Assembly: GCA_014649555.1 (NCBI GenBank)
Contig: BMTG01000007.1
Location: 248,001 to 312,000 of the forward strand
Length of the DNA: 64,000 nucleotides
From: Streptomyces globisporus
Lineage (GTDB): Bacteria; Actinomycetota; Actinomycetes; Streptomycetales; Streptomycetaceae
Reading direction: 5' to 3'
Below are positions 1 through 64,000 of the stretch, in pieces (within the stretch, counting starts at the first letter, position 1; every line of letters begins with the position of its first letter). Below the pieces are notes generated by a model that ran no database searches, was not told where the DNA came from, and saw only the letters and a program-made list of their open reading frames with translations. A program made the translations under genes and the position numbers.

Positions 1-26
1 CACCCGCTTCGAGGAAAGCCTGAAAC

Positions 27-68
27 GACGATATCCCGCCCAGTCGAATGACTGGACGGGATATCGTC
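27..68 (-). terminator. Strong hairpin, probable tRNA-Ala terminator
   Basis: Two arms (27-45 and 50-68) pair over about 19 bp with one G-U and a four-base GAAT loop. It lies just 3' of the minus-strand tRNA, so it most likely ends that transcript; being symmetrical it could also stop a plus-strand transcript entering from outside the window. Confidence 0.7.
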
Positions 69-103
69 ACCGTTCGCGAGAGCTACTCGCGAACTGTCGT
101 TTG

Positions 104-177
104 TGGACCTGTGGGGATTTGAACCCCAGACCCCCTCGATGCGAACGAGGTGCGCTACCAGACTGCGCCACAGGCCC
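104..177 (-). tRNA. tRNA-Ala (anticodon CGC)
   Basis: The reverse complement folds as a full cloverleaf: a 7-bp acceptor stem (GGGCCTG with CAGGTCC, discriminator A), a D arm with GCGC pairs, an anticodon stem CCTCG/CGAGG around loop TTCGCAT, and a T arm TGGGG-TTCAAAT-CCCCA. Loop positions 34-36 read CGC, which decodes GCG (Ala). CCA is not encoded. Confidence 0.95.
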
Positions 178-191
178 TTGCGACGTGTGAA

Positions 192-220
192 ACTCTAGCA
201 CCCTCACAGGGGTGCTTGGA
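192..220 (-). promoter_or_regulatory. Candidate promoter of tRNA-Ala
   Basis: Reading the minus strand, TCCAAG (220-215), 17 bases, then TAGAGT (197-192) ends 14 bases before the tRNA. The -10 is a good vegetative match and the -35 is weak. The spacer holds a GCACCC/GGGTGC dyad. Confidence 0.4.
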
Positions 221-283
221 AATCCGTTCCTCCGCTGGTCAGCGGTGTCGGGTCTCCCGGTGCCCCCGGGCGTCCCCGGGGGG

Positions 284-1516
284 TCACTCATTGGCCGCGC
301 GCGGCCGGTCCTCGTCGTCGTACTGGTCGAAGAGCGGGGTCCGGCCCCGGTCGCGGTTGCGGCGGGACTGGTTCGTGCGCTGGCGCGGGGCCGGGTCGAC
401 CTCGGGCGCCGTCGGGTGCGACGTGCCCGTCTGGGTGGGCTCGGCGGTGCTGGAGCGGGCCGCGCTCCAGGTCTCCGGGTCGCCGACCTCGACACCGCCC
501 GTGGCCCGGGGGGCTACGGGCGCGGTGACATAGGTGGGCAGCGGTACGGGAACGGGCTCCCAGCTGTCCCCCTGGACCCGGCCGCGTTCGCGCTGCTGGT
601 CCACCCACTCCGCGTGGTCCGTCTGCTCGACGAGGGCGCGGCGGCCGGCCTCCTGCGGGGAGACCGTGGGGGTGGGTTCCGGCTCCGCGTGGTGCGCTTC
701 GGAGTCGTCGTCCGGCTCGGCGGAATCGGAGGCCGCGGGCTGGTTCCGGCGCGGGCGGTTCTCCCGCAGCCGCTGCGCCGCGTCCTCGGCCCGGCGGCGG
801 TCCATCGTGAAGGCGAACCGTCGGCGTTCCTGGGCACGCAGATGCACGATGTACGTGCTCAGCAGCACGGCCGGCACCGCGGGGGCCCAGAGGAAGCCGA
901 GGCCGCCGACCGCCGCGACGATCGCGCCGAGAGTGAAGGCCAGGAAGAGGACGACGGTGGTCCGCCTGCGCCTCGCCAGGACCTGGGAACGCTGGGCGCG
1001 CCGGGCCCGCTCGGCGTCGGCCGCACCGGAGCGCGGGCGTCGCCGGGCGGGGGGAACGTACTCCCCGGGGCGCTCGCCGGACCGGCGTTCGTGCGCCGGG
1101 CGGTCCGGTTGCTGACGGTCCGGGTGCTGGTGCCCCGGAAGCCGGTCGTGCGCCGGGCGGTCGGATGCCTGGCGGCCTGCGGCGCGCTCGGGCGCGCGCG
1201 CCGGGTCGCCGAGCCGGGCTTCCGTGTGCGCCGGAGGCGCGGCAAAGGCCCGGACGTCCACGGACTCCATACGGTCCGTTTCCCGGTCCGGGTCGACCTC
1301 GGGCCCCGCCTCCTCGGCGGTGCGCTCCCGCAGCTCCTTGGCGTAACGGCGCTCCATCGCCGCCCGGCCGGACAGCAGCCGGATGGCGGTGCTGAAGCGT
1401 TCCGTCGGACGGGCTTCGTTGAGCTCGTCCTGCCTGCGGAGCCACATCGGCACCAAGTAGGCGGCCCAGGCCCCGACGATGACTGCGTAGATGAGGCCGC
1501 TGCTGCTCACGCTCAC
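284..1516 (-). CDS. sepX: Divisome membrane protein SepX/GlpR
   Basis: 410 aa. One membrane helix lies at the extreme N-terminus (about residues 7-24), and two more near residues 186-206 and 208-228 form a hairpin; the rest is charged, Arg/Pro-rich and probably disordered. This architecture and the N-terminal MSVSSSGLIYAVIVGAW type sequence match the actinobacterial protein named SepX in Streptomyces (needed for hyphal septation) and GlpR in Corynebacterium (membrane receptor of the gephyrin-like protein Glp). The gene closes the minus-strand block that contains galU, a glp/moeA homologue and a RimJ-like gene, the order reported around glpR. The start is a GTG; a second GTG two codons later is equally possible because no clear Shine-Dalgarno sequence precedes either. 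Identification rests on family resemblance plus context. Confidence 0.85.
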   Translation of the reverse strand: MSVSSSGLIYAVIVGAWAAYLVPMWLRRQDELNEARPTERFSTAIRLLSGRAAMERRYAKELRERTAEEAGPEVDPDRETDRMESVDVRAFAAPPAHTEARLGDPARAPERAAGRQASDRPAHDRLPGHQHPDRQQPDRPAHERRSGERPGEYVPPARRRPRSGAADAERARRAQRSQVLARRRRTTVVLFLAFTLGAIVAAVGGLGFLWAPAVPAVLLSTYIVHLRAQERRRFAFTMDRRRAEDAAQRLRENRPRRNQPAASDSAEPDDDSEAHHAEPEPTPTVSPQEAGRRALVEQTDHAEWVDQQRERGRVQGDSWEPVPVPLPTYVTAPVAPRATGGVEVGDPETWSAARSSTAEPTQTGTSHPTAPEVDPAPRQRTNQSRRNRDRGRTPLFDQYDDEDRPRAANE

Positions 1517-1667
1517 ACCGTAGAGGGGTTTGCACGGAAGGATCCGCCAATTGGCCCGGTGTGTCGCACGATCCGGCTGATATCACGGACTTTTTTTGTG
1601 ATTGTTCGGATCAACAGACGCCGATAGCCCTATCTCACGCGGTCATCCGGCGATCAAATTCGAACAC
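1517..1667 (-). promoter_or_regulatory. AT-richer intergenic region with candidate sepX promoter
   Basis: This 151-base gap is clearly less GC-rich than its surroundings and includes a run of seven T and an 8-bp TGATATCA palindrome near 1579. On the minus strand TTGATC (1657-1652), 17 bases, then GATAGG (1634-1629) is a plausible vegetative promoter for sepX, which would give it transcription independent of the upstream block. Confidence 0.4.
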
Positions 1668-2297
1668 TTATTTTATTTCTTCGGTCGGTCCGGGGCGTCC
1701 CGGCGTCACCGGCCGCGACCGGCGCCAGCGCCGGAGCATCCCCTCGGGCACTTCCTCGACGGTGAGCGCGAAGATCAGGTGATCGCGCCAGGCTCCGTCG
1801 ATGTGGAGATAGCGCGGGCGCACGCCCTCCGAACGGAATCCGAGTTTCTCCACCACCCGGCGGCTGGGCGCGTTCTCCGGGCGAATGCACACCTCGATCC
1901 GGTGCAGGCCCACCGTGCGGAAGCAGTGGTCCACCGCGAGCGCCACCGCCGTCGGCATGACGCCGCGCCCGGCGACGCTCCGGTCGACCCAGTAGCCGAT
2001 ATGGCCGGAGCACATCGAGCCCCAGGTGATCCCCGCGACCGTGAGCTGGCCGACCAGCCGGCCCTCGTACTCGATGGCGAACGGCAGCATCCGCCCCGCG
2101 TTCGCCTCGGCGCGCAGGTGGCGGACCATCTGCCGGTACGTGGGGCGCTGCGCCGTCGGGCCGCCGGGGGCGGGCGGCGGGACGGTGGCCTCCCAGGGGC
2201 GCAGCCAGTCGCGGTTGCGCCGGTTGACCTCACGCCAGACCCGCTGGTCACGCATCTTTATCGGACGCAGGACGATCTCGCCGTCGGTCAGCGTCAC
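1668..2297 (-). CDS. GNAT acetyltransferase, RimJ-like
   Basis: 209 aa. The layout is that of a RimJ/RimL-type N-acetyltransferase: an N-terminal strand with the IVLRPIKMRD pattern, a long aromatic helix region (WREVNRRNRDWLRPWE), the central strand GQLTVAGI, the acetyl-CoA loop region around DRSVAGRGVMPTAV, and a C-terminal VEKLGFRSEG segment. It would transfer acetyl from acetyl-CoA to an amino group; the protein substrate is unknown. It sits between mog and sepX. A rimJ gene is a standing member of the glp-glpR cluster in Corynebacteriales, which suggests it shares a transcript, and possibly a role, with the divisome genes, though that link is inferred. Confidence 0.85.
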   Translation of the reverse strand: MTLTDGEIVLRPIKMRDQRVWREVNRRNRDWLRPWEATVPPPAPGGPTAQRPTYRQMVRHLRAEANAGRMLPFAIEYEGRLVGQLTVAGITWGSMCSGHIGYWVDRSVAGRGVMPTAVALAVDHCFRTVGLHRIEVCIRPENAPSRRVVEKLGFRSEGVRPRYLHIDGAWRDHLIFALTVEEVPEGMLRRWRRSRPVTPGRPGPTEEIK

Positions 2298-2314
2298 CGG
2301 CCAGGTCGCGATGT

Positions 2315-2896
2315 TCAGCTCGGGCTCCCCGGTCGGGGGTGGTCGCCGCCGCGAAGCTGGTCGACGGCGTGCACCAGGAGCCGGCCGAGGACGGCGAGCC
2401 CGTCCTTCACCCCGCCGGTGGAGCCGGGGAGGTTGACGATCAGGGTGCGGGACGCGACGCCCGCGAGGCCCCGGGAGAGGGCGGCGGTCGGGACCTTGGC
2501 GAGCCCTTCGGCCCGGATCGCCTCCGGGATGCCGGGGATCTCGTGGTCGAGGACACGGCGGGTGGCCTCGGGGGTGGCGTCGGTGGGCGAGATGCCCGTA
2601 CCGCCCGTGGTGACGATCACGTCGTACCGGGCGGCGACGCCCGCGCGCAGGGCCGCCTCGACCGGGTCGCCGTCGGGGACGACCTGCGGTCCTTCGACCG
2701 TGAAGCCGAGGCCGGTCAGCGCCTCGGCGATCAGCGGGCCGCCCTTGTCCGCGTACACGCCGGCGGAGGCCCGGTTGGAGGCGGTGACGACGAGGGCGCG
2801 GTACGCGGCCCCGCCGTCCGGCGCGGCTCCGGTGGGCCCGGGCTCCCGCGCGGGCTGCTCGTGGCCGGCGCCTCCGGTGGGCTCGGGCGGCGTCAC
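2315..2896 (-). CDS. mog: Molybdopterin adenylyltransferase-type protein (MogA/MoaB family)
   Basis: 193 aa. The conserved fold begins near residue 32 (ALVVTASNRASAG) after a Gly/Pro-rich leader. The family signature VIVTTGGTGISPTDATPEAT is complete, followed by the EIPGIPEAIR helix and the LIVNLPGSTGGVKDGL substrate loop. These proteins adenylylate molybdopterin before molybdate insertion by MoeA. The start codon overlaps the end of moaC by four bases, so translation is probably coupled. Together with moaC it forms a two-gene Moco unit set between glp and the acetyltransferase gene. The unusually long, low-complexity N-terminus leaves room for a later start. Confidence 0.92.
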   Translation of the reverse strand: MTPPEPTGGAGHEQPAREPGPTGAAPDGGAAYRALVVTASNRASAGVYADKGGPLIAEALTGLGFTVEGPQVVPDGDPVEAALRAGVAARYDVIVTTGGTGISPTDATPEATRRVLDHEIPGIPEAIRAEGLAKVPTAALSRGLAGVASRTLIVNLPGSTGGVKDGLAVLGRLLVHAVDQLRGGDHPRPGSPS

Positions 2897-3402
2897 GCGT
2901 CCGGTCCCGCCGGTGCCGACGGCGCGGTGCGCCGGTAGTCGCCGGACTTGCCGCCCGACTTCGCCTCGACCCGTACGTCGGTGATGACCGCGCTCTTGTC
3001 GACCGCCTTGATCATGTCGACGACGGTCAGGGCCGCCACCGACACCGCCGTCAGGGCCTCCATCTCGACGCCCGTGCGGTCCGTCGTCTTCACGGTGGCC
3101 GTGATCTCCACCGCGTCGTCGGCCACGCTCAGGTCGACCTGCACACCGGAGACGGCCAGCGGGTGGCAGAGCGGGATCAGGTCCGGGGTGCGCTTGGCCC
3201 CCATGATCCCGGCGATCCGGGCGGTGGCGAGGGCGTCACCCTTGGGGACTCCCTCGCCGCGCAGCAGCTCGATCACCCGCGGCGCGACGAGCACCCGGCC
3301 GGATGCGCGGGCGACGCGGGTGGTGACGTCCTTCGCCGACACGTCGACCATGCGGGCCGCGCCCGCCTCGTCGATGTGCGTCAGCCTGTTCTGCGTACTC
3401 AA
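2893..3402 (-). CDS. moaC: Cyclic pyranopterin monophosphate synthase MoaC
   Basis: 169 aa from a TTG start at 3402, chosen because the protein then begins STQNRLTHIDEAGAARMVDVS as in other MoaC proteins and GGCGGAG lies four bases upstream; an in-frame start at 3468 would add 22 Pro/Arg-rich residues. MoaC converts the GTP-derived 3',8-cyclo intermediate to cyclic pyranopterin monophosphate in molybdenum cofactor synthesis. Key blocks seen are DLIPLCHPL, KTTDRTGVEMEALTAVSVA and the catalytic VVDMIKAVDK region. It overlaps mog by four bases. A GGACCC/GGGTCC dyad (3440-3456) lies just upstream. Confidence 0.93.
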   Translation of the reverse strand: MSTQNRLTHIDEAGAARMVDVSAKDVTTRVARASGRVLVAPRVIELLRGEGVPKGDALATARIAGIMGAKRTPDLIPLCHPLAVSGVQVDLSVADDAVEITATVKTTDRTGVEMEALTAVSVAALTVVDMIKAVDKSAVITDVRVEAKSGGKSGDYRRTAPSAPAGPDA

Positions 3403-3501
3403 CTCACTCCGCCTAGCGGTAGGGGCACCGATGGGCCTCGGACCCGGAGGGGGTCCCCCGGAAGGCACGGCGGCAGATACCGTACCGCCACGGGGCGGTG
3501 G

Positions 3502-4812
3502 TCAGCGGAGCAGGACCACGTCCGTCTCCGTGCCGGGCTCGACCGATGTGACGTCCTCGGGCACCACGATCAGTGCGTCGGCCTGGGCCAGCGCGGCGAT
3601 CAGATGCGAGCCGGAACCGCCGACCGGGGTGACCGTGCCCGCCTCCGCGTCGTAACGGCCGCGCAGGAACTGGCGGCGGCCGGCCGGCGAGGTGAGCGCC
3701 TTGTCGGCGCGCAGCTCGGCGCGGGCCGTGGGACGGTGCACATCGGGCAGGCCCATCAGGGCCCGGATGGCGGGGCGGACGAACAGCTCGAAGGAGACGT
3801 AGGCGGAGACCGGATTGCCCGGCAGGGCCAGCAGCGGGGTGTGGTCCGGGCCGATCGAGCCGAAGCCCTGGGGCTTGCCCGGCTGCATGGCGAGCTTGCG
3901 GAACTCGACCCCGCTGCCCGGCTCGTCCGCGTCGCCGACGGAGGACAGCGCCTCCTTGACGACGTCGTACGCGCCGACGCTGACACCGCCCGTCGTGACG
4001 ACGATGTCCGCGCGGATCAGCTGGTCCTCGATGGTGGCGCGCAGCGTGTCGGCGTCATCGGCGACCGCGCCGACCCGGTAGGCGATGGCTCCGGCGTCCC
4101 GGGCGGCGGCGGTCAGCGCGAAGCTGTTGGAGTCGTAGATCTGGCCGCCCGTCAGCCCCTCGCCGGGCTGGATCAGTTCGCTGCCGGTGGACAGGACGAC
4201 CACGCGGGGGCGGGGCCGTACGACCACGGTGGAGCAGCCGATCGCCGCGAGCAGCCCGATCTGCGGCGGGCCGACGACCGATCCGGCGGCCAGGGCCAGC
4301 ACGCCCGGCTCGACGTCGCTGCCGCGCTCGCGCACATGGGCGCCCGCCGTGACCGGACGGTGGACGCGGACCTCGCCGGTGGCGCCCTCCGGCGCGTCGG
4401 CGTGGGCGCGCATCCCCTCGGCGGGGCCCTCGCCCGTGCCGCCGTCCGTCCACTCGACCGGGACCACGGCCTCCGCACCGGCGGGCAGCGGGGCGCCCGT
4501 CATGATGCGGGCGGCCTGCCCCGGTCCCACGACCTGGTCGTCGGCGAGCCCCGCGCTGCCCGCGGCGACGTCACCGATGACGGTGAGGACCGCGGGGAAC
4601 TCCTCGCTCGCGCCCTCGACATCGGCGACGCGGACCGCGTAACCGTCCATGGAGCTGTTGTCGAAGGGCGGCAGGGCCACCTGCACGACGACGTCCTTGA
4701 CGAGGACGCAGCCTTGGGCGTCGGGCAGCTGCAGCTCGATGGGCTCCAGCGGCCTCACCGAGGCGAGGATGTCGTCCAGGTGCTCGTCGACCGACCAGAT
4801 CGTGCTGCTCAC
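3502..4812 (-). CDS. glp: Gephyrin/MoeA-like protein, probable Glp
   Basis: 436 aa from a GTG at 4812, ten bases after GAGGAG (which overlaps the end of galU). Full MoeA layout: N-terminal domain with PPFDNSSMDGYAVR, the MogA-like domain with VVTTGGVSVGAYD and KLAMQPGKPQGFG, and LALPGNPVSAYVSFELF leading into domain IV. The family inserts molybdate into adenylylated molybdopterin. However, the gene follows galU by four bases and lies in the block ending in sepX/glpR; in Corynebacterium the MoeA-type protein of this locus (Glp) binds FtsZ and the GlpR receptor. Here it may be the divisome protein, a working MoeA, or both. The sequence alone does not decide; a second moeA elsewhere in the genome would favour Glp. 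Confidence 0.85.
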   Translation of the reverse strand: MSSTIWSVDEHLDDILASVRPLEPIELQLPDAQGCVLVKDVVVQVALPPFDNSSMDGYAVRVADVEGASEEFPAVLTVIGDVAAGSAGLADDQVVGPGQAARIMTGAPLPAGAEAVVPVEWTDGGTGEGPAEGMRAHADAPEGATGEVRVHRPVTAGAHVRERGSDVEPGVLALAAGSVVGPPQIGLLAAIGCSTVVVRPRPRVVVLSTGSELIQPGEGLTGGQIYDSNSFALTAAARDAGAIAYRVGAVADDADTLRATIEDQLIRADIVVTTGGVSVGAYDVVKEALSSVGDADEPGSGVEFRKLAMQPGKPQGFGSIGPDHTPLLALPGNPVSAYVSFELFVRPAIRALMGLPDVHRPTARAELRADKALTSPAGRRQFLRGRYDAEAGTVTPVGGSGSHLIAALAQADALIVVPEDVTSVEPGTETDVVLLR

Positions 4813-4816
4813 GGGG

Positions 4817-5719
4817 TTACATCTCCTCAGCGACGTACTTGCGCAGCCAGGTCCGGAAGTCCGGCCCCAGGTCTTCACGTTCGCACGCCAGTCTGACAAT
4901 GGCGCGCAGATAGTCGCTGCGGTCGCCGGTGTCATAGCGGCGGCCCTTGAAGACGACGCCGTGCACGGGGCCGCCGATCTTCTCGTCCGCGGCGAGCAGC
5001 TGGAGCGCGTCGGTGAGCTGGATCTCGCCGCCGCGGCCCGGCTCGGTGTGTCGCAGTATGTCGAAGACCGCGGGGTCCAGGACGTACCGGCCGATGATGG
5101 CGAGGTTGCTGGGGGCGTCGGCCGGGTCGGGCTTCTCGACCAGGTCGGTGACGCGGACGACGTCGCTGTCGACGGTGGCGTCCGCGGCGGCGCAGCCGTA
5201 CAGGTGGATCTGCGAGGGGTCGACCTCCATGAGCGCGATGACGCTGCCGCCCTCACGCTCCTGGACCTCGACCATCCGGGCCAGCAGCGCGTCGCGCGGG
5301 TCGATCAGGTCGTCGCCGAGCAGCACCGCGAAGGGCTGGTCGCCCACGTGCGGGGCGGCGCACAGCACGGCGTGCCCCAGGCCACGGGGGTCGCCCTGGC
5401 GCACGTAGTGCATGGTGGCCAGGTCGCTGGACTCCTGGACCTTGGCGAGCCGTTCGGCGTCGCCCTTGCGGGTGAGCGCGGACTCCAGCTCGTAGTTGCG
5501 GTCGAAGTGGTCCTCAAGGGGACGCTTGTTGCGACCGGTGATCATCAGTACGTCGGAGAGACCGGCTGCCACGGCTTCTTCGACGACATACTGGATGGCC
5601 GGCTTGTCGACGACAGGCAGCATCTCTTTCGGAGTGGCCTTCGTGGCGGGCAGGAACCGGGTGCCGAGACCTGCTGCCGGAATGACGGCCTTGCTGATCC
5701 TGGAGGGCGACTGAGTCAT
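4817..5719 (-). CDS. galU: UTP-glucose-1-phosphate uridylyltransferase
   Basis: 300 aa, the usual length. It makes UDP-glucose from UTP and glucose-1-phosphate for glycan and envelope synthesis. The nucleotide-binding signature AAGLGTRFLPATKATPKEMLPV begins near residue 14, followed by KPAIQYVVEEA, the GDDLIDP metal/sugar-nucleotide motif and the late EIQLTDALQLL and FKGRRYDTGD blocks. AAGG lies seven bases before the ATG. It heads the minus-strand block (galU, glp, moaC, mog, acetyltransferase) and is divergent from the cyclo-ligase gene across 93 bases. Confidence 0.95.
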   Translation of the reverse strand: MTQSPSRISKAVIPAAGLGTRFLPATKATPKEMLPVVDKPAIQYVVEEAVAAGLSDVLMITGRNKRPLEDHFDRNYELESALTRKGDAERLAKVQESSDLATMHYVRQGDPRGLGHAVLCAAPHVGDQPFAVLLGDDLIDPRDALLARMVEVQEREGGSVIALMEVDPSQIHLYGCAAADATVDSDVVRVTDLVEKPDPADAPSNLAIIGRYVLDPAVFDILRHTEPGRGGEIQLTDALQLLAADEKIGGPVHGVVFKGRRYDTGDRSDYLRAIVRLACEREDLGPDFRTWLRKYVAEEM

Positions 5720-5745
5720 GTGCCGACCTTAACGGCTGCACACGT

Positions 5746-5764
5746 CCGGAAGCTGATATTCCGG
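5746..5764. promoter_or_regulatory. CCGGAA-N7-TTCCGG inverted repeat between divergent genes
   Basis: A perfect 6-bp dyad lies in the 93-base divergent gap between galU and the cyclo-ligase gene. It is placed where an operator for either promoter would be; no protein can be named. Confidence 0.35.
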
Positions 5765-5812
5765 TTAACTTCGTCCTTAAATATGCCCATACGAGAACCG
5801 TGCGAGTAACCA

Positions 5813-6424
5813 ATGAACACCGACAAGTCCGGAAAGGCGTCCGAGAAGGGCTCTCTGCGGCGCGAACTGCTCGCCGCACGGGCCCTCCTGACGAAGGAGG
5901 ACGCGCTCCGGGCCGCGGCGGTTCTCGCCGATGCGGCGCTGCACCTCCCCGAACTGGCCGACGCCCGTACGGTCGCCGCGTACGTCTCCGTGGGCCGCGA
6001 ACCGGGCACCCGCGCCCTCCTGGAAGCGCTGCGCGGCCGCGGCGTGCGGGTGCTGCTGCCGGTCCTGCTGGCCGACAACGACCTGGACTGGGCGGTCTAC
6101 GAAGGTCCGGCGCACCTGCTCCCGGCCGGGCGGGGCCTCCTGGAGCCGGACGGACCCAGGCTGGGTCCCGACGCCGTCCTCGCCGCCGACGCGGTGCTGC
6201 TGCCCGGCCTGGCGGTGGACGGAGCCGGGATGCGGCTGGGGCGGGGCGGCGGCAGCTACGACCGGGTGCTGGCCCGGCTGACGGCCGCCGGGGCACACCC
6301 CTCGCTCGTCGTGCTCCTGTACGAGAACGAGGTGGTCGCGCGGGTCCCGTCGGAACCGCACGACCACCCCGTGGACGCCGTGGTCACACCGGCCGGAGCG
6401 CGGCGCTTCGCAGCTCCTTCTTAG
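5813..6424 (+). CDS. 5-formyltetrahydrofolate cyclo-ligase
   Basis: 203 aa. It converts 5-formyl-THF to 5,10-methenyl-THF with ATP. Typical blocks are the basic N-terminal KGSLRRELLAAR, AAYVSVGREPGTRALLEAL, VLLPGLAVDGAGMRLGRGGGSYDR (the ATP/folate loop) and the C-terminal VPSEPHDHPVDAVVTPAG. It is divergent from galU, as in many actinobacteria. Its stop codon overlaps by four bases with the stop of the convergent acylase gene, so the two transcripts must run into each other. Confidence 0.93.
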   Translation: MNTDKSGKASEKGSLRRELLAARALLTKEDALRAAAVLADAALHLPELADARTVAAYVSVGREPGTRALLEALRGRGVRVLLPVLLADNDLDWAVYEGPAHLLPAGRGLLEPDGPRLGPDAVLAADAVLLPGLAVDGAGMRLGRGGGSYDRVLARLTAAGAHPSLVVLLYENEVVARVPSEPHDHPVDAVVTPAGARRFAAPS

Positions 6425-9171
6425 CTCTGCGGTTTCAGCGTCAGCGTGTCGACGGTGGACGCGTCGACCGCTTCCGTCCCGAAGGACCAGTCGAGCAGTT
6501 CGCCGTCGACCCACTTGTCGGTCTGGTCGGTGTAGTGCGCGTTGAACGCGTGCCCGGAGGCCCCGCTGAGGTTGATCCAGCGGGACTTGTCCCAGTCCCC
6601 CACGTTGACGACCATGCGCATCGACGGCACCCAGACGACCTCGTAGCCGCTCGCAGCGTTCCAGCCGGTGGCGTTGACCGCCGCCTCGCCGCCTCCGAGG
6701 TTCCAGGGGCCGCGGTTGAGCGCCCGCTGGAGCAGGCCGGGGCCCTCGGTGCCGAGCGTCTGGTTCTTCAGCGTGAGCCGGTGCAGCCGGCCCCAGCTCC
6801 AGGTGGAGATGTTCTTGCCGAGCTTGGAGGTCAGCTCCCAGCGGGCGTCCTCCATCGCCCGGGCGAACAGGTCGTCCCGGTTCTCCAGAGCGTCCTCGCG
6901 GCCCCGGGCGGGCGCCTTCCACCACTCGTTGTCGGGGTCGTCCACGATGTCGTCGACCACCTGGAACCAGCGGTCGCCGCCGTCCGGCTGCGCGGTGTCG
7001 CCGTCCCGCTGGCCGCACTCGCGGACGAGCTTCTTCTGCGCATCGGCCGGGCCGCTGTTCTTGGCCGGCGGTACGTTGAGGCAGTCGCCCTTGACCCGCA
7101 TCTCCTTGGGCAGCTTGTTGCCGAAGGCGAGCTTCAGGATGTTGCGCCAGACGCCGTTGAAGTACGCGGCCGCCGCCGAGTCGGGCTCCTGGGTGTAGTC
7201 CCAGCCCTCCAGCAGCTTCTGGGCCTCGCGGACGCTCGGGTCGGGGATGTTGATCTTCTTCAGCTCGGGCACCAGCTGCGCGGCGATCTCGCTGAAGTTG
7301 TCCATCTGCATCTTCTGCATGTCATCGGTCGAGACCTTCTCGCCGCCCTTGATCTTGTCGGCGAGGAGGTCGTTGATCCGCTGGCTGCGGGCGCCGTAGC
7401 CCCAGTCCTTGGTCAGGAGGTGGGGGTACTTCTTCTCGTCGATGACGGCCTGGTTGGCGGTGACGATGTAGCCGCGGTCCGGGTTGTACTCGTAAGGCAG
7501 CTCGTCGAAGGGGATGTAGTCCTTCCACGCGTACTTCGGGTCCCAGCCCGGAGCCGGGACCGTACCGTCGAAACCTGCCGAGCGGACCGGGATCTTGCCG
7601 GGGGCCTGGTAGCCGATGTTGCCCTCGGTGTCGGCGTAGATGAGGTTCTGCGAGGGGACCTCGAAGTTCTGGGCGGCCGCCCGGAAGGTCGTGAAGTCCT
7701 TGGCCCGGTTGAGCGCGAAGACGGCGTCCATCGACTTGCCGGGCTGCAGCGCGGTCCACTTCAGCGCCACCGCGTACCCGTCGGCCCGGTCGGGGGCCGC
7801 GTTGCTGACGGGGGCCTTCTGGCCGACCTTGTCCAGTTCCTTGCTGCGGTCGGAGACCAGCGGGCCGTTGTTCGTCTCGCGGACGGTGATCGTCCGGTCC
7901 CGGCCGCCCGCGACCTTGATGGTCTCCTCGCGGGTCTTGAACGGCTTGGTCTCGCCGTCGTACAGATAGCCGTCGTCGGAGACCTTCTCCAGGAAGAGGT
8001 CGGTGACGTCCGCGCCCAGATTGGTCAGGCCCCAGGCGATGTCCTGGTTGTGACCGATGATCACACCGGGCATGCCGGAGAAGGTGTAGCCGGCCGTGTC
8101 GTACTGGCAGCTCGCCGAGAGCTTCCGGCAGTGCAGACCCATCTGGTACCAGAGGGAGGGCAGCATCGGCGCGAGGTGCGGGTCGTTCGCGAGCAGCGCC
8201 TTGCCGGACGTCGTGTGGTCGCCGCCGACGACCCAGGAGTTCGAGCCGATGCCGTTGCCGTTCGGGCCGAGCAGCGCCGGGATCTCGTCGAGGGTGTCGG
8301 AGAGCGCGGAGAGCTGGGTGTTCAGGCCCTCACCGGCGCCCTGGGGGGTCGTCGAGCCGACGGAGTCCGACGGGGTCGCCTCGGGGTCGAACTTCCCGGT
8401 GACCGGCGAGATCGCACCCTGCTCGACGATGGGCTTGTTCTGCTTGTACGGGTAGCCGGGGTACAGGTCCTCGATCTGGTCCTGGTCGAGGCGGCTGGTC
8501 AGCAGCGAACGGTCGATCTCGTCCTGCATGTTGCCGCGCAGGTCCCAGGCCATCGCCTTGAGCCAGGCCACCGAGTCGACCGGGGTCCACTCACCGGGCT
8601 TGTAGTCGTTGGTCAGGCCCAGCGCCGCGTACTCGACCGAGATGTCCCGGCCTTCCTTGCCCTTCAGATACGCGTTGACGCCCTCCGCGTACGCCTGGAG
8701 GTTCTTCTTGGTGCTCTCGTCGAGCACCTTGTCGTACTCCCTCTGCGCGACCTCCCGCCAGCCGAGCGTGCGCAGGAAGGCGTCGGTCTCCACCTGACCG
8801 GAACCGAACATCTCGGAGAGCCGGCCGGACGTCATGTGCCGCCGGACGTCCATCTCCCAGAAGCGGTCCTGGGCCTGGACGAAGCCCTGGGCGCGGAAGA
8901 GGTCGGCGTCGGAGTCCGCGTAGATCTGCGGAATCCCGTAGGAGTCGCGTTTGACCTCGACGTCGCCGGAAAGACCGTCGAGCGTTATCGATCCGGTGGT
9001 CTGCGGGTACGAGGCCCGCACGGTGGACACGGACCAGTACGCCCCGTACCCGACACCCGCGACGAGCGCCAGCACCAGGACGAGCACGAGCAGGCGGGCG
9101 CGTCGCCCCTTCTTCCTGCCGGGCTTCTTCGCGTCGGAAGGGCCGGAAGAGGCGGTTGTGTTGGCGGGCAT
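6421..9171 (-). CDS. Penicillin acylase family hydrolase (peptidase S45)
   Basis: 916 aa from the ATG at 9171 (AAGGA eight bases upstream); an in-frame start at 9291 is unsupported. A Lys/Arg-rich N-terminus and one hydrophobic segment (about residues 27-45) give a signal anchor, so the enzyme acts outside the membrane. It is an Ntn-hydrolase precursor: the alpha chain contains FRAQGFVQAQDRFWEMD, a spacer ends at NGNGIG, and the candidate nucleophile is the Ser in GSNSW (near residue 308), followed by LLANDPHL and later FNGVWRNIL and NLGGGEAAVNATGW. Autoproteolytic cleavage before that Ser is expected. The natural substrate (N-acyl compounds such as acyl-homoserine lactones, lipopeptides or beta-lactams) cannot be told. 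Confidence 0.88.
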   Translation of the reverse strand: MPANTTASSGPSDAKKPGRKKGRRARLLVLVLVLALVAGVGYGAYWSVSTVRASYPQTTGSITLDGLSGDVEVKRDSYGIPQIYADSDADLFRAQGFVQAQDRFWEMDVRRHMTSGRLSEMFGSGQVETDAFLRTLGWREVAQREYDKVLDESTKKNLQAYAEGVNAYLKGKEGRDISVEYAALGLTNDYKPGEWTPVDSVAWLKAMAWDLRGNMQDEIDRSLLTSRLDQDQIEDLYPGYPYKQNKPIVEQGAISPVTGKFDPEATPSDSVGSTTPQGAGEGLNTQLSALSDTLDEIPALLGPNGNGIGSNSWVVGGDHTTSGKALLANDPHLAPMLPSLWYQMGLHCRKLSASCQYDTAGYTFSGMPGVIIGHNQDIAWGLTNLGADVTDLFLEKVSDDGYLYDGETKPFKTREETIKVAGGRDRTITVRETNNGPLVSDRSKELDKVGQKAPVSNAAPDRADGYAVALKWTALQPGKSMDAVFALNRAKDFTTFRAAAQNFEVPSQNLIYADTEGNIGYQAPGKIPVRSAGFDGTVPAPGWDPKYAWKDYIPFDELPYEYNPDRGYIVTANQAVIDEKKYPHLLTKDWGYGARSQRINDLLADKIKGGEKVSTDDMQKMQMDNFSEIAAQLVPELKKINIPDPSVREAQKLLEGWDYTQEPDSAAAAYFNGVWRNILKLAFGNKLPKEMRVKGDCLNVPPAKNSGPADAQKKLVRECGQRDGDTAQPDGGDRWFQVVDDIVDDPDNEWWKAPARGREDALENRDDLFARAMEDARWELTSKLGKNISTWSWGRLHRLTLKNQTLGTEGPGLLQRALNRGPWNLGGGEAAVNATGWNAASGYEVVWVPSMRMVVNVGDWDKSRWINLSGASGHAFNAHYTDQTDKWVDGELLDWSFGTEAVDASTVDTLTLKPQS

Positions 9172-9306
9172 CGCTGTCCTTCGAGGGGGCAGGGTGGTCC
9201 TGGGAGTGCAGGAGCAACCATAGGCGCAGCGGAGAAGCCACTCGGACGCGGTATAGGGATGCATCCATTTGCGTCTTCCTCGTACGAACACTCGAAGCCG
9301 TCAAGA

Positions 9307-9320
9307 AATCGTTAACGATT
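9307..9320. promoter_or_regulatory. Perfect 14-bp palindrome AATCGTTAACGATT
   Basis: It lies in the 218-base gap between the divergent acylase and antiporter genes, 70 bases before the antiporter start, and stands out as AT-rich. TTGACG follows on the minus strand (9304-9299) as a possible -35 for the acylase gene. It is a candidate operator; the binding protein is unknown. Confidence 0.4.
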
Positions 9321-9389
9321 AGGTAAGGTAACGAAGTACCTGGCTGCCGGGGGCCGATCCGGCAGGCGCACGCAGGGAAGGAACGGACC

Positions 9390-11039
9390 CTGACTGTCCA
9401 CGCGCTCAACGAACTCCTGCTCGTCTGCTCGCTCGTCCTGCTCGTCGCCGTGGCGGCGGTACGGATCTCCTCGCGCAGCGGGCTCCCCAGCCTGCTCCTG
9501 TATCTCGGCATCGGGATCGCCCTGGGGCAGGACGGCATCTTCGACGTCAAGTTCGACAACGCCGAGCTGACGCAGGTGATCGGCTACGCCGCCCTGGTCG
9601 TCATCCTGGCCGAGGGCGGACTCGGGGCGAAGTGGAAAGAGGTCAAACCCGTCCTGCCCGCCGCCGCGGTGGTCTCCACCATCGGCGTCGCGATCAGCGT
9701 CGGCATCACCGCGTCCGCCGCGCATTACCTCGTCGGCCTGGACTGGCGTCAGGCGCTCATCATCGGCGCGGTCGTCTCCTCGACCGACGCCGCGGCCGTC
9801 TTCTCCGTGCTGCGCAGGGTGCCGCTGCCGCCCCGGATCACCGGTGTCCTGGAGGCCGAGTCCGGATTCAATGACGCTCCCGTCGTCATCATGGTCGTGG
9901 CGCTCTCCGCCGTCGGCCCGGTCGAGCACTGGTACATCCTGGTCGCGGAGATCGCGATGGAGCTGGCCATCGGCGCCGCGATCGGCATCGCGGTGGGCTG
10001 GCTGGGGTCTCTGGGGCTGCGGCACGTGGCACTGCCCGCCTCCGGCCTCTACCCGATCGCCGTGATGGCCATCGCCGTCTCGGCGTACGCGGCGGGCGCC
10101 ATGGCCCACGGCTCCGGGTTCCTCGCCGTCTACCTGGCCGCGATGATCCTCGGCAACTCCAAGCTGCCCCACTGGCCCGCCACACGTGGTTTCGCCGACG
10201 GGCTCGGCTGGCTGGCCCAGATCGGCATGTTCGTGCTGCTCGGCCTGCTGGTCACCCCGCACGACCTGGTCGACGACTTCTGGCCGGCCGTCGTGGTGGG
10301 CCTGGTGCTGACCATGGTGGCGCGGCCGGTGTCGGTCTTCCTGAGCCTCGCGCCGTTCCGGCTGCCGGCCCGCGAGAAGGCCCTCATGTCCTGGGCCGGG
10401 CTGCGCGGGGCGGTGCCCATCATCCTGGCGACCATTCCGATGGTGTCCGGGGTGCAGGGCAGTACGCGCATCTTCAACATCGTCTTCGTCCTGGTCATCG
10501 TCTACACCCTGATCCAGGGCCCGACGCTGCCCTGGGTCGCGAGCAAGCTGAACATCGCCGAGGACCCGGCCGAGGCCGACGACCTGGGCATCGAGTCGGC
10601 CCCCCTGGAGCGGCTGCGCGGCCATCTGCTGTCGGTCGCCATTCCCACGAAGTCGAAGATGCACGGTGTCGAGGTCGGCGAGCTGCGGCTCCCTGCCGGC
10701 GCCGCCGTCACGCTGGTGGTCCGGGAGAACCAGAGCTTCGTGCCCTCCCCGGCGACGGTGCTCCGGCGCGGGGACGAGCTGCTGGTGGTGGCCACCGACC
10801 CGGTGCGCGACCGGACGGAGGAACGCCTGCGGGCGGTCGCCGAGGGCGGCAAGCTGGCCGGCTGGCTGGGCACGGGCGGATCCCCGGCTTCCGGGACCCC
10901 CGGCGCCACCGGCCCCCAGGGCGGGTCGGCCATCCCCCAGGCGATGAAACTGGCCAAGAAGCTCGGCGGCGCCGGTGCCGACACCCGTACCGGCGTCAAC
11001 GGGAGCGGCAGTGGCAGCGGCACGAAGACCCGCCCGTGA
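9390..11039 (+). CDS. Potassium/proton antiporter, CPA1 type with TrkA-C domain
   Basis: 549 aa from a CTG at 9390, preceded by GGAAGGA with about seven bases spacing; it restores the first helix (TVHALNELLLVCSLVLLVAVAAVR), while the next start, a GTG at 9450, would cut into it. About twelve membrane helices follow, with exchanger motifs SSTDAAAVFSVLR and AESGFNDAPV, the latter carrying the Asn-Asp pair of CPA antiporters. After about residue 400 a soluble regulatory TrkA-C/RCK-C-like domain appears (KMHGVEVGELRLPAGAAV and RRGDELLVVATD). It ends in a Gly/Pro-rich tail. Expected role: K+ (or Na+) efflux against H+ for pH and ion balance. Confidence 0.88.
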   Translation: MTVHALNELLLVCSLVLLVAVAAVRISSRSGLPSLLLYLGIGIALGQDGIFDVKFDNAELTQVIGYAALVVILAEGGLGAKWKEVKPVLPAAAVVSTIGVAISVGITASAAHYLVGLDWRQALIIGAVVSSTDAAAVFSVLRRVPLPPRITGVLEAESGFNDAPVVIMVVALSAVGPVEHWYILVAEIAMELAIGAAIGIAVGWLGSLGLRHVALPASGLYPIAVMAIAVSAYAAGAMAHGSGFLAVYLAAMILGNSKLPHWPATRGFADGLGWLAQIGMFVLLGLLVTPHDLVDDFWPAVVVGLVLTMVARPVSVFLSLAPFRLPAREKALMSWAGLRGAVPIILATIPMVSGVQGSTRIFNIVFVLVIVYTLIQGPTLPWVASKLNIAEDPAEADDLGIESAPLERLRGHLLSVAIPTKSKMHGVEVGELRLPAGAAVTLVVRENQSFVPSPATVLRRGDELLVVATDPVRDRTEERLRAVAEGGKLAGWLGTGGSPASGTPGATGPQGGSAIPQAMKLAKKLGGAGADTRTGVNGSGSGSGTKTRP

Positions 11040-11373
11040 GCCTCTTAGAGGTGGCGTCACAGGCAACTTGCGACAAACGCGTCGTAGATCACAGGCTGAT
11101 ACGAAAGCCCTGTGCGCATTCACAGGCGCACAGGGCTTCCTACCTGTAGCATGAAGGCAAACCTGATCGACCAACTCTGTCTGATGCAGAGCTGGCGCGA
11201 CCGTATGGCGGTCGTGGTGTCTCTTCGCCCGGCGTTTCTTCGCCGATGGCAGCGAGTCGCCCGGCATCTACCGCAGTTCCGCGCGAAGAGGACAGCTCTC
11301 GGCCGCTTCCGTCCGGCCCGCCCCACAAGGGCGCCGGGAAGCAGGGCCACCAGGCGGCAGAAAGGCAAGGACC
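11040..11373 (+). promoter_or_regulatory. 334-base leader with hairpin upstream of MFS gene
   Basis: No convincing gene is seen. A perfect 12-bp hairpin (11105-11116 with 11127-11138, ten-base loop) sits in the first third and may end the antiporter transcript. Downstream, an ATG at 11151 opens a frame starting MKANLIDQLCLMQSWRDR that runs without a stop into the next gene in another frame; it lacks a ribosome site and is called here only as leader sequence. Confidence 0.45.
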
Positions 11374-12654
11374 GTGGCGACCACGGTCTCCGACCGCCCC
11401 GGATACGGGCAACTGCTGCGCACCCCCGGTGCGTGGACCTTCCTCCTCCCCGGCTTCGCCGCACGGCAGCCCTTCGCGATGCTCACCATCGGCATCGTCC
11501 TCCTCGTGCAGCACACGACCGGCTCGTTCGGCAGCGCGGGCGCCGTCGCGGCGGTCTCCGGCGTCTCCATGGCGCTGTTCGCCCCGCAGAGCGGCAAACT
11601 CGCCGACCGGTTCGGCCAGCGTGCCGTCCTGGTGCCCGGGGTCCTGCTCCACGCCGTCTCCGTGAGCGCCCTGACCGCAATGGCGCTGGCGGACGCGCCC
11701 CTGTGGGCGCTGTTCGCCGCCGCTGTGCCGACCGGTGCGTCGATCCCGCAGATCGGCCCCATGGTGCGGGCCCGCTGGGCGGCGATGCTGGGGGCGACCC
11801 CCGACCGGCCCGCCTCCCCGCTGATGTCCACCGCTGCCGCGTTCGAGTCGGTGACGGACGAGTTCACGTTCGTCCTGGGCCCGGTGATCGCCACCGCGCT
11901 GTGCACCGGCGTGCACCCGGCGGCCGGACTGATCACGGAAGCCGCCCTGACCCTGGTCGGCGGCCTCCTCTTCGCCGCGCAGCGCGCCACCCAGCCCGCA
12001 CCTCGTGCCAAGGCCACCGCGGCCGAACCGCACGCCTCTGCGCTCTCCATTCCTGGCGTGCGCGTCCTGGCCGTCACCTTCCTGGGCATCGGCGCGGTCT
12101 TCGGCGGAATGCAGGTCTCGCTGACCGCGTTCTCCGAGGAGATCGGCCACCCCGGGGTCAACGGGGTCCTCTACGGGATCTTCGCGGCGGGCAACATGCT
12201 GGCGGGCATCGCCTGCGGCGCCATCGCCTGGAAGAGCAGCCCGCGCCGCCGGCTGATCGTCGGGTACGTGGCGCTGACCCTGACCGCGTCCGGCCTGTGG
12301 GCCGTGCACTCGGTGCCCCTGCTCGCCGGGCTCGGCCTGCTGGTCGGCCTCTGCATCGCCCCGGCCCTGATCAGCGGTTACACCCTGGTCGAGGCGCTGG
12401 TACCCGCCACCGCCCGCACCGAGGCCTTCACCTGGCTGACGGGCGCGGTGGCACTCGGACAGGCGGCGGCCGTGACCGTGGCGGGGCGACTCGCCGACGC
12501 CCACGGCGCGAGCACCGGATTCCTGGTCCCCCTGGCCGGAACCGTCCTGGCCCTGATGACCCTGCTCGCCCTGCGCTCCCGGCTGACTCCGAGGTCCCAG
12601 GGCCGCACGGTGGCACGTGGGATCGGTCACCGCGAGCCGGTCACGGTGGACTGA
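11374..12654 (+). CDS. MFS transporter (12-helix exporter type)
   Basis: 426 aa from a GTG with AAGG nearby. Twelve hydrophobic segments in two halves of six. The cytoplasmic loop between helices 2 and 3 reads SGKLADRFGQRA, the classic MFS motif A region. There is no periplasmic binding domain and no fused regulator, so a drug or metabolite exporter is most likely; the substrate is unknown. It stands alone behind a long leader, followed by the CIRCE-controlled fmdB gene on the same strand 66 bases later. Confidence 0.85.
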   Translation: MATTVSDRPGYGQLLRTPGAWTFLLPGFAARQPFAMLTIGIVLLVQHTTGSFGSAGAVAAVSGVSMALFAPQSGKLADRFGQRAVLVPGVLLHAVSVSALTAMALADAPLWALFAAAVPTGASIPQIGPMVRARWAAMLGATPDRPASPLMSTAAAFESVTDEFTFVLGPVIATALCTGVHPAAGLITEAALTLVGGLLFAAQRATQPAPRAKATAAEPHASALSIPGVRVLAVTFLGIGAVFGGMQVSLTAFSEEIGHPGVNGVLYGIFAAGNMLAGIACGAIAWKSSPRRRLIVGYVALTLTASGLWAVHSVPLLAGLGLLVGLCIAPALISGYTLVEALVPATARTEAFTWLTGAVALGQAAAVTVAGRLADAHGASTGFLVPLAGTVLALMTLLALRSRLTPRSQGRTVARGIGHREPVTVD

Positions 12655-12684
12655 TCCGACGGAATACGTCAGTATGGAGCGTCG

Positions 12685-12711
12685 TTAGCACTCACTGAGT
12701 GAGAGTGCCAG
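12685..12711 (+). promoter_or_regulatory. CIRCE element (HrcA operator)
   Basis: TTAGCACTC, nine bases, GAGTGCCAG. The left arm and the 9-base spacer match the CIRCE consensus exactly and the right arm differs at two outer positions; GAGTGCCA arms are usual in Streptomyces. It ends nine bases before the GTG of the fmdB gene and overlaps the ribosome-binding region, so HrcA binding should block this gene's expression until heat shock. Confidence 0.85.
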
Positions 12712-12720
12712 GAGGAGCAA

Positions 12721-13062
12721 GTGCCGACCTATCAGTACCAGTGCACCGAGTGCGGCGAGGGCCTCGAGGCGGTGCAGAAGTTCACCGATGATGCCCTGAC
12801 CGTGTGCCCGAGCTGCGACGGACGCCTCAAGAAGGTGTTCTCCGCGGTCGGCATCGTCTTCAAGGGTTCCGGCTTCTACCGGAACGACAGCCGCGGCTCC
12901 TCGTCGAGCAGCACGCCGGCGTCCACGGCCTCGAAGTCGTCCGACTCGGGTTCGTCCTCGTCGTCGACGGGCTCGGACACGAAGTCGAGCGCCTCGTCGT
13001 CCGCCTCCTCCTCGTCGTCGGCCCCCGCGTCGGCCTCGTCGAGCGGTACGTCGGCCGCCTGA
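12721..13062 (+). CDS. FmdB-family zinc-ribbon protein, Ruc-like
   Basis: 113 aa, GTG start with a strong AGGAGGAG. The first 60 residues are an FmdB zinc ribbon with Cys at 8, 11, 29 and 32 (CTEC and CPSC), then KKVFSAVGIVFKGSGFYRND. The remaining half is almost pure Ser/Ala/Thr and should be disordered. A zinc ribbon with a disordered tail, under CIRCE control, matches Rv0991c (Ruc) of Mycobacterium tuberculosis, described as a redox-regulated chaperone in the HrcA regulon. The assignment to that role is by analogy. A strong terminator follows, so it is a one-gene unit. Confidence 0.88.
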   Translation: MPTYQYQCTECGEGLEAVQKFTDDALTVCPSCDGRLKKVFSAVGIVFKGSGFYRNDSRGSSSSSTPASTASKSSDSGSSSSSTGSDTKSSASSSASSSSSAPASASSSGTSAA

Positions 13063-13092
13063 GCCACGTACGCACGCACCACCCGCCTTTTC

Positions 13093-13134
13093 ACCGGACC
13101 CCGCCGAGACTTCTCGGCGGGGTCCGGTCGTTTC
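13093..13134 (+). terminator. Terminator after fmdB
   Basis: A perfect 16-bp stem (13093-13108 with 13113-13128) with a four-base loop, followed by a short T-containing stretch. Confidence 0.85.
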
Positions 13135-13168
13135 CCCCGCGCGGCACCCCTGCGGATACGGTGACCGC

Positions 13169-14053
13169 ATGGTGAACGCACATACGGAAACGAACTCCGG
13201 TACGGGTACGGCGGGGGCCGAGGGGTCCGCGGAGATCGGTGTCATCGGCGGCTCGGGCTTCTACTCCTTCCTGGAGGACGTCACCGAGGTCGCCGTGGAC
13301 ACCCCCTACGGCAAGCCGAGCGACTCGGTCTTCCTCGGCGAGCTCGGCGGCCGCCGGGTGGCCTTCCTGCCCCGCCACGGACGCGGCCACCACCTGCCGC
13401 CGCACCGCATCAACTACCGGGCCAACCTGTGGGCGCTGCGCTCCGTCGGGGTCCGGCAGGTGCTCGGGCCGTGCGCGGTGGGCGGGCTGCGGCCGGAGTT
13501 CGGGCCGGGCACCCTGCTCGTCCCCGACCAGCTGGTGGACCGCACGAAGACCCGCGTGCAGACCTACTACGACGGTGAGACCCGGGCCGACGGCACCGTG
13601 CCGAACGTCGTCCACCTGGGCTTCGCCGACCCGTACTGCCCCGAGGGCCGCAAGGCGGCGCTCACGGCGGCCCGCGGCCGGGACTGGGAGCCGGTGGACG
13701 GCGGCACCCTGGTGGTGGTCGAGGGCCCCCGGTTCTCGACCCGCGCGGAGTCGCGCTGGCACGCGGCGATGGGCTGGTCCGTCGTGGGCATGACGGGGCA
13801 CCCCGAGGCGGTCCTCGCCCGGGAACTGGGGCTCTGCTACACCACGATGACCCTGGTGACCGACCTGGACGCGGGGGCCGAGGCCGGCGAGGGCGTCTCG
13901 CACGAGGAGGTGCTCCAGGTGTTCGCGGCCAATGTGGACCGGCTGCGCTCGGTGCTGTTCGACGCGGTGGCGGGGCTGCCGAAGAGCGAGAGCCGCAACT
14001 GCACGTGCGCCCACGCGCTGGACGGGATCGACACGGGGATCACGCTGCCGTAG
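13169..14053 (+). CDS. mtnP: S-methyl-5'-thioadenosine phosphorylase
   Basis: 294 aa. It splits methylthioadenosine with phosphate into adenine and methylthioribose-1-phosphate (methionine salvage). After a Gly/Thr-rich leader of about 20 residues, the phosphate loop IGVIGGSGFYS appears, then PRHGRGHHLPPHRINYRANLWAL split across the active site, EGPRFSTRAESR, and the base/ribose-binding VGMTGHPEAVLARELGLCY. The C-terminal SRNCTCAHALDG is typical of actinobacterial members. It is flanked by terminators on both sides, so is monocistronic. Confidence 0.93.
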   Translation: MVNAHTETNSGTGTAGAEGSAEIGVIGGSGFYSFLEDVTEVAVDTPYGKPSDSVFLGELGGRRVAFLPRHGRGHHLPPHRINYRANLWALRSVGVRQVLGPCAVGGLRPEFGPGTLLVPDQLVDRTKTRVQTYYDGETRADGTVPNVVHLGFADPYCPEGRKAALTAARGRDWEPVDGGTLVVVEGPRFSTRAESRWHAAMGWSVVGMTGHPEAVLARELGLCYTTMTLVTDLDAGAEAGEGVSHEEVLQVFAANVDRLRSVLFDAVAGLPKSESRNCTCAHALDGIDTGITLP

Positions 14054-14169
14054 CGGGAGGCGGCTGCCGCTCGGGCAGGGCGGAACTCACCGATCGGGTG
14101 ACGGAGTTGTCCACAGTCCGGGGGCTGTCCACAGGCCGCAGCGGGATCTGCCCGGACGCGGGAAGGTGA

Positions 14170-14211
14170 GGGGAGTCCGGCCGGGTCACACCGGTCCGGA
14201 CTCCCCTTTCC
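14170..14211 (+). terminator. Terminator after mtnP
   Basis: GGGGAGTCCGG (14170-14180) pairs perfectly with CCGGACTCCCC (14196-14206), with a 15-base loop that itself has a CCGG dyad; TTTCCC follows. Confidence 0.75.
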
Positions 14212-14257
14212 CTTGCGCATGTCCTTGCGCTCGTCCGCACTGATCCCGGGTGGTGCC

Positions 14258-14779
14258 ATGTCCACTTCTTCCTCTCCCTCCTCCTGTCCTGCCCCGGTGC
14301 CCGCCCCGTGCGGGGTGGGGCCGTTCGGACCCTTGCGGGTGCGGGGCGGTGGCGCGGACCGGCTGCGGCGAATGCTGCGCCGCCATCGGCGTGCGGCGGC
14401 CGCGGGGCTGGCGCTGGCGGGCGCGGCGCTGGCCACCACGGGCCTGAGCAGCGCTGACGGAGGGGCCGGCCCACCGGACGATCCGCCGGGGGCTGGCCGG
14501 TCTCCGGTGCGGCTGGTCTCCGCGCCGGTCCGGATCGCGGATCCGGAGACCGTACGACTGCTGCGGCCGGGAGACCGGGTCGATGTGATCGCGGTGGGCG
14601 ATACGGGCGGCGAGGACGCGCGCGTGGTGGCCCGAGGGGCGCGGGTGGCGAAGGTGCCGCCTGCGTCGACGGGGGCCGGGGCGCTGGTGGTGCTGTCCGT
14701 GGAGCGGCCGACGGCGACGGCACTGCTCGGTGCCGGCACGTCGGGGCGGCTGGCCGTGGCGGTATCCGATGCGAACTGA
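14258..14779 (+). CDS. SAF-domain protein, CpaB/RcpC-like
   Basis: 173 aa from the ATG at 14258; an ATG at 14213 is in frame but lies against the terminator. A basic stretch (DRLRRMLRRHRRAAAAG) precedes one hydrophobic helix (about residues 52-68), then an exported beta-rich domain. VRIADPETVRLLRPGDRVDVIAV resembles the SAF/RcpC segment of Flp-pilus CpaB proteins. It is shorter than true CpaB (usually 250 or more residues) and no tad genes are nearby, so a pilus role is unproven. The start remains uncertain because no strong ribosome site is seen. Confidence 0.6.
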   Translation: MSTSSSPSSCPAPVPAPCGVGPFGPLRVRGGGADRLRRMLRRHRRAAAAGLALAGAALATTGLSSADGGAGPPDDPPGAGRSPVRLVSAPVRIADPETVRLLRPGDRVDVIAVGDTGGEDARVVARGARVAKVPPASTGAGALVVLSVERPTATALLGAGTSGRLAVAVSDAN

Positions 14780-14892
14780 CGTTCTTTCACCGCACCCGTG
14801 GGAATCGGCGGATTGGACAGTCCCGCCTTCTCCCGCCTTGGGTGGTGGGGCAGTGTGCTCCCCTCACCATCCATGCGAAGGAAGGCTCACCC

Positions 14893-15426
14893 GTGAGCGA
14901 GAAGAAGGTCAGTCTGCTGGAGGGCTTCAAGGCCTTCCTGATGCGCGGCAATGTGATCGACCTCGCGGTGGCTGTCGTCATCGGTGCCGCTTTCACCAAC
15001 ATCGTGAACGCGGTCGTCAAGGGGATCATCAACCCCCTGGTCGGCGCGTTCGGCACGCAGGACCTGGACAACTACAGCTCCTGCCTCCAGGGCCCGTGCA
15101 CCACGGACCCGAAGACCGGAAAGATGGACGGGATCGAGATTCTGTGGGGCTCGGTGCTCAGCGCCACTCTCAGCTTCCTGATCACCGCCGCCGTCGTGTA
15201 CTTCCTGATGGTGCTGCCGATGGCCAAGTACCTGGCCAGGCGGGCGGCGATGCAGGCCGCCAAGGAAGGTGTGCAGGAGACGATCGAGGTGAGCGAGCTG
15301 GAGGTGCTGAAGGAGATCCGCGACGAACTGGTCGCCCAGCGCGCCGGCGGCGCGCCCGGACCGGACTCGGGCGAAGGACCGGGCGGAGCCGGCGGGGTTG
15401 CTGCCGATCCGCGCGAGGACCGGTAG
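14893..15426 (+). CDS. mscL: Large-conductance mechanosensitive channel
   Basis: 177 aa from a GTG at 14893, with GAAGGAAGG upstream. It opens under membrane tension to release solutes. The N-terminal amphipathic segment EGFKAFLMRGNVIDLAVAVV and gate residues GAAFTNIVNAVVKGIINPL are canonical, and the second helix lies around residues 93-118. The periplasmic loop carries two Cys (SSCLQGPCTTD) and the C-terminal tail is longer and more Gly-rich than the E. coli protein (136 aa). No partner genes. Confidence 0.95.
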   Translation: MSEKKVSLLEGFKAFLMRGNVIDLAVAVVIGAAFTNIVNAVVKGIINPLVGAFGTQDLDNYSSCLQGPCTTDPKTGKMDGIEILWGSVLSATLSFLITAAVVYFLMVLPMAKYLARRAAMQAAKEGVQETIEVSELEVLKEIRDELVAQRAGGAPGPDSGEGPGGAGGVAADPREDR

Positions 15427-15445
15427 CCCCCCGGGCGGCCGGTCG

Positions 15446-15488
15446 GATGTGGTGGGGCGGCTTCGCTCAGATGTGGTGGGGCGGCTTC
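15446..15488. repeat. 24-bp tandem duplication at a gene's 3' end
   Basis: GATGTGGTGGGGCGGCTTC occurs at 15446-15464 and 15470-15488. The stop codon of the adjacent minus-strand gene (15467-15469) lies at the joint, and the codons for KPPHHI appear both before and after that stop. Confidence 0.85.
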
Positions 15489-15691
15489 TCGTCCAGGAAG
15501 CGCGCGAGGTCCGCGGCGCTGCCGCCGGCCGGAGGCCGCTCGCCCCACCCCTGGTCCGTATCGTCCGCGGACTGCCGGTCCAGCGGATCGTCGAAGACCA
15601 GAACCGGCTTCGGCTTCGGTTCCCGGGGCGGCTGCTCCTGTGGCTGCTGCTTCTTCGCATCACGCGGGCTGGGGGCGGGGGCGGCGCTCAT
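15467..15691 (-). CDS. Small Pro/Asp-rich hypothetical protein
   Basis: 74 aa, no recognised domain. The N-terminus is Ala/Pro/Gln-rich with a lysine-rich patch (EPKPKPVLVF), the middle is acidic (DDPLDRQSADDTD), and the end reads ARFLDEKPPHHI. Probably cytosolic and largely disordered. It follows the redox operon by 61 bases on the same strand and may be its last gene. The 3' end is affected by the 24-bp tandem duplication described separately. I recognise it only as the type of small protein common in Streptomyces. Confidence 0.65.
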   Translation of the reverse strand: MSAAPAPSPRDAKKQQPQEQPPREPKPKPVLVFDDPLDRQSADDTDQGWGERPPAGGSAADLARFLDEKPPHHI

Positions 15692-15752
15692 GTCTCCAGG
15701 GTACGGCGGCTCACCCCGGGGGGTGAGCCGCCGTGGGGCCGGGCGACGGGCG

Positions 15753-16148
15753 TCAGCGGTCCTTCGGGTCGACGAGCCACAGGCCGAGCACGACGAGGAA
15801 CGACAGGCAGAGGAAACCGGCCCCCCACCAGGCCGTGCTGGTGTTGCCCTCCATCCACTCGTCGATCAGGATCGTCAGCCCCCAGAGCTGGCCGATGACG
15901 ACGGACATGGCCAGGACGAGACGGGCGGTCAGCTTCGAGGAGCGCTCGGGGTCCTGGTCGGTGCCCGCTCCGGGGCCGGGGCCGGTGTGCCGGACCCGGG
16001 GGTCCCCGTATCCGCTGGTGGGGCGGATCTGGGGATAACGCTCGTGGACGGGCCGGTTCAGATCGGGGTCGGCGCTGCCGGGGTGGTAGGCCGAGTAGTG
16101 GGTGCCCGGAGGCGGCAGCGGCTGATCGGGGTGCGGGGTCTCGTTCAT
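15753..16148 (-). CDS. Small membrane protein of the redox operon
   Basis: 131 aa. A Pro/Tyr-rich cytosolic half is followed by two membrane helices (about residues 75-95 and 105-125) joined by a short acidic loop (IDEWMEGNTS). No family recognised. Its ATG overlaps the stop of the Rieske gene by four bases, so it is translated with it; a small anchor or assembly subunit for the molybdoenzyme complex is the simplest guess. Confidence 0.75.
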   Translation of the reverse strand: MNETPHPDQPLPPPGTHYSAYHPGSADPDLNRPVHERYPQIRPTSGYGDPRVRHTGPGPGAGTDQDPERSSKLTARLVLAMSVVIGQLWGLTILIDEWMEGNTSTAWWGAGFLCLSFLVVLGLWLVDPKDR

Positions 16149-16999
16149 GCCCGCCCGCCCGGCTTCTCGGCGGTGGCGGACGCCGCGCCGGCTCCGCGCC
16201 CGGGGCCGGTGACGGATCCGGAACCGGCGGCGGGAGCGGGGCGTACTACGGGGCCGGTGACGCGGCTGCCGACATCCCTTGCGCCGTCGGCCCGGGGTGC
16301 GGGCCGTTCACCGGTGGCCCGGTTCCGGGCGCGTGGCCCGGTGGCGGCCCGGGGCGGGGACTCGGCTCCGCCGTCGGTGCCCGGGCAGCCGATACGGGCG
16401 GCGAGTTCGGGTCGCTCCCCGCCGAGCTGGCGGCAGAGGCCCTCCTCGACGCTCTCGCCGGACCGGGTGGTCCCCACGGCCCAGACGCTTCCGTCGTCCT
16501 GCTCGATGACCACGACCTTGGGCAGCCCGCGCGGTGGCGGGCCTGCGGTGACCTCGCCGGACCGGGCGTCGAAGACTCCCTCGTGGCACGGGCAGTACAG
16601 CTCGCCCTCGGTGCCCCGGTCCTTGCGCCAGAGCACGGCGCAGGCGAGGTGGGTGCAGACGGCGGAGTAGCCGACGAGGGTGCCGTCGTCGAGGCGCACG
16701 GCGACGGCCCGGTCCTCCTCGCCCGGGTAGCGGAAGGCGATCGATTCGCCGGGTGGGAGCCCGCCGGCGATGCGCTTCGGCTCGGGGGCCTTGCCCTCCT
16801 CGCCGTCGCCGTGGCGGTGGAGGATGCCCGCGGCCACCCCGATACCGCCGACGGCGAGTCCGCCGGAGACGGTGGTGACGATCCGGAGGTAGTCCCGCCG
16901 GGTGGTGAGGGAGTCGGCGGCGATCCGGTCCTGGAGCGCCTCGCGCGGGTCTCCCCCGGCGGGGTGCTCGCCGGCCGGCTGCTGATCGGTGACGCTCAT
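16145..16999 (-). CDS. Rieske [2Fe-2S] protein with Tat-type anchor
   Basis: 284 aa. A twin-arginine stretch (TTRRDYLRIV, near residue 33) precedes one hydrophobic helix, as in QcrA-like proteins anchored on the outer face. The cluster ligands are CTHLAC and CPCHEGVFD, the two Cys-His pairs of the Rieske fold, with the closing GPPPRGLPKVVV. The last 100 residues are an unusual Pro/Ala/Gly/Arg tail beyond the domain. It overlaps its neighbours by four bases on both sides. It would pass electrons between the quinone-facing membrane part and the molybdoenzyme; the direction is unknown. Confidence 0.88.
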   Translation of the reverse strand: MSVTDQQPAGEHPAGGDPREALQDRIAADSLTTRRDYLRIVTTVSGGLAVGGIGVAAGILHRHGDGEEGKAPEPKRIAGGLPPGESIAFRYPGEEDRAVAVRLDDGTLVGYSAVCTHLACAVLWRKDRGTEGELYCPCHEGVFDARSGEVTAGPPPRGLPKVVVIEQDDGSVWAVGTTRSGESVEEGLCRQLGGERPELAARIGCPGTDGGAESPPRAATGPRARNRATGERPAPRADGARDVGSRVTGPVVRPAPAAGSGSVTGPGRGAGAASATAEKPGGRA

Positions 17000-17598
17000 C
17001 GGCGGACGTCCTTCCCGTTGATCTCGACGACGGGAAGACCGCCGGGTACCGGCCACTGGACCCGTTCGGCGGGGACGACCATGGCCACGCCGGTGCGGAC
17101 CTCGGTCTCGCCGAAGACGAAGGTGTCGGCGACCTGGACACCGGGGCGCTCCGCCTGGAGCTCCTCGACGGTTCCGTAGAAGAGCGCTCCGGTCGGGCAG
17201 ACGGTGGCGCACATGGGGGCGAGGCCGTAGGCGGTGCGGTCGTAGCAGAGGTTGCACTTCATCTGCAGCTTCGCCTGGAGGTCGATCTTCGGTACCCCGA
17301 AGGGGCAGGCGTTGACGCAGTTGGAGCAGCCGATGCAACGGGTGGTGTCGGCCTGCTGCACCACACCGTCCGCGGTCACCAGGATCGCGTCGGCGGGACA
17401 GACCTCGGCGCACGGGGCGACCGGGTCCTCACAGTGCATGCAGACCGTCGGAAGGGAGGCGACGGACCGGCCCTCGTCGGTGTAGTCGAGGTGGATCATC
17501 GATTTCCCGCGGTGCGAGTCGCATTCGCGGCAGGCGGAGACACAGGCCTGGCAGCCGATGCAACGCCCCGGGTCGATGAAGATCGTTCTGCCCATCAT
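16996..17598 (-). CDS. Four-cluster ferredoxin subunit of molybdoenzyme
   Basis: 200 aa, starting five bases after the stop of the catalytic subunit gene with GAGGAGCTGAGG upstream; the next codon is also ATG. Four Cys-rich motifs are complete: CIGCQACVSAC, CMHCEDPVAPCAEVCP, CIGCSNCVNACPFG and CNLCYDRTAYGLAPMCATVCP, as in DmsB/NrfC/FdhB electron-transfer subunits with four [4Fe-4S] clusters. It would wire the catalytic subunit to the membrane subunit. Its stop overlaps the Rieske start (ATGA). Confidence 0.92.
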   Translation of the reverse strand: MMGRTIFIDPGRCIGCQACVSACRECDSHRGKSMIHLDYTDEGRSVASLPTVCMHCEDPVAPCAEVCPADAILVTADGVVQQADTTRCIGCSNCVNACPFGVPKIDLQAKLQMKCNLCYDRTAYGLAPMCATVCPTGALFYGTVEELQAERPGVQVADTFVFGETEVRTGVAMVVPAERVQWPVPGGLPVVEINGKDVRR

Positions 17599-17603
17599 GG
17601 GCC

Positions 17604-19931
17604 TCAGCTCCTCTCCGAGGTGCCACGACCCTGCGGGGCCGTGGGAGGCAGCGGGTCGGTACGGGAGACCTGGGTCTCCGGGTAGGCGACATGGCCGGGG
17701 GCGACCGGCGGGGCGGGGACCTCGTCGATCCGCTCGGCGTGCTCGATGCGGCAGGCGCACACCTTGTACTCGGGGATCTTGGAGCGGGGGTCGAGGGCGT
17801 CGATGGTGAGGGCGTTGGCCGCGGTGGGGACGGGCCAGTGGTACGGGACGAACACGGTGTCGGGGCGGATCGCCTCGGTGACCAGGGCGGGGAAGACCTC
17901 GCTGCCGCGCCGGGTGACGACGCGGACGGGTTCACCGTTGCGGAAGCCGTGGGAGGGGTGGATCTCGGCCCAGGGGCGCGGGGTCTGTTCGACGAGGGCG
18001 CCGAGCCTGCGGGTCTGGTTGCCGGAGAGGAAGTGGGCGACGGTGCGGCCGGTGGTGAGCGACATGGGGTGCTCGTCGTCGTACGGGTCCATCGGCGGGT
18101 GCCATTCGACGACCTGGAGATGGATCCTGCCGTCGGGGTGGTAGGTCTTCCCGTCCTCGAAGAGGCGGGGGGTGCCGGGGTGGTCGGTGGTGGGGCAGGG
18201 CCAGGCGATGCCGCCGGTCTCCTCCAGCCGTTCGTAGGTGATGCCGTAGTAGTCGTTGACGGTTCCGGCGGAGGCGACGCGCAGCTCGTCGAAGACCGAC
18301 CGGGAGTCGGGGAAGTCGAACTTGTCGCCCGCGCCGAGGCGGCGGGCGAGTTCGCAGATCACCCAGGTGTCGGTCCGGACGCCTGGAGGCGGGTCCTGGG
18401 CCTTGTTGTGCTTGACCACGCGGGCTTCCGCGTTGGCCATCACCCCTTCGTCCTCGGCCCAGGTGGTGACGGGGAAGACGACATGGGCGTTGGCGGCGGT
18501 CTCGGAGAGGAAGAAGTCGAATTGGGCGTGGAACTCGGTGGTGTCGTACCCCTCCTTGACCACCCGGTAGTTGGGCAGGGAGACGAAGGGGTTGTTGCAG
18601 ATGCCGATCAGGCCGCGGATCTCGCGGCGCTGCATCTGCCAGACCATTTCCATCATGGAGGTACCGGCGGGCGGGAGTTCGGACTCCTCGATGCCCCAGA
18701 TCTCGCAGATCTGGCGGCGGTGCTCCTCGTTCATGATGGAGCGTCCGCCGGGGAGGAGGTCGGACTTCTGGCCGTGCTCACGGCCGCCCTGCCCGTTGCC
18801 CTGGCCGGTGATGGTGCCGTAGCCGGCGCCGGGTTTGCCGATGTGGCCGGTGGCGGTGCAGAGGTTGATCACGGAGAGGCAGTTCTCGACGCCCTGCGAG
18901 TGGTGTTCGATGCCTCGGGCGTGCCAGGCCATGGCCTTGGGGGCGCGGGCGAAGGCCCGGGCGACCTGGACGATCTGCTCGGCGGGGATGCCGCAGATCG
19001 CGGCGGCGCGGGAGGGCGGGTACTCGGCGGCCTTGGCCTTGAGCTCCTCCCAGCCGGTGGCGTGGTCGGCGAGGAAGGTCTCGTCGGTGAGTCCTTCCTC
19101 GATGACGACGTTCAGGACGGAGGTGAAGAAGGCGGAGTCGGTGCCGGGTTTGAGGGCGACGTGGATGTCGGCGGTCCGGGCGATGGCGGTCTCGCGCGGG
19201 TCGACCACGATGAGGGTCGCGCCGCGGTCCCGGGCTCCCCAGACGTACTGGGTCATCACGGGGAAGCACTCGCCGACGTTGGAGCCCGCGATGAGCAGGC
19301 AGTCGGTGAGCAGGATGTCGGAGAAGGGGTTGCCGGCCCGGTCGATGCCGAAGGCCAGCTTGTTGGCGCCCGCGGCGCTGACCATGCAGAGGCGGCCGTT
19401 GTAGTCGACGTGCCGGGACTTGAGCGCGACCCGGGCGAACTTGCCCACCAGATAGGTCTTCTCGGAGAACAGGCTGGCCCCGCCGAGGAGCCCGAAGGCG
19501 TCGTTGCCGTACGTCTGCTGGATGCGCTTGACCTCGGAGACGGTGAAGTCGAGGGCCTCCTCCCAGGACACCTCGCGGAACTCCTCGTCGCGGGAGCGTC
19601 GCATCAGCGGGGCGGTGAGCCGGTCGGGGTGGTTGACCTGCTGATAGGCGTTGATGCCCTTGGGGCAGAGCCGCATCCGGTTGATGTCGTGGTTGCGGGG
19701 TTCGACGCCGAAGACCTTGCCGCCGCGGTCAACGCGCAGATACATCCCGCACTGGACGCCACAGAAGCAGCAGTGGGTGGGCACGAGCGTCTCGCCGTTC
19801 TGGTCGGCGTGCCACTGGTCGGCCGGGATGCCGCCCGCGTCCCGGAAGGCGCGGGTGCCGGGCGGGGCGAGGGAGGGGTCCAGGGGGATGAAGGTGCGGC
19901 GGTCGGCAGCAGCTCGCGGGTCCGCGGTCAC
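17604..19931 (-). CDS. Molybdopterin oxidoreductase catalytic subunit
   Basis: 775 aa from a GTG at 19931 that overlaps the preceding stop by four bases. The N-terminal cluster site is C54-x2-C57-x3-C61-x27-C89, binding one [4Fe-4S]. The segment NGRLCMVSAAGAN (C182) aligns with the molybdenum ligand region of Cys-type formate dehydrogenases and assimilatory nitrate reductases; there is no selenocysteine. Further family blocks are WGARDRGATLIVVDPRETAIARTADIH, HARGIEHHSQG and GKPGAGYGTITGQGNGQGGREHG, each a bis-MGD contact. The C-terminal molybdopterin-binding domain contains MSLTTGRTVAHFLSGNQTRR. It lacks a signal peptide. Formate dehydrogenase-like or nitrate reductase-like cannot be separated by eye. 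Confidence 0.88.
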   Translation of the reverse strand: MTADPRAAADRRTFIPLDPSLAPPGTRAFRDAGGIPADQWHADQNGETLVPTHCCFCGVQCGMYLRVDRGGKVFGVEPRNHDINRMRLCPKGINAYQQVNHPDRLTAPLMRRSRDEEFREVSWEEALDFTVSEVKRIQQTYGNDAFGLLGGASLFSEKTYLVGKFARVALKSRHVDYNGRLCMVSAAGANKLAFGIDRAGNPFSDILLTDCLLIAGSNVGECFPVMTQYVWGARDRGATLIVVDPRETAIARTADIHVALKPGTDSAFFTSVLNVVIEEGLTDETFLADHATGWEELKAKAAEYPPSRAAAICGIPAEQIVQVARAFARAPKAMAWHARGIEHHSQGVENCLSVINLCTATGHIGKPGAGYGTITGQGNGQGGREHGQKSDLLPGGRSIMNEEHRRQICEIWGIEESELPPAGTSMMEMVWQMQRREIRGLIGICNNPFVSLPNYRVVKEGYDTTEFHAQFDFFLSETAANAHVVFPVTTWAEDEGVMANAEARVVKHNKAQDPPPGVRTDTWVICELARRLGAGDKFDFPDSRSVFDELRVASAGTVNDYYGITYERLEETGGIAWPCPTTDHPGTPRLFEDGKTYHPDGRIHLQVVEWHPPMDPYDDEHPMSLTTGRTVAHFLSGNQTRRLGALVEQTPRPWAEIHPSHGFRNGEPVRVVTRRGSEVFPALVTEAIRPDTVFVPYHWPVPTAANALTIDALDPRSKIPEYKVCACRIEHAERIDEVPAPPVAPGHVAYPETQVSRTDPLPPTAPQGRGTSERS

Positions 19932-21037
19932 TTGAACCCCTTCTTCACATGGGAGAGATAGGCGCTGCCGCGCAGCACCCGCTTGCAGCGCGGGCAGTAT
20001 TCGGCCCAGGAGTCGAAGTCGAGCCGGAGGTCGCGCATGGTGCCGCGCAGGTTCTCGACGTAGGGCCCGGTGTCGATGGGTTCCTCGCAGCGGCGGCAGG
20101 CGAAGACCTCGTCGTCCTTGCGGCCGGTGTACTTGAACAACTGCATGCCGACCGCGGCCGGGCGCTGGACGATGTGGAAGAACTTGCCGAACGGGATGTA
20201 GATCAGGGTGAAGACGACGGAGACCATGTGCAGGATCGCCAGGAACTGGTAGCCGCCGCCGTGCAGGAAGACCGAGGAGAAGGTGAGCAGCAGACCGGTC
20301 ACGGAGATGACGATGAGCGCGATCAGCGGCACCAGGTCGTAGGCGAAGCGCTGGCCGGTGGCGGCGCCGCGGTCCTTCATCCGGCGCCACAGGAAGTACG
20401 AGGCGCCGGGGATGACGAGGACGGCGGCGATGTCCAGGCCGTGGAACATCAGCCAGCCGAGCAGGTTCAGGGAGTCGAAGCCGAGGATCTTGAAGCCCCA
20501 GATCCTCATCTCGTAACCGGGTCCTGAGCCGGTGCCGGAGGTGAAGGTGAACCAGCCCCAGGTGAGCGGGAAGGTGATCAGGGCGGCGAGGATGCAGCCC
20601 CAGAAGATGAGCTGGTGAGCGGCCCAGCGGGCGTGGGAGCGGGCGCCGAGGAACTTTTGGAAGCCGAGGTAGGTGGCGATCATCCTGGGCAGGGCGGTGG
20701 GGGCCCTGCGGAAGTTCTCCATCGAGAAGAGGCTGCGCCAGCCCTGTTTGAAGAGGCGGCGGGCACCGGGGGCGGAGATCCAGACGGTGTAGCGGTAGGC
20801 GACGCCGAAGGCGAGGAAGACCGTGGCCACTGCGTACGGGAGGAGGGCCGAGTCGAAGTTGCGGAGCATACGGCTGCCGAGCACGATCGCGACGATCAGC
20901 AGGGCGGAGACAGCCACTCCGGCGAGCGTGGCCCGGGTGGTGACGGACCGGGGGCCGGTCGGCGGCGGTGGAGTGGCCGGGGGGTCACCGGGGTCGGGGG
21001 GCTCGGCTACTGCGCTGGCTTCTGAGGGCTCGGTCAC
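19928..21037 (-). CDS. Membrane subunit of molybdoenzyme with C-terminal Cys pairs
   Basis: 369 aa. A Pro/Thr-rich N-terminus is followed by about seven helices. His residues in helices (ARWAAHQLIFWG, LMFHGLDIAAV, AILHMVSVVF, FGKFFHIVQRP) recall the b-haem ligands of NarI-type quinol-oxidising subunits. The cytosolic C-terminus has two Cys pairs, CRRC and CPRC, 41 residues apart, probably a zinc or Fe site that ordinary NarI lacks. It is the first gene of the operon, with GTGA coupling to the catalytic subunit, so it should hold the complex to the membrane and exchange electrons with menaquinone. Confidence 0.78.
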   Translation of the reverse strand: MTEPSEASAVAEPPDPGDPPATPPPPTGPRSVTTRATLAGVAVSALLIVAIVLGSRMLRNFDSALLPYAVATVFLAFGVAYRYTVWISAPGARRLFKQGWRSLFSMENFRRAPTALPRMIATYLGFQKFLGARSHARWAAHQLIFWGCILAALITFPLTWGWFTFTSGTGSGPGYEMRIWGFKILGFDSLNLLGWLMFHGLDIAAVLVIPGASYFLWRRMKDRGAATGQRFAYDLVPLIALIVISVTGLLLTFSSVFLHGGGYQFLAILHMVSVVFTLIYIPFGKFFHIVQRPAAVGMQLFKYTGRKDDEVFACRRCEEPIDTGPYVENLRGTMRDLRLDFDSWAEYCPRCKRVLRGSAYLSHVKKGFK

Positions 21038-21394
21038 CCGGCCACCGTAGGACTGTTTGGGTCGATTGAACCCGTTTTAGGGGATGGGAGGGTGAGCGGG
21101 TCGCCCGGACAGTCGCAAGGGCCGCCTTGCCCGGGCGGAGCTGCTGGGGCGGGGTTGCGGGCCGCCTCGCAACGGGCCGGGCTGCGCAAGCCACCTTGCC
21201 CGGGCCCCGCGGGGTTGCGGGGCCGCCTCGCGCGGGCCGGGCTGCGCAGGCTGCCTTGCCAGGGCCGCCTCCGGTGGGACCTTGCGCACCGGCCGTCCGG
21301 AGTCTCGCGCACCGCCTTCGGCTCGCCGGTACGTTCGAGGCGTAGCGGTCCGTGCTCTTCGGCGGGCCCCGATCCCGACCGGAGGAGCCGCACG
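21038..21394. repeat. Divergent intergenic region with 60-bp tandem repeats
   Basis: The 357-base gap between the redox operon and the P1 peptidase gene contains two imperfect units of exactly 60-bp period (cores 21151-21205 and 21211-21265; shared start GGGGTTGCGG, shared CGGGCCGGGCTGCGCA and CTTGCC end) and a partial third copy of the end segment at 21122-21136. All are very GC-rich with internal dyads. No gene is seen. Confidence 0.75.
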
Positions 21395-22480
21395 ATGACG
21401 CGCGAGGACAAGGCCCCCGAATTCCCGCCCCTGCTGGACGCGCTGACCGATGTGGCCGGTATCCGCGTCGGCCATGCCGAGGTCGCCGGTGCGGGCGCGC
21501 TGAGCGGCACGACAGTCGTCCTGGCGCCCGAGGGCGGGGCCGTGGCGGCCGTGGATGTACGGGGCGGCGGGCCGGGCACGCGGGAGACGGACGCGCTGGA
21601 TCCGCGCAACCTGGTACAGCGGGTCGACGCGGTCGTCCTCACGGGCGGGAGCGCCTTCGGGCTCGACGCGGCGTCCGGCGTGATGGCGTGGCTGGAGGAG
21701 CAGGGCCGGGGCGTCCGGGTCGGCCCCGGACCCACCCAGGTGGTGCCGGTCGTTCCGGCCGCCGCCCTCTTCGACCTCGGCCGGGGCGGCGACTGGCGGG
21801 CCCGCCCCGACGCGTCGACCGGCCGCGCCGCGGTGGAGGCCGCTGCTGCCGCGGGCCCCGGGGAGCCGGTCGCCGAGGGGTCGGTGGGTGCGGGCACCGG
21901 TGCGGTGGCCGGGCAGCTCAAGGGCGGCATCGGCACGGCGAGCGTCCGCCTCGCCTCCGGGGTCACGGTGGCCGCCGTCGTCGCGGTGAACGCGGCGGGC
22001 TCGGTGGTCGACCCCCGGACCGGGGTGCTGTTCGGGGAGTACGGGGCCGGGGAGCCGCCGGTCCACCCTCCGGCCGAGGTCCACGCGGCGGCGGAGCGGC
22101 GGCTCGCTCAGGAGCGGGAGGCGGCGGAGGCGGCCGGGGGCGCGGCCCCGCCGTTCAACACGACGATCGCGGTCGTCGCCACGGACGCGGACCTCACGCG
22201 GGCGCAGGCCCAGAAGCTGGCGGGCACCGCGCACGACGGCCTGGCCCGCGCGGTGCGCCCGGTCCATCTGCTGACGGACGGGGACACCGTGTTCACCCTG
22301 GCCACCGGGCAGGTGCCGGTGGCGCCGGGGAACCCGGTCGCCGTCAACGAGGTCCTCGCGGCTGGCGCCGACGTCCTGGCGCGGGCCATCGTGAAGGCGG
22401 TGCGCGCGGCCCGGAGCACCGAGGGGCCAGGCGGCAGGCTCCTCTCGTACACGGAGTTGTACGGAGGCGGGACGCGGTAG
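21395..22480 (+). CDS. P1 family peptidase (DmpA/BapA type)
   Basis: 361 aa from the ATG at 21395 behind GGAGGAGC. These are Ntn-hydrolase aminopeptidases (family S58) that self-cleave. Typical blocks: LTDVAGIRVGHAE, VLTGGSAFGLDAASGVMAWL, GSVGAGTGAVAGQLKGGIGTAS, and PFNTTIAVVATDADLT, where the Thr/Ser after Asn-Thr is the expected new N-terminal nucleophile region. VAPGNPVAVNEVLAAGADVLARAIV closes the domain. No signal peptide, so cytosolic. Substrate probably D- or beta-aminoacyl peptides; not proven. Divergent from the redox operon. Confidence 0.88.
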   Translation: MTREDKAPEFPPLLDALTDVAGIRVGHAEVAGAGALSGTTVVLAPEGGAVAAVDVRGGGPGTRETDALDPRNLVQRVDAVVLTGGSAFGLDAASGVMAWLEEQGRGVRVGPGPTQVVPVVPAAALFDLGRGGDWRARPDASTGRAAVEAAAAAGPGEPVAEGSVGAGTGAVAGQLKGGIGTASVRLASGVTVAAVVAVNAAGSVVDPRTGVLFGEYGAGEPPVHPPAEVHAAAERRLAQEREAAEAAGGAAPPFNTTIAVVATDADLTRAQAQKLAGTAHDGLARAVRPVHLLTDGDTVFTLATGQVPVAPGNPVAVNEVLAAGADVLARAIVKAVRAARSTEGPGGRLLSYTELYGGGTR

Positions 22481-22593
22481 GACCAAGGCGAGGGGGGCGT
22501 GCGGTGTGTGCCGGGGGCGCGCACAGGTGGCCGACTCACCGTTCACGTAAGGGAGTTCCTCCCAAGCGTCCGAAATGCACCGGGAACGGGCGG

Positions 22594-22619
22594 GGAACTT
22601 TCGGCGTGCGCCTTACGTT
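22594..22619 (+). promoter_or_regulatory. ECF-type promoter GGAAC-N17-CGTT
   Basis: GGAAC (22594-22598), 17 bases, CGTT (22616-22619), about 88 bases before the DUF6227 start. It has the form of promoters read by cell-envelope or oxidative-stress ECF sigma factors in Streptomyces. Confidence 0.5.
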
Positions 22620-22707
22620 TTCACCCAACCCCGGTCACGATGTCAGACCCAGGGACTACGTTGAGCACGCATCGAGTAACACGCGGCGACGGCCTGGAGA
22701 CACCACC

Positions 22708-23463
22708 TTGAGCGATCCGTGCGAGACAACCGAGCACCACCTCGACCGACTCCTGCGACGCGCCCTGAACTCCTTCGACCTTCCCGACAGCACGGTCGAC
22801 CGCCTCGGTACGGCGCTCGCCCACAGCAGTTCGCTGCACTCGTCGCACCACAGCTCCGTGCTGCACCGCGAGACCTACCGTCACACGTATCTCCTCGCCG
22901 ACGGCTCCGCCCTCACCCTGTGGGAGCTGGTGCACAGCGGCGGCCGGGACGTGCGGAGCCCACGTCGGCACGAGCTGTACGACGACGAGGGCGACGCCCG
23001 TATCGCCGCGTCCCGGCTGGCCGGGAGTTTCTCCGACTCCCCGGCCTTCGGCGACGAGGGGATGCAGGAGGCGCCGGGGGACCTGGAGATGCTGACGGCC
23101 CTGATGTCCGCCCCGCCGGCCCCGTTCCCCCGGACGTACGCCCCCGACAATTCCGCGGACCACGCCCGCCGCGTGCTGCGCCGCGCGGAGAACGCCGACC
23201 GGCCGGGCGAGGAGAGGGCGCGGCTGCTCCGGGCCGCCTTCGCCCACCACATCACCCAGATCTTCGGGCGGCAGTGCGATGTCGACGGCCGGCCCGCCGG
23301 ATTCACGCTCTACGAGCACGCGTTCCTGCTGCTGGACGGCAGCGAGACGAGCCTGTGGGAGGTCGAGCACACGGCGACGCCCGACGGCCGCCACATGTGC
23401 GAGGTGTACGAGGACGAGCACACCGCCCGCGCGGCGATGGAGAGCCGCACCCGGATCTGCTGA
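22708..23463 (+). CDS. DUF6227 family protein
   Basis: 251 aa from a TTG at 22708 that gives the N-terminus SDPCETTEHHLDRLLRRALNSFDLPD. The protein has two copies of a similar module: HRETYRHTYLLADGSALTLWELVH (about residues 52-75) and FTLYEHAFLLLDGSETSLWEVEH (about 205-230), each followed by an acidic E-x-Y-D/E-D-E segment (LYDDEGDAR and VYEDEHTAR). This internal duplication is visible directly. Function unknown; the family appears confined to Streptomyces and relatives. Soluble, no signal peptide. The ECF-type promoter upstream hints at stress control. Confidence 0.82.
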   Translation: MSDPCETTEHHLDRLLRRALNSFDLPDSTVDRLGTALAHSSSLHSSHHSSVLHRETYRHTYLLADGSALTLWELVHSGGRDVRSPRRHELYDDEGDARIAASRLAGSFSDSPAFGDEGMQEAPGDLEMLTALMSAPPAPFPRTYAPDNSADHARRVLRRAENADRPGEERARLLRAAFAHHITQIFGRQCDVDGRPAGFTLYEHAFLLLDGSETSLWEVEHTATPDGRHMCEVYEDEHTARAAMESRTRIC

Positions 23464-23602
23464 CCCGGGCCCCGGGGCCGGAGCCACGGGTTACGGATCT
23501 GCCGACCCGAACCCCCGGGCCCGCCGACCGCAAGGCCGGTACCCCCGGGCCCGCCCCCCTGCCGTGCTGGTACCCTCGGGCCCGGTCTCCCTGCCGCGTC
23601 GG

Positions 23603-25174
23603 TCAGTGCGGGCCGGACTCCGCGTGGGCGCGCGGCCGGGCGGGCAGCGCGAACATCACCAGGAAGATCACCGAGAGCACCCCGGCCACCCACCACAGCG
23701 ACTGCTGGAACGCGTCGACGAACGCCGGGCCGACCGCTTCGGGGGCCGGCCGGTCGCCGAGCGCGCCGAAGAAGACGACGGACACCAGACCGAGGCCGAG
23801 CGCCGTCCCCATCTGCTGCACGGTGTTGATCAGGCCGGACGCCGAACCGGCGTGCTCCTTGGGCACTTCGGAGAGCACCATGTCGGTCAGCGGAGCCACG
23901 ATCAGCCCCATGCCCGCGCCCATGACCACCAGCGGGACGGCCATCTGCCAGGAGCTGATGCCCATGCCGTACTGCTCGCTCTCCCAGAGGTAGATCAGCA
24001 GCCCCGCGATCATGAGGAGCGCACCGGCCTGGAGGACCTTGCGGCCGAAGCGGGGCACGAGCTTCTGCACGGAGATTCCGGCGGCCACCGAGACCGCGAC
24101 GGAGAAGGGGATGCCCGTCACGCCGGCGCGCAGCACGCTCCAGCCGAGGCCCATCTGCATGTAGAGGGTCCAGACCAGGAAGAAGATGCCGAGGCCGACG
24201 CCGAAGGTCAGCTGCACGGCGATGCCGGCGGCGAAGCTCTTCACCCGGAACAGGGACAGTTCGATCAGCGGCGAGCCGTCGGTCAGTGCCTTCCGCCGCT
24301 GGTGGACCACCAGCGCCACGAACACGAACAGGCTGCCCACCATCGAGAGATGGCCCCAGAGCGGCCAGCCCAGTTCGTGTCCCCGGGTGAGCGGATAGAT
24401 GAGCATCAGCATCGCCAGGGTGATCAGGGCGACGCCGCGCAGGTCGAGACGGACCGCCTTGGGGGCCTTGGACTCGCTGATGAACTTCGCGCCGAGGATC
24501 AGTCCGGCGATGCCGACCGGCAGGTTGATCAGGAAGATCGGCCGCCAGCCGAGCCCGAAGAGGTCCCACTCGGTGAGCAGGGCGCCCAGCAGCGGACCGG
24601 AGACCGCGCCGAGTCCGACGACCGCGCCGAAGAGGCCGAAGACCTTGCCGCGCTCGTGGGCCGGGAAGGTGGCGTGCACGATCGAGAGGACCTGGGGCAC
24701 CATCAGGGCCGCCGTCACGCCCTGGAGGATGCGGGCGGCGACCAGTATCTCGGGGTCGGGCGCCACGCCGCACAGGGCCGAGGCGAGCGTGAAGCCGCCG
24801 ATGCCGATGAGGAAGAGCCGCTTGCGTCCGTAGATGTCGCCGAGCCGGCCGCCCGTGATCAGCCCGGCCGCGAACGCGAGCGCGTAGCCGGCGGTGATCC
24901 ACTGGATCGCGGAGACGGAGGCTCCGGTCTCGCGCGTGATGCTGGGGATCGCGATGTTGACGATCGTGACGTCGACCAGATCCATGAAGGCCGCGGTCAT
25001 CACGATGGCGAGCGCGAACCAGCGACGCCGGTCGGCCGGGGCGGACACGGGTGCAAACGCGGATCCGGGTGCGCCCGGCGTCGTCACCGGTGCGCCCGGC
25101 GTCGTCACCGTCGCGGGCGATGCGGGCGGTACGAGCTGCGAGGCCGCGGGCGGCGGCGGTGCGGAAGAAGGCAT
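23603..25174 (-). CDS. MFS transporter, DHA2/EmrB type (14 helices)
   Basis: 523 aa. After a Pro/Ala-rich leader with two TTPGAP repeats, about 14 helices follow. The first reads FMDLVDVTIVNIAIPS, the motif of DHA2 drug:H+ antiporters; GGRLGDIYGRKRLF is motif A and LLGALLTEWDLFGLGWRPIFLINLP the motif C region. Expected role: export of a drug or secondary metabolite. It is divergent from a WYL-type regulator gene across 61 bases containing a perfect dyad, so the regulator very probably controls it. Confidence 0.9.
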   Translation of the reverse strand: MPSSAPPPPAASQLVPPASPATVTTPGAPVTTPGAPGSAFAPVSAPADRRRWFALAIVMTAAFMDLVDVTIVNIAIPSITRETGASVSAIQWITAGYALAFAAGLITGGRLGDIYGRKRLFLIGIGGFTLASALCGVAPDPEILVAARILQGVTAALMVPQVLSIVHATFPAHERGKVFGLFGAVVGLGAVSGPLLGALLTEWDLFGLGWRPIFLINLPVGIAGLILGAKFISESKAPKAVRLDLRGVALITLAMLMLIYPLTRGHELGWPLWGHLSMVGSLFVFVALVVHQRRKALTDGSPLIELSLFRVKSFAAGIAVQLTFGVGLGIFFLVWTLYMQMGLGWSVLRAGVTGIPFSVAVSVAAGISVQKLVPRFGRKVLQAGALLMIAGLLIYLWESEQYGMGISSWQMAVPLVVMGAGMGLIVAPLTDMVLSEVPKEHAGSASGLINTVQQMGTALGLGLVSVVFFGALGDRPAPEAVGPAFVDAFQQSLWWVAGVLSVIFLVMFALPARPRAHAESGPH

Positions 25175-25196
25175 GGGAAAAACCTATGCAGCCATT

Positions 25197-25213
25197 AGGT
25201 CAGATCATGACCT
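25197..25213. promoter_or_regulatory. Operator-like dyad AGGTCA-N5-TGACCT
   Basis: A perfect 6-bp inverted repeat between the divergent MFS and WYL-regulator genes, 23 bases upstream of each reading frame's start region. Likely the binding site through which the regulator controls the transporter and itself. Confidence 0.65.
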
Positions 25214-25235
25214 GATGGTCCGCCATCCTGAGGCC

Positions 25236-26279
25236 ATGTCCGATACCCCGGCACGTCTGCTGAAGTTGCTGTCCCTCCTTCAGACCCCGCGCGAATGGCC
25301 CGGCGGCGAACTGGCCGAACGGCTCGACGTCAGCCCGCGCACGATCCGCCGCGATATCGACCGGCTGCGCGACCTGGGCTATCCGGTCGAGGCCTCGCGC
25401 GGCTCGGTCGGCGGCTATCGCCTGGTCGCGGGCGCCGCCATGCCGCCTCTCCTGCTGGACGACGAGGAGGCGGTGGCCATCGCGGTGGGGCTGCGGGCCG
25501 GGGCGGGGCACGCGATCGAGGGCGTCGACGAGGCCTCCGTACGGGCGCTGGCAAAGCTGGAACAGGTGCTCCCCTCCCGGCTGCGGCACCGGGTCTCCGC
25601 GCTCCAGAACGCCACGGTGCCGCTGACCCGGGGCGACGGCTCCACGATCGACCCGCGGACCCTGACGACGCTGGCATCCGCGGCCACCGGTCGGGAGCGG
25701 CTGAGGTTCGCGTACCGCAGCGGCGACGGAACCCGGACGAAGCGGCAGGTCGAGCCGTACCGGCTGGTGAGCACCGGGCAGCGCTGGTATCTGGTGGCGT
25801 ACGACCTGGGCCGGGAGGACTGGCGGACGTTCCGGGTGGACCGGGTCGGCGAGCCGTACGCCACCGGGGCCCGGTTCCCCCCGAGGCCCCTGCCCGTCGA
25901 GGGCACGGGGAGCGATACGGACGGCGGTACGGGGAGCGGGGACGCGGCGACGTTCCTCGCCCGGTCGATGCGGCGGATGCAGCCGGAGCTCCGCCTCGAC
26001 GTGTGGTTCGGCGCGCCGGCGGCGTTCGTGACGGCGCGGCTGCCCGCGCACCTCGGGGCGCCACAGCCGGACGGGGAGGGCGGCTGCCGGCTGCGGGCTT
26101 CGTGCACCGACTCGCTGGAGTGGGTGGCGCTGCGGCTGGCGCTGGTGGACTGCGAGTTCTCCGTGGAGGGGCCGCCGCAGCTGGTGTCGTATCTGGAGGG
26201 CCTGGGCGCCCGGCTGACCCGGGCCGCCGCCGGGGCCGGGACGGAGCCGTGTCAGGGGGCGGGCCCGGAACAGGGATGA
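25236..26279 (+). CDS. HTH-WYL transcriptional regulator (YafY/DeoR-like)
   Basis: 347 aa from the ATG at 25236; an ATG at 25215 would overlap the dyad. An N-terminal winged helix (LLKLLSLLQTPREWPGGELAERLDVSPRTIRRDIDRL, residues 6-45, given here in outline) is followed by a central WYL domain (about 135-215) containing RWYLVAYDLGREDWRTFRVDR, and a WCX C-terminal extension. WYL domains sense nucleotides or other small ligands. Divergent neighbour is the DHA2 exporter. It ends in a strong terminator shared with hrdD. Confidence 0.88.
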   Translation: MSDTPARLLKLLSLLQTPREWPGGELAERLDVSPRTIRRDIDRLRDLGYPVEASRGSVGGYRLVAGAAMPPLLLDDEEAVAIAVGLRAGAGHAIEGVDEASVRALAKLEQVLPSRLRHRVSALQNATVPLTRGDGSTIDPRTLTTLASAATGRERLRFAYRSGDGTRTKRQVEPYRLVSTGQRWYLVAYDLGREDWRTFRVDRVGEPYATGARFPPRPLPVEGTGSDTDGGTGSGDAATFLARSMRRMQPELRLDVWFGAPAAFVTARLPAHLGAPQPDGEGGCRLRASCTDSLEWVALRLALVDCEFSVEGPPQLVSYLEGLGARLTRAAAGAGTEPCQGAGPEQG

Positions 26280-26314
26280 GCCCCGACGCCGGGGGGGGGT
26301 GGGCGCCGGGGCTC
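26277..26314. terminator. Bidirectional terminator between WYL regulator and hrdD
   Basis: GAGCCCCGACGCC pairs with GGCGCCGGGGCTC (one mismatch) around a nine-G run. It lies between convergent genes and overlaps the regulator's stop codon. Confidence 0.7.
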
Positions 26315-26411
26315 AGCTCGTGGACCGGTGGAAAACCGGTCGGGTGACCGGAATGACCCGGTCGGTCGGCCGGTGCGAACCGGCTTGATGGGGAGATTAC
26401 GGGTTAATGGC

Positions 26412-27413
26412 TCACGCCGCAGCGTCAAAGCCCGTGTCGTGAGCCATTCGCTTCAATTCGAGCAACGCGTGCTTCTCTATCTGCCGGATCCGCTCCCGCG
26501 TGAGGCCGTGCTGCTTGCCCACTTCGGTCAGGGTCCGCTCGCGCCCGTCCTCGATGCCGTACCGCATCTTGATGATCGATGCGGTCCTGTTGTCGAGCTT
26601 GCCGATGAGGTCCTCCAGCTCCTCGCTGCGGAGCAGGGTCATCACCGACTGCTCGGGCGAGACGGCGGAGGTGTCCTCCAGCAGGTCGCCGAACTGGGTG
26701 TCGCCGTCGTCGTCCACGGACATGTTGAGGCTGACCGGGTCGCGGGCCCAGTCCAGGACGTTGCCGACGCGCTCGGCGTTGGAGTCGAGCTCGGCGGCGA
26801 TCTCCGCGTGCTCCGGGTCGCGCCCGTGCTCGCGGTTGAACTCGCGCTGGACCCGGCGGATCCGGCCGAGCTCCTCCACCAGGTGGACGGGGAGCCGGAT
26901 CGTGCGGGACTGGTCGGCGATGGACCGGGTGATGGCCTGGCGGATCCACCAGGTCGCGTACGTGGAGAACTTGAAGCCCTTGGCGTAGTCGAACTTCTCG
27001 ACCGCGCGCACCAGGCCGGCGTTGCCCTCCTGGATCAGGTCGAGCAGAGGGAGCCCCGCGCGCGGGTAGCGGCGGGCCACGGCAACGACGAGCCGGAGGT
27101 TGGAACGGATGAATATGTCCTTGGCGCGCTCGCCATCGGCGACCAGCGCCTCCAGCTCCTCACGCTTCGCGTCACCGGCGTCGCTCTCCACCTCGCCGTC
27201 GAGGATCTGCTGGGCGTAGACGCCCGCCTCGATGGTCTGGGAGAGGTCGACTTCCTTGGCGGCGTCGAGCAGCGGTGTGCGGGCGATCTCGTCCAGGTAC
27301 ATGCCGACCAGGTCGCGATCGGCGATTTCCCCGCCCACGGCGCGAACACTGCTTGCCCGGTCGGTCCCACCGGAGGCGGCGGACGTACGACGGGCGACGG
27401 CACGGGTTGCCAT
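26412..27413 (-). CDS. hrdD: RNA polymerase sigma factor, HrdD type
   Basis: 333 aa from the ATG at 27413 (GGGAG upstream); in-frame starts further up are unsupported. A group 2 sigma-70: region 1.2 (DLVGMYLDEIARTPLL), region 2 with LIQEGNAGLVRAVEKFDYAKGFKFSTYATWWIRQAI split across 2.1-2.4, region 3 (LPVHLVEELGRIRRVQREF), and region 4.2 (RTLTEVGKQHGLTRERIRQIEKHALLEL in outline). It lacks the long N-terminal region 1.1 of HrdB. Length and N-terminus (ATRAVARRTSA) fit HrdD, a non-essential principal-like sigma factor of Streptomyces. An ECF-type promoter lies upstream. Confidence 0.9.
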   Translation of the reverse strand: MATRAVARRTSAASGGTDRASSVRAVGGEIADRDLVGMYLDEIARTPLLDAAKEVDLSQTIEAGVYAQQILDGEVESDAGDAKREELEALVADGERAKDIFIRSNLRLVVAVARRYPRAGLPLLDLIQEGNAGLVRAVEKFDYAKGFKFSTYATWWIRQAITRSIADQSRTIRLPVHLVEELGRIRRVQREFNREHGRDPEHAEIAAELDSNAERVGNVLDWARDPVSLNMSVDDDGDTQFGDLLEDTSAVSPEQSVMTLLRSEELEDLIGKLDNRTASIIKMRYGIEDGRERTLTEVGKQHGLTRERIRQIEKHALLELKRMAHDTGFDAAA

Positions 27414-27797
27414 GCGTGCTCCCTTGCTGAGTAGGTCGCGACACCCTTTCGGGTGCCCTGCATCCGATGGAAACAACGACTGGAATCCGGACAGAATTCC
27501 CATGCGGCCCATTCATTTTCGTGATCATGCAGTACCCTGTTCCGCTTCGACCGCCGGGCACCGCATCCGGATCCCATCGGACGCGCAGGTCAGAGCCGGT
27601 GCGGAGGGGGTTCCGGCCCCTGGTCGGCCCCCTTGCCGACTCTCCGGCCGGGTACCCGGAATCGGCGCGTCCACCCGAAGCGCCCTGCTCCCGCCCGGAA
27701 CTCCCCGCCCCCACCCCGAGAGACGGCTGCGGCGGCGTTCGGGTTGCTCAGGTGCGTCCGCGACGGGAAGAGCCGGTCAGGCCCCGACACGTACGGG
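27414..27797 (-). promoter_or_regulatory. hrdD upstream region with ECF-type promoter
   Basis: On the minus strand GGAAC (27543-27539), 17 bases, CG (27521-27520) followed by AAAA lies about 107 bases before hrdD. hrdD of S. coelicolor is reported to have a promoter dependent on the ECF factor sigma-E, which this resembles. A short CACCC/GGGTG hairpin lies at about 27443-27456. In 27580-27797 nothing else is seen. Confidence 0.5.
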
Positions 27798-28580
27798 TCA
27801 GCCGAACTGCACCGAGCGCTTCGCCAGTCCCATCCAGAAGCCGTCGATGACGCTCCGCCCCCGGTCCAGATCGTCCTCGGCCGCGCCCAGCGTCACGAAC
27901 AGCGGTGCGAAGTGCTCGGTGCGCGGGTGGGCGAGCCTTCCGGCCGGGGACGTGTGCTCGAAGTCGATCAGGGCGTCGATGTCCTGGGCCCGCAGCGCGC
28001 GGTCGCCCCAGTCGTCGAACTCCGCCGACCAGCCGGGCACCCCGCCGCCCTGGTGGCGCAGGGCGGCCAGGTTGTGGGTGAAGAAGCCGCTGCCGACGAT
28101 CAGCACGCCCTCGTCGCGCAGGGGCGCGAGCTTGCGCCCGACGGCCATCAGCTTCTGCGGGTCGAGGGTCGGCAGGGAGATCTGGAGTACGGGGATGTCG
28201 GCGTCCGGGAACATCTCGACCAGCGGGACGTACGCCCCGTGGTCGAGGCCCCGGTCCGGGATGTCCTGGACCGGCGTACCGGCGCCGCGCAGCAGCTTGC
28301 GGACGCTGTCGGCGAGAGCGGGCGCGCCGGGGGCCTCGTACCGCACCCCGTAGTAGTGCTCGGGAAAGCCCCAGAAGTCGTACACGAGCGGCACGGTCTC
28401 GGTGGACCCCAGGGCGAGCGGGGCCTCCTCCCAGTGGGCGGAGACCATCAGGATCGCGCGGGGGCGGGGCAGGCCCGCGGACCAGGCGGCGAGTTCGCCG
28501 GGCCAGACGGGATCGTCGGCCAGGGGCGGCGCGCCGTGCGAGAGGTAGAGGGCGGGCATGCGCTCCGCGGTGGCTGTCAT
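27798..28580 (-). CDS. LigB-type dioxygenase, 4,5-DOPA dioxygenase family
   Basis: 260 aa from the ATG at 28580 with GGGGAG upstream. Metal and catalytic His residues are in place: LYLSHGAPPL, MVSAHWEEAP, DRGLDHGAYVPL and GSGFFTHNLAAL. The family opens catechol rings at the extradiol position with Zn or Fe; in plants the homologue makes betalamic acid, in bacteria the substrate is usually unknown. The MarR regulator gene is divergent, 267 bases away, suggesting control by an aromatic ligand, which is an inference. Confidence 0.88.
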   Translation of the reverse strand: MTATAERMPALYLSHGAPPLADDPVWPGELAAWSAGLPRPRAILMVSAHWEEAPLALGSTETVPLVYDFWGFPEHYYGVRYEAPGAPALADSVRKLLRGAGTPVQDIPDRGLDHGAYVPLVEMFPDADIPVLQISLPTLDPQKLMAVGRKLAPLRDEGVLIVGSGFFTHNLAALRHQGGGVPGWSAEFDDWGDRALRAQDIDALIDFEHTSPAGRLAHPRTEHFAPLFVTLGAAEDDLDRGRSVIDGFWMGLAKRSVQFG

Positions 28581-28775
28581 GGCACTCCCCATCCACTGGG
28601 CGCCGGATCCCGGGCGGCCGGGCGCCGCGCTGGGCGGCCGGGTCACCGGATCCGGTCACGAGTTCGTCAGAGCGGTAGTTCCCCGAGGTCATCCGAGGGA
28701 TGGTTGTGCAGGGGTCCTACGGAATTCCGCGGGAGCTCCCCTCGGATCCCCTGCGGGGACCTCCCGGGAAGACTT

Positions 28776-28834
28776 CTTGAAACTTCAAGGTCCTACCTGT
28801 GGAGACCTTAGCTCTATCTAGTTCAACTTTCAAG
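28776..28834. promoter_or_regulatory. MarR-type operators CTTGAA/TTCAAG
   Basis: A perfect 14-bp palindrome CTTGAAACTTCAAG (28776-28789) and a second related site GTTCAACTTTCAAG (28821-28834) lie between the divergent dioxygenase and marR genes; the second ends 14 bases before the marR start. The TTGAA/TTCAA form is typical of MarR-family sites. Confidence 0.65.
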
Positions 28835-28847
28835 AAAAGGTCGTACA

Positions 28848-29360
28848 GTGGAGTCCATGACCACGGCATCCACCAGCGCACCGCGTTGGCTCACCGACGA
28901 GGAGCAGCGCGTCTGGCGCGCCTATCTGCATGCCACCACGCTGCTGGAGGATCACTTCGACCGCCAGTTGCAGCGCGATGCCGGTATGCCGCACACCTAC
29001 TACGGGCTGCTCGTCCAGCTCTCGCAGGCACCCCGCCGCCGGATGCGGATGACGGAGCTGGCCCGGAACGCGAAGATCACCCGCTCCCGGCTCTCGCACG
29101 CCATCGCCCGGCTGGAGAAGAACGGCTGGGTCCGCCGCGAGGACTGCCCCTCCGACAAGCGCGGCCAGAACGCGGTGCTCACCGACGAGGGCCTCGATAT
29201 GCTGCGCCGCTCGGCGCCGGGCCATGTCGAGGCCGTACGGCAGGCGATGTTCGACCGGCTCACGGACGAGCAGGTGAAAAGCCTCGGGGAGATCATGCGG
29301 ACGCTCGCCACCGGTCTGGAACCGGAGGGCACGGACGCGGATCTGCCCTGGCTCCGCTGA
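28848..29360 (+). CDS. MarR family transcriptional regulator
   Basis: 170 aa; an ATG three codons later (29 bases from the second operator) is the alternative start. Winged helix: RRMRMTELARNAKITRSRLSHAIARLEKNGWVRRE in outline (about residues 64-98), with the wing CPSDKRGQNAVLTDEG. Dimer helices flank it at both ends. Expected to be an autorepressor released by a phenolic or oxidant ligand. Its targets are probably itself and the divergent dioxygenase; the convergent MFS gene may be a further target. Its last codons form half of a terminator. Confidence 0.92.
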   Translation: MESMTTASTSAPRWLTDEEQRVWRAYLHATTLLEDHFDRQLQRDAGMPHTYYGLLVQLSQAPRRRMRMTELARNAKITRSRLSHAIARLEKNGWVRREDCPSDKRGQNAVLTDEGLDMLRRSAPGHVEAVRQAMFDRLTDEQVKSLGEIMRTLATGLEPEGTDADLPWLR

Positions 29361-29376
29361 GCGGAGCCAGGGCAGA
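29342..29376. terminator. Terminator overlapping the marR stop codon
   Basis: A perfect 16-bp stem whose three-base loop is the TGA stop itself: arms 29342-29357 and 29361-29376. The left arm encodes the final residues (LPWLR). It serves two convergent genes. Confidence 0.85.
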
Positions 29377-29427
29377 AGGCAGATCAGGGACCGGTCGCCG
29401 TCGACGGACGGTCGGCGATCGGCGTCG

Positions 29428-30969
29428 TCAGTGGGCGACCACCGGGATCTTGAACTCCTCCTCGGCACCCGCCTCGGACGCGCTCTCCGTGGTGCCCGAG
29501 CCCGTGCCGGGCCGGCCGGTGTTGATGAGGGCGATCGCGATGGCGGCCGCGGCGACGAGGATGCCGACCGCCCACCAGATCGCGGAGGCGAAACCGCTGA
29601 CCATGGCCTGGAGCTCCAGGAGCTTCGGGTCCGTGGCGCGGGCCGCGTGATCGGCGACGTACGCGGTGGTGGCGCTCGCGGCGATGGTGTTCAGCAGAGC
29701 GGTGCCGATGGCGCCGCCCACCTGCTGCGAGGTGTTGACCATCGCGGAGGCCACACCCGCGTCACGCGGCTCGATGCCGTGCGTGGCCAGGGACATCGCC
29801 GGCATGAACGCCGTACCCATACCGAGGCCGAGCAGCAGCATGCCGGGCAGGATGACGGCCGCGTAGCTGGTGTTCAGGTCCAGCTGGGTCAGGAACAGCA
29901 TGCCGACCGCGGCGACCAGGAAGCCCGGGCCCATCAGCAGGCGCGGCGGGACCCGGGTCATCAGCCGGGTGCCGATCTGGGTGGAGCCGGTGATCATGCC
30001 CGCGATCATCGGGAGGAACGCGAAGCCGGTCTTGACCGGGGAGTAGCCCTTCACGACCTGGAGGTAGTAGGTCAGGAAGAGGAACAGCCCGAACATCGCG
30101 ATGATGGCGAGGCCCAGCGAGAGGTAGACCCCGCCGCGGTTGCGCTCGGTGAGGACGCGCAGGGGCAGCAGCGGCGACTTCACGCGCGCCTCGGTCATGA
30201 CGAAGGCCAGCAGCAGCACGGCGGCGGCGATGAACATCGAGACGGTCAGCGCGTCCGACCAGCCGGCCGACTCGGCGCGGGTGAAGCCGTAGACCAGGGC
30301 GACCAGGCCGAGGGTGGAGAGCACGACGCCGGGGATGTCCAGCGGTGCGCGGTTGCGGGTGCCGGAGGGCTCACGGATCACGAAGTACGCGCCCACGGCC
30401 GCGACGACGGCGAACGGGATGTTGACGAAGAACGTCCAGCGCCAGTTCAGGTACTCGGTGAGGAAGCCGCCGAGGATCAGTCCGACGGCTCCACCGCCGC
30501 CGGCGATGGCCCCGTAGATGCCGAACGCCTTGGCGCGCTCCTTGGCGTCGGTGAACATCACGGCGAGCAGCGAGAGCGCGGCCGGGGCGAGCAGGGCGCC
30601 GAAGACACCCTGGAGGGCACGGGAGCCGAACATCATCGCCTCGTTCTGGGCGGCCCCGCCGAGCGCGGAGGCCAGCGCGAAGCCGATCAGTCCGACGACG
30701 AAGGTGCGCTTGCGTCCCCAGAGGTCGGCGATCCGGCCGCCGAAGAGGAGGAGACCGCCGAAGGCGAGGGCGTAGGCGGTGATGACCCACTGCTTGTTGC
30801 CGTCGGAGATGCCGAGGTCGGTCTGGGCGGAGGGCAGCGCGATGTTCACGATGGTCGCGTCGAGGACGACCATCAGCTGGGCGAGCGCGATGAAGGCGAG
30901 AGCCTTCCAGCGACTCGGATCGGGAAGTGCGGTGTCAGCTGTTCTGGACAGATCGGCCGTTTTTGACAT
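29428..30969 (-). CDS. MFS transporter, DHA2/EmrB type
   Basis: 513 aa from the ATG at 30969, eight bases after AGGTGG; a GTG four codons upstream overlaps that site. About 14 helices; the first contains LMVVLDATIVNIALPSAQ, motif A is GGRIADLWGRKRTF, and motif C is found around GAVGLILGGFLTEYLNWRW. The cytosolic tail is acidic (EAGAEEEF). It is a drug or metabolite exporter. A TetR-family gene lies 198 bases upstream on the same strand, the likely local regulator. Confidence 0.9.
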   Translation of the reverse strand: MSKTADLSRTADTALPDPSRWKALAFIALAQLMVVLDATIVNIALPSAQTDLGISDGNKQWVITAYALAFGGLLLFGGRIADLWGRKRTFVVGLIGFALASALGGAAQNEAMMFGSRALQGVFGALLAPAALSLLAVMFTDAKERAKAFGIYGAIAGGGGAVGLILGGFLTEYLNWRWTFFVNIPFAVVAAVGAYFVIREPSGTRNRAPLDIPGVVLSTLGLVALVYGFTRAESAGWSDALTVSMFIAAAVLLLAFVMTEARVKSPLLPLRVLTERNRGGVYLSLGLAIIAMFGLFLFLTYYLQVVKGYSPVKTGFAFLPMIAGMITGSTQIGTRLMTRVPPRLLMGPGFLVAAVGMLFLTQLDLNTSYAAVILPGMLLLGLGMGTAFMPAMSLATHGIEPRDAGVASAMVNTSQQVGGAIGTALLNTIAASATTAYVADHAARATDPKLLELQAMVSGFASAIWWAVGILVAAAAIAIALINTGRPGTGSGTTESASEAGAEEEFKIPVVAH

Positions 30970-31167
30970 GGGTGTAGCCACCTAAGGACGTGCGAGGGCG
31001 CCGAGGCGTCGCGAAGTGGGCGTCGGCGGTACGGGCTGTGCCGTACGCGCGACGGTTACGTGGGCCGCCCGTGCGTGACAGGGACGTACGGGCCGGTGTT
31101 CGGGTGGGGCGGGACGGTGGGGCCGATGGAGTCGGCGGGTCCCGGAAGGTTCAGGTCGGTGCGGCCG

Positions 31168-31929
31168 TCAGGAGCGCCGCAGATCCTCCAAGGTCGCCGC
31201 CGATCCGGGCAGTTCGGAGCGGGCCGGGGTCTCCAGGCCGTCCAGGAACAGCTGCAGATGACGGTGGGTGAACCGGTCGATGCCCTGGCAGGCGATGCCG
31301 GGGAGCGGCCGGGTGAGCTGGGAGAGGGCGACGAGTACGTCACCGACGGCGATGTCGGTACGCAGCCGCCCCGCGGACTGGGCGCGCGACACGAGCCCTG
31401 CGACGGTCTCTTCGAGGCGGTCGCGCTCGGCGAGCAGATCGGGGTGATCCTTGTCGAAGACGCCGGAGATCATCGGGCACAGGGCGCCGATCCGTTCGTC
31501 GGCGGCCGCGTGCACGAAGCGGCTGAGCGCGGCGAACGGGTCGGACTCCGCGGCGACGGCCTCCTCGGCCCTCAGGGTGGTGCGGGAGGTGACCGCGAGG
31601 ACGACCTCATGGGTGAGGGCGGCGCGGTCGGGGAAGTTCCGGTAGAGCGTGGCGTTGCCGACGCCCGCACGGCGGGCCACATCGTCCAGCGCCACGTCGG
31701 GGCCGAACTCGACGAACAGCTCGCGCGCGGCCGAGACGATCCGCTCACGGTTGCGCAGCGCGTCGGCCCGCGGACGGGCGGCGCGGCACGATGCCGCCGG
31801 TGCGGCGCTCTTCCCGGCGGCGGCCTCCGCGACACGTCCGGTGCCGGTCGGCGTGACGCTTCCGGTGCCGGGCTGCGCGGTGTTGCCGGTGACGGCGGCC
31901 TGCGCTGCACCCTTGGCGACGGTCTCCAC
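31168..31929 (-). CDS. TetR family transcriptional regulator
   Basis: 253 aa from a GTG at 31929, with GGGGAGG upstream; a start at 32013 would run through the palindromic operators, so it is disfavoured. The HTH is ALRNRERIVSAARELFVEFG...VARRAGVGNATLYRNFPDRAAL (about residues 57-104). The 55 residues before it are Ala/Gly/Thr-rich and unusual. The ligand domain holds IGALCPMISGVFDKDHPDLLAE. It precedes the DHA2 exporter gene on the same strand and is divergent from the M6-like protease gene. Confidence 0.88.
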   Translation of the reverse strand: METVAKGAAQAAVTGNTAQPGTGSVTPTGTGRVAEAAAGKSAAPAASCRAARPRADALRNRERIVSAARELFVEFGPDVALDDVARRAGVGNATLYRNFPDRAALTHEVVLAVTSRTTLRAEEAVAAESDPFAALSRFVHAAADERIGALCPMISGVFDKDHPDLLAERDRLEETVAGLVSRAQSAGRLRTDIAVGDVLVALSQLTRPLPGIACQGIDRFTHRHLQLFLDGLETPARSELPGSAATLEDLRRS

Positions 31930-31983
31930 TGCGACCCTCACCTCCCCTTCCCCTGCGTAGCCGGTCGGACCCCCTTCGTAACC

Positions 31984-32039
31984 GGGGACCACTTCCCCGC
32001 TTAGCGGGGACACGCATGCAAACGGGGAGAGCCTCCCCG
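31984..32039. promoter_or_regulatory. Cluster of GGGGA/TCCCC inverted repeats
   Basis: Three overlapping or adjacent dyads: GGGGA-N5-TCCCC (31984-31998), TCCCCGC-TTA-GCGGGGA (31994-32010), and CGGGGAG-AGC-CTCCCCG (32023-32039). They lie between the TetR gene and the protease gene and fit a TetR autoregulatory operator. Confidence 0.6.
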
Positions 32040-32057
32040 GTTATTTCCCCCTCTCGA

Positions 32058-32073
32058 TGTGACCTGCATCACA
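32058..32073 (+). promoter_or_regulatory. Perfect CRP-type box TGTGA-N6-TCACA
   Basis: An exact match to the CRP/GlxR consensus palindrome, 125 bases upstream of the protease start and 128 bases upstream of the TetR start. Streptomyces has a cAMP-binding Crp that recognises GTGA-N6-TCAC. Confidence 0.7.
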
Positions 32074-32198
32074 CCTGCCCGGGACGGAAACCCACCGATC
32101 GGCGCACCCAGCGAGCGGCCCCGGACCACCCGGCAGAGGCTGATCGCCAGAGCGCAGTCAGGGGTCGGCCGACTGCCGCGGACCCCGAAGGCGCCTCT

Positions 32199-33476
32199 AT
32201 GCAGCAGCCCCGCCACCGGATACGCAGACACCGCCGCCCGGTCGCCCTGGCCGGAGCGACCGCGCTGGTCATAGCCGCCATGGCCTCGGCCAGCACCACC
32301 CTCCACTCCGGCGGCCGCGCCTCGGCGGGCCCGGCGGCCACCGCCCAGGACTCCGCGCTCGCCCCGTGCCGGATCTCCGCGGCCATGGGCGTGCAGATGT
32401 CCGAGGGCCTGCCGACCCCGCCCGGCTACGCCCGGTCGACCGGCGAGATCAGGGCGCTCAACCTGATGATCGACTTCCCGGACGCGGAGGGGACGGAACC
32501 CGCGACGGACCGGTTCGCGGAGTTCTTCCCGCAGACCTCCGAGTGGTTCCGGACCAGCTCCTACGGCCGGCTCGTCTACCGGCCCGAGGCCCCCGTCAAG
32601 GACTGGCTGCGGATGCCGATGGCGTTCACGGAGTACGGGATAGAGCGCGGCTCACCCTTCGAGCCGGGCTACCGCCAGCTGGTGAAGGACATCGTCGCGG
32701 CCGCCGACCCCCGGGTCGACTTCTCGGAGTACGACCTGGTCAACATCCTGGTCAGCCCGAACGCCGGCCCCTCCGCACTGGACACCGTGCTCTCCGTGAC
32801 CTTCTCCGGCAACGACGAGGCCCCTGAGGCGGACGGCGTGCCGCTCGCCAACACCTCGTTCGTCTACAGCCGCCAGGACGACGGATCGGGGTCGTACGCC
32901 GAGACCGGCTACCGCGTCCTGCCGCACGAGAACGGCCATGTCTTCGGGCTGCCCGACCTCTACACGATGGAGGGCGGCGGCTCCGTCGGGCACTGGGACA
33001 TCATGTCCGAGGACTGGGGCGCCAACAACGACTTCCTGGCCTGGCACAAGTGGAAGCTCGGCTGGCTCGACAACGAGCAGATCAGCTGCGCGTCGCAGAC
33101 CGGCGTCAGCGAGCACACGCTCGGCCCGCTGGCCACCGAGGGCGGCACCAAGCTCGCCTTCGTCCCGCTGAGCGCCCAGTCCGGCTACGCCGTGGAGGTC
33201 CGCACGGCGGCGGGCAACGACGAGGCGGTCTGCCGGCCCGGGGTGCTGATCTACAAGGTCAGCTCCGACGTGGACACCGGCCAGGGCCCGGTCTCCGTCG
33301 CCGACGCCACCGAGGACAGCGGCGGCTGCACCCGGCGCCCCAACGTGCACGCGGAGCTGTCCGACGCCCCGTTCCGGCCCGGCCAGACCTTCACCGACCG
33401 GGCCAACGGCGTACGGATATCCGTGCTGGACGAGGACGACGAGGGCAACTACCGGGTACGGGTCACGCGCCCGTGA
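32199..33476 (+). CDS. Secreted M6-like zinc metalloprotease
   Basis: 425 aa from the ATG at 32199 (GAAGG upstream). A basic n-region (RHRIRRHRR) and hydrophobic helix (about 15-32) form a signal peptide or Tat-like leader with cleavage near ASAGPA. The zinc site is LPHENGHVFGLPDLY (HExxH with a third Asp ligand), and the Met-turn is HWDIMSEDWG; both fit the M6 family (immune inhibitor A type). DGSG and DEDDEGNYRV suggest calcium sites. A CRP-type box upstream suggests carbon or cAMP control of this secreted enzyme. Confidence 0.88.
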   Translation: MQQPRHRIRRHRRPVALAGATALVIAAMASASTTLHSGGRASAGPAATAQDSALAPCRISAAMGVQMSEGLPTPPGYARSTGEIRALNLMIDFPDAEGTEPATDRFAEFFPQTSEWFRTSSYGRLVYRPEAPVKDWLRMPMAFTEYGIERGSPFEPGYRQLVKDIVAAADPRVDFSEYDLVNILVSPNAGPSALDTVLSVTFSGNDEAPEADGVPLANTSFVYSRQDDGSGSYAETGYRVLPHENGHVFGLPDLYTMEGGGSVGHWDIMSEDWGANNDFLAWHKWKLGWLDNEQISCASQTGVSEHTLGPLATEGGTKLAFVPLSAQSGYAVEVRTAAGNDEAVCRPGVLIYKVSSDVDTGQGPVSVADATEDSGGCTRRPNVHAELSDAPFRPGQTFTDRANGVRISVLDEDDEGNYRVRVTRP

Positions 33477-33526
33477 GCCGCCCGAGGACTACCCGCCCGT
33501 GAGCCGCCCGAGGACCTACCCGCCCG
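33471..33526 (+). repeat. 26-bp tandem repeat spanning a stop codon
   Basis: CCGTGAGCCGCCCGAGGAC occurs at 33471-33489 and 33497-33515, each followed by TACCCGCCCG. The protease stop lies in the first copy. Further Ala-Tyr-Ala-Pro-coding period follows to about 33590. Confidence 0.8.
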
Positions 33527-33569
33527 CGCGCCGGCCCACCGCTTACGCGCCTGTGCGCAGGCCCGCGGC

Positions 33570-34844
33570 TTACGCACCCTTGAGGCGGCCGACGACGGAG
33601 ACCCACCCGTCGCGGCGTACGGCACGGTCCCCCGTACGGAACCAGCCGCCGTCAGCGAAGACGGCCCCGGTCGCCGCCGCGTCGCGCCAGTAGCCGCGGA
33701 ACATCGACTGGCCGCGGAGCCACAGCTCCCCCGGCTCCCCGTCGGGCAGTTCCTCGCCCGACGGCCCGGCGATCCGCACCTCCGTGACCGGGGCGGGCCG
33801 GCCCGCGCCACCGGGCTCGGCACGGCGGTCGTCGCCGAAGGGCGCGAGAACGACGCCGCAGGTCTCGGCGAGGCCGTAGCCGGCCGGCCCGCCGCCGGCG
33901 TCGGCATCGTCCGTCAGGGCGAGGGTGCCGCCGGCCGCCATCGCCCCGTAGAAGCCTGAGAACGCGGCGGCATCGGAGAACGGGACCGTCATCGGGGAGA
34001 CCGGGGCGGGTTCCAGCCCCGGGATGGCGCCGCGCGCGCGTGCGGAGGCCGCCGCGTGGTAGCGGGCGTTGAGCGCGGCACCGGCCTGGGCGAGATGGGT
34101 GGCCACCGCGCCCCGGAGGCGGCCGGTGGCGCCGGAGGTGTAGAGGATCGTGGCGTCGTCCTCGGGCCGGGGCTCCACGTCGGGTGGCGCGGCCAGCGGG
34201 TCGGGGGCGGGGAAGTCCTCGTACCGCTCGACCCGCAGGCCGTCCGCCGCCCGGCCCCCGCCCGTGGACTCGGCACGTTGTCCCGAAGCGCTCTCGTCGC
34301 CGGAGCCGTGCAGGAGGACGACGCGCGTCCCGGTCCGCCGGGCCCAGCCGGCGACCCGCCCCAGCCGCTCCCCGTCCACCAGCAGCACCCCGGGCTCGCA
34401 GTCCTCCAGCGCGTAGGTGACCGCGTCCTCGGTCCACCCCGCGTCGAGGGGGACGGCGACGAGACCGGCCAACTGGGCGGCCCAGAAGGCGATCTGCCAC
34501 TCGGGACGGTTCCCCGACGCGATCACGGCACGGCCGCCGGGGCGCAGCCCGTACCCCTCCCGCAGGCGTACCGCGAGAGCCGAGGCGGCGGCGAAGAACT
34601 CCCCGTAGGAGCAGGCCCGTTCCCCCGCGATCAGGAACGGCGCCTCCCCGTAGGCCCAGGTGGTCTCGACGAACTCCCGGAGCGTACGGGGGCCGTCGGC
34701 GTACTCCGGCGTCCCTCGCTCGCCGAGCACCACGGCGAAAGGTGCGCCGGGCTCGGCGAGGGAGGTCTCGACGCGTGCGGCACGGCGGGCGAGCTCAGCC
34801 GATGCGGCTGCTTCGGGGTCCGGGGACGGGACGGTGTGCGGCAC
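33570..34844 (-). pseudogene. AMP-binding enzyme remnant lacking C-terminal domain
   Basis: 424 aa are open, starting PHTVPSPDPEAAASAELARR. Adenylate-forming enzymes are usually 500 or more residues. The P-loop motif is altered (ILYTSGATGRLRGAV instead of TSGTTGxPKG), the region between LALTDDAD and GYGLAETCG is too short by perhaps 70 residues, and the frame ends at GWVSVVGRLKGA, before the whole C-terminal domain with the catalytic Lys. It may have been a long-chain or aryl-CoA ligase. Loss of the A8-A10 motifs makes activity unlikely; an active thioester-independent function is possible but unsupported. Confidence 0.7.
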
Positions 34845-34932
34845 GGACGGCCTCTCTCGCTCTGACGTCGGCTGACACGCGAGACGCTATGCGCCGGGGG
34901 CCGACGCGCCAAGGCCGGCCGCCGCCCCCAGG

Positions 34933-35098
34933 TCAGCGGGGAGCCGTGCCCGCCGTGTCCTGCGCGTCTTCGACCGTACGTCCCGGCTCTCCCGGCCGTG
35001 CCTCACCGTGCCGCCCGCGGCGCATGAGGACGACCGACCAGACTCCGATCACCGCCGCGAACAGGGTCGAGCCGACCGTGATGGCGGCGAATCCCTGG
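34933..35098 (-). pseudogene. C-terminal remnant of a membrane transporter
   Basis: On the minus strand the last about 55 codons before a TGA read RQGFAAITVGSTLFAAVIGV, then VWSVVLMRRGRHGE and an acidic tail: a final membrane helix with a positive-inside end, as at the end of DHA2 MFS proteins. Upstream of about 35098 the frame turns into plain antisense of the TetR gene. The body of the transporter gene is missing. Boundary approximate. Confidence 0.6.
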
Positions 35099-35650
35099 CG
35101 GGATGCCTGGGCGGCGCTGAGGCTGCTCGCCCAGAAGGGGTTCGACGCGGTCACCATCGACGAGATCGTGGCGGCGGCCGGCGTGTCGAAGCGGACCTTC
35201 TTCCGGTACTTCGCGTCCAAGGAGGACGTGGTCATCCAGTTCCTGGCCGAAATGGGCACGGTCATGCGCGCGGAACTGGCGGGCCGCCCCGCCCAGGAAC
35301 CCCCGTCGGTCGCCCTCCGCCACACCATCTGGGTCTCCATCGACGCCTGCGCCGGCCACGCGGACCAGGCCCTGCGCGTGGTCCAGCTGATCCTGGGCAC
35401 CCCTTCCCTGCTCGCCCGGTTCCTGGAGCGCCAGGCACAGTGGCGCGACGAGCTCGCGACGGAAGTGGCCGACCGCCTGGGCCTGGCCCCCGAGACCGAC
35501 CTCTACCCGCAGCTGGCCGCCGGAATGGCCCTGGCCGCCTTCGGCACCGTGCTCCAGCGGTGGAGCGACAGCGACGGCGCCGAGGACCCCGCGACCCTGA
35601 CCGACCGGGCCTTCGCGATCATCGCCCCGGCCCTGGACGCCGCCGCCTAG
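35081..35650 (+). CDS. TetR family regulator, N-terminally truncated
   Basis: 189 aa if translated from the ATG at 35081 (GTG at 35078 also possible). From AALRLLAQKGFDAVTIDEIVAAAG through VSKRTFFRYFASKEDVV the HTH is normal, but the usual first helix (R-x-R-I-x-E-A) is replaced by AANPWRDAW, encoded by DNA whose other strand is the transporter remnant. Regulator and remnant therefore appear joined by a deletion that removed the regulator's start and most of the transporter. Ligand domain intact (LQRWSDSDGAEDPATLTDRAFAI). Whether it still folds or is expressed is doubtful. Confidence 0.7.
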   Translation: MAANPWRDAWAALRLLAQKGFDAVTIDEIVAAAGVSKRTFFRYFASKEDVVIQFLAEMGTVMRAELAGRPAQEPPSVALRHTIWVSIDACAGHADQALRVVQLILGTPSLLARFLERQAQWRDELATEVADRLGLAPETDLYPQLAAGMALAAFGTVLQRWSDSDGAEDPATLTDRAFAIIAPALDAAA

Positions 35651-35744
35651 CCCCGCATCCCCCGGCGGGACACCCGGGTGCGGCCCGGTTGCCACCCGCT
35701 ACACTGGCCGCGGCGACCTGGCCTCGCGGCCCGGTCACCGGACT

Positions 35745-35817
35745 GCCTTCGTAGCTCAGGGGATAGAGCACCGCTCTCCTAAAGCGGGTGTCGCAGGTTC
35801 GAATCCTGCCGGGGGCA
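35745..35817 (+). tRNA. tRNA-Arg (anticodon CCT)
   Basis: Full cloverleaf: acceptor GCCTTCG with CGGGGGC (two G-U), D arm GCTC/GAGC, anticodon stem CCGCT/AGCGG around CTCCTAA, T arm GCAGG-TTCGAAT-CCTGC, discriminator A. Positions 34-36 read CCT, decoding AGG. CCA is not encoded. Confidence 0.95.
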
Positions 35818-35906
35818 CACTCTCCACCAGTACGACCGTCCAGCAGGGCCAGGTCAGGGCACACGCCCGGCCTGGCCCTTCTGCGGACCGCGAACCCGGT
35901 CCGCCC

Positions 35907-36761
35907 TTACGTGACGATCTCCCCGATCACATGCGCCGCGATCCGTGCCATCACCGGGTTCGTCTCCCGGTAATGGGCCAACTCCAGCAGGGCGATGGAC
36001 AGTGCCCAGCCCCTCCCCCGCGTCCACAGGGCGTCGTCGGCAGCCACCGCCTCGCGGAACGTCTGCCTGGCCCCCGCCGTCAGCAGGTACCAGGCCGCGA
36101 TCAGGTCGACAGCCGGGTCGGCCAGGCCCGTGCAGCCGAAGTCGATGACCGCGGTGAGGCGGCCGTCCGCGACCAGGACGTTGCCCGGCTGGAGGTCGCC
36201 GTGGACCCAGACGGGGGCGGCCGTGAAGGGTGGGGCGGACAGGGACTCCTTCCAGGCCGCGGCGACCGCCTCCATGTCCACGATTCCGGCCACGGTCGCC
36301 AGCGCCTCGCGGGTCGCCGGGTCGCGGGAGGCCAGGGGCTCGCTGCGGTACGCGGGCGGGGCGTCCTCCGGGGTGATCCGGCGGAGTGCCAGCACGCATT
36401 CCGCCAGGTCCGCCGCCAGGAGGTCCGAGGACGAAGAGGCGTCGCCGGGGGCCGGGTTCCTGCCCTCCAGCCAGGTACAGACCGACCAGGGGCGGGGGAA
36501 CGCCTTGTCGGGGGCCCCCTGCGCGAGCGGGAGCGGTACGGGGAACGGAAGTTGCTCGGCAAGGCGCGGCAGCCAGCGGTGCTCCGTCGCCACATCCGCC
36601 GCACTGCCCTCGGTACGGGGCAGCCGTACGGCCTTGTCGGCGCCCAGGCGGTAGATCGCGTTCGCCGTCCCGCTCGCCGCGACCGCCTCCACGGGCAGGT
36701 CCGCCCAGTGCGGGAACTGGGCGGCGATCAGGCCGCGTACGAGCGTCGGTTCAATGATCAT
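35907..36761 (-). CDS. Aminoglycoside phosphotransferase family kinase
   Basis: 284 aa from the ATG at 36761. APH/choline-kinase fold: N-lobe GTANAIYRLGADKAVRLPR, hinge SVCTWLEGRNP, catalytic loop VWVHGDLQPGNVLV, and the metal site AVIDFGCTGLADPAVDL. It phosphorylates a small hydroxylated molecule; whether that is an antibiotic or a metabolite is unknown, since most chromosomal Streptomyces members are not resistance proteins. Divergent from the ATP-grasp gene across 146 bases. The ribosome site is weak. Confidence 0.88.
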   Translation of the reverse strand: MIIEPTLVRGLIAAQFPHWADLPVEAVAASGTANAIYRLGADKAVRLPRTEGSAADVATEHRWLPRLAEQLPFPVPLPLAQGAPDKAFPRPWSVCTWLEGRNPAPGDASSSSDLLAADLAECVLALRRITPEDAPPAYRSEPLASRDPATREALATVAGIVDMEAVAAAWKESLSAPPFTAAPVWVHGDLQPGNVLVADGRLTAVIDFGCTGLADPAVDLIAAWYLLTAGARQTFREAVAADDALWTRGRGWALSIALLELAHYRETNPVMARIAAHVIGEIVT

Positions 36762-36907
36762 GCGGTGATCGAACCAGGCGGGCCCGGGGCCGCACAACGT
36801 TTCGGCCCGCTCTGCCCCGTTGCCTCCTCGCCGCCCCTCCGCGGGACGCCACGCCTCGTCCGAAAATCGGTGCGGCGCCGCGTGTCCGTACGAGAGGATC
36901 TGCGGCC

Positions 36908-37705
36908 ATGACGTATCCATTGCGCACCCTCGTGATTCCGCCCCAACTCACCTCATCTGCACGGAAGTTACGCACCACCGCGCTGCGGCGCGGGCTACGG
37001 GTCGTGGAGGCGACAGCCGCCGCCGCATCGGAAGGGCCGGGGAGACCGCAGTGGGCGGCGGGCCCCCGGGGGGAAGCGCACGCCGTGCATCTGCACGCCG
37101 GGCCCTCCTTCGCCGATGTCGTGGCCCCCGCACTCGGGATCGCCCTCCTGGAAGCTCCCGCCGACTGGCTCGCCCGGCTCCCCCGGGCGCTCACCCAGCG
37201 GGAGATCCGGGTGATGCCCATCGGCGAGGCGTACCGGCTGCGCCGCCCCGCCTTCATCAAGTCGCCCAACGACAAGGGCATTCCGGCACTCGTGTACGCG
37301 GACGGGTCCCGGCTGCCCGGACCGGACGCCGTGGACCCGGCCACCGTGGTGCTGGTGAGCGACGTGATGACCTTCGCCGTCGAGTACCGGCTGTTCCTCC
37401 TCGACGGAGCCGTCCACACGGCCGGACAGTACGCCGAGGCCGGCCGCCTCCGGCTCGGGCCGCCGGGCCTTTCCGCGCTCGCCTTCGGGCGCGAGGTGCT
37501 CGCGGCCGCCGGGGACCGTCTGCCCTCGGCGGTCGTCGTCGACATCGGCCGGGACGATGACGGCCGATGGGCTGTCATCGAGGCCAACGCAGCCTGGGCC
37601 AGCGGGTGTTACGACGTCGACCCGGGCCGTGCCCTCGACACCGTCCTCCGCGCCGCCGGACCCGCCACGGCCCTGTCGCCGCACGACCGCGCCTTCGTGC
37701 GGTAG
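36908..37705 (+). CDS. ATP-grasp domain protein
   Basis: 265 aa. The N-terminal half begins PLRTLVIPPQLTSSARKL, a Rossmann-like start. The central segment AYRLRRPAFIKSPNDKGIPA and VLVSDVMTFAVEYRLFLLDGAVHT fit an ATP-grasp nucleotide site, and VVDIGRDDDGRWAVIEANAAWASGCYD carries the metal-binding Glu-x-Asn of the family (DUF4343-like). It should join a carboxylate to an amine using ATP; partner substrates are unknown. It stands alone, opposed to the APH-like kinase gene. Confidence 0.8.
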   Translation: MTYPLRTLVIPPQLTSSARKLRTTALRRGLRVVEATAAAASEGPGRPQWAAGPRGEAHAVHLHAGPSFADVVAPALGIALLEAPADWLARLPRALTQREIRVMPIGEAYRLRRPAFIKSPNDKGIPALVYADGSRLPGPDAVDPATVVLVSDVMTFAVEYRLFLLDGAVHTAGQYAEAGRLRLGPPGLSALAFGREVLAAAGDRLPSAVVVDIGRDDDGRWAVIEANAAWASGCYDVDPGRALDTVLRAAGPATALSPHDRAFVR

Positions 37706-37758
37706 GCCGTAAGCCCGGACAACCGCGAGCCCGCGCGCCGACGTGCGCCCGTGCGGAG

Positions 37759-37792
37759 CGCCCGCGCGCCCGCGCGCCCGCGCGCCCGCACG
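37759..37792. repeat. CGCGCCCG octamer repeat in intergenic gap
   Basis: About four consecutive CGCGCCCG units in the 158-base gap between convergent genes, flanked by related CGACCGCGAGCCCG blocks (37722 and 37790 regions). Simple GC-rich repeat; may form hairpins. Confidence 0.8.
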
Positions 37793-37863
37793 ACCGCGAG
37801 CCCGTAAGCCCGCACGGCCGGCCGGCCCGCGCCCTCCGGCACGCGCCCCGTACGGCAACCGGC

Positions 37864-38784
37864 TCAGCTGCAGGACGCCCTCATCTGCGCCGCCGCGTGA
37901 TGCGCGCCGACCCGACGCGCATCACCCCAGTCCCGGCCCCGGTCGATGAGCTGGACCGCGAAGACGTCCCCCTTGACCGGGTAGCTGCGCACCGGCACCG
38001 CGCTCCCCCGGTGTTCCGTCTGGAGCACCGCGAAACCCGTGTACGCGGAGTCCGCGTCGGCCGGGTCCGAGAGCACCCGGTAGACGGTCGGCTCCCCCGC
38101 CGCGTCGCGCGGGCGGCCGCTGTCGGGGACGAAGACGGTCAGCGCGCACTCGCTGAAGCCCCGGCCCAGGTGCCAGGACCAGACGGCCGTGGAGCCCCGG
38201 TCCTCGGTCGGGCTGCCCGACATCGGGATCGCGCTGAACCGGCCGTCGCACCCGTCGCCGTCGAAGCCGCCGTTCTCGACCGTGTACCAGCCGGCGTCCC
38301 CGCTCTCGAACCGGCCGCGCTCCTCGTACGCACCCGTCGCACAGCCGGGGCCCGCCCACTGGGTGAAGCGGTCACCGTCCGCCGGGGGCTTCGGCGAGGG
38401 GGGCGGGGTGTCCGGGGACTCCGTATCCGTCCCCGGGCCGGGAACGATCCTCGTGGGGGCCGCGCCGCCGATCCGGTCGGGGACCGCGCCCGCCCGGCCC
38501 GCGGCGTCCGTACGGCTGCCGCCGCCGCCCACGCTCCCGCCGCCCGAGAGCAGCAGGGTGGCGACCGTGACCAGGCCTCCGGCCGCCACCACCACGCCCG
38601 CCGCGAGCAGGGCCTTGCGTCGGCGCGGCAGTGTGGAGAGGCGGCCCGCCAGCGTCTCGCGCGCGACCCAGGAACCGTCCGCCCCCGCCGTGCCGGCCGC
38701 TCCTGCCCCGCAGCCGGGGCAGGCCATTCCGGGCAGCGGTCCCCGGCGTCCGCCGCCGCAGTGTTGGCACCTCGTCGCGTTCAT
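37864..38784 (-). CDS. Zinc-ribbon membrane-anchored hypothetical protein
   Basis: 306 aa from the ATG at 38784 (CAAGGTG upstream). The N-terminus has two Cys pairs (CQHCGGG and CPGCGAG), a short zinc ribbon on the cytosolic side. A basic stretch (LPRRRKALL) leads into one helix (about residues 57-80), then a Gly/Pro linker and a secreted domain of about 170 residues with four Cys (GCATGAYEERG, DGCDGRF, ECALTVFVPD, MRASCS), probably disulphide-bonded. No enzyme motif seen. It lies 96 bases after the large membrane protein gene on the same strand. Confidence 0.75.
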   Translation of the reverse strand: MNATRCQHCGGGRRGPLPGMACPGCGAGAAGTAGADGSWVARETLAGRLSTLPRRRKALLAAGVVVAAGGLVTVATLLLSGGGSVGGGGSRTDAAGRAGAVPDRIGGAAPTRIVPGPGTDTESPDTPPPSPKPPADGDRFTQWAGPGCATGAYEERGRFESGDAGWYTVENGGFDGDGCDGRFSAIPMSGSPTEDRGSTAVWSWHLGRGFSECALTVFVPDSGRPRDAAGEPTVYRVLSDPADADSAYTGFAVLQTEHRGSAVPVRSYPVKGDVFAVQLIDRGRDWGDARRVGAHHAAAQMRASCS

Positions 38785-38880
38785 GGCAGAACACCTTGCC
38801 AGTGCGCCGCCCGCAGAGGGAGATCCCGCACCCGATGGCCCGTACACGGGACGGCCACGAACGGGAAGGGCGAGGGCCCG

Positions 38881-40776
38881 TCAGCTCAGTTCCTCCGGGC
38901 ACGGCGTGCCCGGCTGGAGTTGGTACGGGGCCGCCAGCCGGTACGTTCCCGGCCGCGGCGCGAGCAGCTCGGTCCACTCGTCGCCGTACGGGCCCTCCTC
39001 GACCTTGTTCAGGCAGCCGTGGGTGTTGAGATAGGTCTTCGGCGCGGTGTCGTCCAGCTGCGACCGCTCCTTCGACTCCTCGGTCTCCAGCGGGCGTTCC
39101 ACGCTCTTGCCGTCCTCGTCGACGAGCGCGAGCCAGCGGGTGTACGGGATCCGGATCAGCACCCGGCCCGCCGACTTCACCGTGATCGTCAGCTCGTCCG
39201 CGCCCGCCCGCTCCACCGTCGCCGGCGGATCGGCGAGCGGCACCGGGTCCAGCACCCGGAAGAGCTTCCAGTTCGCGTCGCCCCAGATCTGGCGCAGGTA
39301 CGGCTGCCCCTGCTCGACCAGTTCCGCCTCCTGGACCGCCCCGTTGTCCGGCCGGTCCTTGGGCAGCACCACGTAGTGCACGGCCCAGCGGTCCAGCCAC
39401 TCCCGGTAGTTCACCGGATCGAGCGTGTCGTCGTAGAAGAGCGGGTTGCGCTTCATGTCCGCCTGGCGGTTCCAGCCGCGCGCCAGGTTGACGTACGGGG
39501 CGAGCGCCGATGATTCGCGGTGACTGCTCGCGGGCACCACCTCGACCCGGCCGCGCTCCGCCTCCACCTGCTGGAGCTGGTTGATCAGCGGGGCCAGTTC
39601 GCGGTTCCAGGACGCGGCGGGCGCGGTCCGGACGATGTCGTCGACGCCCTTGAAGCCGATCCAGAAGTTGAGGCCCACGAAGGCCAGGACCAGGGCGTAC
39701 CAGCGACGGCTGCGCGGTGCGGTGTACGGCAGGGCGGCGAGCAGCGCCACCCCGGCGAACAGCATCGCCATACGCGTGATGTTCGACCCGATCTGCGAGT
39801 CGACGACGTACGTGAGCAGCGTGCCGAGCCCGTAGACCGCGGCGGCGGTGCGGACCGTGCTCCAGTCGCGCGGTACGAGGACGAAGACCAGCACCGCGAA
39901 GACGAACGGCAGCGACAGCGTCCCGAGCGACATCGGCTGCGTGCCCGAGAAGGGGAACAGCCAGGAGGACAGACCGACCACCGCTACCGGGGCGAGGCCG
40001 ATGGCGTACGCCCCGGGGCGTCGTTTGTGCAGGAACAGCGCCGCCGCGACGACGCCCAGGAAGAGTCCGGCGACCGGGCTGGACGCGGTCGCGAGCCCGG
40101 CGAGCGGGGCGGCGACGGCGGCCTTGGCCCACCGCTTGTACCGCCACCGGTAGGGCCAGCAGAACACCGCGGCCACCGCGCCGACGGCGAACATCATGCC
40201 GAGCCCGAACGTCACCCGGCCCGACAGCGCGTTGCACAGGAACGCGAAGACCCCGGCGAGCGAGCAGGCCAGCGGATTACGGACGGCCGGGACCCGCACC
40301 AGGATCAGCGCGGTCAGCCCGGAGGAGACCGTGCCGACGATCATCATCGTCGTCCGCACGCCCAGCAGCGACATCAGATAGGGCGAGACCACGCTGTACG
40401 AGACGGGGTGCATGCCCCCGTACCAGGCCAGGTTGTACGCGGTGCCGGGGTGCCGGCCCACGAACTCGGCCCAGGCGTCCTGCGCGGCGATGTCCCCGCC
40501 GGTGTTGGCGAAGAAGAAGAACCAGAGGAGGTGGAGCACGGCCGCGGCCGCCGTCGCGATGGTGACGGGGTGGCGCAGCAGCCGGTGGGCCCGGGCCTGC
40601 GGAGTCCCGGCGGCCTTGGCGCCGCCCTTGCCCTCACCCTCGGACGAGGCTGCGGCGGAACTTTCGGTGGGGGACTCCGGAACGCGGGGCGACGGCACGC
40701 GCACGTGCAGGGCGTCGCCCCCGGCACCGGTGGTCCCGTCCGCCTCGCGGCCGGGCTTCGGCTCCGCGGTGGTCAC
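38881..40776 (-). CDS. Polytopic membrane protein, possible GT-C type
   Basis: 631 aa, GTG start with GGGGAG upstream. A disordered, charged 65-residue N-terminus is followed by about eleven helices up to residue 400 and then a 230-residue extracytoplasmic beta-rich domain (QPYLRQIWGDANWKLFRVLDP, with two late Cys). The first outer loop contains TGGDIAAQDAWAEFVGRHPG, an acidic loop of the kind seen in GT-C glycosyltransferases. That suggests use of a polyprenyl-phosphate sugar, but no family can be assigned with certainty. Palindromes lie just upstream. Confidence 0.65.
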   Translation of the reverse strand: MTTAEPKPGREADGTTGAGGDALHVRVPSPRVPESPTESSAAASSEGEGKGGAKAAGTPQARAHRLLRHPVTIATAAAAVLHLLWFFFFANTGGDIAAQDAWAEFVGRHPGTAYNLAWYGGMHPVSYSVVSPYLMSLLGVRTTMMIVGTVSSGLTALILVRVPAVRNPLACSLAGVFAFLCNALSGRVTFGLGMMFAVGAVAAVFCWPYRWRYKRWAKAAVAAPLAGLATASSPVAGLFLGVVAAALFLHKRRPGAYAIGLAPVAVVGLSSWLFPFSGTQPMSLGTLSLPFVFAVLVFVLVPRDWSTVRTAAAVYGLGTLLTYVVDSQIGSNITRMAMLFAGVALLAALPYTAPRSRRWYALVLAFVGLNFWIGFKGVDDIVRTAPAASWNRELAPLINQLQQVEAERGRVEVVPASSHRESSALAPYVNLARGWNRQADMKRNPLFYDDTLDPVNYREWLDRWAVHYVVLPKDRPDNGAVQEAELVEQGQPYLRQIWGDANWKLFRVLDPVPLADPPATVERAGADELTITVKSAGRVLIRIPYTRWLALVDEDGKSVERPLETEESKERSQLDDTAPKTYLNTHGCLNKVEEGPYGDEWTELLAPRPGTYRLAAPYQLQPGTPCPEELS

Positions 40777-40814
40777 TACGGCTCTCCCCGTCCTCCGCCG
40801 GCCCCCGTGCCTTG

Positions 40815-40860
40815 CGTACTTTTTGGTACGTCCTCAAGGACGCGTCCCGGCATCCTTGAG
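40815..40860. promoter_or_regulatory. Nested inverted repeats upstream of the polytopic protein gene
   Basis: Three dyads overlap: CGTAC-N6-GTACG (40814-40830), CGTCCT-CA-AGGACG (40829-40842) and CTCAAGGA-N12-TCCTTGAG (40833-40860). They start 38 bases before the GTG start and could be operator sites or alternative hairpins in the leader. Confidence 0.5.
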
Positions 40861-40966
40861 TTGTCCGGGGACGCTAACACGTACCTTCGGCACGCTTCTC
40901 CGTCATAAACGGCCACCGGAGCGGTGGGGGCGGGGCCCGCTCCCCGCCGCTCCGGTGTGCCGTCTC

Positions 40967-43516
40967 TCAGCCGATCCTGGTCATCTTGTCGCCGAAGGCC
41001 GCCTCGGGCAGATCGCTCTGCAGCACCACCGGCGCCGTGACCTTTCCGGTGCCGGTTCCCACGGTCACCGAGCCGACCTCGGTCCCGGCCTTCGCGGCCT
41101 GGTCGATGCCCTTGCCGTTGTCCGTGACCTTGAGCTCGACCTTCAGGCCGGACCAGCCGACCGCCTTGAGGTTCTTGGTGGCGACCACCGGGGCCTGTCC
41201 GCCGAAGCCATTGTCCACGTACCCGACGACGTCGCCCTTCTTCACCACCGTCGCGGAGGTGGCCGCCTCCTGCGCGTCCTTGATCAGCTTCAGGCTGTTC
41301 TGGAGCGACAGCTCCAGGCTGTCGTAGACCCGGCCGGTCCCCGCCTGCTGGCCCATCACCGCTCCGTAGATCCACAGCACCTTGCCGTCGACCTTGGTGT
41401 TCGCGGACCAGAGCAGGTTACCGCCGGCCGGGGTGGAGGACCCGGTCTTGATGCCGCTCACTCCCGGCTCCAGCAGCAGGGTGTTGTTGTTGTAGATCTT
41501 GGTGTCTATGCCCTCGATCTCAGCCTGGGGCATGTCCACGATCTTCCGGAAGACCTCGTTGCGCATGACCGCCTGCGCCAGCTTCAGCTGGTCGGCGGCG
41601 GTGGAGACGGTGGTCTTCTCCAGCCCGCTCGGGTCCGTGTACGTCGACGCGGTCATGCCCAGGTCCTTGGCCGCGTCGTTCATCTTCTCGATGAACTTGT
41701 CCTCGGAACCGGCGTCCCAGCGGGCGAGCAGCCGCGCCGCGTTGTTCCCCGAGGGGATCATCAGCAGCTGGAGCATCTGGCGCTGGGTGAACTCCTGCCC
41801 CTTGGTCAGCGGGGCCGTCGACTCGTCGGGCCGCTTGGACTCGTCCTCCGCCTTCTGGTCGACGGTGATCTTCTCGCCCTCCTCGTCACCCTTGAGGGGG
41901 TGCCCCTGGAGGATCACGTAGGCGGTCATGACCTTCGCGACGCTGGCGATCGGGGCCGGCTTCTGCGCGCCCTCGGAACCGAGCGACCCGACGCCGTCCA
42001 CCATCACGGCCGACTGCCCCTGGCCCGGCCAGGACAGCTCCGTCTTCCCGCCCTCGAAGGTGTACGTCGGCTTCGCCGTGAGCTCCAGCGAGGGCTCCGG
42101 AAGCGGGCGCATCACCTGCACGATCGCAAAGACGATCAGCAGGAGGAGCACCAGCGGGGTCCAGATCTTGACCCGTCGCACGGCGGTCCGGACCGGGGTC
42201 TCCGGCGGCGGCGGGGTGTTCGTCAGCTCGGCGAGCAGGTCGAGCGGCGGCTTCGGCGGCAGCGGCTGCTGCCGGGTCCGCTCGGCCGCCGCCCAGGACG
42301 GCGCGGCGGCCGCCGGGGAGCCGGCTTCCGGGGTGCGCGCGGGCGCCTCGGGTCCGGCCGCGGACTCGGACTCAGGCTCCGGCTTGCGGGGCGCGGGAGC
42401 GGCCCGTACGTCGTCGGAGCGCAGCGGCACGAAGGTGCTGGTGCGCTCGGCCTCGCTCTCGGACTTGGCCCCGGCTCCACCCTTGGGCTCGTCCTCCGGC
42501 CGGCTCTTGGGCTTGCCCTCGGCCTTGTCCTCGCGGGGCGGGAGCTTCAGCGCGGTCGTCGCCTGGTCGGCCCGGTCGGCCGGCTTGACCGCCTTGAAGA
42601 TGGCGGTGGGCTGATCGATTCCTCGCAGGTCGGAGGCGTCGTCGGGGGTCGGCTCGGAGTCGGCGGCGGGGACCGGGGCGGGCTCGGAGCCGGAAGCCGT
42701 TGCGGGCTTGGTCTCGGCCTCGGCCTCGGCGGCGGGTGCCTTGTCCGGCGCGGAGTCGGCCTTCGGCTCGTCCTTCGGTTCGTCGCCCTGCTCGGCCTTC
42801 GCCTCCGCGTCCGGCTCCGCGTCCGGCTCGGGCTCCGGCTTCGGATCCGACTTCGCGGCGGGCCCGGGCTCGGGATCGACGTCCTCCGCCTCCTCCGCCT
42901 TCGGCTTGTCCTCGGCCGCGGCATCGACCCAGGCGGCCACGGCAGCACGCAGTCGGCCGTCCCCGTCCCCGTCCTCTTCCGCGGGGGCCTCCGGCTTCCC
43001 GGCCTCCTCCGGCTCGTCCGCCGATGCTTCCGCAGAAGCCTCGGCCGAAGGAGTCTCGGCAGGCGTCTCCGCGTCCGCCTCCTCGGCCTCGGGCGCCTCC
43101 ACGTCCGCGTCCGGGCCTGAGCGGCCCTCAGCGGCTCCCGCGCCCTTCGAAGGCGCGTCGGCGTCTCCAGAGGCCGCAGAGGCCGTCACAGGAGCGCTCT
43201 CAGGCTCGGGGGCGGACTCGGCCTCGGCGGCATCGCTCTCGGGCTCGACGTCGCTCTCGGACTCGGGCCCGGCCTCGGGCGCACGCCGGGCAGCGTCCTC
43301 CGGCAGCCGGGGACGGAACACCGCGGTCGCCGTGTCGGACATGGCTCCCGAGTCCGCACCCGCACCCGTACGGGCATCCGTACCGGCGTCCGCGTCCGCA
43401 TCCTCGTCCGTGTCGGCGCCGGGGTCGCGGAAGACGGCGAAGCGCGGGTCGCGTTCCTCCGCAGCCGTCCCCGACGACTTCCGCTGCTCCGTTTTGTCGG
43501 GGGACTCGCCCGCCAC
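40967..43516 (-). CDS. D-alanyl-D-alanine carboxypeptidase with long acidic tail
   Basis: 849 aa from a GTG at 43516 (GAGGAGG five bases before). Residues 1-440 are cytosolic, Glu/Ala/Pro/Ser-rich and disordered; one helix (about 450-470, WTPLVLLLLIVFAIVQVM) leads to the extracellular S11 peptidase domain with SVAK (Ser near 523), SGN (PSGNNAARLL) and KTG (GIKTGSST). It trims peptidoglycan stem peptides. The tail contains short repeated motifs (FAVFRDP, TATAVFRPR, PTAIFKAVK, ATTALKLPP, TSTFVPLR) spaced by acidic runs, which look like docking or phosphorylation sites. The tail is several times longer than in other DacA-like enzymes. Confidence 0.88.
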   Translation of the reverse strand: MAGESPDKTEQRKSSGTAAEERDPRFAVFRDPGADTDEDADADAGTDARTGAGADSGAMSDTATAVFRPRLPEDAARRAPEAGPESESDVEPESDAAEAESAPEPESAPVTASAASGDADAPSKGAGAAEGRSGPDADVEAPEAEEADAETPAETPSAEASAEASADEPEEAGKPEAPAEEDGDGDGRLRAAVAAWVDAAAEDKPKAEEAEDVDPEPGPAAKSDPKPEPEPDAEPDAEAKAEQGDEPKDEPKADSAPDKAPAAEAEAETKPATASGSEPAPVPAADSEPTPDDASDLRGIDQPTAIFKAVKPADRADQATTALKLPPREDKAEGKPKSRPEDEPKGGAGAKSESEAERTSTFVPLRSDDVRAAPAPRKPEPESESAAGPEAPARTPEAGSPAAAAPSWAAAERTRQQPLPPKPPLDLLAELTNTPPPPETPVRTAVRRVKIWTPLVLLLLIVFAIVQVMRPLPEPSLELTAKPTYTFEGGKTELSWPGQGQSAVMVDGVGSLGSEGAQKPAPIASVAKVMTAYVILQGHPLKGDEEGEKITVDQKAEDESKRPDESTAPLTKGQEFTQRQMLQLLMIPSGNNAARLLARWDAGSEDKFIEKMNDAAKDLGMTASTYTDPSGLEKTTVSTAADQLKLAQAVMRNEVFRKIVDMPQAEIEGIDTKIYNNNTLLLEPGVSGIKTGSSTPAGGNLLWSANTKVDGKVLWIYGAVMGQQAGTGRVYDSLELSLQNSLKLIKDAQEAATSATVVKKGDVVGYVDNGFGGQAPVVATKNLKAVGWSGLKVELKVTDNGKGIDQAAKAGTEVGSVTVGTGTGKVTAPVVLQSDLPEAAFGDKMTRIG

Positions 43517-43708
43517 CGATGCCTCCTCATGCGCTGCGGGGCCACCCCGCGCTGTCCGAACCATCTACCAGTGTCCTGTGTGAACCCCTGGCCGAGCTGC
43601 TAGACGAGAACGACATACCTACTGGTTCCCATACAAAGCGACCAGGCGCTCTCGACAGATGAATGTGAGAGGGGTCACCCTGTCAGACATCCACGCGGGG
43701 AGGCATGG

Positions 43709-44428
43709 ATGGGCAGGAGCCGCAGAACAATCCCGGAGGAGCTTCTGTTGCTCGCTCTGGACCCGACCACGGGTACCACAGCGCAGCCGCAGTCGCTCGA
43801 CCTCGGCCTGGCCGGGGCACAGCTAGTGGAGCTGGCTCTGGCAGGACGGATAGCCCCTGACGGGGATCGTATCGCCGTGGTGATGCCACGGCCGACAGGA
43901 GATCCGACTCTGGACTCCGCACTGGAGCTGCTGCGCCGTCGTGGCAGCCCGGTCCGGGCGGTCCACTGGATCGGCGGGCCCCGGCTGGGGCTGCGTCAGA
44001 TCTATCTCGCCCATCTGGAGCGGTGCGGCATGGTTCATGCCGTGGCGGGCCAGATGTGCGGGGTGCTGCCGACGACGCGCTACCAGGCGACGGAGACGGC
44101 GATCAGCCGGGACATCAGGAACCGGCTGGACAGTGCGATCCGCACCGGCGTACCGCCGGACCCGCGGACCGCGGCGCTCGCCGCACTGGCCCACGCGGTC
44201 GGACTCGGCAAGCACCTGTACCCCGGGAACGAGGGGCGCTCGTCGCGCTCCCGGCTCCGGGACCTGATCAGGCACGACCCGATGGGCGGACTCGTGGCGC
44301 ACGCCGTGATGGACGTCCAGAACGGAGTGGCGGTCCAGCCACGCCGTTCGCAGCAGGCAGCGGGCGTTCCGTTGCAGCCGCAAGCACAGGCCCGTCGCGG
44401 GAGCATGGCGCACACCGCCGCGAGCTGA
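43709..44428 (+). CDS. GOLPH3/VPS74-like protein (GPP34 family)
   Basis: 239 aa, ATG behind GGGGAGG. Typical opening TIPEELLLLALDPTTG, then LGLAGAQLVELALAGRIAPDGDRIAVV, and LRQIYLAHLERCGMVHA. The family is eukaryote-like; in Golgi it binds PI4P and glycosyltransferases, while the role in actinobacteria is unknown. The last 40 residues are Gln/Ala-rich. Divergent from the carboxypeptidase gene across 192 bases; ends at a very strong terminator. Confidence 0.88.
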   Translation: MGRSRRTIPEELLLLALDPTTGTTAQPQSLDLGLAGAQLVELALAGRIAPDGDRIAVVMPRPTGDPTLDSALELLRRRGSPVRAVHWIGGPRLGLRQIYLAHLERCGMVHAVAGQMCGVLPTTRYQATETAISRDIRNRLDSAIRTGVPPDPRTAALAALAHAVGLGKHLYPGNEGRSSRSRLRDLIRHDPMGGLVAHAVMDVQNGVAVQPRRSQQAAGVPLQPQAQARRGSMAHTAAS

Positions 44429-44534
44429 CCGCACGGACCCGGCACACCACGGGAACAGCCTGGTGCGGCCGGGAACAACAGCACACCGCCGTACCGCCGT
44501 CAGTCATCACCGACCCGGTCCGGGAGCCGCACCA

Positions 44535-44578
44535 CGCACGGGGCAGCCGGTAGTCACCATCACCGGCTGCCCCGTGCG
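44535..44578. terminator. Very strong terminator after the GPP34 gene
   Basis: A perfect 17-bp stem (44535-44551 with 44562-44578) with a ten-base loop. The rest of the 287-base gap (44429-44715) shows no gene. Confidence 0.85.
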
Positions 44579-44715
44579 CTTGCGCGCCGTCCCGCGCTCC
44601 GGTGCGTACGCCCCCGTGCCCCGCGTGTGGCCATTTCCCAGCGCGGCCGGGGCAAGGGGTGGCAATCTGCTGAGCAGTAGATACGCACAGCTACATAGCC
44701 GGAGGTGCCGTTCCC

Positions 44716-45573
44716 GTGCCGTCCAACGTCAATCCCACTGTCAGGCGACGCAGGTTGGGCCAGGAATTGCGCCGCCTGCGCGAACTCAAAGGCATGACGG
44801 CCGAGGAAGTGGCGGAGCGCCTGCTGGTCTCGCAGTCGAAGATCAGCCGTCTGGAGAACGGCCGCCGCTCCATCAGCCAGCGCGATGTGCGCGACCTCTG
44901 CGGGGTGTACGAGGTCGAGGACCACCGCATCGTCGACTCCCTGATGCAGATGGCCAAGGACTCGCGCCAGCAGGGCTGGTGGCACGCCTTCGGCGACATC
45001 CCGTACAGCGTCTACATCGGCCTGGAGACCGACGCGGAGTCGCTGCGCGTGTACGAACCCCAGATGGTTCCGGGGCTGCTCCAGACCCGGGCGTACGCCG
45101 AGGCGCTGATCAGCGGCGCGCTGCCCGAGGCCCCGCCGTCGGACATCGAGAAGCGCGTCAACGTACGGTCGCGGCGGCAGGACCGGGTCAACGCGCCGGA
45201 GAATCCGCTGCGACTGTGGGCCGTGATCGACGAGTCGGCGCTGCGCCGGGTGGTCGGCGACAAGCAGGTGATGATCGAGCAGCTGGAACACCTCGTCGAG
45301 CAGTCGCACCTGCCCCATGTCACGGTGCAGGTCCTGCCGTTCGAGATGGGCGCACACCCGGGCATCAACGGCCAGTACGCGATCCTGGAGTTCCCGGACG
45401 CCGCGGACTCCAGCGTCGTCTACATCGAGGGTGTCACGAGCGACCTCTATCTGGAGAAGGCGAACGACGTGCAGCGCTACAGCGTGATGTACGAGCACCT
45501 GCGGGCGCAGGCGCTGAACGTGGAGCAGACCCGGGAGTTCATCAGCAAGATCGCCAAGTCGTACACCAGCTGA
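44716..45573 (+). CDS. Scr1-type HTH regulator (XRE HTH plus DUF5753)
   Basis: 285 aa, GTG start eight bases after GGAGGTG. The N-terminal XRE HTH (RRLGQELRRLRELKGMTAEEVAERLLVSQSKISRLENGRR in outline, residues 12-51) is followed by the DUF5753 effector domain with MVPGLLQTRAYAEALI, RRQDRVN, ESALRRVVGD and VTVQVLPFEMGAHPGINGQYAILEF. This pairs with the DUF397 gene 190 bases downstream, the arrangement of whiJ-like and Scr1/Scr2 systems that act as repressor and small antagonist in development and antibiotic control. Confidence 0.92.
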   Translation: MPSNVNPTVRRRRLGQELRRLRELKGMTAEEVAERLLVSQSKISRLENGRRSISQRDVRDLCGVYEVEDHRIVDSLMQMAKDSRQQGWWHAFGDIPYSVYIGLETDAESLRVYEPQMVPGLLQTRAYAEALISGALPEAPPSDIEKRVNVRSRRQDRVNAPENPLRLWAVIDESALRRVVGDKQVMIEQLEHLVEQSHLPHVTVQVLPFEMGAHPGINGQYAILEFPDAADSSVVYIEGVTSDLYLEKANDVQRYSVMYEHLRAQALNVEQTREFISKIAKSYTS

Positions 45574-45593
45574 ATCCGGACAGTGGAGTGAGC

Positions 45594-45618
45594 GGCGGCG
45601 GGATTATACACCGCCGCC
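45594..45618 (+). terminator. Hairpin between regulator and DUF397 gene
   Basis: GGCGGCGG (45594-45601) and CCGCCGCC (45611-45618) form an 8-bp stem with a nine-base AT-containing loop. It may be a partial terminator that sets the ratio of the two proteins. Confidence 0.55.
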
Positions 45619-45762
45619 CACGCACAGCAGAAGACCTACTGGAGAAAGACCATCCGGTCGAGTGAACGGCCATCTCATGGACGGGGCTTGGCGAGTAGCG
45701 TCGATCACGCCAATCGGAATCAGGTTGGTGCGACTCCCCCAACTCTCTGAACCGGAGTGAAC

Positions 45763-45969
45763 ATGGCAATTCTTCAGGGTGCTACGGACCAGTGGACGAA
45801 GTCGTCGTACTCCGGGGGCAACGGCGCGTGCGTCGAGGTCAAGTCCCCGGTCGCGCTGTCCATCGCCGTGCGTGACTCGAAGGCCCCCGAGGGCCCCTCG
45901 ATCACCTTCGTCCCCGGTGCGTGGAACGCGTTCGTGCGCGATGTCGCCACGGGCTCGATCAACGCCTGA
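45763..45969 (+). CDS. DUF397 protein, partner of the Scr1-type regulator
   Basis: 68 aa from the ATG at 45763 with GGAG five bases upstream. The family pattern is complete: WTKSSYSGGNGACVEV, IAVRDSKAPEGPSITF, and WNAFVRDVATG. DUF397 proteins bind the cognate XRE/DUF5753 regulator and relieve repression. It has its own probable promoter region in the 189-base gap behind the regulator gene. Confidence 0.93.
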   Translation: MAILQGATDQWTKSSYSGGNGACVEVKSPVALSIAVRDSKAPEGPSITFVPGAWNAFVRDVATGSINA

Positions 45970-45983
45970 TCAGCCGGCACCGT

Positions 45984-46090
45984 TCACGTATCACCGCACC
46001 ACCGCACCACTCTGCATTTCCGCACCACCGCACCACCCGCACCACCTGATGGAGCCCTCTCGACCGGTTCGCCGTCCTGGCCGAGGGGGC
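45984..46090. repeat. CCGCACCA repeat and terminator after DUF397 gene
   Basis: About six imperfect CCGCACCA units occupy 45989-46050. They are followed by AGCCCTCTCG paired with CGAGGGGGCT (46051-46060 and about 46080-46089), a likely bidirectional terminator between convergent genes. Confidence 0.6.
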
Positions 46091-46115
46091 TCGGCACGAT
46101 CCGGACGACCCGGTG

Positions 46116-46982
46116 TCACCGCAGCCGGTCGACGTAACGGTCCGTCCCCGGCACGGTCGGTACGAACGGGGCGACCAGCTCGACCCGCCCGAGGCCGCTC
46201 TCCGCGACCGCCGCGTCGAGGCCGGTGAAGCGGCTCGCCCAGCAGCTCCGCGGGTCCTCCTGGAGGAACCACAGCAGCGTCAGCCGGGTGTCGACCCCCT
46301 CGACCTGCTTGACGTACGTCATCCGGTCGCCTGGCAGCGGCGTCGGCCGGAACACCGTGACCATGGCCGCGGGCGACCCCTTCAGCCGCTTCGGGAGATG
46401 GCGCGAACGCAGCCATTCCAGCAACTCCGCCCGCTGCTTGGGGCCTTCGGCGTCGACGACCTGGAGAACGAGGCCCGCGTACGGGTGGTCGAGGGCGTGG
46501 AAGTCCCGGGGGCCGGCGGCCCCGTCGCGGTAGACGGTGGCCTCGTGGTCCTGGAACGCCGTGAAGACGTGGGTCCGGTCCTGGTAGACCCGGCCGTCCC
46601 GGTTCAGTCGCTTGTTGATCGCGACGGTCCACTTCATGTGGTCGTCGTAGCGCCCCTCGGTCACCCAGTACGTCGACAGATAGCATCCCGCGCCGACGGG
46701 CTGGGCGACCGCCGACTTCTCCGGATAGCGGAGCTCCTGGAGAGCCTTGGTGGCCACCCAGCGGCGTCCGGCGAAGATCCACGGCATGGCCGTGGCGCCC
46801 GCATAGTAGTGGTCGTCCTCGTACCAGCGGTTGTACGCGTACTCATGGCCCGGATGCGGTTCGACCATGGTGATCAGCGCATGCCCGGGACGGACCCCGT
46901 ACGGCCCCGCCCCCGCCAGCTCCGCATACCGCTCGCTCCCCGCTCCGGCGTCCTCACTCCCCGTTCCGCCGTCCTCGTTCAT
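46116..46982 (-). CDS. Conserved hypothetical protein, EthD-like repeats
   Basis: 288 aa, soluble, no signal peptide. Two halves each carry a pattern of dimeric alpha-beta barrel proteins: LITMVEPHPGHEYAYNRWYEDDHYYAGA near residue 38 (the EYAYNRWYEDDH part resembles EthD-type N-W-Y-x-x-H), and GLVLQVVDAEGPKQRAELLEWLRSRHLPKRL near 170. Many Trp/Tyr/His residues suggest a binding pocket. It is divergent from an SDR gene with a shared palindromic operator, so the two probably act on one metabolite. Not assigned to a named enzyme. Confidence 0.7.
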   Translation of the reverse strand: MNEDGGTGSEDAGAGSERYAELAGAGPYGVRPGHALITMVEPHPGHEYAYNRWYEDDHYYAGATAMPWIFAGRRWVATKALQELRYPEKSAVAQPVGAGCYLSTYWVTEGRYDDHMKWTVAINKRLNRDGRVYQDRTHVFTAFQDHEATVYRDGAAGPRDFHALDHPYAGLVLQVVDAEGPKQRAELLEWLRSRHLPKRLKGSPAAMVTVFRPTPLPGDRMTYVKQVEGVDTRLTLLWFLQEDPRSCWASRFTGLDAAVAESGLGRVELVAPFVPTVPGTDRYVDRLR

Positions 46983-47024
46983 CGTCTCTCCCTTCCCCTT
47001 CCATCGGCTCCCGCCCCCCTCTAC

Positions 47025-47041
47025 CCTGACGGACCGTCAGG
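47025..47041. promoter_or_regulatory. Perfect 17-bp palindrome CCTGACGG-A-CCGTCAGG
   Basis: It lies between divergent genes, 26 bases before the SDR start and 42 bases before the other. TGACGG-N-CCGTCA is a frequent TetR-family operator form. No TetR gene is adjacent, so the regulator must be elsewhere. Confidence 0.7.
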
Positions 47042-47067
47042 TGAACTGCCAGAGCCGGGAGGCGCCG

Positions 47068-47850
47068 ATGTTGCTCACGGGGAAGACCGTCATCGTCTCG
47101 GGTGTCGGGCCGGGGCTCGGGCACCGGGTCGCGGAGACCGTCGTCCGGGACGGGGGGTGCGCGGTGCTCGGCGCGCGTACGGCGGCGAACCTCGCCAAGT
47201 CGGCGGCCGGGATCGATCCGGACGGCGGCCGCACGGCCTTCCTGCCCACCGACATCACGGACGAGACGCAGTGCGAGGCGCTGGCCGCACTGGCGGTCGA
47301 GCGGTTCGGGAGGATCGACGCGGTGGTCCATGTCGCCGCCTGGGACAGCTACTTCGGCGGCCTCCAGGACGCGGACTTCGCCACCTGGCAGTCGGTCATC
47401 GACGTGAATCTCCTGGGGACACTGCGGATGACCCGGGCCTGCCTGCCCGCGCTCAAGGAGCGGGGCGGCTCGGTGGTGGTGATCGGCACCCAGTCCGCGG
47501 TGGCCGCGCCGTCCCAGGTGTGGCAGGCGGCGTACGCGGCGTCCAAGGGGGCGCTCACCTCGGCGATGTACTCGCTGGCGCGGGAGCTGGGCCCGGACCG
47601 GATCCGGGTCAACACGGTGCTGCCGGGCTGGATGTGGGGGCCGCCGGTGGAGGCGTACGTCCGGTTCACCGCGGACTCCGAAGGCGTACCGGAGTCCGTG
47701 GTGCTGGCCCGGCTCACCGAGCGGATGGCGCTGCCCGAGCTGGCCACGGACGGGGACGTGGCGGAGGCCGTGGCCTTCCTGGCCTCCGACCGGGCCCGGG
47801 CGATCACCGGCCAGTCGCTGCTGGTCAACGCGGGCGAGCTGATGCGCTGA
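47068..47850 (+). CDS. SDR family oxidoreductase
   Basis: 260 aa from the ATG at 47068 (CGGGAGG upstream). Classical SDR: cofactor loop VSGVGPGLGHRVAE (a G-x3-G-x-G variant, with VGPGLG), NADP-preferring GARTAANL, DITDETQ, the AAWDS replacement of NAG near residue 90, and catalytic YAASKGAL with Ser of GTQSAVA upstream. C-terminal NTVLPGWMWGPP and ITGQSLLVNAGE are canonical. Substrate unknown. Likely co-regulated with the divergent EthD-like gene. Confidence 0.9.
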   Translation: MLLTGKTVIVSGVGPGLGHRVAETVVRDGGCAVLGARTAANLAKSAAGIDPDGGRTAFLPTDITDETQCEALAALAVERFGRIDAVVHVAAWDSYFGGLQDADFATWQSVIDVNLLGTLRMTRACLPALKERGGSVVVIGTQSAVAAPSQVWQAAYAASKGALTSAMYSLARELGPDRIRVNTVLPGWMWGPPVEAYVRFTADSEGVPESVVLARLTERMALPELATDGDVAEAVAFLASDRARAITGQSLLVNAGELMR

Positions 47851-48233
47851 CGGACCCGTACACGGACACGCGACACCCTCCCTCTCGACTTCTCGGCCGC
47901 ACGGGACCCGCATCCCGTGCGGCCTTCGCGCGTTGTCGCACGCTCCCCGACCTCTCCGGAGCTCTCTTCACTTCTCTTCCGCACAGCCTGACGAAGTGCC
48001 CGCTCATCGTGTGGCCGCAGTCACGTTCGCGACAACGCCCCACAAGGTCAAGAACACGTAAAATCGTTCGCCTTACTGACCTGCGTTCACATCCATGACC
48101 CGCGACAGCCTTGACCGAGCCCCCTCGGAAGGGGTTCAATCCCCGAAGTCCCCGCCCCCGCACGGGGACACCGCTGAACGGCCGTACCGACGAAGTGCGC
48201 TCCCGTTCACAAGGCGGACCCCTGGAGGGGGAC
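47851..48233 (+). terminator. Terminator after SDR and symporter leader
   Basis: GGCCGCACGGGA (47895-47906) and TCCCGTGCGGCC (47913-47924) make a perfect 12-bp hairpin with a six-base loop. The remaining 300 bases form the leader of the symporter gene; GTAAAAT near 48057 is a possible -10. No gene is seen here. Confidence 0.7.
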
Positions 48234-49817
48234 ATGAACAGTCTCGACTGGGCTGTACTCATCGGATACTTCGGCGTGATGGTCGCGATCGGGCTCTGGT
48301 CGCACAAACGCGTGGACAACGTCAGCGACTTCTTCACGGCCGGCGGCAGGATGCCGTGGTGGCTGTCGGGCATCTCGCACCACATGTCCGGCTACAGCGC
48401 GGTGATGTTCACCGGTTACGCCGGCATCGCGTACCAGTACGGAGTCACGTCCTTCGTGACCTGGTCGCTGCCGATCGCCATCGGCATCTTCATCGGCGCG
48501 AAGCTCTTCGCACCCCGGCTGAACCGGCTGCGTTCGCGGCTCCATGTCGCCTCGCCGCTGGAGTACCTCAAGAACCGCTACAACCTGCAGACCCAGCAGG
48601 CCCTCGCCTGGTCGGGGCTGCTGCTGAAGATCGTGGACGTCGGCGCCAAGTGGGCGGCCATCGCCACCCTGCTGTCCGTGTTCACCGGTCTCTCGATCTC
48701 CCAGGGCATCCTGATCACCGGGGTCGTCACCGGGATCTACTGCACCGTCGGCGGCCTGTGGGCGGACGCGCTCACCGAACTGGGCCAGTTCATCATCCAG
48801 TTGTTCGCCGGACTGGCGATGCTCTTCGCGGTGATGAGCGAGCTCGACGGCTTCTCCACCCTGTGGACGGTCTGGGAGAAGCTCCCCGACGGGCACGCGG
48901 AGCCGACCGCCGGACCGTACACGGTGACCTTCCTGCTGGCGTTCCTCTTCATCAAGACCTTCGAGTACAACGGCGGCATGTGGAACCAGGCCCAGCGGTA
49001 CATGGCGACCGACTCGGCCGCATCCGCGACCCGTTCGGCGCGGCTCTCGGCGATGCTGTGGTTCGTCTGGCCGCTCGTGCTGTTCTTCCCGATGTGGTGC
49101 GCGCCGCTGCTGGTCGACGCGCAGAAGCCGGACGCCTCCGACAGCTACGCCCTGATGACCGAACAGCTGCTGCCGCACGGCTTGTTGGGCCTGGTCATCG
49201 TCGGCTTCTTCTCCCACACGATGGCCATGTGCTCCTCGGACGCCAACGCCATCGCCGCCGTCTTCACCCGGGACATCGCCCCGACTCTGTCGAAGGCGGC
49301 ACGCGGCTGGAGCGAGCGGGCCGGGCTGATCGCGGCCCGCTGGACCACGGTGGCCTTCCTGGCTCTCTCCATGGCCATCGCGACCCAGGTCAACTCGCCC
49401 ACGTTCAAGGACATCATCACCGTCGTGATCAAGTGGGTCGCCGGTCTGATGGGCCCGATCGCGATCCCGTTCATGCTGGGCCTGCTGCGCCCGTTCCGGA
49501 AGTCCGGTCCGACGGCGGCGCTGGTCAGCTGGGCGGCGGGGCTGATCGCGTTCTGGCTGGTCAACTACCCGGTCAACTGGGCCGTCGAGGGCGGAGTGCC
49601 GCTCCAGTACCAGGTGTCCGTACCGCTGGCGGTCTCGCTCGTGCTGTACATCCTGATCGGCTTCGTGAAGCCGGAGGACACCCCGGAGCGCGACGCGGTC
49701 CTGGCGCGGATCAACGAGGGTGACGGGGACGGGGGTCACGGGGACGGTACGGGAACGGCCGCGACCGTCCCCGCCCAGGACGGCGGCCCGACCCCGGCGC
49801 CTCAGCCGCGCGGGTAG
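48234..49817 (+). CDS. Sodium:solute symporter (SSS family)
   Basis: 527 aa from the ATG at 48234 with TGGAGGGGG upstream; an in-frame start at 48111 is unsupported. About 13 helices. Family blocks: DFFTAGGRMPWWLSGISHHMS, YSAVMFTGYAGIAYQYG, LEYLKNRY, YCTVGGLWADALTELGQFIIQL, and MWNQAQRYMA. The C-terminal tail is Gly/Asp-rich. Sodium-driven uptake of a sugar, organic acid or osmolyte; substrate not readable. The 3' end overlaps the convergent next gene by 16 bases. Confidence 0.9.
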   Translation: MNSLDWAVLIGYFGVMVAIGLWSHKRVDNVSDFFTAGGRMPWWLSGISHHMSGYSAVMFTGYAGIAYQYGVTSFVTWSLPIAIGIFIGAKLFAPRLNRLRSRLHVASPLEYLKNRYNLQTQQALAWSGLLLKIVDVGAKWAAIATLLSVFTGLSISQGILITGVVTGIYCTVGGLWADALTELGQFIIQLFAGLAMLFAVMSELDGFSTLWTVWEKLPDGHAEPTAGPYTVTFLLAFLFIKTFEYNGGMWNQAQRYMATDSAASATRSARLSAMLWFVWPLVLFFPMWCAPLLVDAQKPDASDSYALMTEQLLPHGLLGLVIVGFFSHTMAMCSSDANAIAAVFTRDIAPTLSKAARGWSERAGLIAARWTTVAFLALSMAIATQVNSPTFKDIITVVIKWVAGLMGPIAIPFMLGLLRPFRKSGPTAALVSWAAGLIAFWLVNYPVNWAVEGGVPLQYQVSVPLAVSLVLYILIGFVKPEDTPERDAVLARINEGDGDGGHGDGTGTAATVPAQDGGPTPAPQPRG

Positions 49818-50920
49818 CGGGCCAGCCAGCCCGGGGCGACGGCGGCCGGGCTGTGCAGGGCGGGTCCTTGGGTCATCTCCATCGCGAAGTCGTCGGCCAG
49901 TTCGAGGAGGGTGGCCCGCCCCTCCAGCTCCGCGAGCCAGGCCGGCGGCAGCGCGGTCTCCCCGTGCAGGGCGCCCAGCAGCGCCCCACAGACCGACCCG
50001 GTGGCGCGGGAGGGACCGCTGTGGTTCACCGCGAGCCGCAGCCCGTGCCGGATGTCCTCGCTGACCAGCGCGCAGTACACGGCCACCGCGAGGACCTCCT
50101 CGGCCGCGTCGCTCGCGCCCAGCGCCTCGATCAGGGCCGGGCCCGGGATGCCCTGCCGTACCGAGCCGAGGGCCTGGCGCAGGGCCTCGGTCACCGCCTC
50201 GTGGCCGGGACGTTCCGCGAGGAGGGCCAGCGTGTTCTGTACCGCGCCGTCCAGGCTCTCGCCGCGCGCCAGGCCGTGCACCAGTACGGCGAAGGCTCCG
50301 GCCGACAGCTGTGCGGCCGGGTGGCCGTGGGACTGGGCCGCGCACTCGACGGCCAGCTGGAGCACGAGCCCCGGCTCCCAGCCCACGAGGAGCCCGAAGG
50401 GCGCGGACCGGGTGAGCGCGCCGGCGTCCCTGGCGGTGGGGTTCTTCGGCCGGTCCAGGGTGCCCATGACGGTGTCGCCGAAGCCGCCGAGGCATTCCCG
50501 GGCGGGATCGCGGCGGACGTAGAGCCATTCCTCGGCGGCCAGCCAGCCGTTGTCCTCGCGCCGTTCGTCGGGCCCCCAGTCGTGCTGGGTGGCGGCCCAG
50601 CGCAGATGGGCCCGGTGCACATCGGTGGGCGGGTGCCAGGCGCCGGTGTCGCGGCGGACCTGGGCGCGGATCAGGCCGTCGACGGTGAACAGGGTGAGCT
50701 GGGTGAGGGCGGTGACGGCGCCGCGTCTGCCGTGCGCGGGGACGTAGTCGGCGACCCCTTCGACCCCGTGGGCGGCGCGGATCTCCTCCAGAACGAGCCC
50801 GCTGACCCCGGCCCCGAGCGCGTCCCCGACGGCCCCGCCGAGCAGGGCCCCGCGGACCCGGCTGCGGAAGTCCTGCTGCTCGGCCCGGCCCCAGACCGCA
50901 GCTGTGGTCCCTGTGCTCAC
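49802..50920 (-). CDS. ADP-ribosylglycohydrolase-fold protein lacking metal ligands
   Basis: 372 aa, GTG start. The fold is clear from RVRGALLGGAVGDALGAG at residue 20 and NHSGPSRATGSVCGALLGALHG near 310. However, the two metal-binding motifs of active DraG-type enzymes are altered: the TDDTQM-type motif reads TALTQLTLFT, and the GDSDSTGA-type motif reads GPSRATGS. The magnesium-binding Asp residues are therefore absent. It may bind ADP-ribose or an ADP-ribosylated partner without cleaving it. It shares its 3' end with the symporter gene. Confidence 0.85.
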   Translation of the reverse strand: MSTGTTAAVWGRAEQQDFRSRVRGALLGGAVGDALGAGVSGLVLEEIRAAHGVEGVADYVPAHGRRGAVTALTQLTLFTVDGLIRAQVRRDTGAWHPPTDVHRAHLRWAATQHDWGPDERREDNGWLAAEEWLYVRRDPARECLGGFGDTVMGTLDRPKNPTARDAGALTRSAPFGLLVGWEPGLVLQLAVECAAQSHGHPAAQLSAGAFAVLVHGLARGESLDGAVQNTLALLAERPGHEAVTEALRQALGSVRQGIPGPALIEALGASDAAEEVLAVAVYCALVSEDIRHGLRLAVNHSGPSRATGSVCGALLGALHGETALPPAWLAELEGRATLLELADDFAMEMTQGPALHSPAAVAPGWLARYPRG

Positions 50921-51088
50921 CCCGCCGCCTTCCCGTCACCACGTGCTCGGATGCGCGGGCCTCTGCGGGCGACCGCGCAAGCACTGTAATCGAACGGGAA
51001 CGGGCGGTAGAGGGGGCGACCTGGGTACGTACGGGTATGTCGACGGACGTCCTTGAGGTCGTTTTTGGGCGGTGGGGCGGACAGGCCC

Positions 51089-51829
51089 TCAGGCCCGCTC
51101 CCCGCCCCGGGGCCCCTCGGTCATGATCCGGCGCACGGCCGCACGCGTGATGGGGCCGCCCAGATCGACTGTCTCCTCATCCGTGACGAAGACGCCGCCC
51201 CCGGCACCGCCTCCACGTCCCGGGCGTGACCGGCCCTCGACTGCCGCCAGCACGGCGTCGGCCAGCTCCGCCACCGTACGTCCGCCGCCGGTGTCGACCC
51301 GGTCCAGGCCGAGCGCGTCGACGGCGTCCACCATCAGCGTCTGGTAGCGCTCGGTACGGGCCAGGAACCGGTCCATGAGCCTCCGCTCCCCCTCCGACGC
51401 CTGCTCGTAGCGCCCGGCCGCCCGTACCCGATCGCGTACGACCGTGTCGTCGGCGGTCAGCCACACAGCGGCCGTACGGGGCACCGTCAGCCGGGCGACC
51501 CGCTCGGGCCACAGCGCCGAGCCCTCCAGGACCAGGCCCGGCGAGCCGGCCTGCGCGCGGTCGGTGATCAGCTCCTCGATACGTGGCCAGAGCCGTTCGT
51601 AGTGGGCGAGGACCGAGGCGATGAGCTCGTCGGTGGTCAAGGTCCCGTAGTGCTCGGCAACATGGGGTGGCACCTCGCGCTCCGGGGTCCGCCAAGGTCG
51701 TCCCGGGTGCCGGGCCAGGGCGTCCGTGGAGCGGTGCTCGAACCCGAGCCGCTCCGCCACCGCCTCGGCGACGGTCGACTTCCCGGTGTTCGAGGTCCCG
51801 CCGATCAGCACCACCCGCACATCGCGCAT
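51089..51829 (-). CDS. P-loop kinase, 2-phosphoglycerate-kinase-like
   Basis: 246 aa. Walker A is LIGGTSNTGKST at residue 8, followed by a base-specific region (EHRSTDALARHPGRPW), an LVLEGSALWPERV strand, and a lid RDRVRAAGRYE. The form resembles small-molecule kinases such as shikimate or 2-phosphoglycerate kinases. The last 35 residues are a Gly-rich linker and an acidic tail. It starts ten bases after the TPR ATPase gene on the same strand, so the two are cotranscribed. The substrate is unknown. Confidence 0.8.
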   Translation of the reverse strand: MRDVRVVLIGGTSNTGKSTVAEAVAERLGFEHRSTDALARHPGRPWRTPEREVPPHVAEHYGTLTTDELIASVLAHYERLWPRIEELITDRAQAGSPGLVLEGSALWPERVARLTVPRTAAVWLTADDTVVRDRVRAAGRYEQASEGERRLMDRFLARTERYQTLMVDAVDALGLDRVDTGGGRTVAELADAVLAAVEGRSRPGRGGGAGGGVFVTDEETVDLGGPITRAAVRRIMTEGPRGGERA

Positions 51830-51839
51830 ACCCGCGACC

Positions 51840-54251
51840 CTACGACCCCGCAGGGGAGGCCCCCAGCCGCTCCCGCCGCTCCCGGGCCCACGCGTACCCG
51901 GGGTCCAGCTCCAGCGCCCGGTCCAGGTCCGCCCGGGCCTCCGGAATGCGGCCGAGGGCCTCCAGGGCGGCGGCCCTGCTGCCGTGGGCCCAGGCGTAGT
52001 CGGGGTCCAGGGCGAGGGCCCGGTCGTAGCAGGCGACGGCCTCCTCGTACCGGCCCGTCGCCCGGTACACCTCGCCCCGCTCCCCCTCCGTCCCGGCCCG
52101 CCCGGGGTTCAGCTCCTCGGCCCGGTCCAGGTCGGCGAGGGCGCCCACCGGGTCGCCCAGGACCGTGCGGACCCGGGACCGCCGCACCAGCGCCCAGGCG
52201 TACTCCGGCCACAGGGCGATCGCCCGGTCGAAGTCGTCGAGCGCCTCCTCGGGGCGGCCCAGCACATGGCGGACCAGGCCCCGGCTGCCCAGCGGCACGG
52301 CGTCGGACGGGTCCAGGGCGTGCGCCCGGTCCAGGACGGTCAGGGCCTCCGCCGGCCGGCCCATCCGCCGGTACGTCTCGCCCCGCTCCCGCACCGCCCA
52401 GGCCCAGGCGGGGGCGATCTCCTCGGCCCGGTCCAGGTCGGCGAGGGCCTCCTCGTAGCGGCCGAGCGAGCGCAGGATCACCGCCCGGCCCTGGTGGGCG
52501 CGTTCGCTGCGCGGGTCCACGGCGATGGCCCGCCCGTGGTCGGAGAGCGCGGCGTCCAGCTCCCCCGCCCGGAACCGGTCCCAGGCCCGCGCCACGAGGG
52601 CGGCCGCCCGGTCCCGGTCTGTCAGCTCGGCCCGGGTCAGCAGGAGCCCGAGGGCGGCGGTGGGGCGGGGGCCGTGGTCGGTTATGGCGGCGAGGAGGTC
52701 CCGGCCCCACTCCCGCAGCACGGCGTTGTCGGCGTCCTCGCCCGCGTCCACCAGGGTCCGGGCCCAGTGCCGGGCGCGGGACGGCCGCTGGGCGAGGAGC
52801 TCGATCCCGGCGCGCAGGGCCTCGGGCAGCGCGGTGCGGGGGCGGGCGCACAACCGGTGGTAGAGCACGTCCAGAGCCGCCCGCCGCCAGGGCTGCTCGG
52901 CCCAGAGCCGTTCCGGGTCGATGCCCTCGGCCGCCGCGTCCCGGCGGGCGGCGAAGGCCTCGGCCAGCCGGTCGTGCGCCGCCTTCCACCGCCGGGGGGA
53001 ACCGGTGCGCTGGAGGCGGAGCATCGGGGCCCGGACGACGGCGTGATAACGGGAGCGCCCGCTGTACGGCTCGGCGACGAAGGGCAGTTCGTGCAGCCAG
53101 TCGTAGAGCCCGGGCACGGCGTGCGGCCCGTCCTGCGGTACGGCGACGGCGACCAGGTCCTCGTCGAACCGGCGGGGCAGCGCGCAGGCGAGCGCGGCCG
53201 CACGGCGGGCCGGGTCGCTCTCCCCGGCCAGGAAGCGTTCGACGGCGGTCGCGTTGGCCTCACCGGCCGCGCCGGGATTGGCGGCGAGCGTCGACACCAG
53301 GACCGGCAGCCCGCCGGAGAGCCGCAGCACCTCCCGTACGACGGGCTCCGCCACCACCCCGCGTTCGTGCAGGAGTTGGCGCGCCTCCTCCTCCGTGAAC
53401 GGCCCCAGCGGCACGTCGGCGACGAGCCTGCCCCGGTCGCCCCAGTGCGCGGGGTCGAGGCGGCGCTGGCCGGCCAGGGTCAGGACGAGGTTGGCGGGCA
53501 GTTCGCCGTACCGCCCGGGGGTCAACAGGTCCGCGAGCCACCGGTCCAGTTGGGGTGCGGTGCGCTCGTAGGTGTCCAGGAACAGGGCGATCCAGGGCAC
53601 GGCGTCCGCGACCCGGTCGAGCTCGGCGACGAACACCGGGGTGAGGACCTGGACCGGCTCCGCCAGCAGCCGGGCCTCCTCCACCTGCCGGGCCCGCCCG
53701 CCGAACACCGCCCGCAGCCCGCCCGCGCCCCGCGCCACGACCGCCGGGTCGATGCCCCCGGCCAGCGCCCCGACGACCGGTATCGCCCCGGCCGCGATCA
53801 GCCCGGCCTGCGCCGCGGCGAGCGCTCCGGGCGAAGGACCCGTGCCCGCGCCCTCGTTGTCCGCCGCGAGCCGGCCCGCCGCCTCGTGGAGCGCGCGCCG
53901 GTAGGTGGCGAGCAGCCGGTCGAGCGCCTTGAGCGGATGCCCCTGCTCGGCGAACTGCGCTGCGAACGAAGCGAGTACGTCCGGGACGGAGTCGGCGCTC
54001 TCGTCGGCCGACGCGGTCAGCGCCCCGAACTCCCCTGCTGCCTGGCGCCATTCACGTAGCAGCGAGGTCTTGCCGACCCCGGCGTTGCCCCGCACATGAA
54101 AGACGAACCGGTGCCGGGGATCCTCGGGCGGAAGCGTGAAGTTGGCGCGGAACAGACCGAGTTCGGCCTCCCGCCCGACGAAGGCGGCACGGCGCCGGCT
54201 TTCGACGATCTGCTGGAGGGAGAGGCGGCGGGGCGGGGACGGCGGAGGCAT
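51840..54251 (-). CDS. STAND-like ATPase with C-terminal TPR array
   Basis: 803 aa. An N-terminal AAA/STAND NTPase: VGREAEL precedes Walker A RGNAGVGKTSLLREW (about residue 55), Walker B is PWIALFLDTYER (about 220), and a sensor region lies at NLVLTLAGQRRLDP. The middle (350-530) is a helical linker. From about 540 at least seven TPR units follow, many with the pattern ALADLDRAEELNP. No effector domain, membrane helix or DNA-binding domain is visible. Such proteins sense a ligand through the TPRs and switch by oligomerisation. It is operonic with the small kinase gene. Confidence 0.85.
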   Translation of the reverse strand: MPPPSPPRRLSLQQIVESRRRAAFVGREAELGLFRANFTLPPEDPRHRFVFHVRGNAGVGKTSLLREWRQAAGEFGALTASADESADSVPDVLASFAAQFAEQGHPLKALDRLLATYRRALHEAAGRLAADNEGAGTGPSPGALAAAQAGLIAAGAIPVVGALAGGIDPAVVARGAGGLRAVFGGRARQVEEARLLAEPVQVLTPVFVAELDRVADAVPWIALFLDTYERTAPQLDRWLADLLTPGRYGELPANLVLTLAGQRRLDPAHWGDRGRLVADVPLGPFTEEEARQLLHERGVVAEPVVREVLRLSGGLPVLVSTLAANPGAAGEANATAVERFLAGESDPARRAAALACALPRRFDEDLVAVAVPQDGPHAVPGLYDWLHELPFVAEPYSGRSRYHAVVRAPMLRLQRTGSPRRWKAAHDRLAEAFAARRDAAAEGIDPERLWAEQPWRRAALDVLYHRLCARPRTALPEALRAGIELLAQRPSRARHWARTLVDAGEDADNAVLREWGRDLLAAITDHGPRPTAALGLLLTRAELTDRDRAAALVARAWDRFRAGELDAALSDHGRAIAVDPRSERAHQGRAVILRSLGRYEEALADLDRAEEIAPAWAWAVRERGETYRRMGRPAEALTVLDRAHALDPSDAVPLGSRGLVRHVLGRPEEALDDFDRAIALWPEYAWALVRRSRVRTVLGDPVGALADLDRAEELNPGRAGTEGERGEVYRATGRYEEAVACYDRALALDPDYAWAHGSRAAALEALGRIPEARADLDRALELDPGYAWARERRERLGASPAGS

Positions 54252-54449
54252 GGGGCCAGTCTGTCAGCGGCCGTGACCCTACGGGAGCCGCCGCCGTCCG
54301 TCACCGATCGCCGACGTCCGGCAGCCACCGCAGGCCCTGCCCCGCGCCCCCGTCCTCACCGGACAGGGCGCGGACCCTCGTGCCTACTCAACCGCCCCTG
54401 AGTACCGACACTCATGATCACGCGCCGACCGCTGCCTAGCGTGGCCGGC

Positions 54450-55043
54450 ATGGACACGGAAGAAGCAGCCGCCACCGCAACAGACACCTCACCCCCCGCG
54501 AGCTCGCGGGGGTTCTTCGGCTGCGTGATCGCCCTGATCGCCTTCTTCACGCTGATCGCGCTGGGAGCGCATGCCATCACGGAGTTCGAGAAGGGCCTCG
54601 ACGGCGACGGGCAGGTGGAGCAGCCCGGCCTTTCGGGCAGTGTGTCCCAGCCCCTGGGTCCCGGTACGACGGCCCGTTACGAGGACGGGCTGTGGGTCAC
54701 CGTCAGCCGCCCCGAGCGACACGACAACGGCACCTACAGCGCCACCGTGACCTTCAAGAACGACACCGACGAAGAACTGCGCCTCGGCGATGAGGAGTTC
54801 TCCGACACACTCGACGTCGAGCCCGGCGAGTCCGGCCAGGACTACGCCCCAGGCGAGGACGTGAACTGGCTGAACCCGGACGAGGCCGCCGCCGTCCTCC
54901 TGCCGCCGCTCCCCGAGGGCGAGGAGCGCACCGTCCCGGTCCGTCTGAAGCCGGATCGGAAGGGTGCCCCGGTCACGCTGGAGGTCACCCCACCGCACCC
55001 CGGCTACCGGGAGACGGCCTACTTTCAGCTCACTCTGGGCTGA
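54450..55043 (+). CDS. Membrane-anchored DUF4352-like protein
   Basis: 197 aa from the ATG at 54450; an in-frame ATG at 54414 adds 12 residues. One helix (about residues 23-42, FFGCVIALIAFFTLIALGAHAI) anchors a secreted immunoglobulin-like domain with TVSRPERHDNGTYSATVTFKNDTDEELRLGD, the beta-sandwich pattern of DUF4352 proteins. Function unknown. The 3' end overlaps the convergent gene by 14 bases. Confidence 0.75.
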   Translation: MDTEEAAATATDTSPPASSRGFFGCVIALIAFFTLIALGAHAITEFEKGLDGDGQVEQPGLSGSVSQPLGPGTTARYEDGLWVTVSRPERHDNGTYSATVTFKNDTDEELRLGDEEFSDTLDVEPGESGQDYAPGEDVNWLNPDEAAAVLLPPLPEGEERTVPVRLKPDRKGAPVTLEVTPPHPGYRETAYFQLTLG

Positions 55044-55446
55044 GCCCGCAGGCCCTGATTCGCGCCTCGGCCCAGGCGCGGGCGGCCGTCACGTCCTGCG
55101 TGGCCGTCGTCGGGCAGCCCCAGAGGTTCTCACCGCTGTGGATCGTCGCCGCGCGCTCCGCCGGAATGTCCGCGGGGGCCACGAAGGCGAGCCCGCGGCA
55201 GAACGCCGTGAGGCCGGGCCGGATCAGCTTGAGGGTCCGGATGCGGTCGGCGGCGGAGGGCGCGTCGCCGGATGCCGGCGGGGTGCGCCCTTCCGGTGGC
55301 GCGGGCATCAGGAGGACCGCCGCGAACGGTTCGGCGCGTTCCGTGAGGGCACGCAACACGTCGAGGATCACTGCCTGGGCGTGTTCCATGGGCAGTCCCG
55401 AGGCGTCGATCTCCCGTGGCCCCTGTACCGCTCTCCGTACGTCCAT
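55030..55446 (-). CDS. Hypothetical protein, possibly STAS-like
   Basis: 138 aa, soluble. The pattern EIDASGLPMEHAQAVILDVLRALTERAEPFAAVLLMPAP and a later AFVAPADIPAERAATIH recall single-domain proteins that sense electrostatic charge or bind sigma-factor partners, but no family is certain. Three Cys occur in the last half. It is divergent from a TetR-type gene across a 72-base gap with a long palindrome, so is probably its target. Confidence 0.6.
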   Translation of the reverse strand: MDVRRAVQGPREIDASGLPMEHAQAVILDVLRALTERAEPFAAVLLMPAPPEGRTPPASGDAPSAADRIRTLKLIRPGLTAFCRGLAFVAPADIPAERAATIHSGENLWGCPTTATQDVTAARAWAEARIRACGLSPE

Positions 55447-55463
55447 CGGGTGACCGTAACAGC

Positions 55464-55486
55464 ATTAGCGACCATTGGTCACTAAT
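55464..55486. promoter_or_regulatory. 23-bp palindromic operator
   Basis: ATTAGCGACCA-T-TGGTCACTAAT, two 11-base arms with a single mismatch. It fills the gap between the divergent hypothetical gene and the TetR-type gene, 32 bases before the latter, and is AT-richer than its surroundings. Strong candidate for the TetR protein's own site. Confidence 0.75.
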
Positions 55487-55518
55487 AGGCACGCGCCTTC
55501 CCTGCGTACGCTGCCCCG

Positions 55519-56460
55519 ATGGACAGCACCGCAGGGAACGCGCGACCCGGACGGCCGCCCCGGCTGAGCCGGGAGCGGATCGCCGATGCCGCCCTGCAGG
55601 GGGACGTCGCGACGCTCACCATGCGGGAGCTCGCGACGAGGCTCGGGGTCTCGCACTCTTCGCTGTACCGGTGGGTGCCCGATCGCGACGGCGTGCTGGA
55701 TCTCGTCAGTGGGGTCATGGTCGAGCGGGTGCTCCCGGCGGACGAGCCGGATGCCGCGACCTGGTTCGACTGGCTGACACGGCTGGCGTGGGCGATGCAC
55801 GACGAGTTCCTGGCGGTGCCCGGGTACGCCGCGCATGTGGCCCGGCCGCACCGCCACCACCCCGAGTCGTTCGGGCGGCTGCGCGGCGGAGCGGTCGCCG
55901 CGTTCCGCGCGGGCGGCGCCGACGCACAGCAGGCCGAGCAGAACTGGACCGTCTTCGGCCACGGTGTGGTCCGGTGGCTGGCCGCCGCGGGCAGCGCCCC
56001 GGCGGAGCCGCCGTTCGGCCGCTACCTCGACACGCTGCTGCGCGGTCTGCCCCGCCACGACGAGGATCGCCCCCCGTCCGGGCGCCCGGCGGCGGCCGCG
56101 CCCACGGCCCCGACCACCGCCGTCTCCCCCTCCGTCGGCGACGAGCATCTGCTCGCACTCACCCGGAGCCTCGTGTCGGAATCGGCGAAGGTCCGGGAGC
56201 GGGCGTGCGAGACGATCTCCGACTGGGCGCGGTCCTTCGACCGCCGGGAGGCCCGCACCCTGGCCTCCCTCCTCGCCTCGGCCGCCGTCCTGGAGCAGGA
56301 CGCGGACTGCCTGGAGAGCGAGCTGAACGCACTCGGCGAGCTTTCGACGGCGGGCCTCTTCGACGCCGCGGACATCGCCACCCTGCGCCGCCTGCCGCGG
56401 GACTCCGTACGCCCGGCCGACGTCGAGCACCTGGACAACCTGATGGAGGAGTACTTCTGA
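55519..56460 (+). CDS. TetR regulator fused to a C-terminal helical domain
   Basis: 313 aa. Residues 1-190 are an ordinary TetR protein: HTH RLSRERIADAALQGD...LATRLGVSHSSLYRWVPDRDGV, then a TetR_C-like ligand domain (EFLAVPGYAAHVARPHRHHPESF). After a Pro/Ala/Thr linker (about 190-210), a second domain begins: LALTRSLVSESAKVRERACETISDW, REARTLASLLASAAVLEQDADCLESELNALGEL and ADIATLRRLPRDSV. That part looks like a small stand-alone HEAT-like or Imm30-like protein joined on. Ordinary TetR proteins end near residue 200. Confidence 0.82.
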   Translation: MDSTAGNARPGRPPRLSRERIADAALQGDVATLTMRELATRLGVSHSSLYRWVPDRDGVLDLVSGVMVERVLPADEPDAATWFDWLTRLAWAMHDEFLAVPGYAAHVARPHRHHPESFGRLRGGAVAAFRAGGADAQQAEQNWTVFGHGVVRWLAAAGSAPAEPPFGRYLDTLLRGLPRHDEDRPPSGRPAAAAPTAPTTAVSPSVGDEHLLALTRSLVSESAKVRERACETISDWARSFDRREARTLASLLASAAVLEQDADCLESELNALGELSTAGLFDAADIATLRRLPRDSVRPADVEHLDNLMEEYF

Positions 56461-56499
56461 CGGGCCTGTTGCCGCAGCAGCGCGAGGCCTCGGCCACGG

Positions 56500-57396
56500 T
56501 CAGACGGCGCCCGCCCTCTCCCCCTCCCCCTTCCTCAGGACCTCGATGACGCTCGCGTAGCTGCTGGATCCGTGGCCCGCGTCCCGGGTGCGTTCCATCG
56601 TGGCCTTGAGGAGTTCGGGCAGGGCGTTGTCGAGGCCGCGGGCGGCTGCCGCGTGGAGCAGGTGGTCGACGGTCGCGATCTGTACGTCGACGGTGGCATC
56701 GTCGCCCGGGTAGTGGCCGGCGTCGACCTGGGCGGCGTACGTGGTCAGGAATCCGGTCACCGCGCTCAGCCAGCGGATGGCGACCGGGGTGAAGGAGGTC
56801 GCCTCGATCTTCTCCGCGCCGACGAGGGCCGTGCCGTGCAGCCAGCCGGTCATGGTGGCCCACATCAGACCGAGCAGCGCGGCGTCGTAGAGGGAGGCCA
56901 GGCCGGGTTCGGCGCCCAGGTGCAGGGGGTCACCCAGGGCCTCCAGGGCCGGGCGGTGCGCGTCGAGGACGGTCCGCGACCCGCTGTAGAGGAACATCAT
57001 CTCCGGGCTGCCGACGCCCGGCGGAGTGGTCATGATCGCGCCGTCGAGATAGTCGACGGAGTGCGAACGGGCCCACGCGGCGGCTTCCTGGGCCTGCTCC
57101 GGGGAGCCGGAGGTGAGGTTGACCAGGGACTTGCCCGCCAGGGAGCCCGCGACGGGGTCGAGGGTGGCGTGCAGGGCGTCGTAGTCCAGTACGCACACGA
57201 TGACCAGTGAGCTCGCCGCGACGGCCTCCTCGGGTGTCGCGGCCCGCCGCGCCCCCCGGTCGACCAGCGGTTGCGCCTTCCCGGCCGAACGGTTCCACAC
57301 GGTGGTCGGGTGGCCCCGCTCCAGCAGGGTGGCGGCCAGCGCCGATCCCATCTGCCCCAGCCCGATGACCGTCACGGCCGAACGCTCGGTACCCAT
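56500..57396 (-). CDS. Imine reductase-type NAD(P)-dependent oxidoreductase
   Basis: 298 aa from the ATG at 57396. Rossmann start VTVIGLGQMGSALAATLLERGH, NADP-type TVWNRSAGKAQPLV, then VIVCVLDYDALH, the interdomain helix, YLDGAIMTTPPGVGSP and SLYDAALLGLMWATM, the last holding the acidic residue typical of imine reductases (IREDs). It belongs to the beta-hydroxyacid dehydrogenase superfamily. IREDs reduce cyclic imines; native substrates are mostly unknown. Divergent from a GlxA-type regulator. Confidence 0.85.
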   Translation of the reverse strand: MGTERSAVTVIGLGQMGSALAATLLERGHPTTVWNRSAGKAQPLVDRGARRAATPEEAVAASSLVIVCVLDYDALHATLDPVAGSLAGKSLVNLTSGSPEQAQEAAAWARSHSVDYLDGAIMTTPPGVGSPEMMFLYSGSRTVLDAHRPALEALGDPLHLGAEPGLASLYDAALLGLMWATMTGWLHGTALVGAEKIEATSFTPVAIRWLSAVTGFLTTYAAQVDAGHYPGDDATVDVQIATVDHLLHAAAARGLDNALPELLKATMERTRDAGHGSSSYASVIEVLRKGEGERAGAV

Positions 57397-57471
57397 GTCT
57401 CGCCAACTCCCTTGCCTCTGCCCACGCCTGGGCCGCTTGATCACGTACGACCACGCTCGCAGGACGGGAAG

Positions 57472-57517
57472 GGTGGCAGAAGTGACAGTGGTGACGGGTG
57501 CCACCAAATTCCTGCCA
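57472..57517. promoter_or_regulatory. Inverted repeats GGTGGCA-N20-TGCCACC
   Basis: A perfect 7-bp dyad (57472-57478 and 57499-57505) with a further CTGCCA at 57512-57517, in the 134-base divergent gap before the GlxA-type regulator gene. Candidate regulator site. Confidence 0.5.
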
Positions 57518-57530
57518 TACGCTGAGCCGC

Positions 57531-58517
57531 ATGAGAGCTGGTTCCGTGGCCGTCGTCGTGACCGAGGAGATACACCTCCCCTCCTGGGACCTGTACGAAC
57601 TGAGCATCCCCTGCACGGTGTTCGGGAAGCCGCAGCCCGACCTGGCGGACCCCTGGTACGACCTGCGGCTGTGCGGCATGCGGGAGCCGGGCTCCGGGGC
57701 GCAGGCGATGACCGGGCTGTCCCTGCACACCCCCTACGGCCTCGACGATCTCGTCGAGGCAGACACGGTCATCGTGCCCTCGGTCCCCGACCCGTGCGTG
57801 GACGAGGGCCGGCCGCTGCCGCCGGAGCTGATCACGGCCCTGCGCCGCGCCCACGACGCCGGCGCCCGCATGGTCTCCCTGTGCACGGGCGCCTTCGCGC
57901 TCGCCGAGGCCGGCATCCTCGACGGCCGTCGCGCCACCGCCCACTGGCTGCACACCGCTCAACTGGCCGCGCGCTACCCGAAGGTCCGGGTCGACGACTC
58001 GGTGCTGTACGTGGACGACGGCGACGTCCTCACGAGCGCCGGCCTGACCGCCGGACTCGACCTCTGCCTCCACCTCGTACGCCGCGACCTCGGCGCGCAC
58101 GTGGCCAACCAGCTGGCCCGCCGCATGGTGGTCCCGGCCCACCGCCCGGGCGGCCAGGCCCAGTTCATCGAGCAGCCCGTTCCCGCCGGCGACGACGGGG
58201 GCCTGGCGCCCGTACTGGACTGGGCCCGGGCGCACCTCGACCAGCCGCTGACGGTCGAGGACCTGGCCCGGCAGGCCGCGATGAGCCCGCGCACCCTCTA
58301 CCGGCGGCTCCAGGCGGCCACCGGGGTGACTCCGCTGCAGTGGCTCCTCAACCAGCGGCTGCGCCGCGCCCAGGGCCTGCTGGAATCGACGGACCTGCCG
58401 ATCTCGCGCATCGGGGAGCTGAGCGGCCTCGGCACGGCGAACAACCTCCGCCACCACTTCCTCAAGCAGATCGGGGTCTCGCCGAGCGACTACCGACGCG
58501 CCTTCCCACCCGCGTGA
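57531..58517 (+). CDS. GlxA family AraC-type transcriptional regulator
   Basis: 328 aa from the ATG at 57531. The N-terminal DJ-1/PfpI-like domain (VAVVVTEEIHLPSWDLYELSIPCTVFG) has the nucleophile-elbow MVSLCTGAFALAEAGIL and AHWLHTAQLA. The C-terminal AraC domain (about 225-320) contains two HTH units: TVEDLARQAAMSPRTLYRRLQAATG and ISRIGELSGLGTANNLRHHFLKQIG. It should regulate the divergent imine reductase gene. DJ-1-type sensors respond to small carbonyl or amine metabolites. Confidence 0.92.
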   Translation: MRAGSVAVVVTEEIHLPSWDLYELSIPCTVFGKPQPDLADPWYDLRLCGMREPGSGAQAMTGLSLHTPYGLDDLVEADTVIVPSVPDPCVDEGRPLPPELITALRRAHDAGARMVSLCTGAFALAEAGILDGRRATAHWLHTAQLAARYPKVRVDDSVLYVDDGDVLTSAGLTAGLDLCLHLVRRDLGAHVANQLARRMVVPAHRPGGQAQFIEQPVPAGDDGGLAPVLDWARAHLDQPLTVEDLARQAAMSPRTLYRRLQAATGVTPLQWLLNQRLRRAQGLLESTDLPISRIGELSGLGTANNLRHHFLKQIGVSPSDYRRAFPPA

Positions 58518-58533
58518 CGGGCCCCGGTGGCCT

Positions 58534-59385
58534 TCACGCCCAGGGATCGAAGGGGATCCCGGCGGGCTTGGAGTTGTTGAGGAGGTTGCGGAAGCGGTCG
58601 TCCTTGTCGGTGACCTTGATGGTCGCGGACCCGAAGTCCGCGTTCATGAGCTTGTCGCGCAACTCCGCGCTGGGGAAGCCGTTCCAGTCGACGATCGGCG
58701 GGTAGCGCCAGGTGCCGTAGTGGTTCTCCGGCGGCTCGTCGTTGCCGTTGGCGAGGCGGAAGAAGTGCGTGCTCGGACCGTCCTTGTGGTAGACGGCCTT
58801 GGGGTGCGAACCGTCGAACCGCACCTGTGACCGCGGGTAGGTCTTGACGGTGCTGTGCTGGGTGGTCGAGACGTAATCCACCTGGTTGGACGCCTGGTTG
58901 ACCCAGGATATGACGTGCTCGAAGTCATGCCGGTGCCCGCCGAGTCCACTGCCGTGAACGGCCTGGTCCTTCTCGAAGTAGCTCGCGTAGACAATGCCGC
59001 ACCAGCCGTTGTTGCACTTCGAGCGGGCGTACGTCTGGGAGTTGTCCAGGTCCCACTGGTCCCGGCAGCTGCCGTTGATCGCCCCGGTCGTCTTGAGCCC
59101 CGGAGCGAGGGTGCCGTCCGGGCCGATGGCGGGAGTGGCGTAGCAGCCGTCGCCGTCGTAGTCGTAGGCCGGCGAGAAGGCCTGCTCGTAACCGCCCGCG
59201 CTCTGAGGGAGGCTGCCCGGCGGGTCGGCGTGGGCGGCGGAGGCGGTGCCCAGCACGAGGATGCCTGCGGCGGCGAGGGTGGTGGCGGTGCGGCCGACTT
59301 TTCGGTTGCGGAAGGGAAGTGCGTCAGCCGGGGGCATCTTCCTAAGGACCTTGCGGGGGAAATCCGACATCGGCAGGGTTCGCAT
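58534..59385 (-). CDS. Secreted NPP1/Nep1-like protein (NLP)
   Basis: 283 aa, ATG at 59385 ten bases after AGGAG. A signal peptide covers about residues 30-53 (TATTLAAAGILVLGTASAAHA). The hallmark motif GHRHDFE (canonical GHRHDWE) is followed by HVISWVN, and the metal-coordinating acidic pair pattern YDYDGDGCY lies near residue 73. Three or more Cys support secretion. NLPs are cytolytic toxins of plant-associated microbes that bind sphingolipids; many actinobacterial copies have unknown roles. No virulence island is seen around it. It ends 17 bases from the convergent regulator gene. Confidence 0.9.
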   Translation of the reverse strand: MRTLPMSDFPRKVLRKMPPADALPFRNRKVGRTATTLAAAGILVLGTASAAHADPPGSLPQSAGGYEQAFSPAYDYDGDGCYATPAIGPDGTLAPGLKTTGAINGSCRDQWDLDNSQTYARSKCNNGWCGIVYASYFEKDQAVHGSGLGGHRHDFEHVISWVNQASNQVDYVSTTQHSTVKTYPRSQVRFDGSHPKAVYHKDGPSTHFFRLANGNDEPPENHYGTWRYPPIVDWNGFPSAELRDKLMNADFGSATIKVTDKDDRFRNLLNNSKPAGIPFDPWA

Positions 59386-59603
59386 GACTTATATCGCTCC
59401 TGACTCAGCAGCACGTCACGACAGGTGACTCCCGCAAGAATTGCCCGGGTCATGACAGAAGGAAACGGGAGACCGCCCCCCCATTTACCGGGTGTCATCC
59501 AGCAGCAACTCACGCAGCAAACGATCAAGAAGCAAAGATAACGTGGAGGAACAGACAGCCGCAGAGCGGAAGAAGAATCGACGTACAGCTTCTCGGAGGA
59601 CCG

Positions 59604-60047
59604 ATGACGTGGGACGAGTGGGAGCAGGCGAAGGCGAGGGCACAGCAGGGAACAGCCATGCAGTTGAACGAAGTCGCTCCCGAGCGCGGCGGTATCGGCG
59701 ACGGGGACATGGTCGTCCACGACAACGTGCTCGGTGCGCTGGGGAACGCGGCCCACAGCCTGCGACAGCACTTCTCCACCGCGTCCGACCACGCGCGGCA
59801 GAACACGTTCGACGCGTCTATCCAACTGTTCAACGACGGGCTGGACATGGGTTCCGCCCTCACCGAACTCCACGACGCATGGAACACGAAGGCGGGAACG
59901 CTCAAGGAGGCATGCGCGCACATCTCCAACCACCTGGACTACTCCCGCGCCCAACACGCGAAGGACGCGGTCAAGATCGCGACGGACATGCGCACGGTCG
60001 GCGGGGACGAACTGTCCGTGTCGCGCATCCACGACTACTACAAGTAG
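59604..60047 (+). CDS. Small helical protein, first gene of a WXG-like module
   Basis: 147 aa, ATG five bases after GGAGGA. No signal peptide or membrane helix. Mostly helical: VHDNVLGALGNAAHSLRQHFSTASDHARQ, FNDGLDMGSALTELHDAWNTKAGTLKEACAHISNHL, then SRAQHAKDAVKIATDM. The size and shape resemble ESX/WXG100-associated chaperone or helical-hairpin partners; the HDAWNTKAG stretch stands where a W-x-G turn would be, though the exact motif is W-N-T-K-A-G. It is followed after 69 bases by the large WXG-bearing protein, so probably forms a complex with it. Confidence 0.72.
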   Translation: MTWDEWEQAKARAQQGTAMQLNEVAPERGGIGDGDMVVHDNVLGALGNAAHSLRQHFSTASDHARQNTFDASIQLFNDGLDMGSALTELHDAWNTKAGTLKEACAHISNHLDYSRAQHAKDAVKIATDMRTVGGDELSVSRIHDYYK

Positions 60048-60116
60048 CCGGAAATCAGGGCCGCGTGGGGCTCGCAGGAAGACGGACGACGACGCAGGAC
60101 GACGGGGGCACACATC

Positions 60117-62228
60117 ATGGTCACCTTCCAGGAACTCAACGACCTGCGGCTGGGAAAACTCCAGTCCGCGGCGGATCTGGCCGCCAAGGCCAAAGCGGCT
60201 GACTGGAAGGGCCAGAACGCGTCCGTGACCAAGGACTTCGTCACGGTCACCGCGCGGGAGTTCGACGACGTCGTCACCGTCGCCCGGAGCGTCCACACGA
60301 TCCTGAGCGGCGCGCACGACAAGCTGACGAAGCACAAGGGCGATTTGGCCGATGCTTTGAGCCGAGCGGCCAAGAAGAACATCTACGTGAACGACAAGGG
60401 CGTGGTCAACGCGGCTGTTCCGTCGCCGCAGGCGGCCGGCAGCGCGAAGATCGAACCGCCGGCCCAGGCGGAGATCGACGCGGTGGCCCAGGAGATCAGC
60501 ACCATCTTGACCGCGGCCGCCGAGACCGACAGCACGGCCGCCACGGCGTTGCGTTTCCACGCCAAGGACAAGCACGGATTCGAATCGAGCGGATTCAACA
60601 ACTTCGACTCTGCGCAGAAGAGCATCGAGGACTCCGACGAGCTCATCCGCCTGGGCAAGCTGGACCCCAGCAAGATCACCAACGATCAGCTGGAACGCTT
60701 CAACGCCCTGCTGAAGGCACACCCCAACGATCCCGTCTTCGCCGAACGTGTGGCCCTCGGCCTCGGCCCGGAAGGGACACTGAAGTTCTTCGCCGGGGCC
60801 GTGGACCTGGACAGCTGGGAGAACCGGGACGGCGGCACCGCCGGAACCCGGGAGGACCGCGAGCGCCGGATGGAGCTGCTCGGCATGTTGGAGAAGCAGC
60901 GGGGCACCACGCCGGCCGCCGCCTCGCACTCCAACAGTGAGGGCATGGAGGCCTGGAAGGAGCGGGTCGTCGCACTCGGCGGCGAGGACGTCGGCAGCGG
61001 CAAGGGCACCAGCCAGACCCGTATCCACGGCTTCCAGGCGATGAGCAACCTGATGCGCCAAGGGAAGTACGAGGGCGAGTTCCTCAACGACTACGGCAAC
61101 GCGCTCGTCACGTTCGAGAAGGAGAACACCGGGTACGTCAAGGACCCGGGCCCCGGTGGAAAGCGCCGGGAGGACGTGCTGCCCTGGGACAAGCTGCCGT
61201 CGTACGCGAAGATCGACCAGCTCCACTACGGGGAGGGCAACGACGCCGGCACGGACCCGATGACCGGGTTCATGAAGGCGTTGTCCCGCAACCCCGACGC
61301 GGCCACGGACTTCTTCAGCTCGACCGACCCGCAGGACAACGCCCAGCACGTCCTGAAGGACCGCAATCCCTTCAACGACGTGGTGCCCGACTCTCTGGGC
61401 TACGGGGAATCGGCGAGCGACTACAAGGGTCCGAAGGCGAGTTACGAGGCGACCGGCGACGCTCTCGTCGCGGCGGCGACCGGGGTCGACCCGAACGACA
61501 GCTCCGCGCGGCCCGTCGAGCACAACGGACAGCACAGGCAGGTCCTCGACAATTCGCTGGAATACCTCGCGGCGCGGGGCGACGACTTCCCCACCGAGAT
61601 GCGGGACGACATGGCGATCGTCCTGACGAATCACGGGGACGTGGTGCACCACTCCGCGAGTGCACTGGCCGACGACCCCAAGGACGCGCGGCTGCTGGAC
61701 CGGGACCAGTTGTTGGAAGTCTCCAAGCAGATCTCCCGCGACCAGAACGCGTACGGCATGCTCAACGAGGGCATCAACCGCGAGATCGTCAGGGACATCC
61801 ACGAGGACAACCCGAAAGACCCCAAGGAGACCCTGCTGCGTGCGGGTAACACCGTCGGATTCCTGGAGCAGGCGCGCTACCAGGCCCTGGAGACCGACAA
61901 GGACGACCCCTCATGGGACGCCAAATGGATGTACCACGGGTTCGGCAGCATCGTGAACTTCGCACCGGGTGTGGGCGACCTGGCGCAGCGAGGGATCGAC
62001 GCGGTCGCCTACGAGTTGCAGACGCAGGAGCAGGACAGGATCGACAACATCCAGGCACGCGACAACCAGAAGGTCTTCGAGGGACGGGAGCGTCAGTTGC
62101 AGGCACTCGCCGAAGAATGGGCCAAGGCGAACCCGGTTCACTCCAACACCCGTTACACCATCACCGACGAGATCAACGGAGCCGCCTACAACGGTAACGA
62201 CCGAGCCAAGGGACTGGCGGGCGGATGA
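60117..62228 (+). CDS. Large protein with WXG100-like N-terminus
   Basis: 703 aa. Residues 1-85 form a helical hairpin with the turn DWKGQNA (W30-x-G32), like WXG100 proteins exported by type VII secretion. The middle has the look of the actinobacterial TPR-repeat-region family: GFQAMSNLMRQGKYEGEFLNDYGNALVTFE, DPMTGFMKALSRNPDAATDFFSS, LKDRNPFND, then ATGDALVAAATGVD. The end carries GSIVNFAPGVGDLAQRGIDAVAYELQ and a charged helix. No toxin domain, protease or hydrolase motif is visible. The stop overlaps the lipoprotein start (ATGATGA). Confidence 0.78.
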   Translation: MVTFQELNDLRLGKLQSAADLAAKAKAADWKGQNASVTKDFVTVTAREFDDVVTVARSVHTILSGAHDKLTKHKGDLADALSRAAKKNIYVNDKGVVNAAVPSPQAAGSAKIEPPAQAEIDAVAQEISTILTAAAETDSTAATALRFHAKDKHGFESSGFNNFDSAQKSIEDSDELIRLGKLDPSKITNDQLERFNALLKAHPNDPVFAERVALGLGPEGTLKFFAGAVDLDSWENRDGGTAGTREDRERRMELLGMLEKQRGTTPAAASHSNSEGMEAWKERVVALGGEDVGSGKGTSQTRIHGFQAMSNLMRQGKYEGEFLNDYGNALVTFEKENTGYVKDPGPGGKRREDVLPWDKLPSYAKIDQLHYGEGNDAGTDPMTGFMKALSRNPDAATDFFSSTDPQDNAQHVLKDRNPFNDVVPDSLGYGESASDYKGPKASYEATGDALVAAATGVDPNDSSARPVEHNGQHRQVLDNSLEYLAARGDDFPTEMRDDMAIVLTNHGDVVHHSASALADDPKDARLLDRDQLLEVSKQISRDQNAYGMLNEGINREIVRDIHEDNPKDPKETLLRAGNTVGFLEQARYQALETDKDDPSWDAKWMYHGFGSIVNFAPGVGDLAQRGIDAVAYELQTQEQDRIDNIQARDNQKVFEGRERQLQALAEEWAKANPVHSNTRYTITDEINGAAYNGNDRAKGLAGG

Positions 62229-62773
62229 TGACGGGAACACCGGGGAAGCGATCGACGGTATCGGTGCGCGGAGCCGCGCTGCTCGGAGCAGCACTGATGA
62301 TCCTGCCGGGATGCAGCAGCCCGAAGACGTTCGAGGTGTCGGAGCTCTGCGGAACGAAGGTCGATCCCGCCCTCGTCGCGCCTTTCCTTCCCGAGGGCAA
62401 AGAATTGAAGGTGGACGACAGCCTCACCGAAGCGGGGCAGCCGCGTTGCAAGGTGTACGTGGACGGAACGCTCCACCTCTACCTGCGGGGAGACATCGTG
62501 GAGCCCGACTTCGACCCGCTGAAGGCCACGGAGCAGAGCATGCGACGGCTGGGCGATCCCGCTCCAGCCGACATCGGTGACGGCGCCACCATCGCGGACC
62601 ACGGGGCGATGGCGGTGCGGGCGTGTACCTACCAGGGCGAGAAGCGGCAGTATGTGCTTGATCTCGACGGCGTCGACCGACCCCAGGACACCGCTGAGCG
62701 TCGTCGGGCACTGGAAAAGTTCCTCCGCTCCCAACTTCCCGTCGCGGTGGAAGCGGAGGGCTGCCGCCCGTAA
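62225..62773 (+). CDS. Lipoprotein, third gene of the WXG-like module
   Basis: 182 aa, overlapping the previous gene by four bases. A lipobox ILPGC (Cys near residue 30) follows a hydrophobic h-region (ALLGAALM), so the protein should be lipidated on the outer face of the membrane. Two further Cys pairs occur in the mature part (LCGTKV, RCKVYV, ACTYQG, EGCRP). No named family. Gene order helical partner, WXG-like protein, lipoprotein suggests that the lipoprotein receives, anchors or neutralises the exported large protein. Confidence 0.78.
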   Translation: MMTGTPGKRSTVSVRGAALLGAALMILPGCSSPKTFEVSELCGTKVDPALVAPFLPEGKELKVDDSLTEAGQPRCKVYVDGTLHLYLRGDIVEPDFDPLKATEQSMRRLGDPAPADIGDGATIADHGAMAVRACTYQGEKRQYVLDLDGVDRPQDTAERRRALEKFLRSQLPVAVEAEGCRP

Positions 62774-62793
62774 GACCGAGGCGGGCGGTGCGC

Positions 62794-62824
62794 TTGCCAT
62801 CGAGTCCACTCGAACTCCTACAGT
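62794..62824 (+). promoter_or_regulatory. MerR-type promoter with 19-bp spacer and dyad
   Basis: TTGCCA (62794-62799), a spacer of exactly 19 bases, TACAGT (62819-62824). The spacer contains the perfect dyad TCGAGT-CC-ACTCGA (62800-62813). Overlong spacers with a central dyad are the hallmark of promoters activated by MerR-family proteins. It lies 58 bases before the aldo-keto reductase start. Confidence 0.7.
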
Positions 62825-62881
62825 GCGCGCACGGATCCGGATCCGGCCCCAGCCACCCCGCACCCACCAGGGAGCTCGACC

Positions 62882-63931
62882 ATGCTCTACCGCACACTCG
62901 GCGGCACCGGCATCGAGGTCAGCGCGCACTGTCTCGGCACGATGATGTTCGGCTCGGTCGGCAACCCCGATCACGCCGACTCCGTACGCGTCATCCATGC
63001 CGCCCTCGACGCGGGCATCAACTTCGTCGACACCGCGGACATGTACTCCGCCGGTGAGTCCGAGACCATCGTCGGCAAGGCGCTGAAAGGACGGCGCGAC
63101 GACGTCGTCCTCGCCACCAAGGTGCACTTCCCGATGGGCGATGGGCCCAACCGAGGCGGAAACTCCCGGCGTTGGATCGTCAAGGAGGTCGAGGAGAGTC
63201 TGTGCCGCCTCGGCACCGACTGGATCGACCTCTACCAGGTCCACCGCCCCGACCGCACCACGGACATCGAGGAGACCCTCTCCGCGCTGACCGACCTCGT
63301 GCGGGCTGGGAAGATCCGCGCCTTCGGCTGCTCGACGTTCCCGGCCGAGGAGATCGTGGAGTCGCACGTCGTCGCCGAGCGGCGCGGCCTCGGGCGGTTC
63401 CGGACCGAGCAGCCGCCGTACTCGATCCTTGCCCGAGGCATCGAGCGGTCCGTTCTGCCAACCTGCCGGCGGTACGGGATGGGGGTGCTCACCTGGTCCC
63501 CGCTGGCCTCCGGCTTCCTGACCGGCAAGTACCGCAAGGGCGGGGCCATCGACCTGACCAGCGGGCGGGCGGCGCTGCACCCGCACCGGTTCGACCCGGA
63601 GGCCCCGCTGACCGCCGCCAAGCTGGACGTCGTCGAGCAACTCGTCGCCGTGGCCGACAGCATCGGGGCGACGCTGCCCGAGCTGGCGGTCGCCTTTCCC
63701 CTCACCCACCCCGCCGTCACCTCGGTCATCATCGGCCCGCGCACGATGGAGCAGTTGGAGGGGCTGCTGAAGGGCGCCTCGCTCACGCTGGACGACGAGA
63801 CGCTCGACCGGATCGACGCGATCGTCGCGCCGGGCACCGACGTCTACCCGCCGGACGGCGTGTGGACCCCGCCCTCCCTCACCGATGTCGCCCAGCGCAG
63901 GCGGCCGGTGGGCGAACGCGCGGCGGCGTAG
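62882..63931 (+). CDS. Aldo/keto reductase
   Basis: 349 aa, ATG with GGGAG upstream. A TIM-barrel AKR: opening YRTLGGTGIEVSAHCLGTMMFG, catalytic Asp in INFVDTADMYSAG (Tyr in the same motif), KVHFPMGDG in place of the Lys strand, VHRPDRTTDIEETLSAL with the active-site His, and a C-terminal NADP site VTSVIIGPRTMEQLE. Expected to reduce aldehydes or ketones with NADPH. The MerR-type promoter upstream predicts induction by a redox or drug signal. A MerR gene may lie beyond the window. Confidence 0.92.
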   Translation: MLYRTLGGTGIEVSAHCLGTMMFGSVGNPDHADSVRVIHAALDAGINFVDTADMYSAGESETIVGKALKGRRDDVVLATKVHFPMGDGPNRGGNSRRWIVKEVEESLCRLGTDWIDLYQVHRPDRTTDIEETLSALTDLVRAGKIRAFGCSTFPAEEIVESHVVAERRGLGRFRTEQPPYSILARGIERSVLPTCRRYGMGVLTWSPLASGFLTGKYRKGGAIDLTSGRAALHPHRFDPEAPLTAAKLDVVEQLVAVADSIGATLPELAVAFPLTHPAVTSVIIGPRTMEQLEGLLKGASLTLDDETLDRIDAIVAPGTDVYPPDGVWTPPSLTDVAQRRRPVGERAAA

Positions 63932-64000
63932 CCCTGAACGTCTACGACGCGGTGTCGTCGACGGCGGGCTTCCGGGCAAGGAAGCTCGCCACCGGCCTCT

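Follow-up and report, generated by a model that had tools for sequence, protein, structure and literature searches.

A CIRCE-like site over a predicted SigR-type promoter at the Streptomyces orthologue of ruc

The locus and its protein

The window analysed here is a stretch of 64,000 nt of Streptomyces globisporus DNA. It contains a short gene for an FmdB-family protein, preceded by a dyad of the CIRCE type and a second set of promoter-like boxes, and followed by a hairpin. The features of this locus are listed below in their order along the window, each with the basis of its assignment in brackets.

12661..12665, + strand: GGAAT, predicted −35 box of a SigR-type promoter (GGAAT-N18-GTT match, consensus, conservation)
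12684..12686, + strand: GTT, predicted −10 box, its TT being the first two CIRCE bases (motif match, conservation)
12685..12711, + strand: CIRCE, predicted HrcA operator (sequence, rarity, conservation)
12710..12715, + strand: AGGAGG, likely ribosome-binding site, two bases common with CIRCE (sequence)
12721..13062, + strand: fmdB/ruc orthologue, 113 aa, GTG start (PF09723, TIGR02605, orthologue search)
12721..12888, + strand: zinc-ribbon part, residues 1–56, with Cys 8, 11, 29 and 32 (profile matches, alignment)
12889..13059, + strand: Ser-rich tail, residues 57–113, probably disordered (composition)
13093..13128, + strand: strong hairpin 3′ of the gene, possible transcript end (16-pair stem, folding)

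The 113-aa protein scores above the cut-offs of both FmdB profiles, PF09723 (55.6 bits, cut-off 34.4) and TIGR02605 (71.4 bits, cut-off 31.3). Its CxxC-CxxC cysteines (residues 8, 11, 29 and 32) are invariant among 14 aligned orthologues from the class, and the description of the product as an FmdB zinc-ribbon protein, given in an earlier note on this DNA, is borne out. The C-terminal tail of 57 residues contains 32 serines, no cysteine and none of the residues V, I, L, M, F, W or Y; judged by this composition only, it is probably disordered. Tails of 80 Streptomycetaceae orthologues show the same character, with a serine content of 40–73% (median 59%) and never a cysteine.

A comparable architecture is found in the redox chaperone Ruc (Rv0991c) of M. 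tuberculosis, which combines a zinc ribbon with Cys 8, 11, 29 and 32 and a hydrophilic tail (PMC7448276); the same cysteine numbers appear in the names of the Ruc mutant primers (PMC7448276). The resemblance to Ruc pointed out earlier is therefore upheld, as the four cysteine positions agree and a Ser-rich tail is present. With its four-cysteine N-terminal zinc ribbon at the Ruc positions and its variable hydrophilic tail, the 113-aa protein is, on sequence grounds, the Streptomyces orthologue of M. tuberculosis ruc (Rv0991c), and oxidation-dependent chaperone activity is predicted for it. It differs from Ruc in the very high serine content of the tail and in its genomic setting: downstream of the Streptomyces gene come the hairpin and a gene for MTA phosphorylase, while an operon with rv0990c is reported for rv0991c (PMC8557902). 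A single orthologue was found in each of 148 of the 158 class genomes and none in the other 10 (E 1e-6). No match to Hsp33 was obtained in this genome; Hsp33 and Ruc are described as anticorrelated in certain lineages (PMC7448276). Besides these cellular copies, 31 viral-contig loci (L064–L094, IMG/VR) encode relatives that are 33–51% identical in their best segment.

The neighbouring genes are largely retained in 80 selected Streptomycetaceae loci: within 1.5 kb, 73 of these carry a downstream gene for MTA phosphorylase and 75 an upstream MFS gene. The hairpin separating fmdB from the MTA phosphorylase gene has a perfect 16-pair stem (13093–13128; −38.7 kcal/mol for 13085–13145, z −4.70) and may end the transcript. 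A terminator scan did not call it, and it is not followed by a T run.

The putative operator and promoter boxes

The dyad at 12685–12711 reads TTAGCACTCACTGAGTGAGAGTGCCAG and has the form TTAGCACTC-N9-GAGTGCCAG. Exact CIRCE spacing and one perfect arm had been claimed for it, and both are found: the left arm is perfect, the spacer measures 9 nt, and the right arm has two mismatches to GAGTGCTAA. The reported overlap with the ribosome site is likewise present, with 12710–12711, the last two CIRCE bases, forming the first two of the AGGAGG ahead of the GTG at 12721; 9 nt lie between the end of CIRCE and this start codon. No other stretch of the window matches CIRCE with up to 3 mismatches, and none of 100 dinucleotide shuffles of the window contained any match at this threshold. 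The genome as a whole (8.2 Mb; 8,246,570 bases on 58 contigs) holds four such sites, including the one at fmdB, and a backwards-pattern control gave none. The other three lie at groE genes: one upstream of GroES-GroEL (C1; 1 mismatch, accompanied by a second site with 4 mismatches) and two upstream of another GroEL (C18; 2 and 3 mismatches). The genome also encodes HrcA (340.1 bits, cut-off 197.2), whose gene carries a CIRCE-like site with 4 mismatches. Both constituents of an HrcA-CIRCE regulon are thus found, a CIRCE dyad at the promoter and hrcA in the genome. A chance origin of the dyad is ruled out by the window shuffles, the genome-wide backwards control and the base shuffles of orthologue upstream regions given below; it is a genuine CIRCE-like site upstream of an FmdB-family gene. 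Within the Streptomycetaceae, the 9-nt spacer (12694–12702) is conserved too, mostly as AYTGAGTGA, and together with the arm it forms a short palindrome, CTCAYTGAG.

A second element shares bases with the dyad. GGAAT (12661–12665) is separated by 18 nt from GTT (12684–12686), and the TT of the latter are the first two bases of CIRCE. This arrangement fits the SigR consensus GGAAT-N18-19-GTT (PMC9205884) and likewise the M. tuberculosis SigH consensus GGAAYR-N17-GTT (PMC4803200). A gene for a sigma factor of the SigR/SigH family is present in the genome, above its cut-off, and has a GGAAT-N18-GTT of its own, some 280 nt ahead of the stretch that matched; consensus boxes at the promoter and a sigma factor of the appropriate family are therefore both at hand. 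The SigR-type promoter was missed in the earlier note, and it makes thiol stress a predicted signal beside heat. By itself the motif is unspecific, as GGAAT-N17/18-GTT occurs 109 times in the genome, compared with 18 times for the backwards control. A TTGACA/TATAAT consensus promoter was not found in 12500–13300.

The window contains two further matches to GGAAT-N18-GTT. One of them (12106–12131) falls within the MFS gene, probably by chance. The other, at 27475–27500 on the minus strand, is a second predicted SigR promoter; about 60 nt downstream of it begins a sigma-70 gene (start 27413, minus strand) that we take to be hrdD. A paper on the SigR regulon of S. coelicolor names hrdD among the known targets; no mention of an fmdB-type gene was found in its main-text passages (PMC9205884).

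Conservation in the genus, the family and the class

Operator and promoter boxes are conserved as one unit in the genus. A search of 61 same-genus genomes for the composite GGAAT-N16..20-GTTNGCACTC-N9-GAGTGC gave a single match in each of 56, and none for the backwards control; 18 nt lie between GGAAT and GTT in 55 cases and 19 nt in one. Three of the five genomes lacking it show no orthologue, and two (G022 and G027) keep CIRCE with a changed GGAAT. Restricted to genomes with evidence of the gene, either through an orthologue or through the composite itself, the figure is 56 of 58. The family was sampled through 80 named loci, which are the best 80 of 563 confirmed ones and hence biased to close relatives; they come from Streptomyces, Kitasatospora, Actinacidiphila and Mangrovactinospora, the nearest being Streptomyces loci with up to 98% identity. 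All 18 arm letters of CIRCE are invariant in 80/80 of these selected loci and the neighbouring columns vary. GGAA[TC]-N18/19-GTT adjoins CIRCE in 76 of them, and the other four (L315, L321, L322 and L328) read GGAAAT. In the Streptomycetaceae, conservation extends to several bases in the spacer that separates the two promoter boxes (CAnnATnGA). A putative leader ORF just 5′ of CIRCE (ATG-GAN-CGT-CGT-TAG) was discounted because it precedes the predicted transcription start and its ATG is variable at the third base in 11/80 loci.

For the class, 350 nt upstream of all 148 orthologues (less at contig ends) were scanned for CIRCE with up to 4 mismatches. A site was found at 116 of the 148, compared with 2 of 2,960 base shuffles. 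Conservation of the dyad upstream of orthologues, the lack of which the earlier note had named as grounds for refutation, is thus seen both here and in the 80 selected loci. Its view that CIRCE on a non-groEL gene is unusual does not stand for fmdB, at which the site is common in the class. The CIRCE-bearing orthologues belong to 32 of 37 families (none in f5, f25, f32, f36 and f39), and 32 orthologues have no CIRCE upstream. In f5, f25 and f36, the site is missing from all 5, 11 and 5 orthologues examined, respectively. The absence is specific to fmdB in f36, and fairly so in f25, because other CIRCE sites remain in these genomes: 4–5 per genome in f36 (backwards control 0–1) and 2–4 in f25 (control 0–2). 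The same is not claimed for f5 (1–3 sites per genome, control 1–2) and f32 (4, control 4), where there is no clear excess over the control. Genomes of f5 and f25 are small (1.0–2.2 Mb). Across the class, hrcA is above its cut-off in 151/158 genomes and the SigR/SigH family in 150/158. Outside the class, CIRCE was found at 5 of 60 sampled orthologues (taken from 119 genomes with a match, mostly the better matches), which leaves a CIRCE at fmdB across the phylum unsupported.

The promoter boxes have a narrower distribution. A SigR-type promoter adjoins CIRCE at 23 of the 116 class sites (shuffle rate 73/34,800), namely in 12/12 orthologues of f1, 7/10 of f4, 3/10 of f18 and 1/11 of f17. SigR control across the class was rejected on this count. 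A looser pattern, GGAA-N18..20-GTT, is present in 6/10 sites of f18 and in 0/73 sites of the families other than f1, f4, f17 and f18. Outside f1, f4 and f18, a housekeeping-like −10, defined by a pattern chosen after viewing the sequences, adjoins CIRCE at 76 of 84 sites (shuffles 16%); the same pattern is found in 1/12 sites of f1, 0/10 of f4 and 10/10 of f18.

Proposed control and its alternatives

Taken together, these observations suggest that the ruc orthologue is probably read from the SigR-type promoter, with an HrcA operator lying over its −10 box and start, and that it encodes a chaperone activated by loss of zinc. In unstressed cells, HrcA bound at CIRCE would exclude RNA polymerase. 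Upon thiol-oxidising or heat stress, SigR would be released from its anti-sigma factor, while heat would lift HrcA from CIRCE; full induction would require both SigR release and HrcA relief. Transcription is predicted to start some 6–10 nt past GTT (12690–12697). The resulting protein would hold zinc by its four cysteines and release it on oxidation, and the oxidised form would bind unfolding proteins for transfer to DnaK, which is the behaviour reported for Ruc.

A precedent for such dual control exists in M. tuberculosis, where ruc is described as HrcA-repressed and SigH-induced, with an HrcA site overlapping a promoter of the SigH/SigR type as at the present locus (PMC7448276), and where its SigH-dependent expression on heat is 40.3-fold (PMC4803200). 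The proposal that fmdB belongs to the heat-shock network gains from the conserved CIRCE, the hrcA gene in the genome and a type of site common with groE. Compared with the HrcA-CIRCE regulon of Streptomyces (groES-groEL, groEL2 and hrcA), the operator is the same and found in the same genome, but here it lies over a SigR-type promoter and at a non-chaperonin gene; in the literature examined, only groE genes are named in the HrcA regulon of Streptomyces (PMC9739823). That source has HrcA control the Streptomyces groE genes positively, while the title of a 1998 paper cited there calls HrcA a repressor (PMC9739823). With the SigR regulon of S. coelicolor, the locus shares the GGAAT-N18-GTT boxes (PMC9205884) and differs in having a predicted repressor operator on top of the promoter.

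The regulation could be as proposed and the protein something other than a chaperone, for instance a zinc-ribbon regulator, as the name FmdB implies. The absence of a match to any solved structure (0 hits at E 0.1) and the variable, low-complexity tail leave room for this, and in the literature examined, M. tuberculosis Ruc is the only protein for which the activity is reported; we nevertheless consider it unlikely, given the cysteine positions shared with Ruc, the single orthologue found per class genome, the operator common with groE and the lack of an Hsp33 match in this genome. Another arrangement, in which HrcA is the sole controller acting on some other promoter and GGAAT-N18-GTT is incidental, is quite improbable. 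It would accord with the housekeeping-like −10 at CIRCE in most other families and with a SigR-type motif that is fairly common by itself, but in the genus this −10 is seen in only 1/12 and no TTGACA/TATAAT consensus is found in 12500–13300. Furthermore, the SigR-type motif is present in 12/12 genus orthologues found by protein, far above its shuffle rate, and the GGAAT and GTT columns are near-invariant in the 80 selected loci. There is very little to recommend SigR as sole controller in Streptomyces, with CIRCE as a relic or a site for another protein: the boxes do fit the SigR consensus and the role of HrcA here is a predicted one, but the arm letters stay fixed among varying columns, and G022 and G027 retain CIRCE alongside a changed GGAAT. 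Finally, the dyad touches the ribosome site and its arms can pair in part, but a function in RNA (as a hairpin or thermometer) instead of as a DNA repressor site is hardly credible. Arm positions 7–21 are unable to pair in 59/116 class sites and 3–25 in 51/116, while most of the remaining arm letters do not vary. Folding of the leader is no more stable than that of shuffles (z +0.58), and neither conserved pairing nor a stable hairpin is seen at the ribosome site. In addition, with a start 6–10 nt past GTT, the RNA would lack most of the left arm.

Already known are the Ruc family and the dual control of ruc in M. tuberculosis, as well as SigR and the CIRCE sites at Streptomyces groE genes. 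In a literature search of partial coverage, no paper was recognised as placing fmdB in the HrcA/SigR network of Streptomyces, and prior publication is possible. The present analysis adds the Streptomyces composite element, the occurrence of CIRCE at this gene across the class, and the exchange of one promoter type for another beneath it. Combined HrcA and SigR control would connect the heat-shock and thiol-stress networks of the main antibiotic-producing genus with a commonly annotated zinc-ribbon protein of the FmdB family. Streptomyces would also be a safe organism for work on a Ruc-type chaperone.

Because a housekeeping-like −10 adjoins CIRCE in most other families, the operator has most likely been kept while the promoter type changed among families. 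In a 20-row HrcA tree, f4 and f18, which we infer to be the mycobacterial side, group with f37 (98/97) and apart from the group holding f1; this is a tree of one gene with an unsettled bootstrap, in which f1 has no firm position inside its group. A wider reading, offered tentatively and held to be short of probable, is that ruc belongs to the core of the HrcA regulon throughout the class, with an operator fixed early and the promoter beneath it exchanged. A SigR/SigH-type promoter would then have replaced or joined the housekeeping-like −10 in two separated clades (f1, and f4 with f18), making heat control ancestral and thiol-stress control a trait gained more than once. We keep this reading tentative because f1 is unplaced in the tree and the loss of CIRCE is specific to fmdB only in f36 and, less clearly, in f25. 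The locus may offer a clean case of an immobile repressor operator under which the promoter type differs between families. A further variation on the operator is seen at locus L143 (family f27, genome G086), where CIRCE-like copies are repeated in tandem upstream of the fmdB orthologue.
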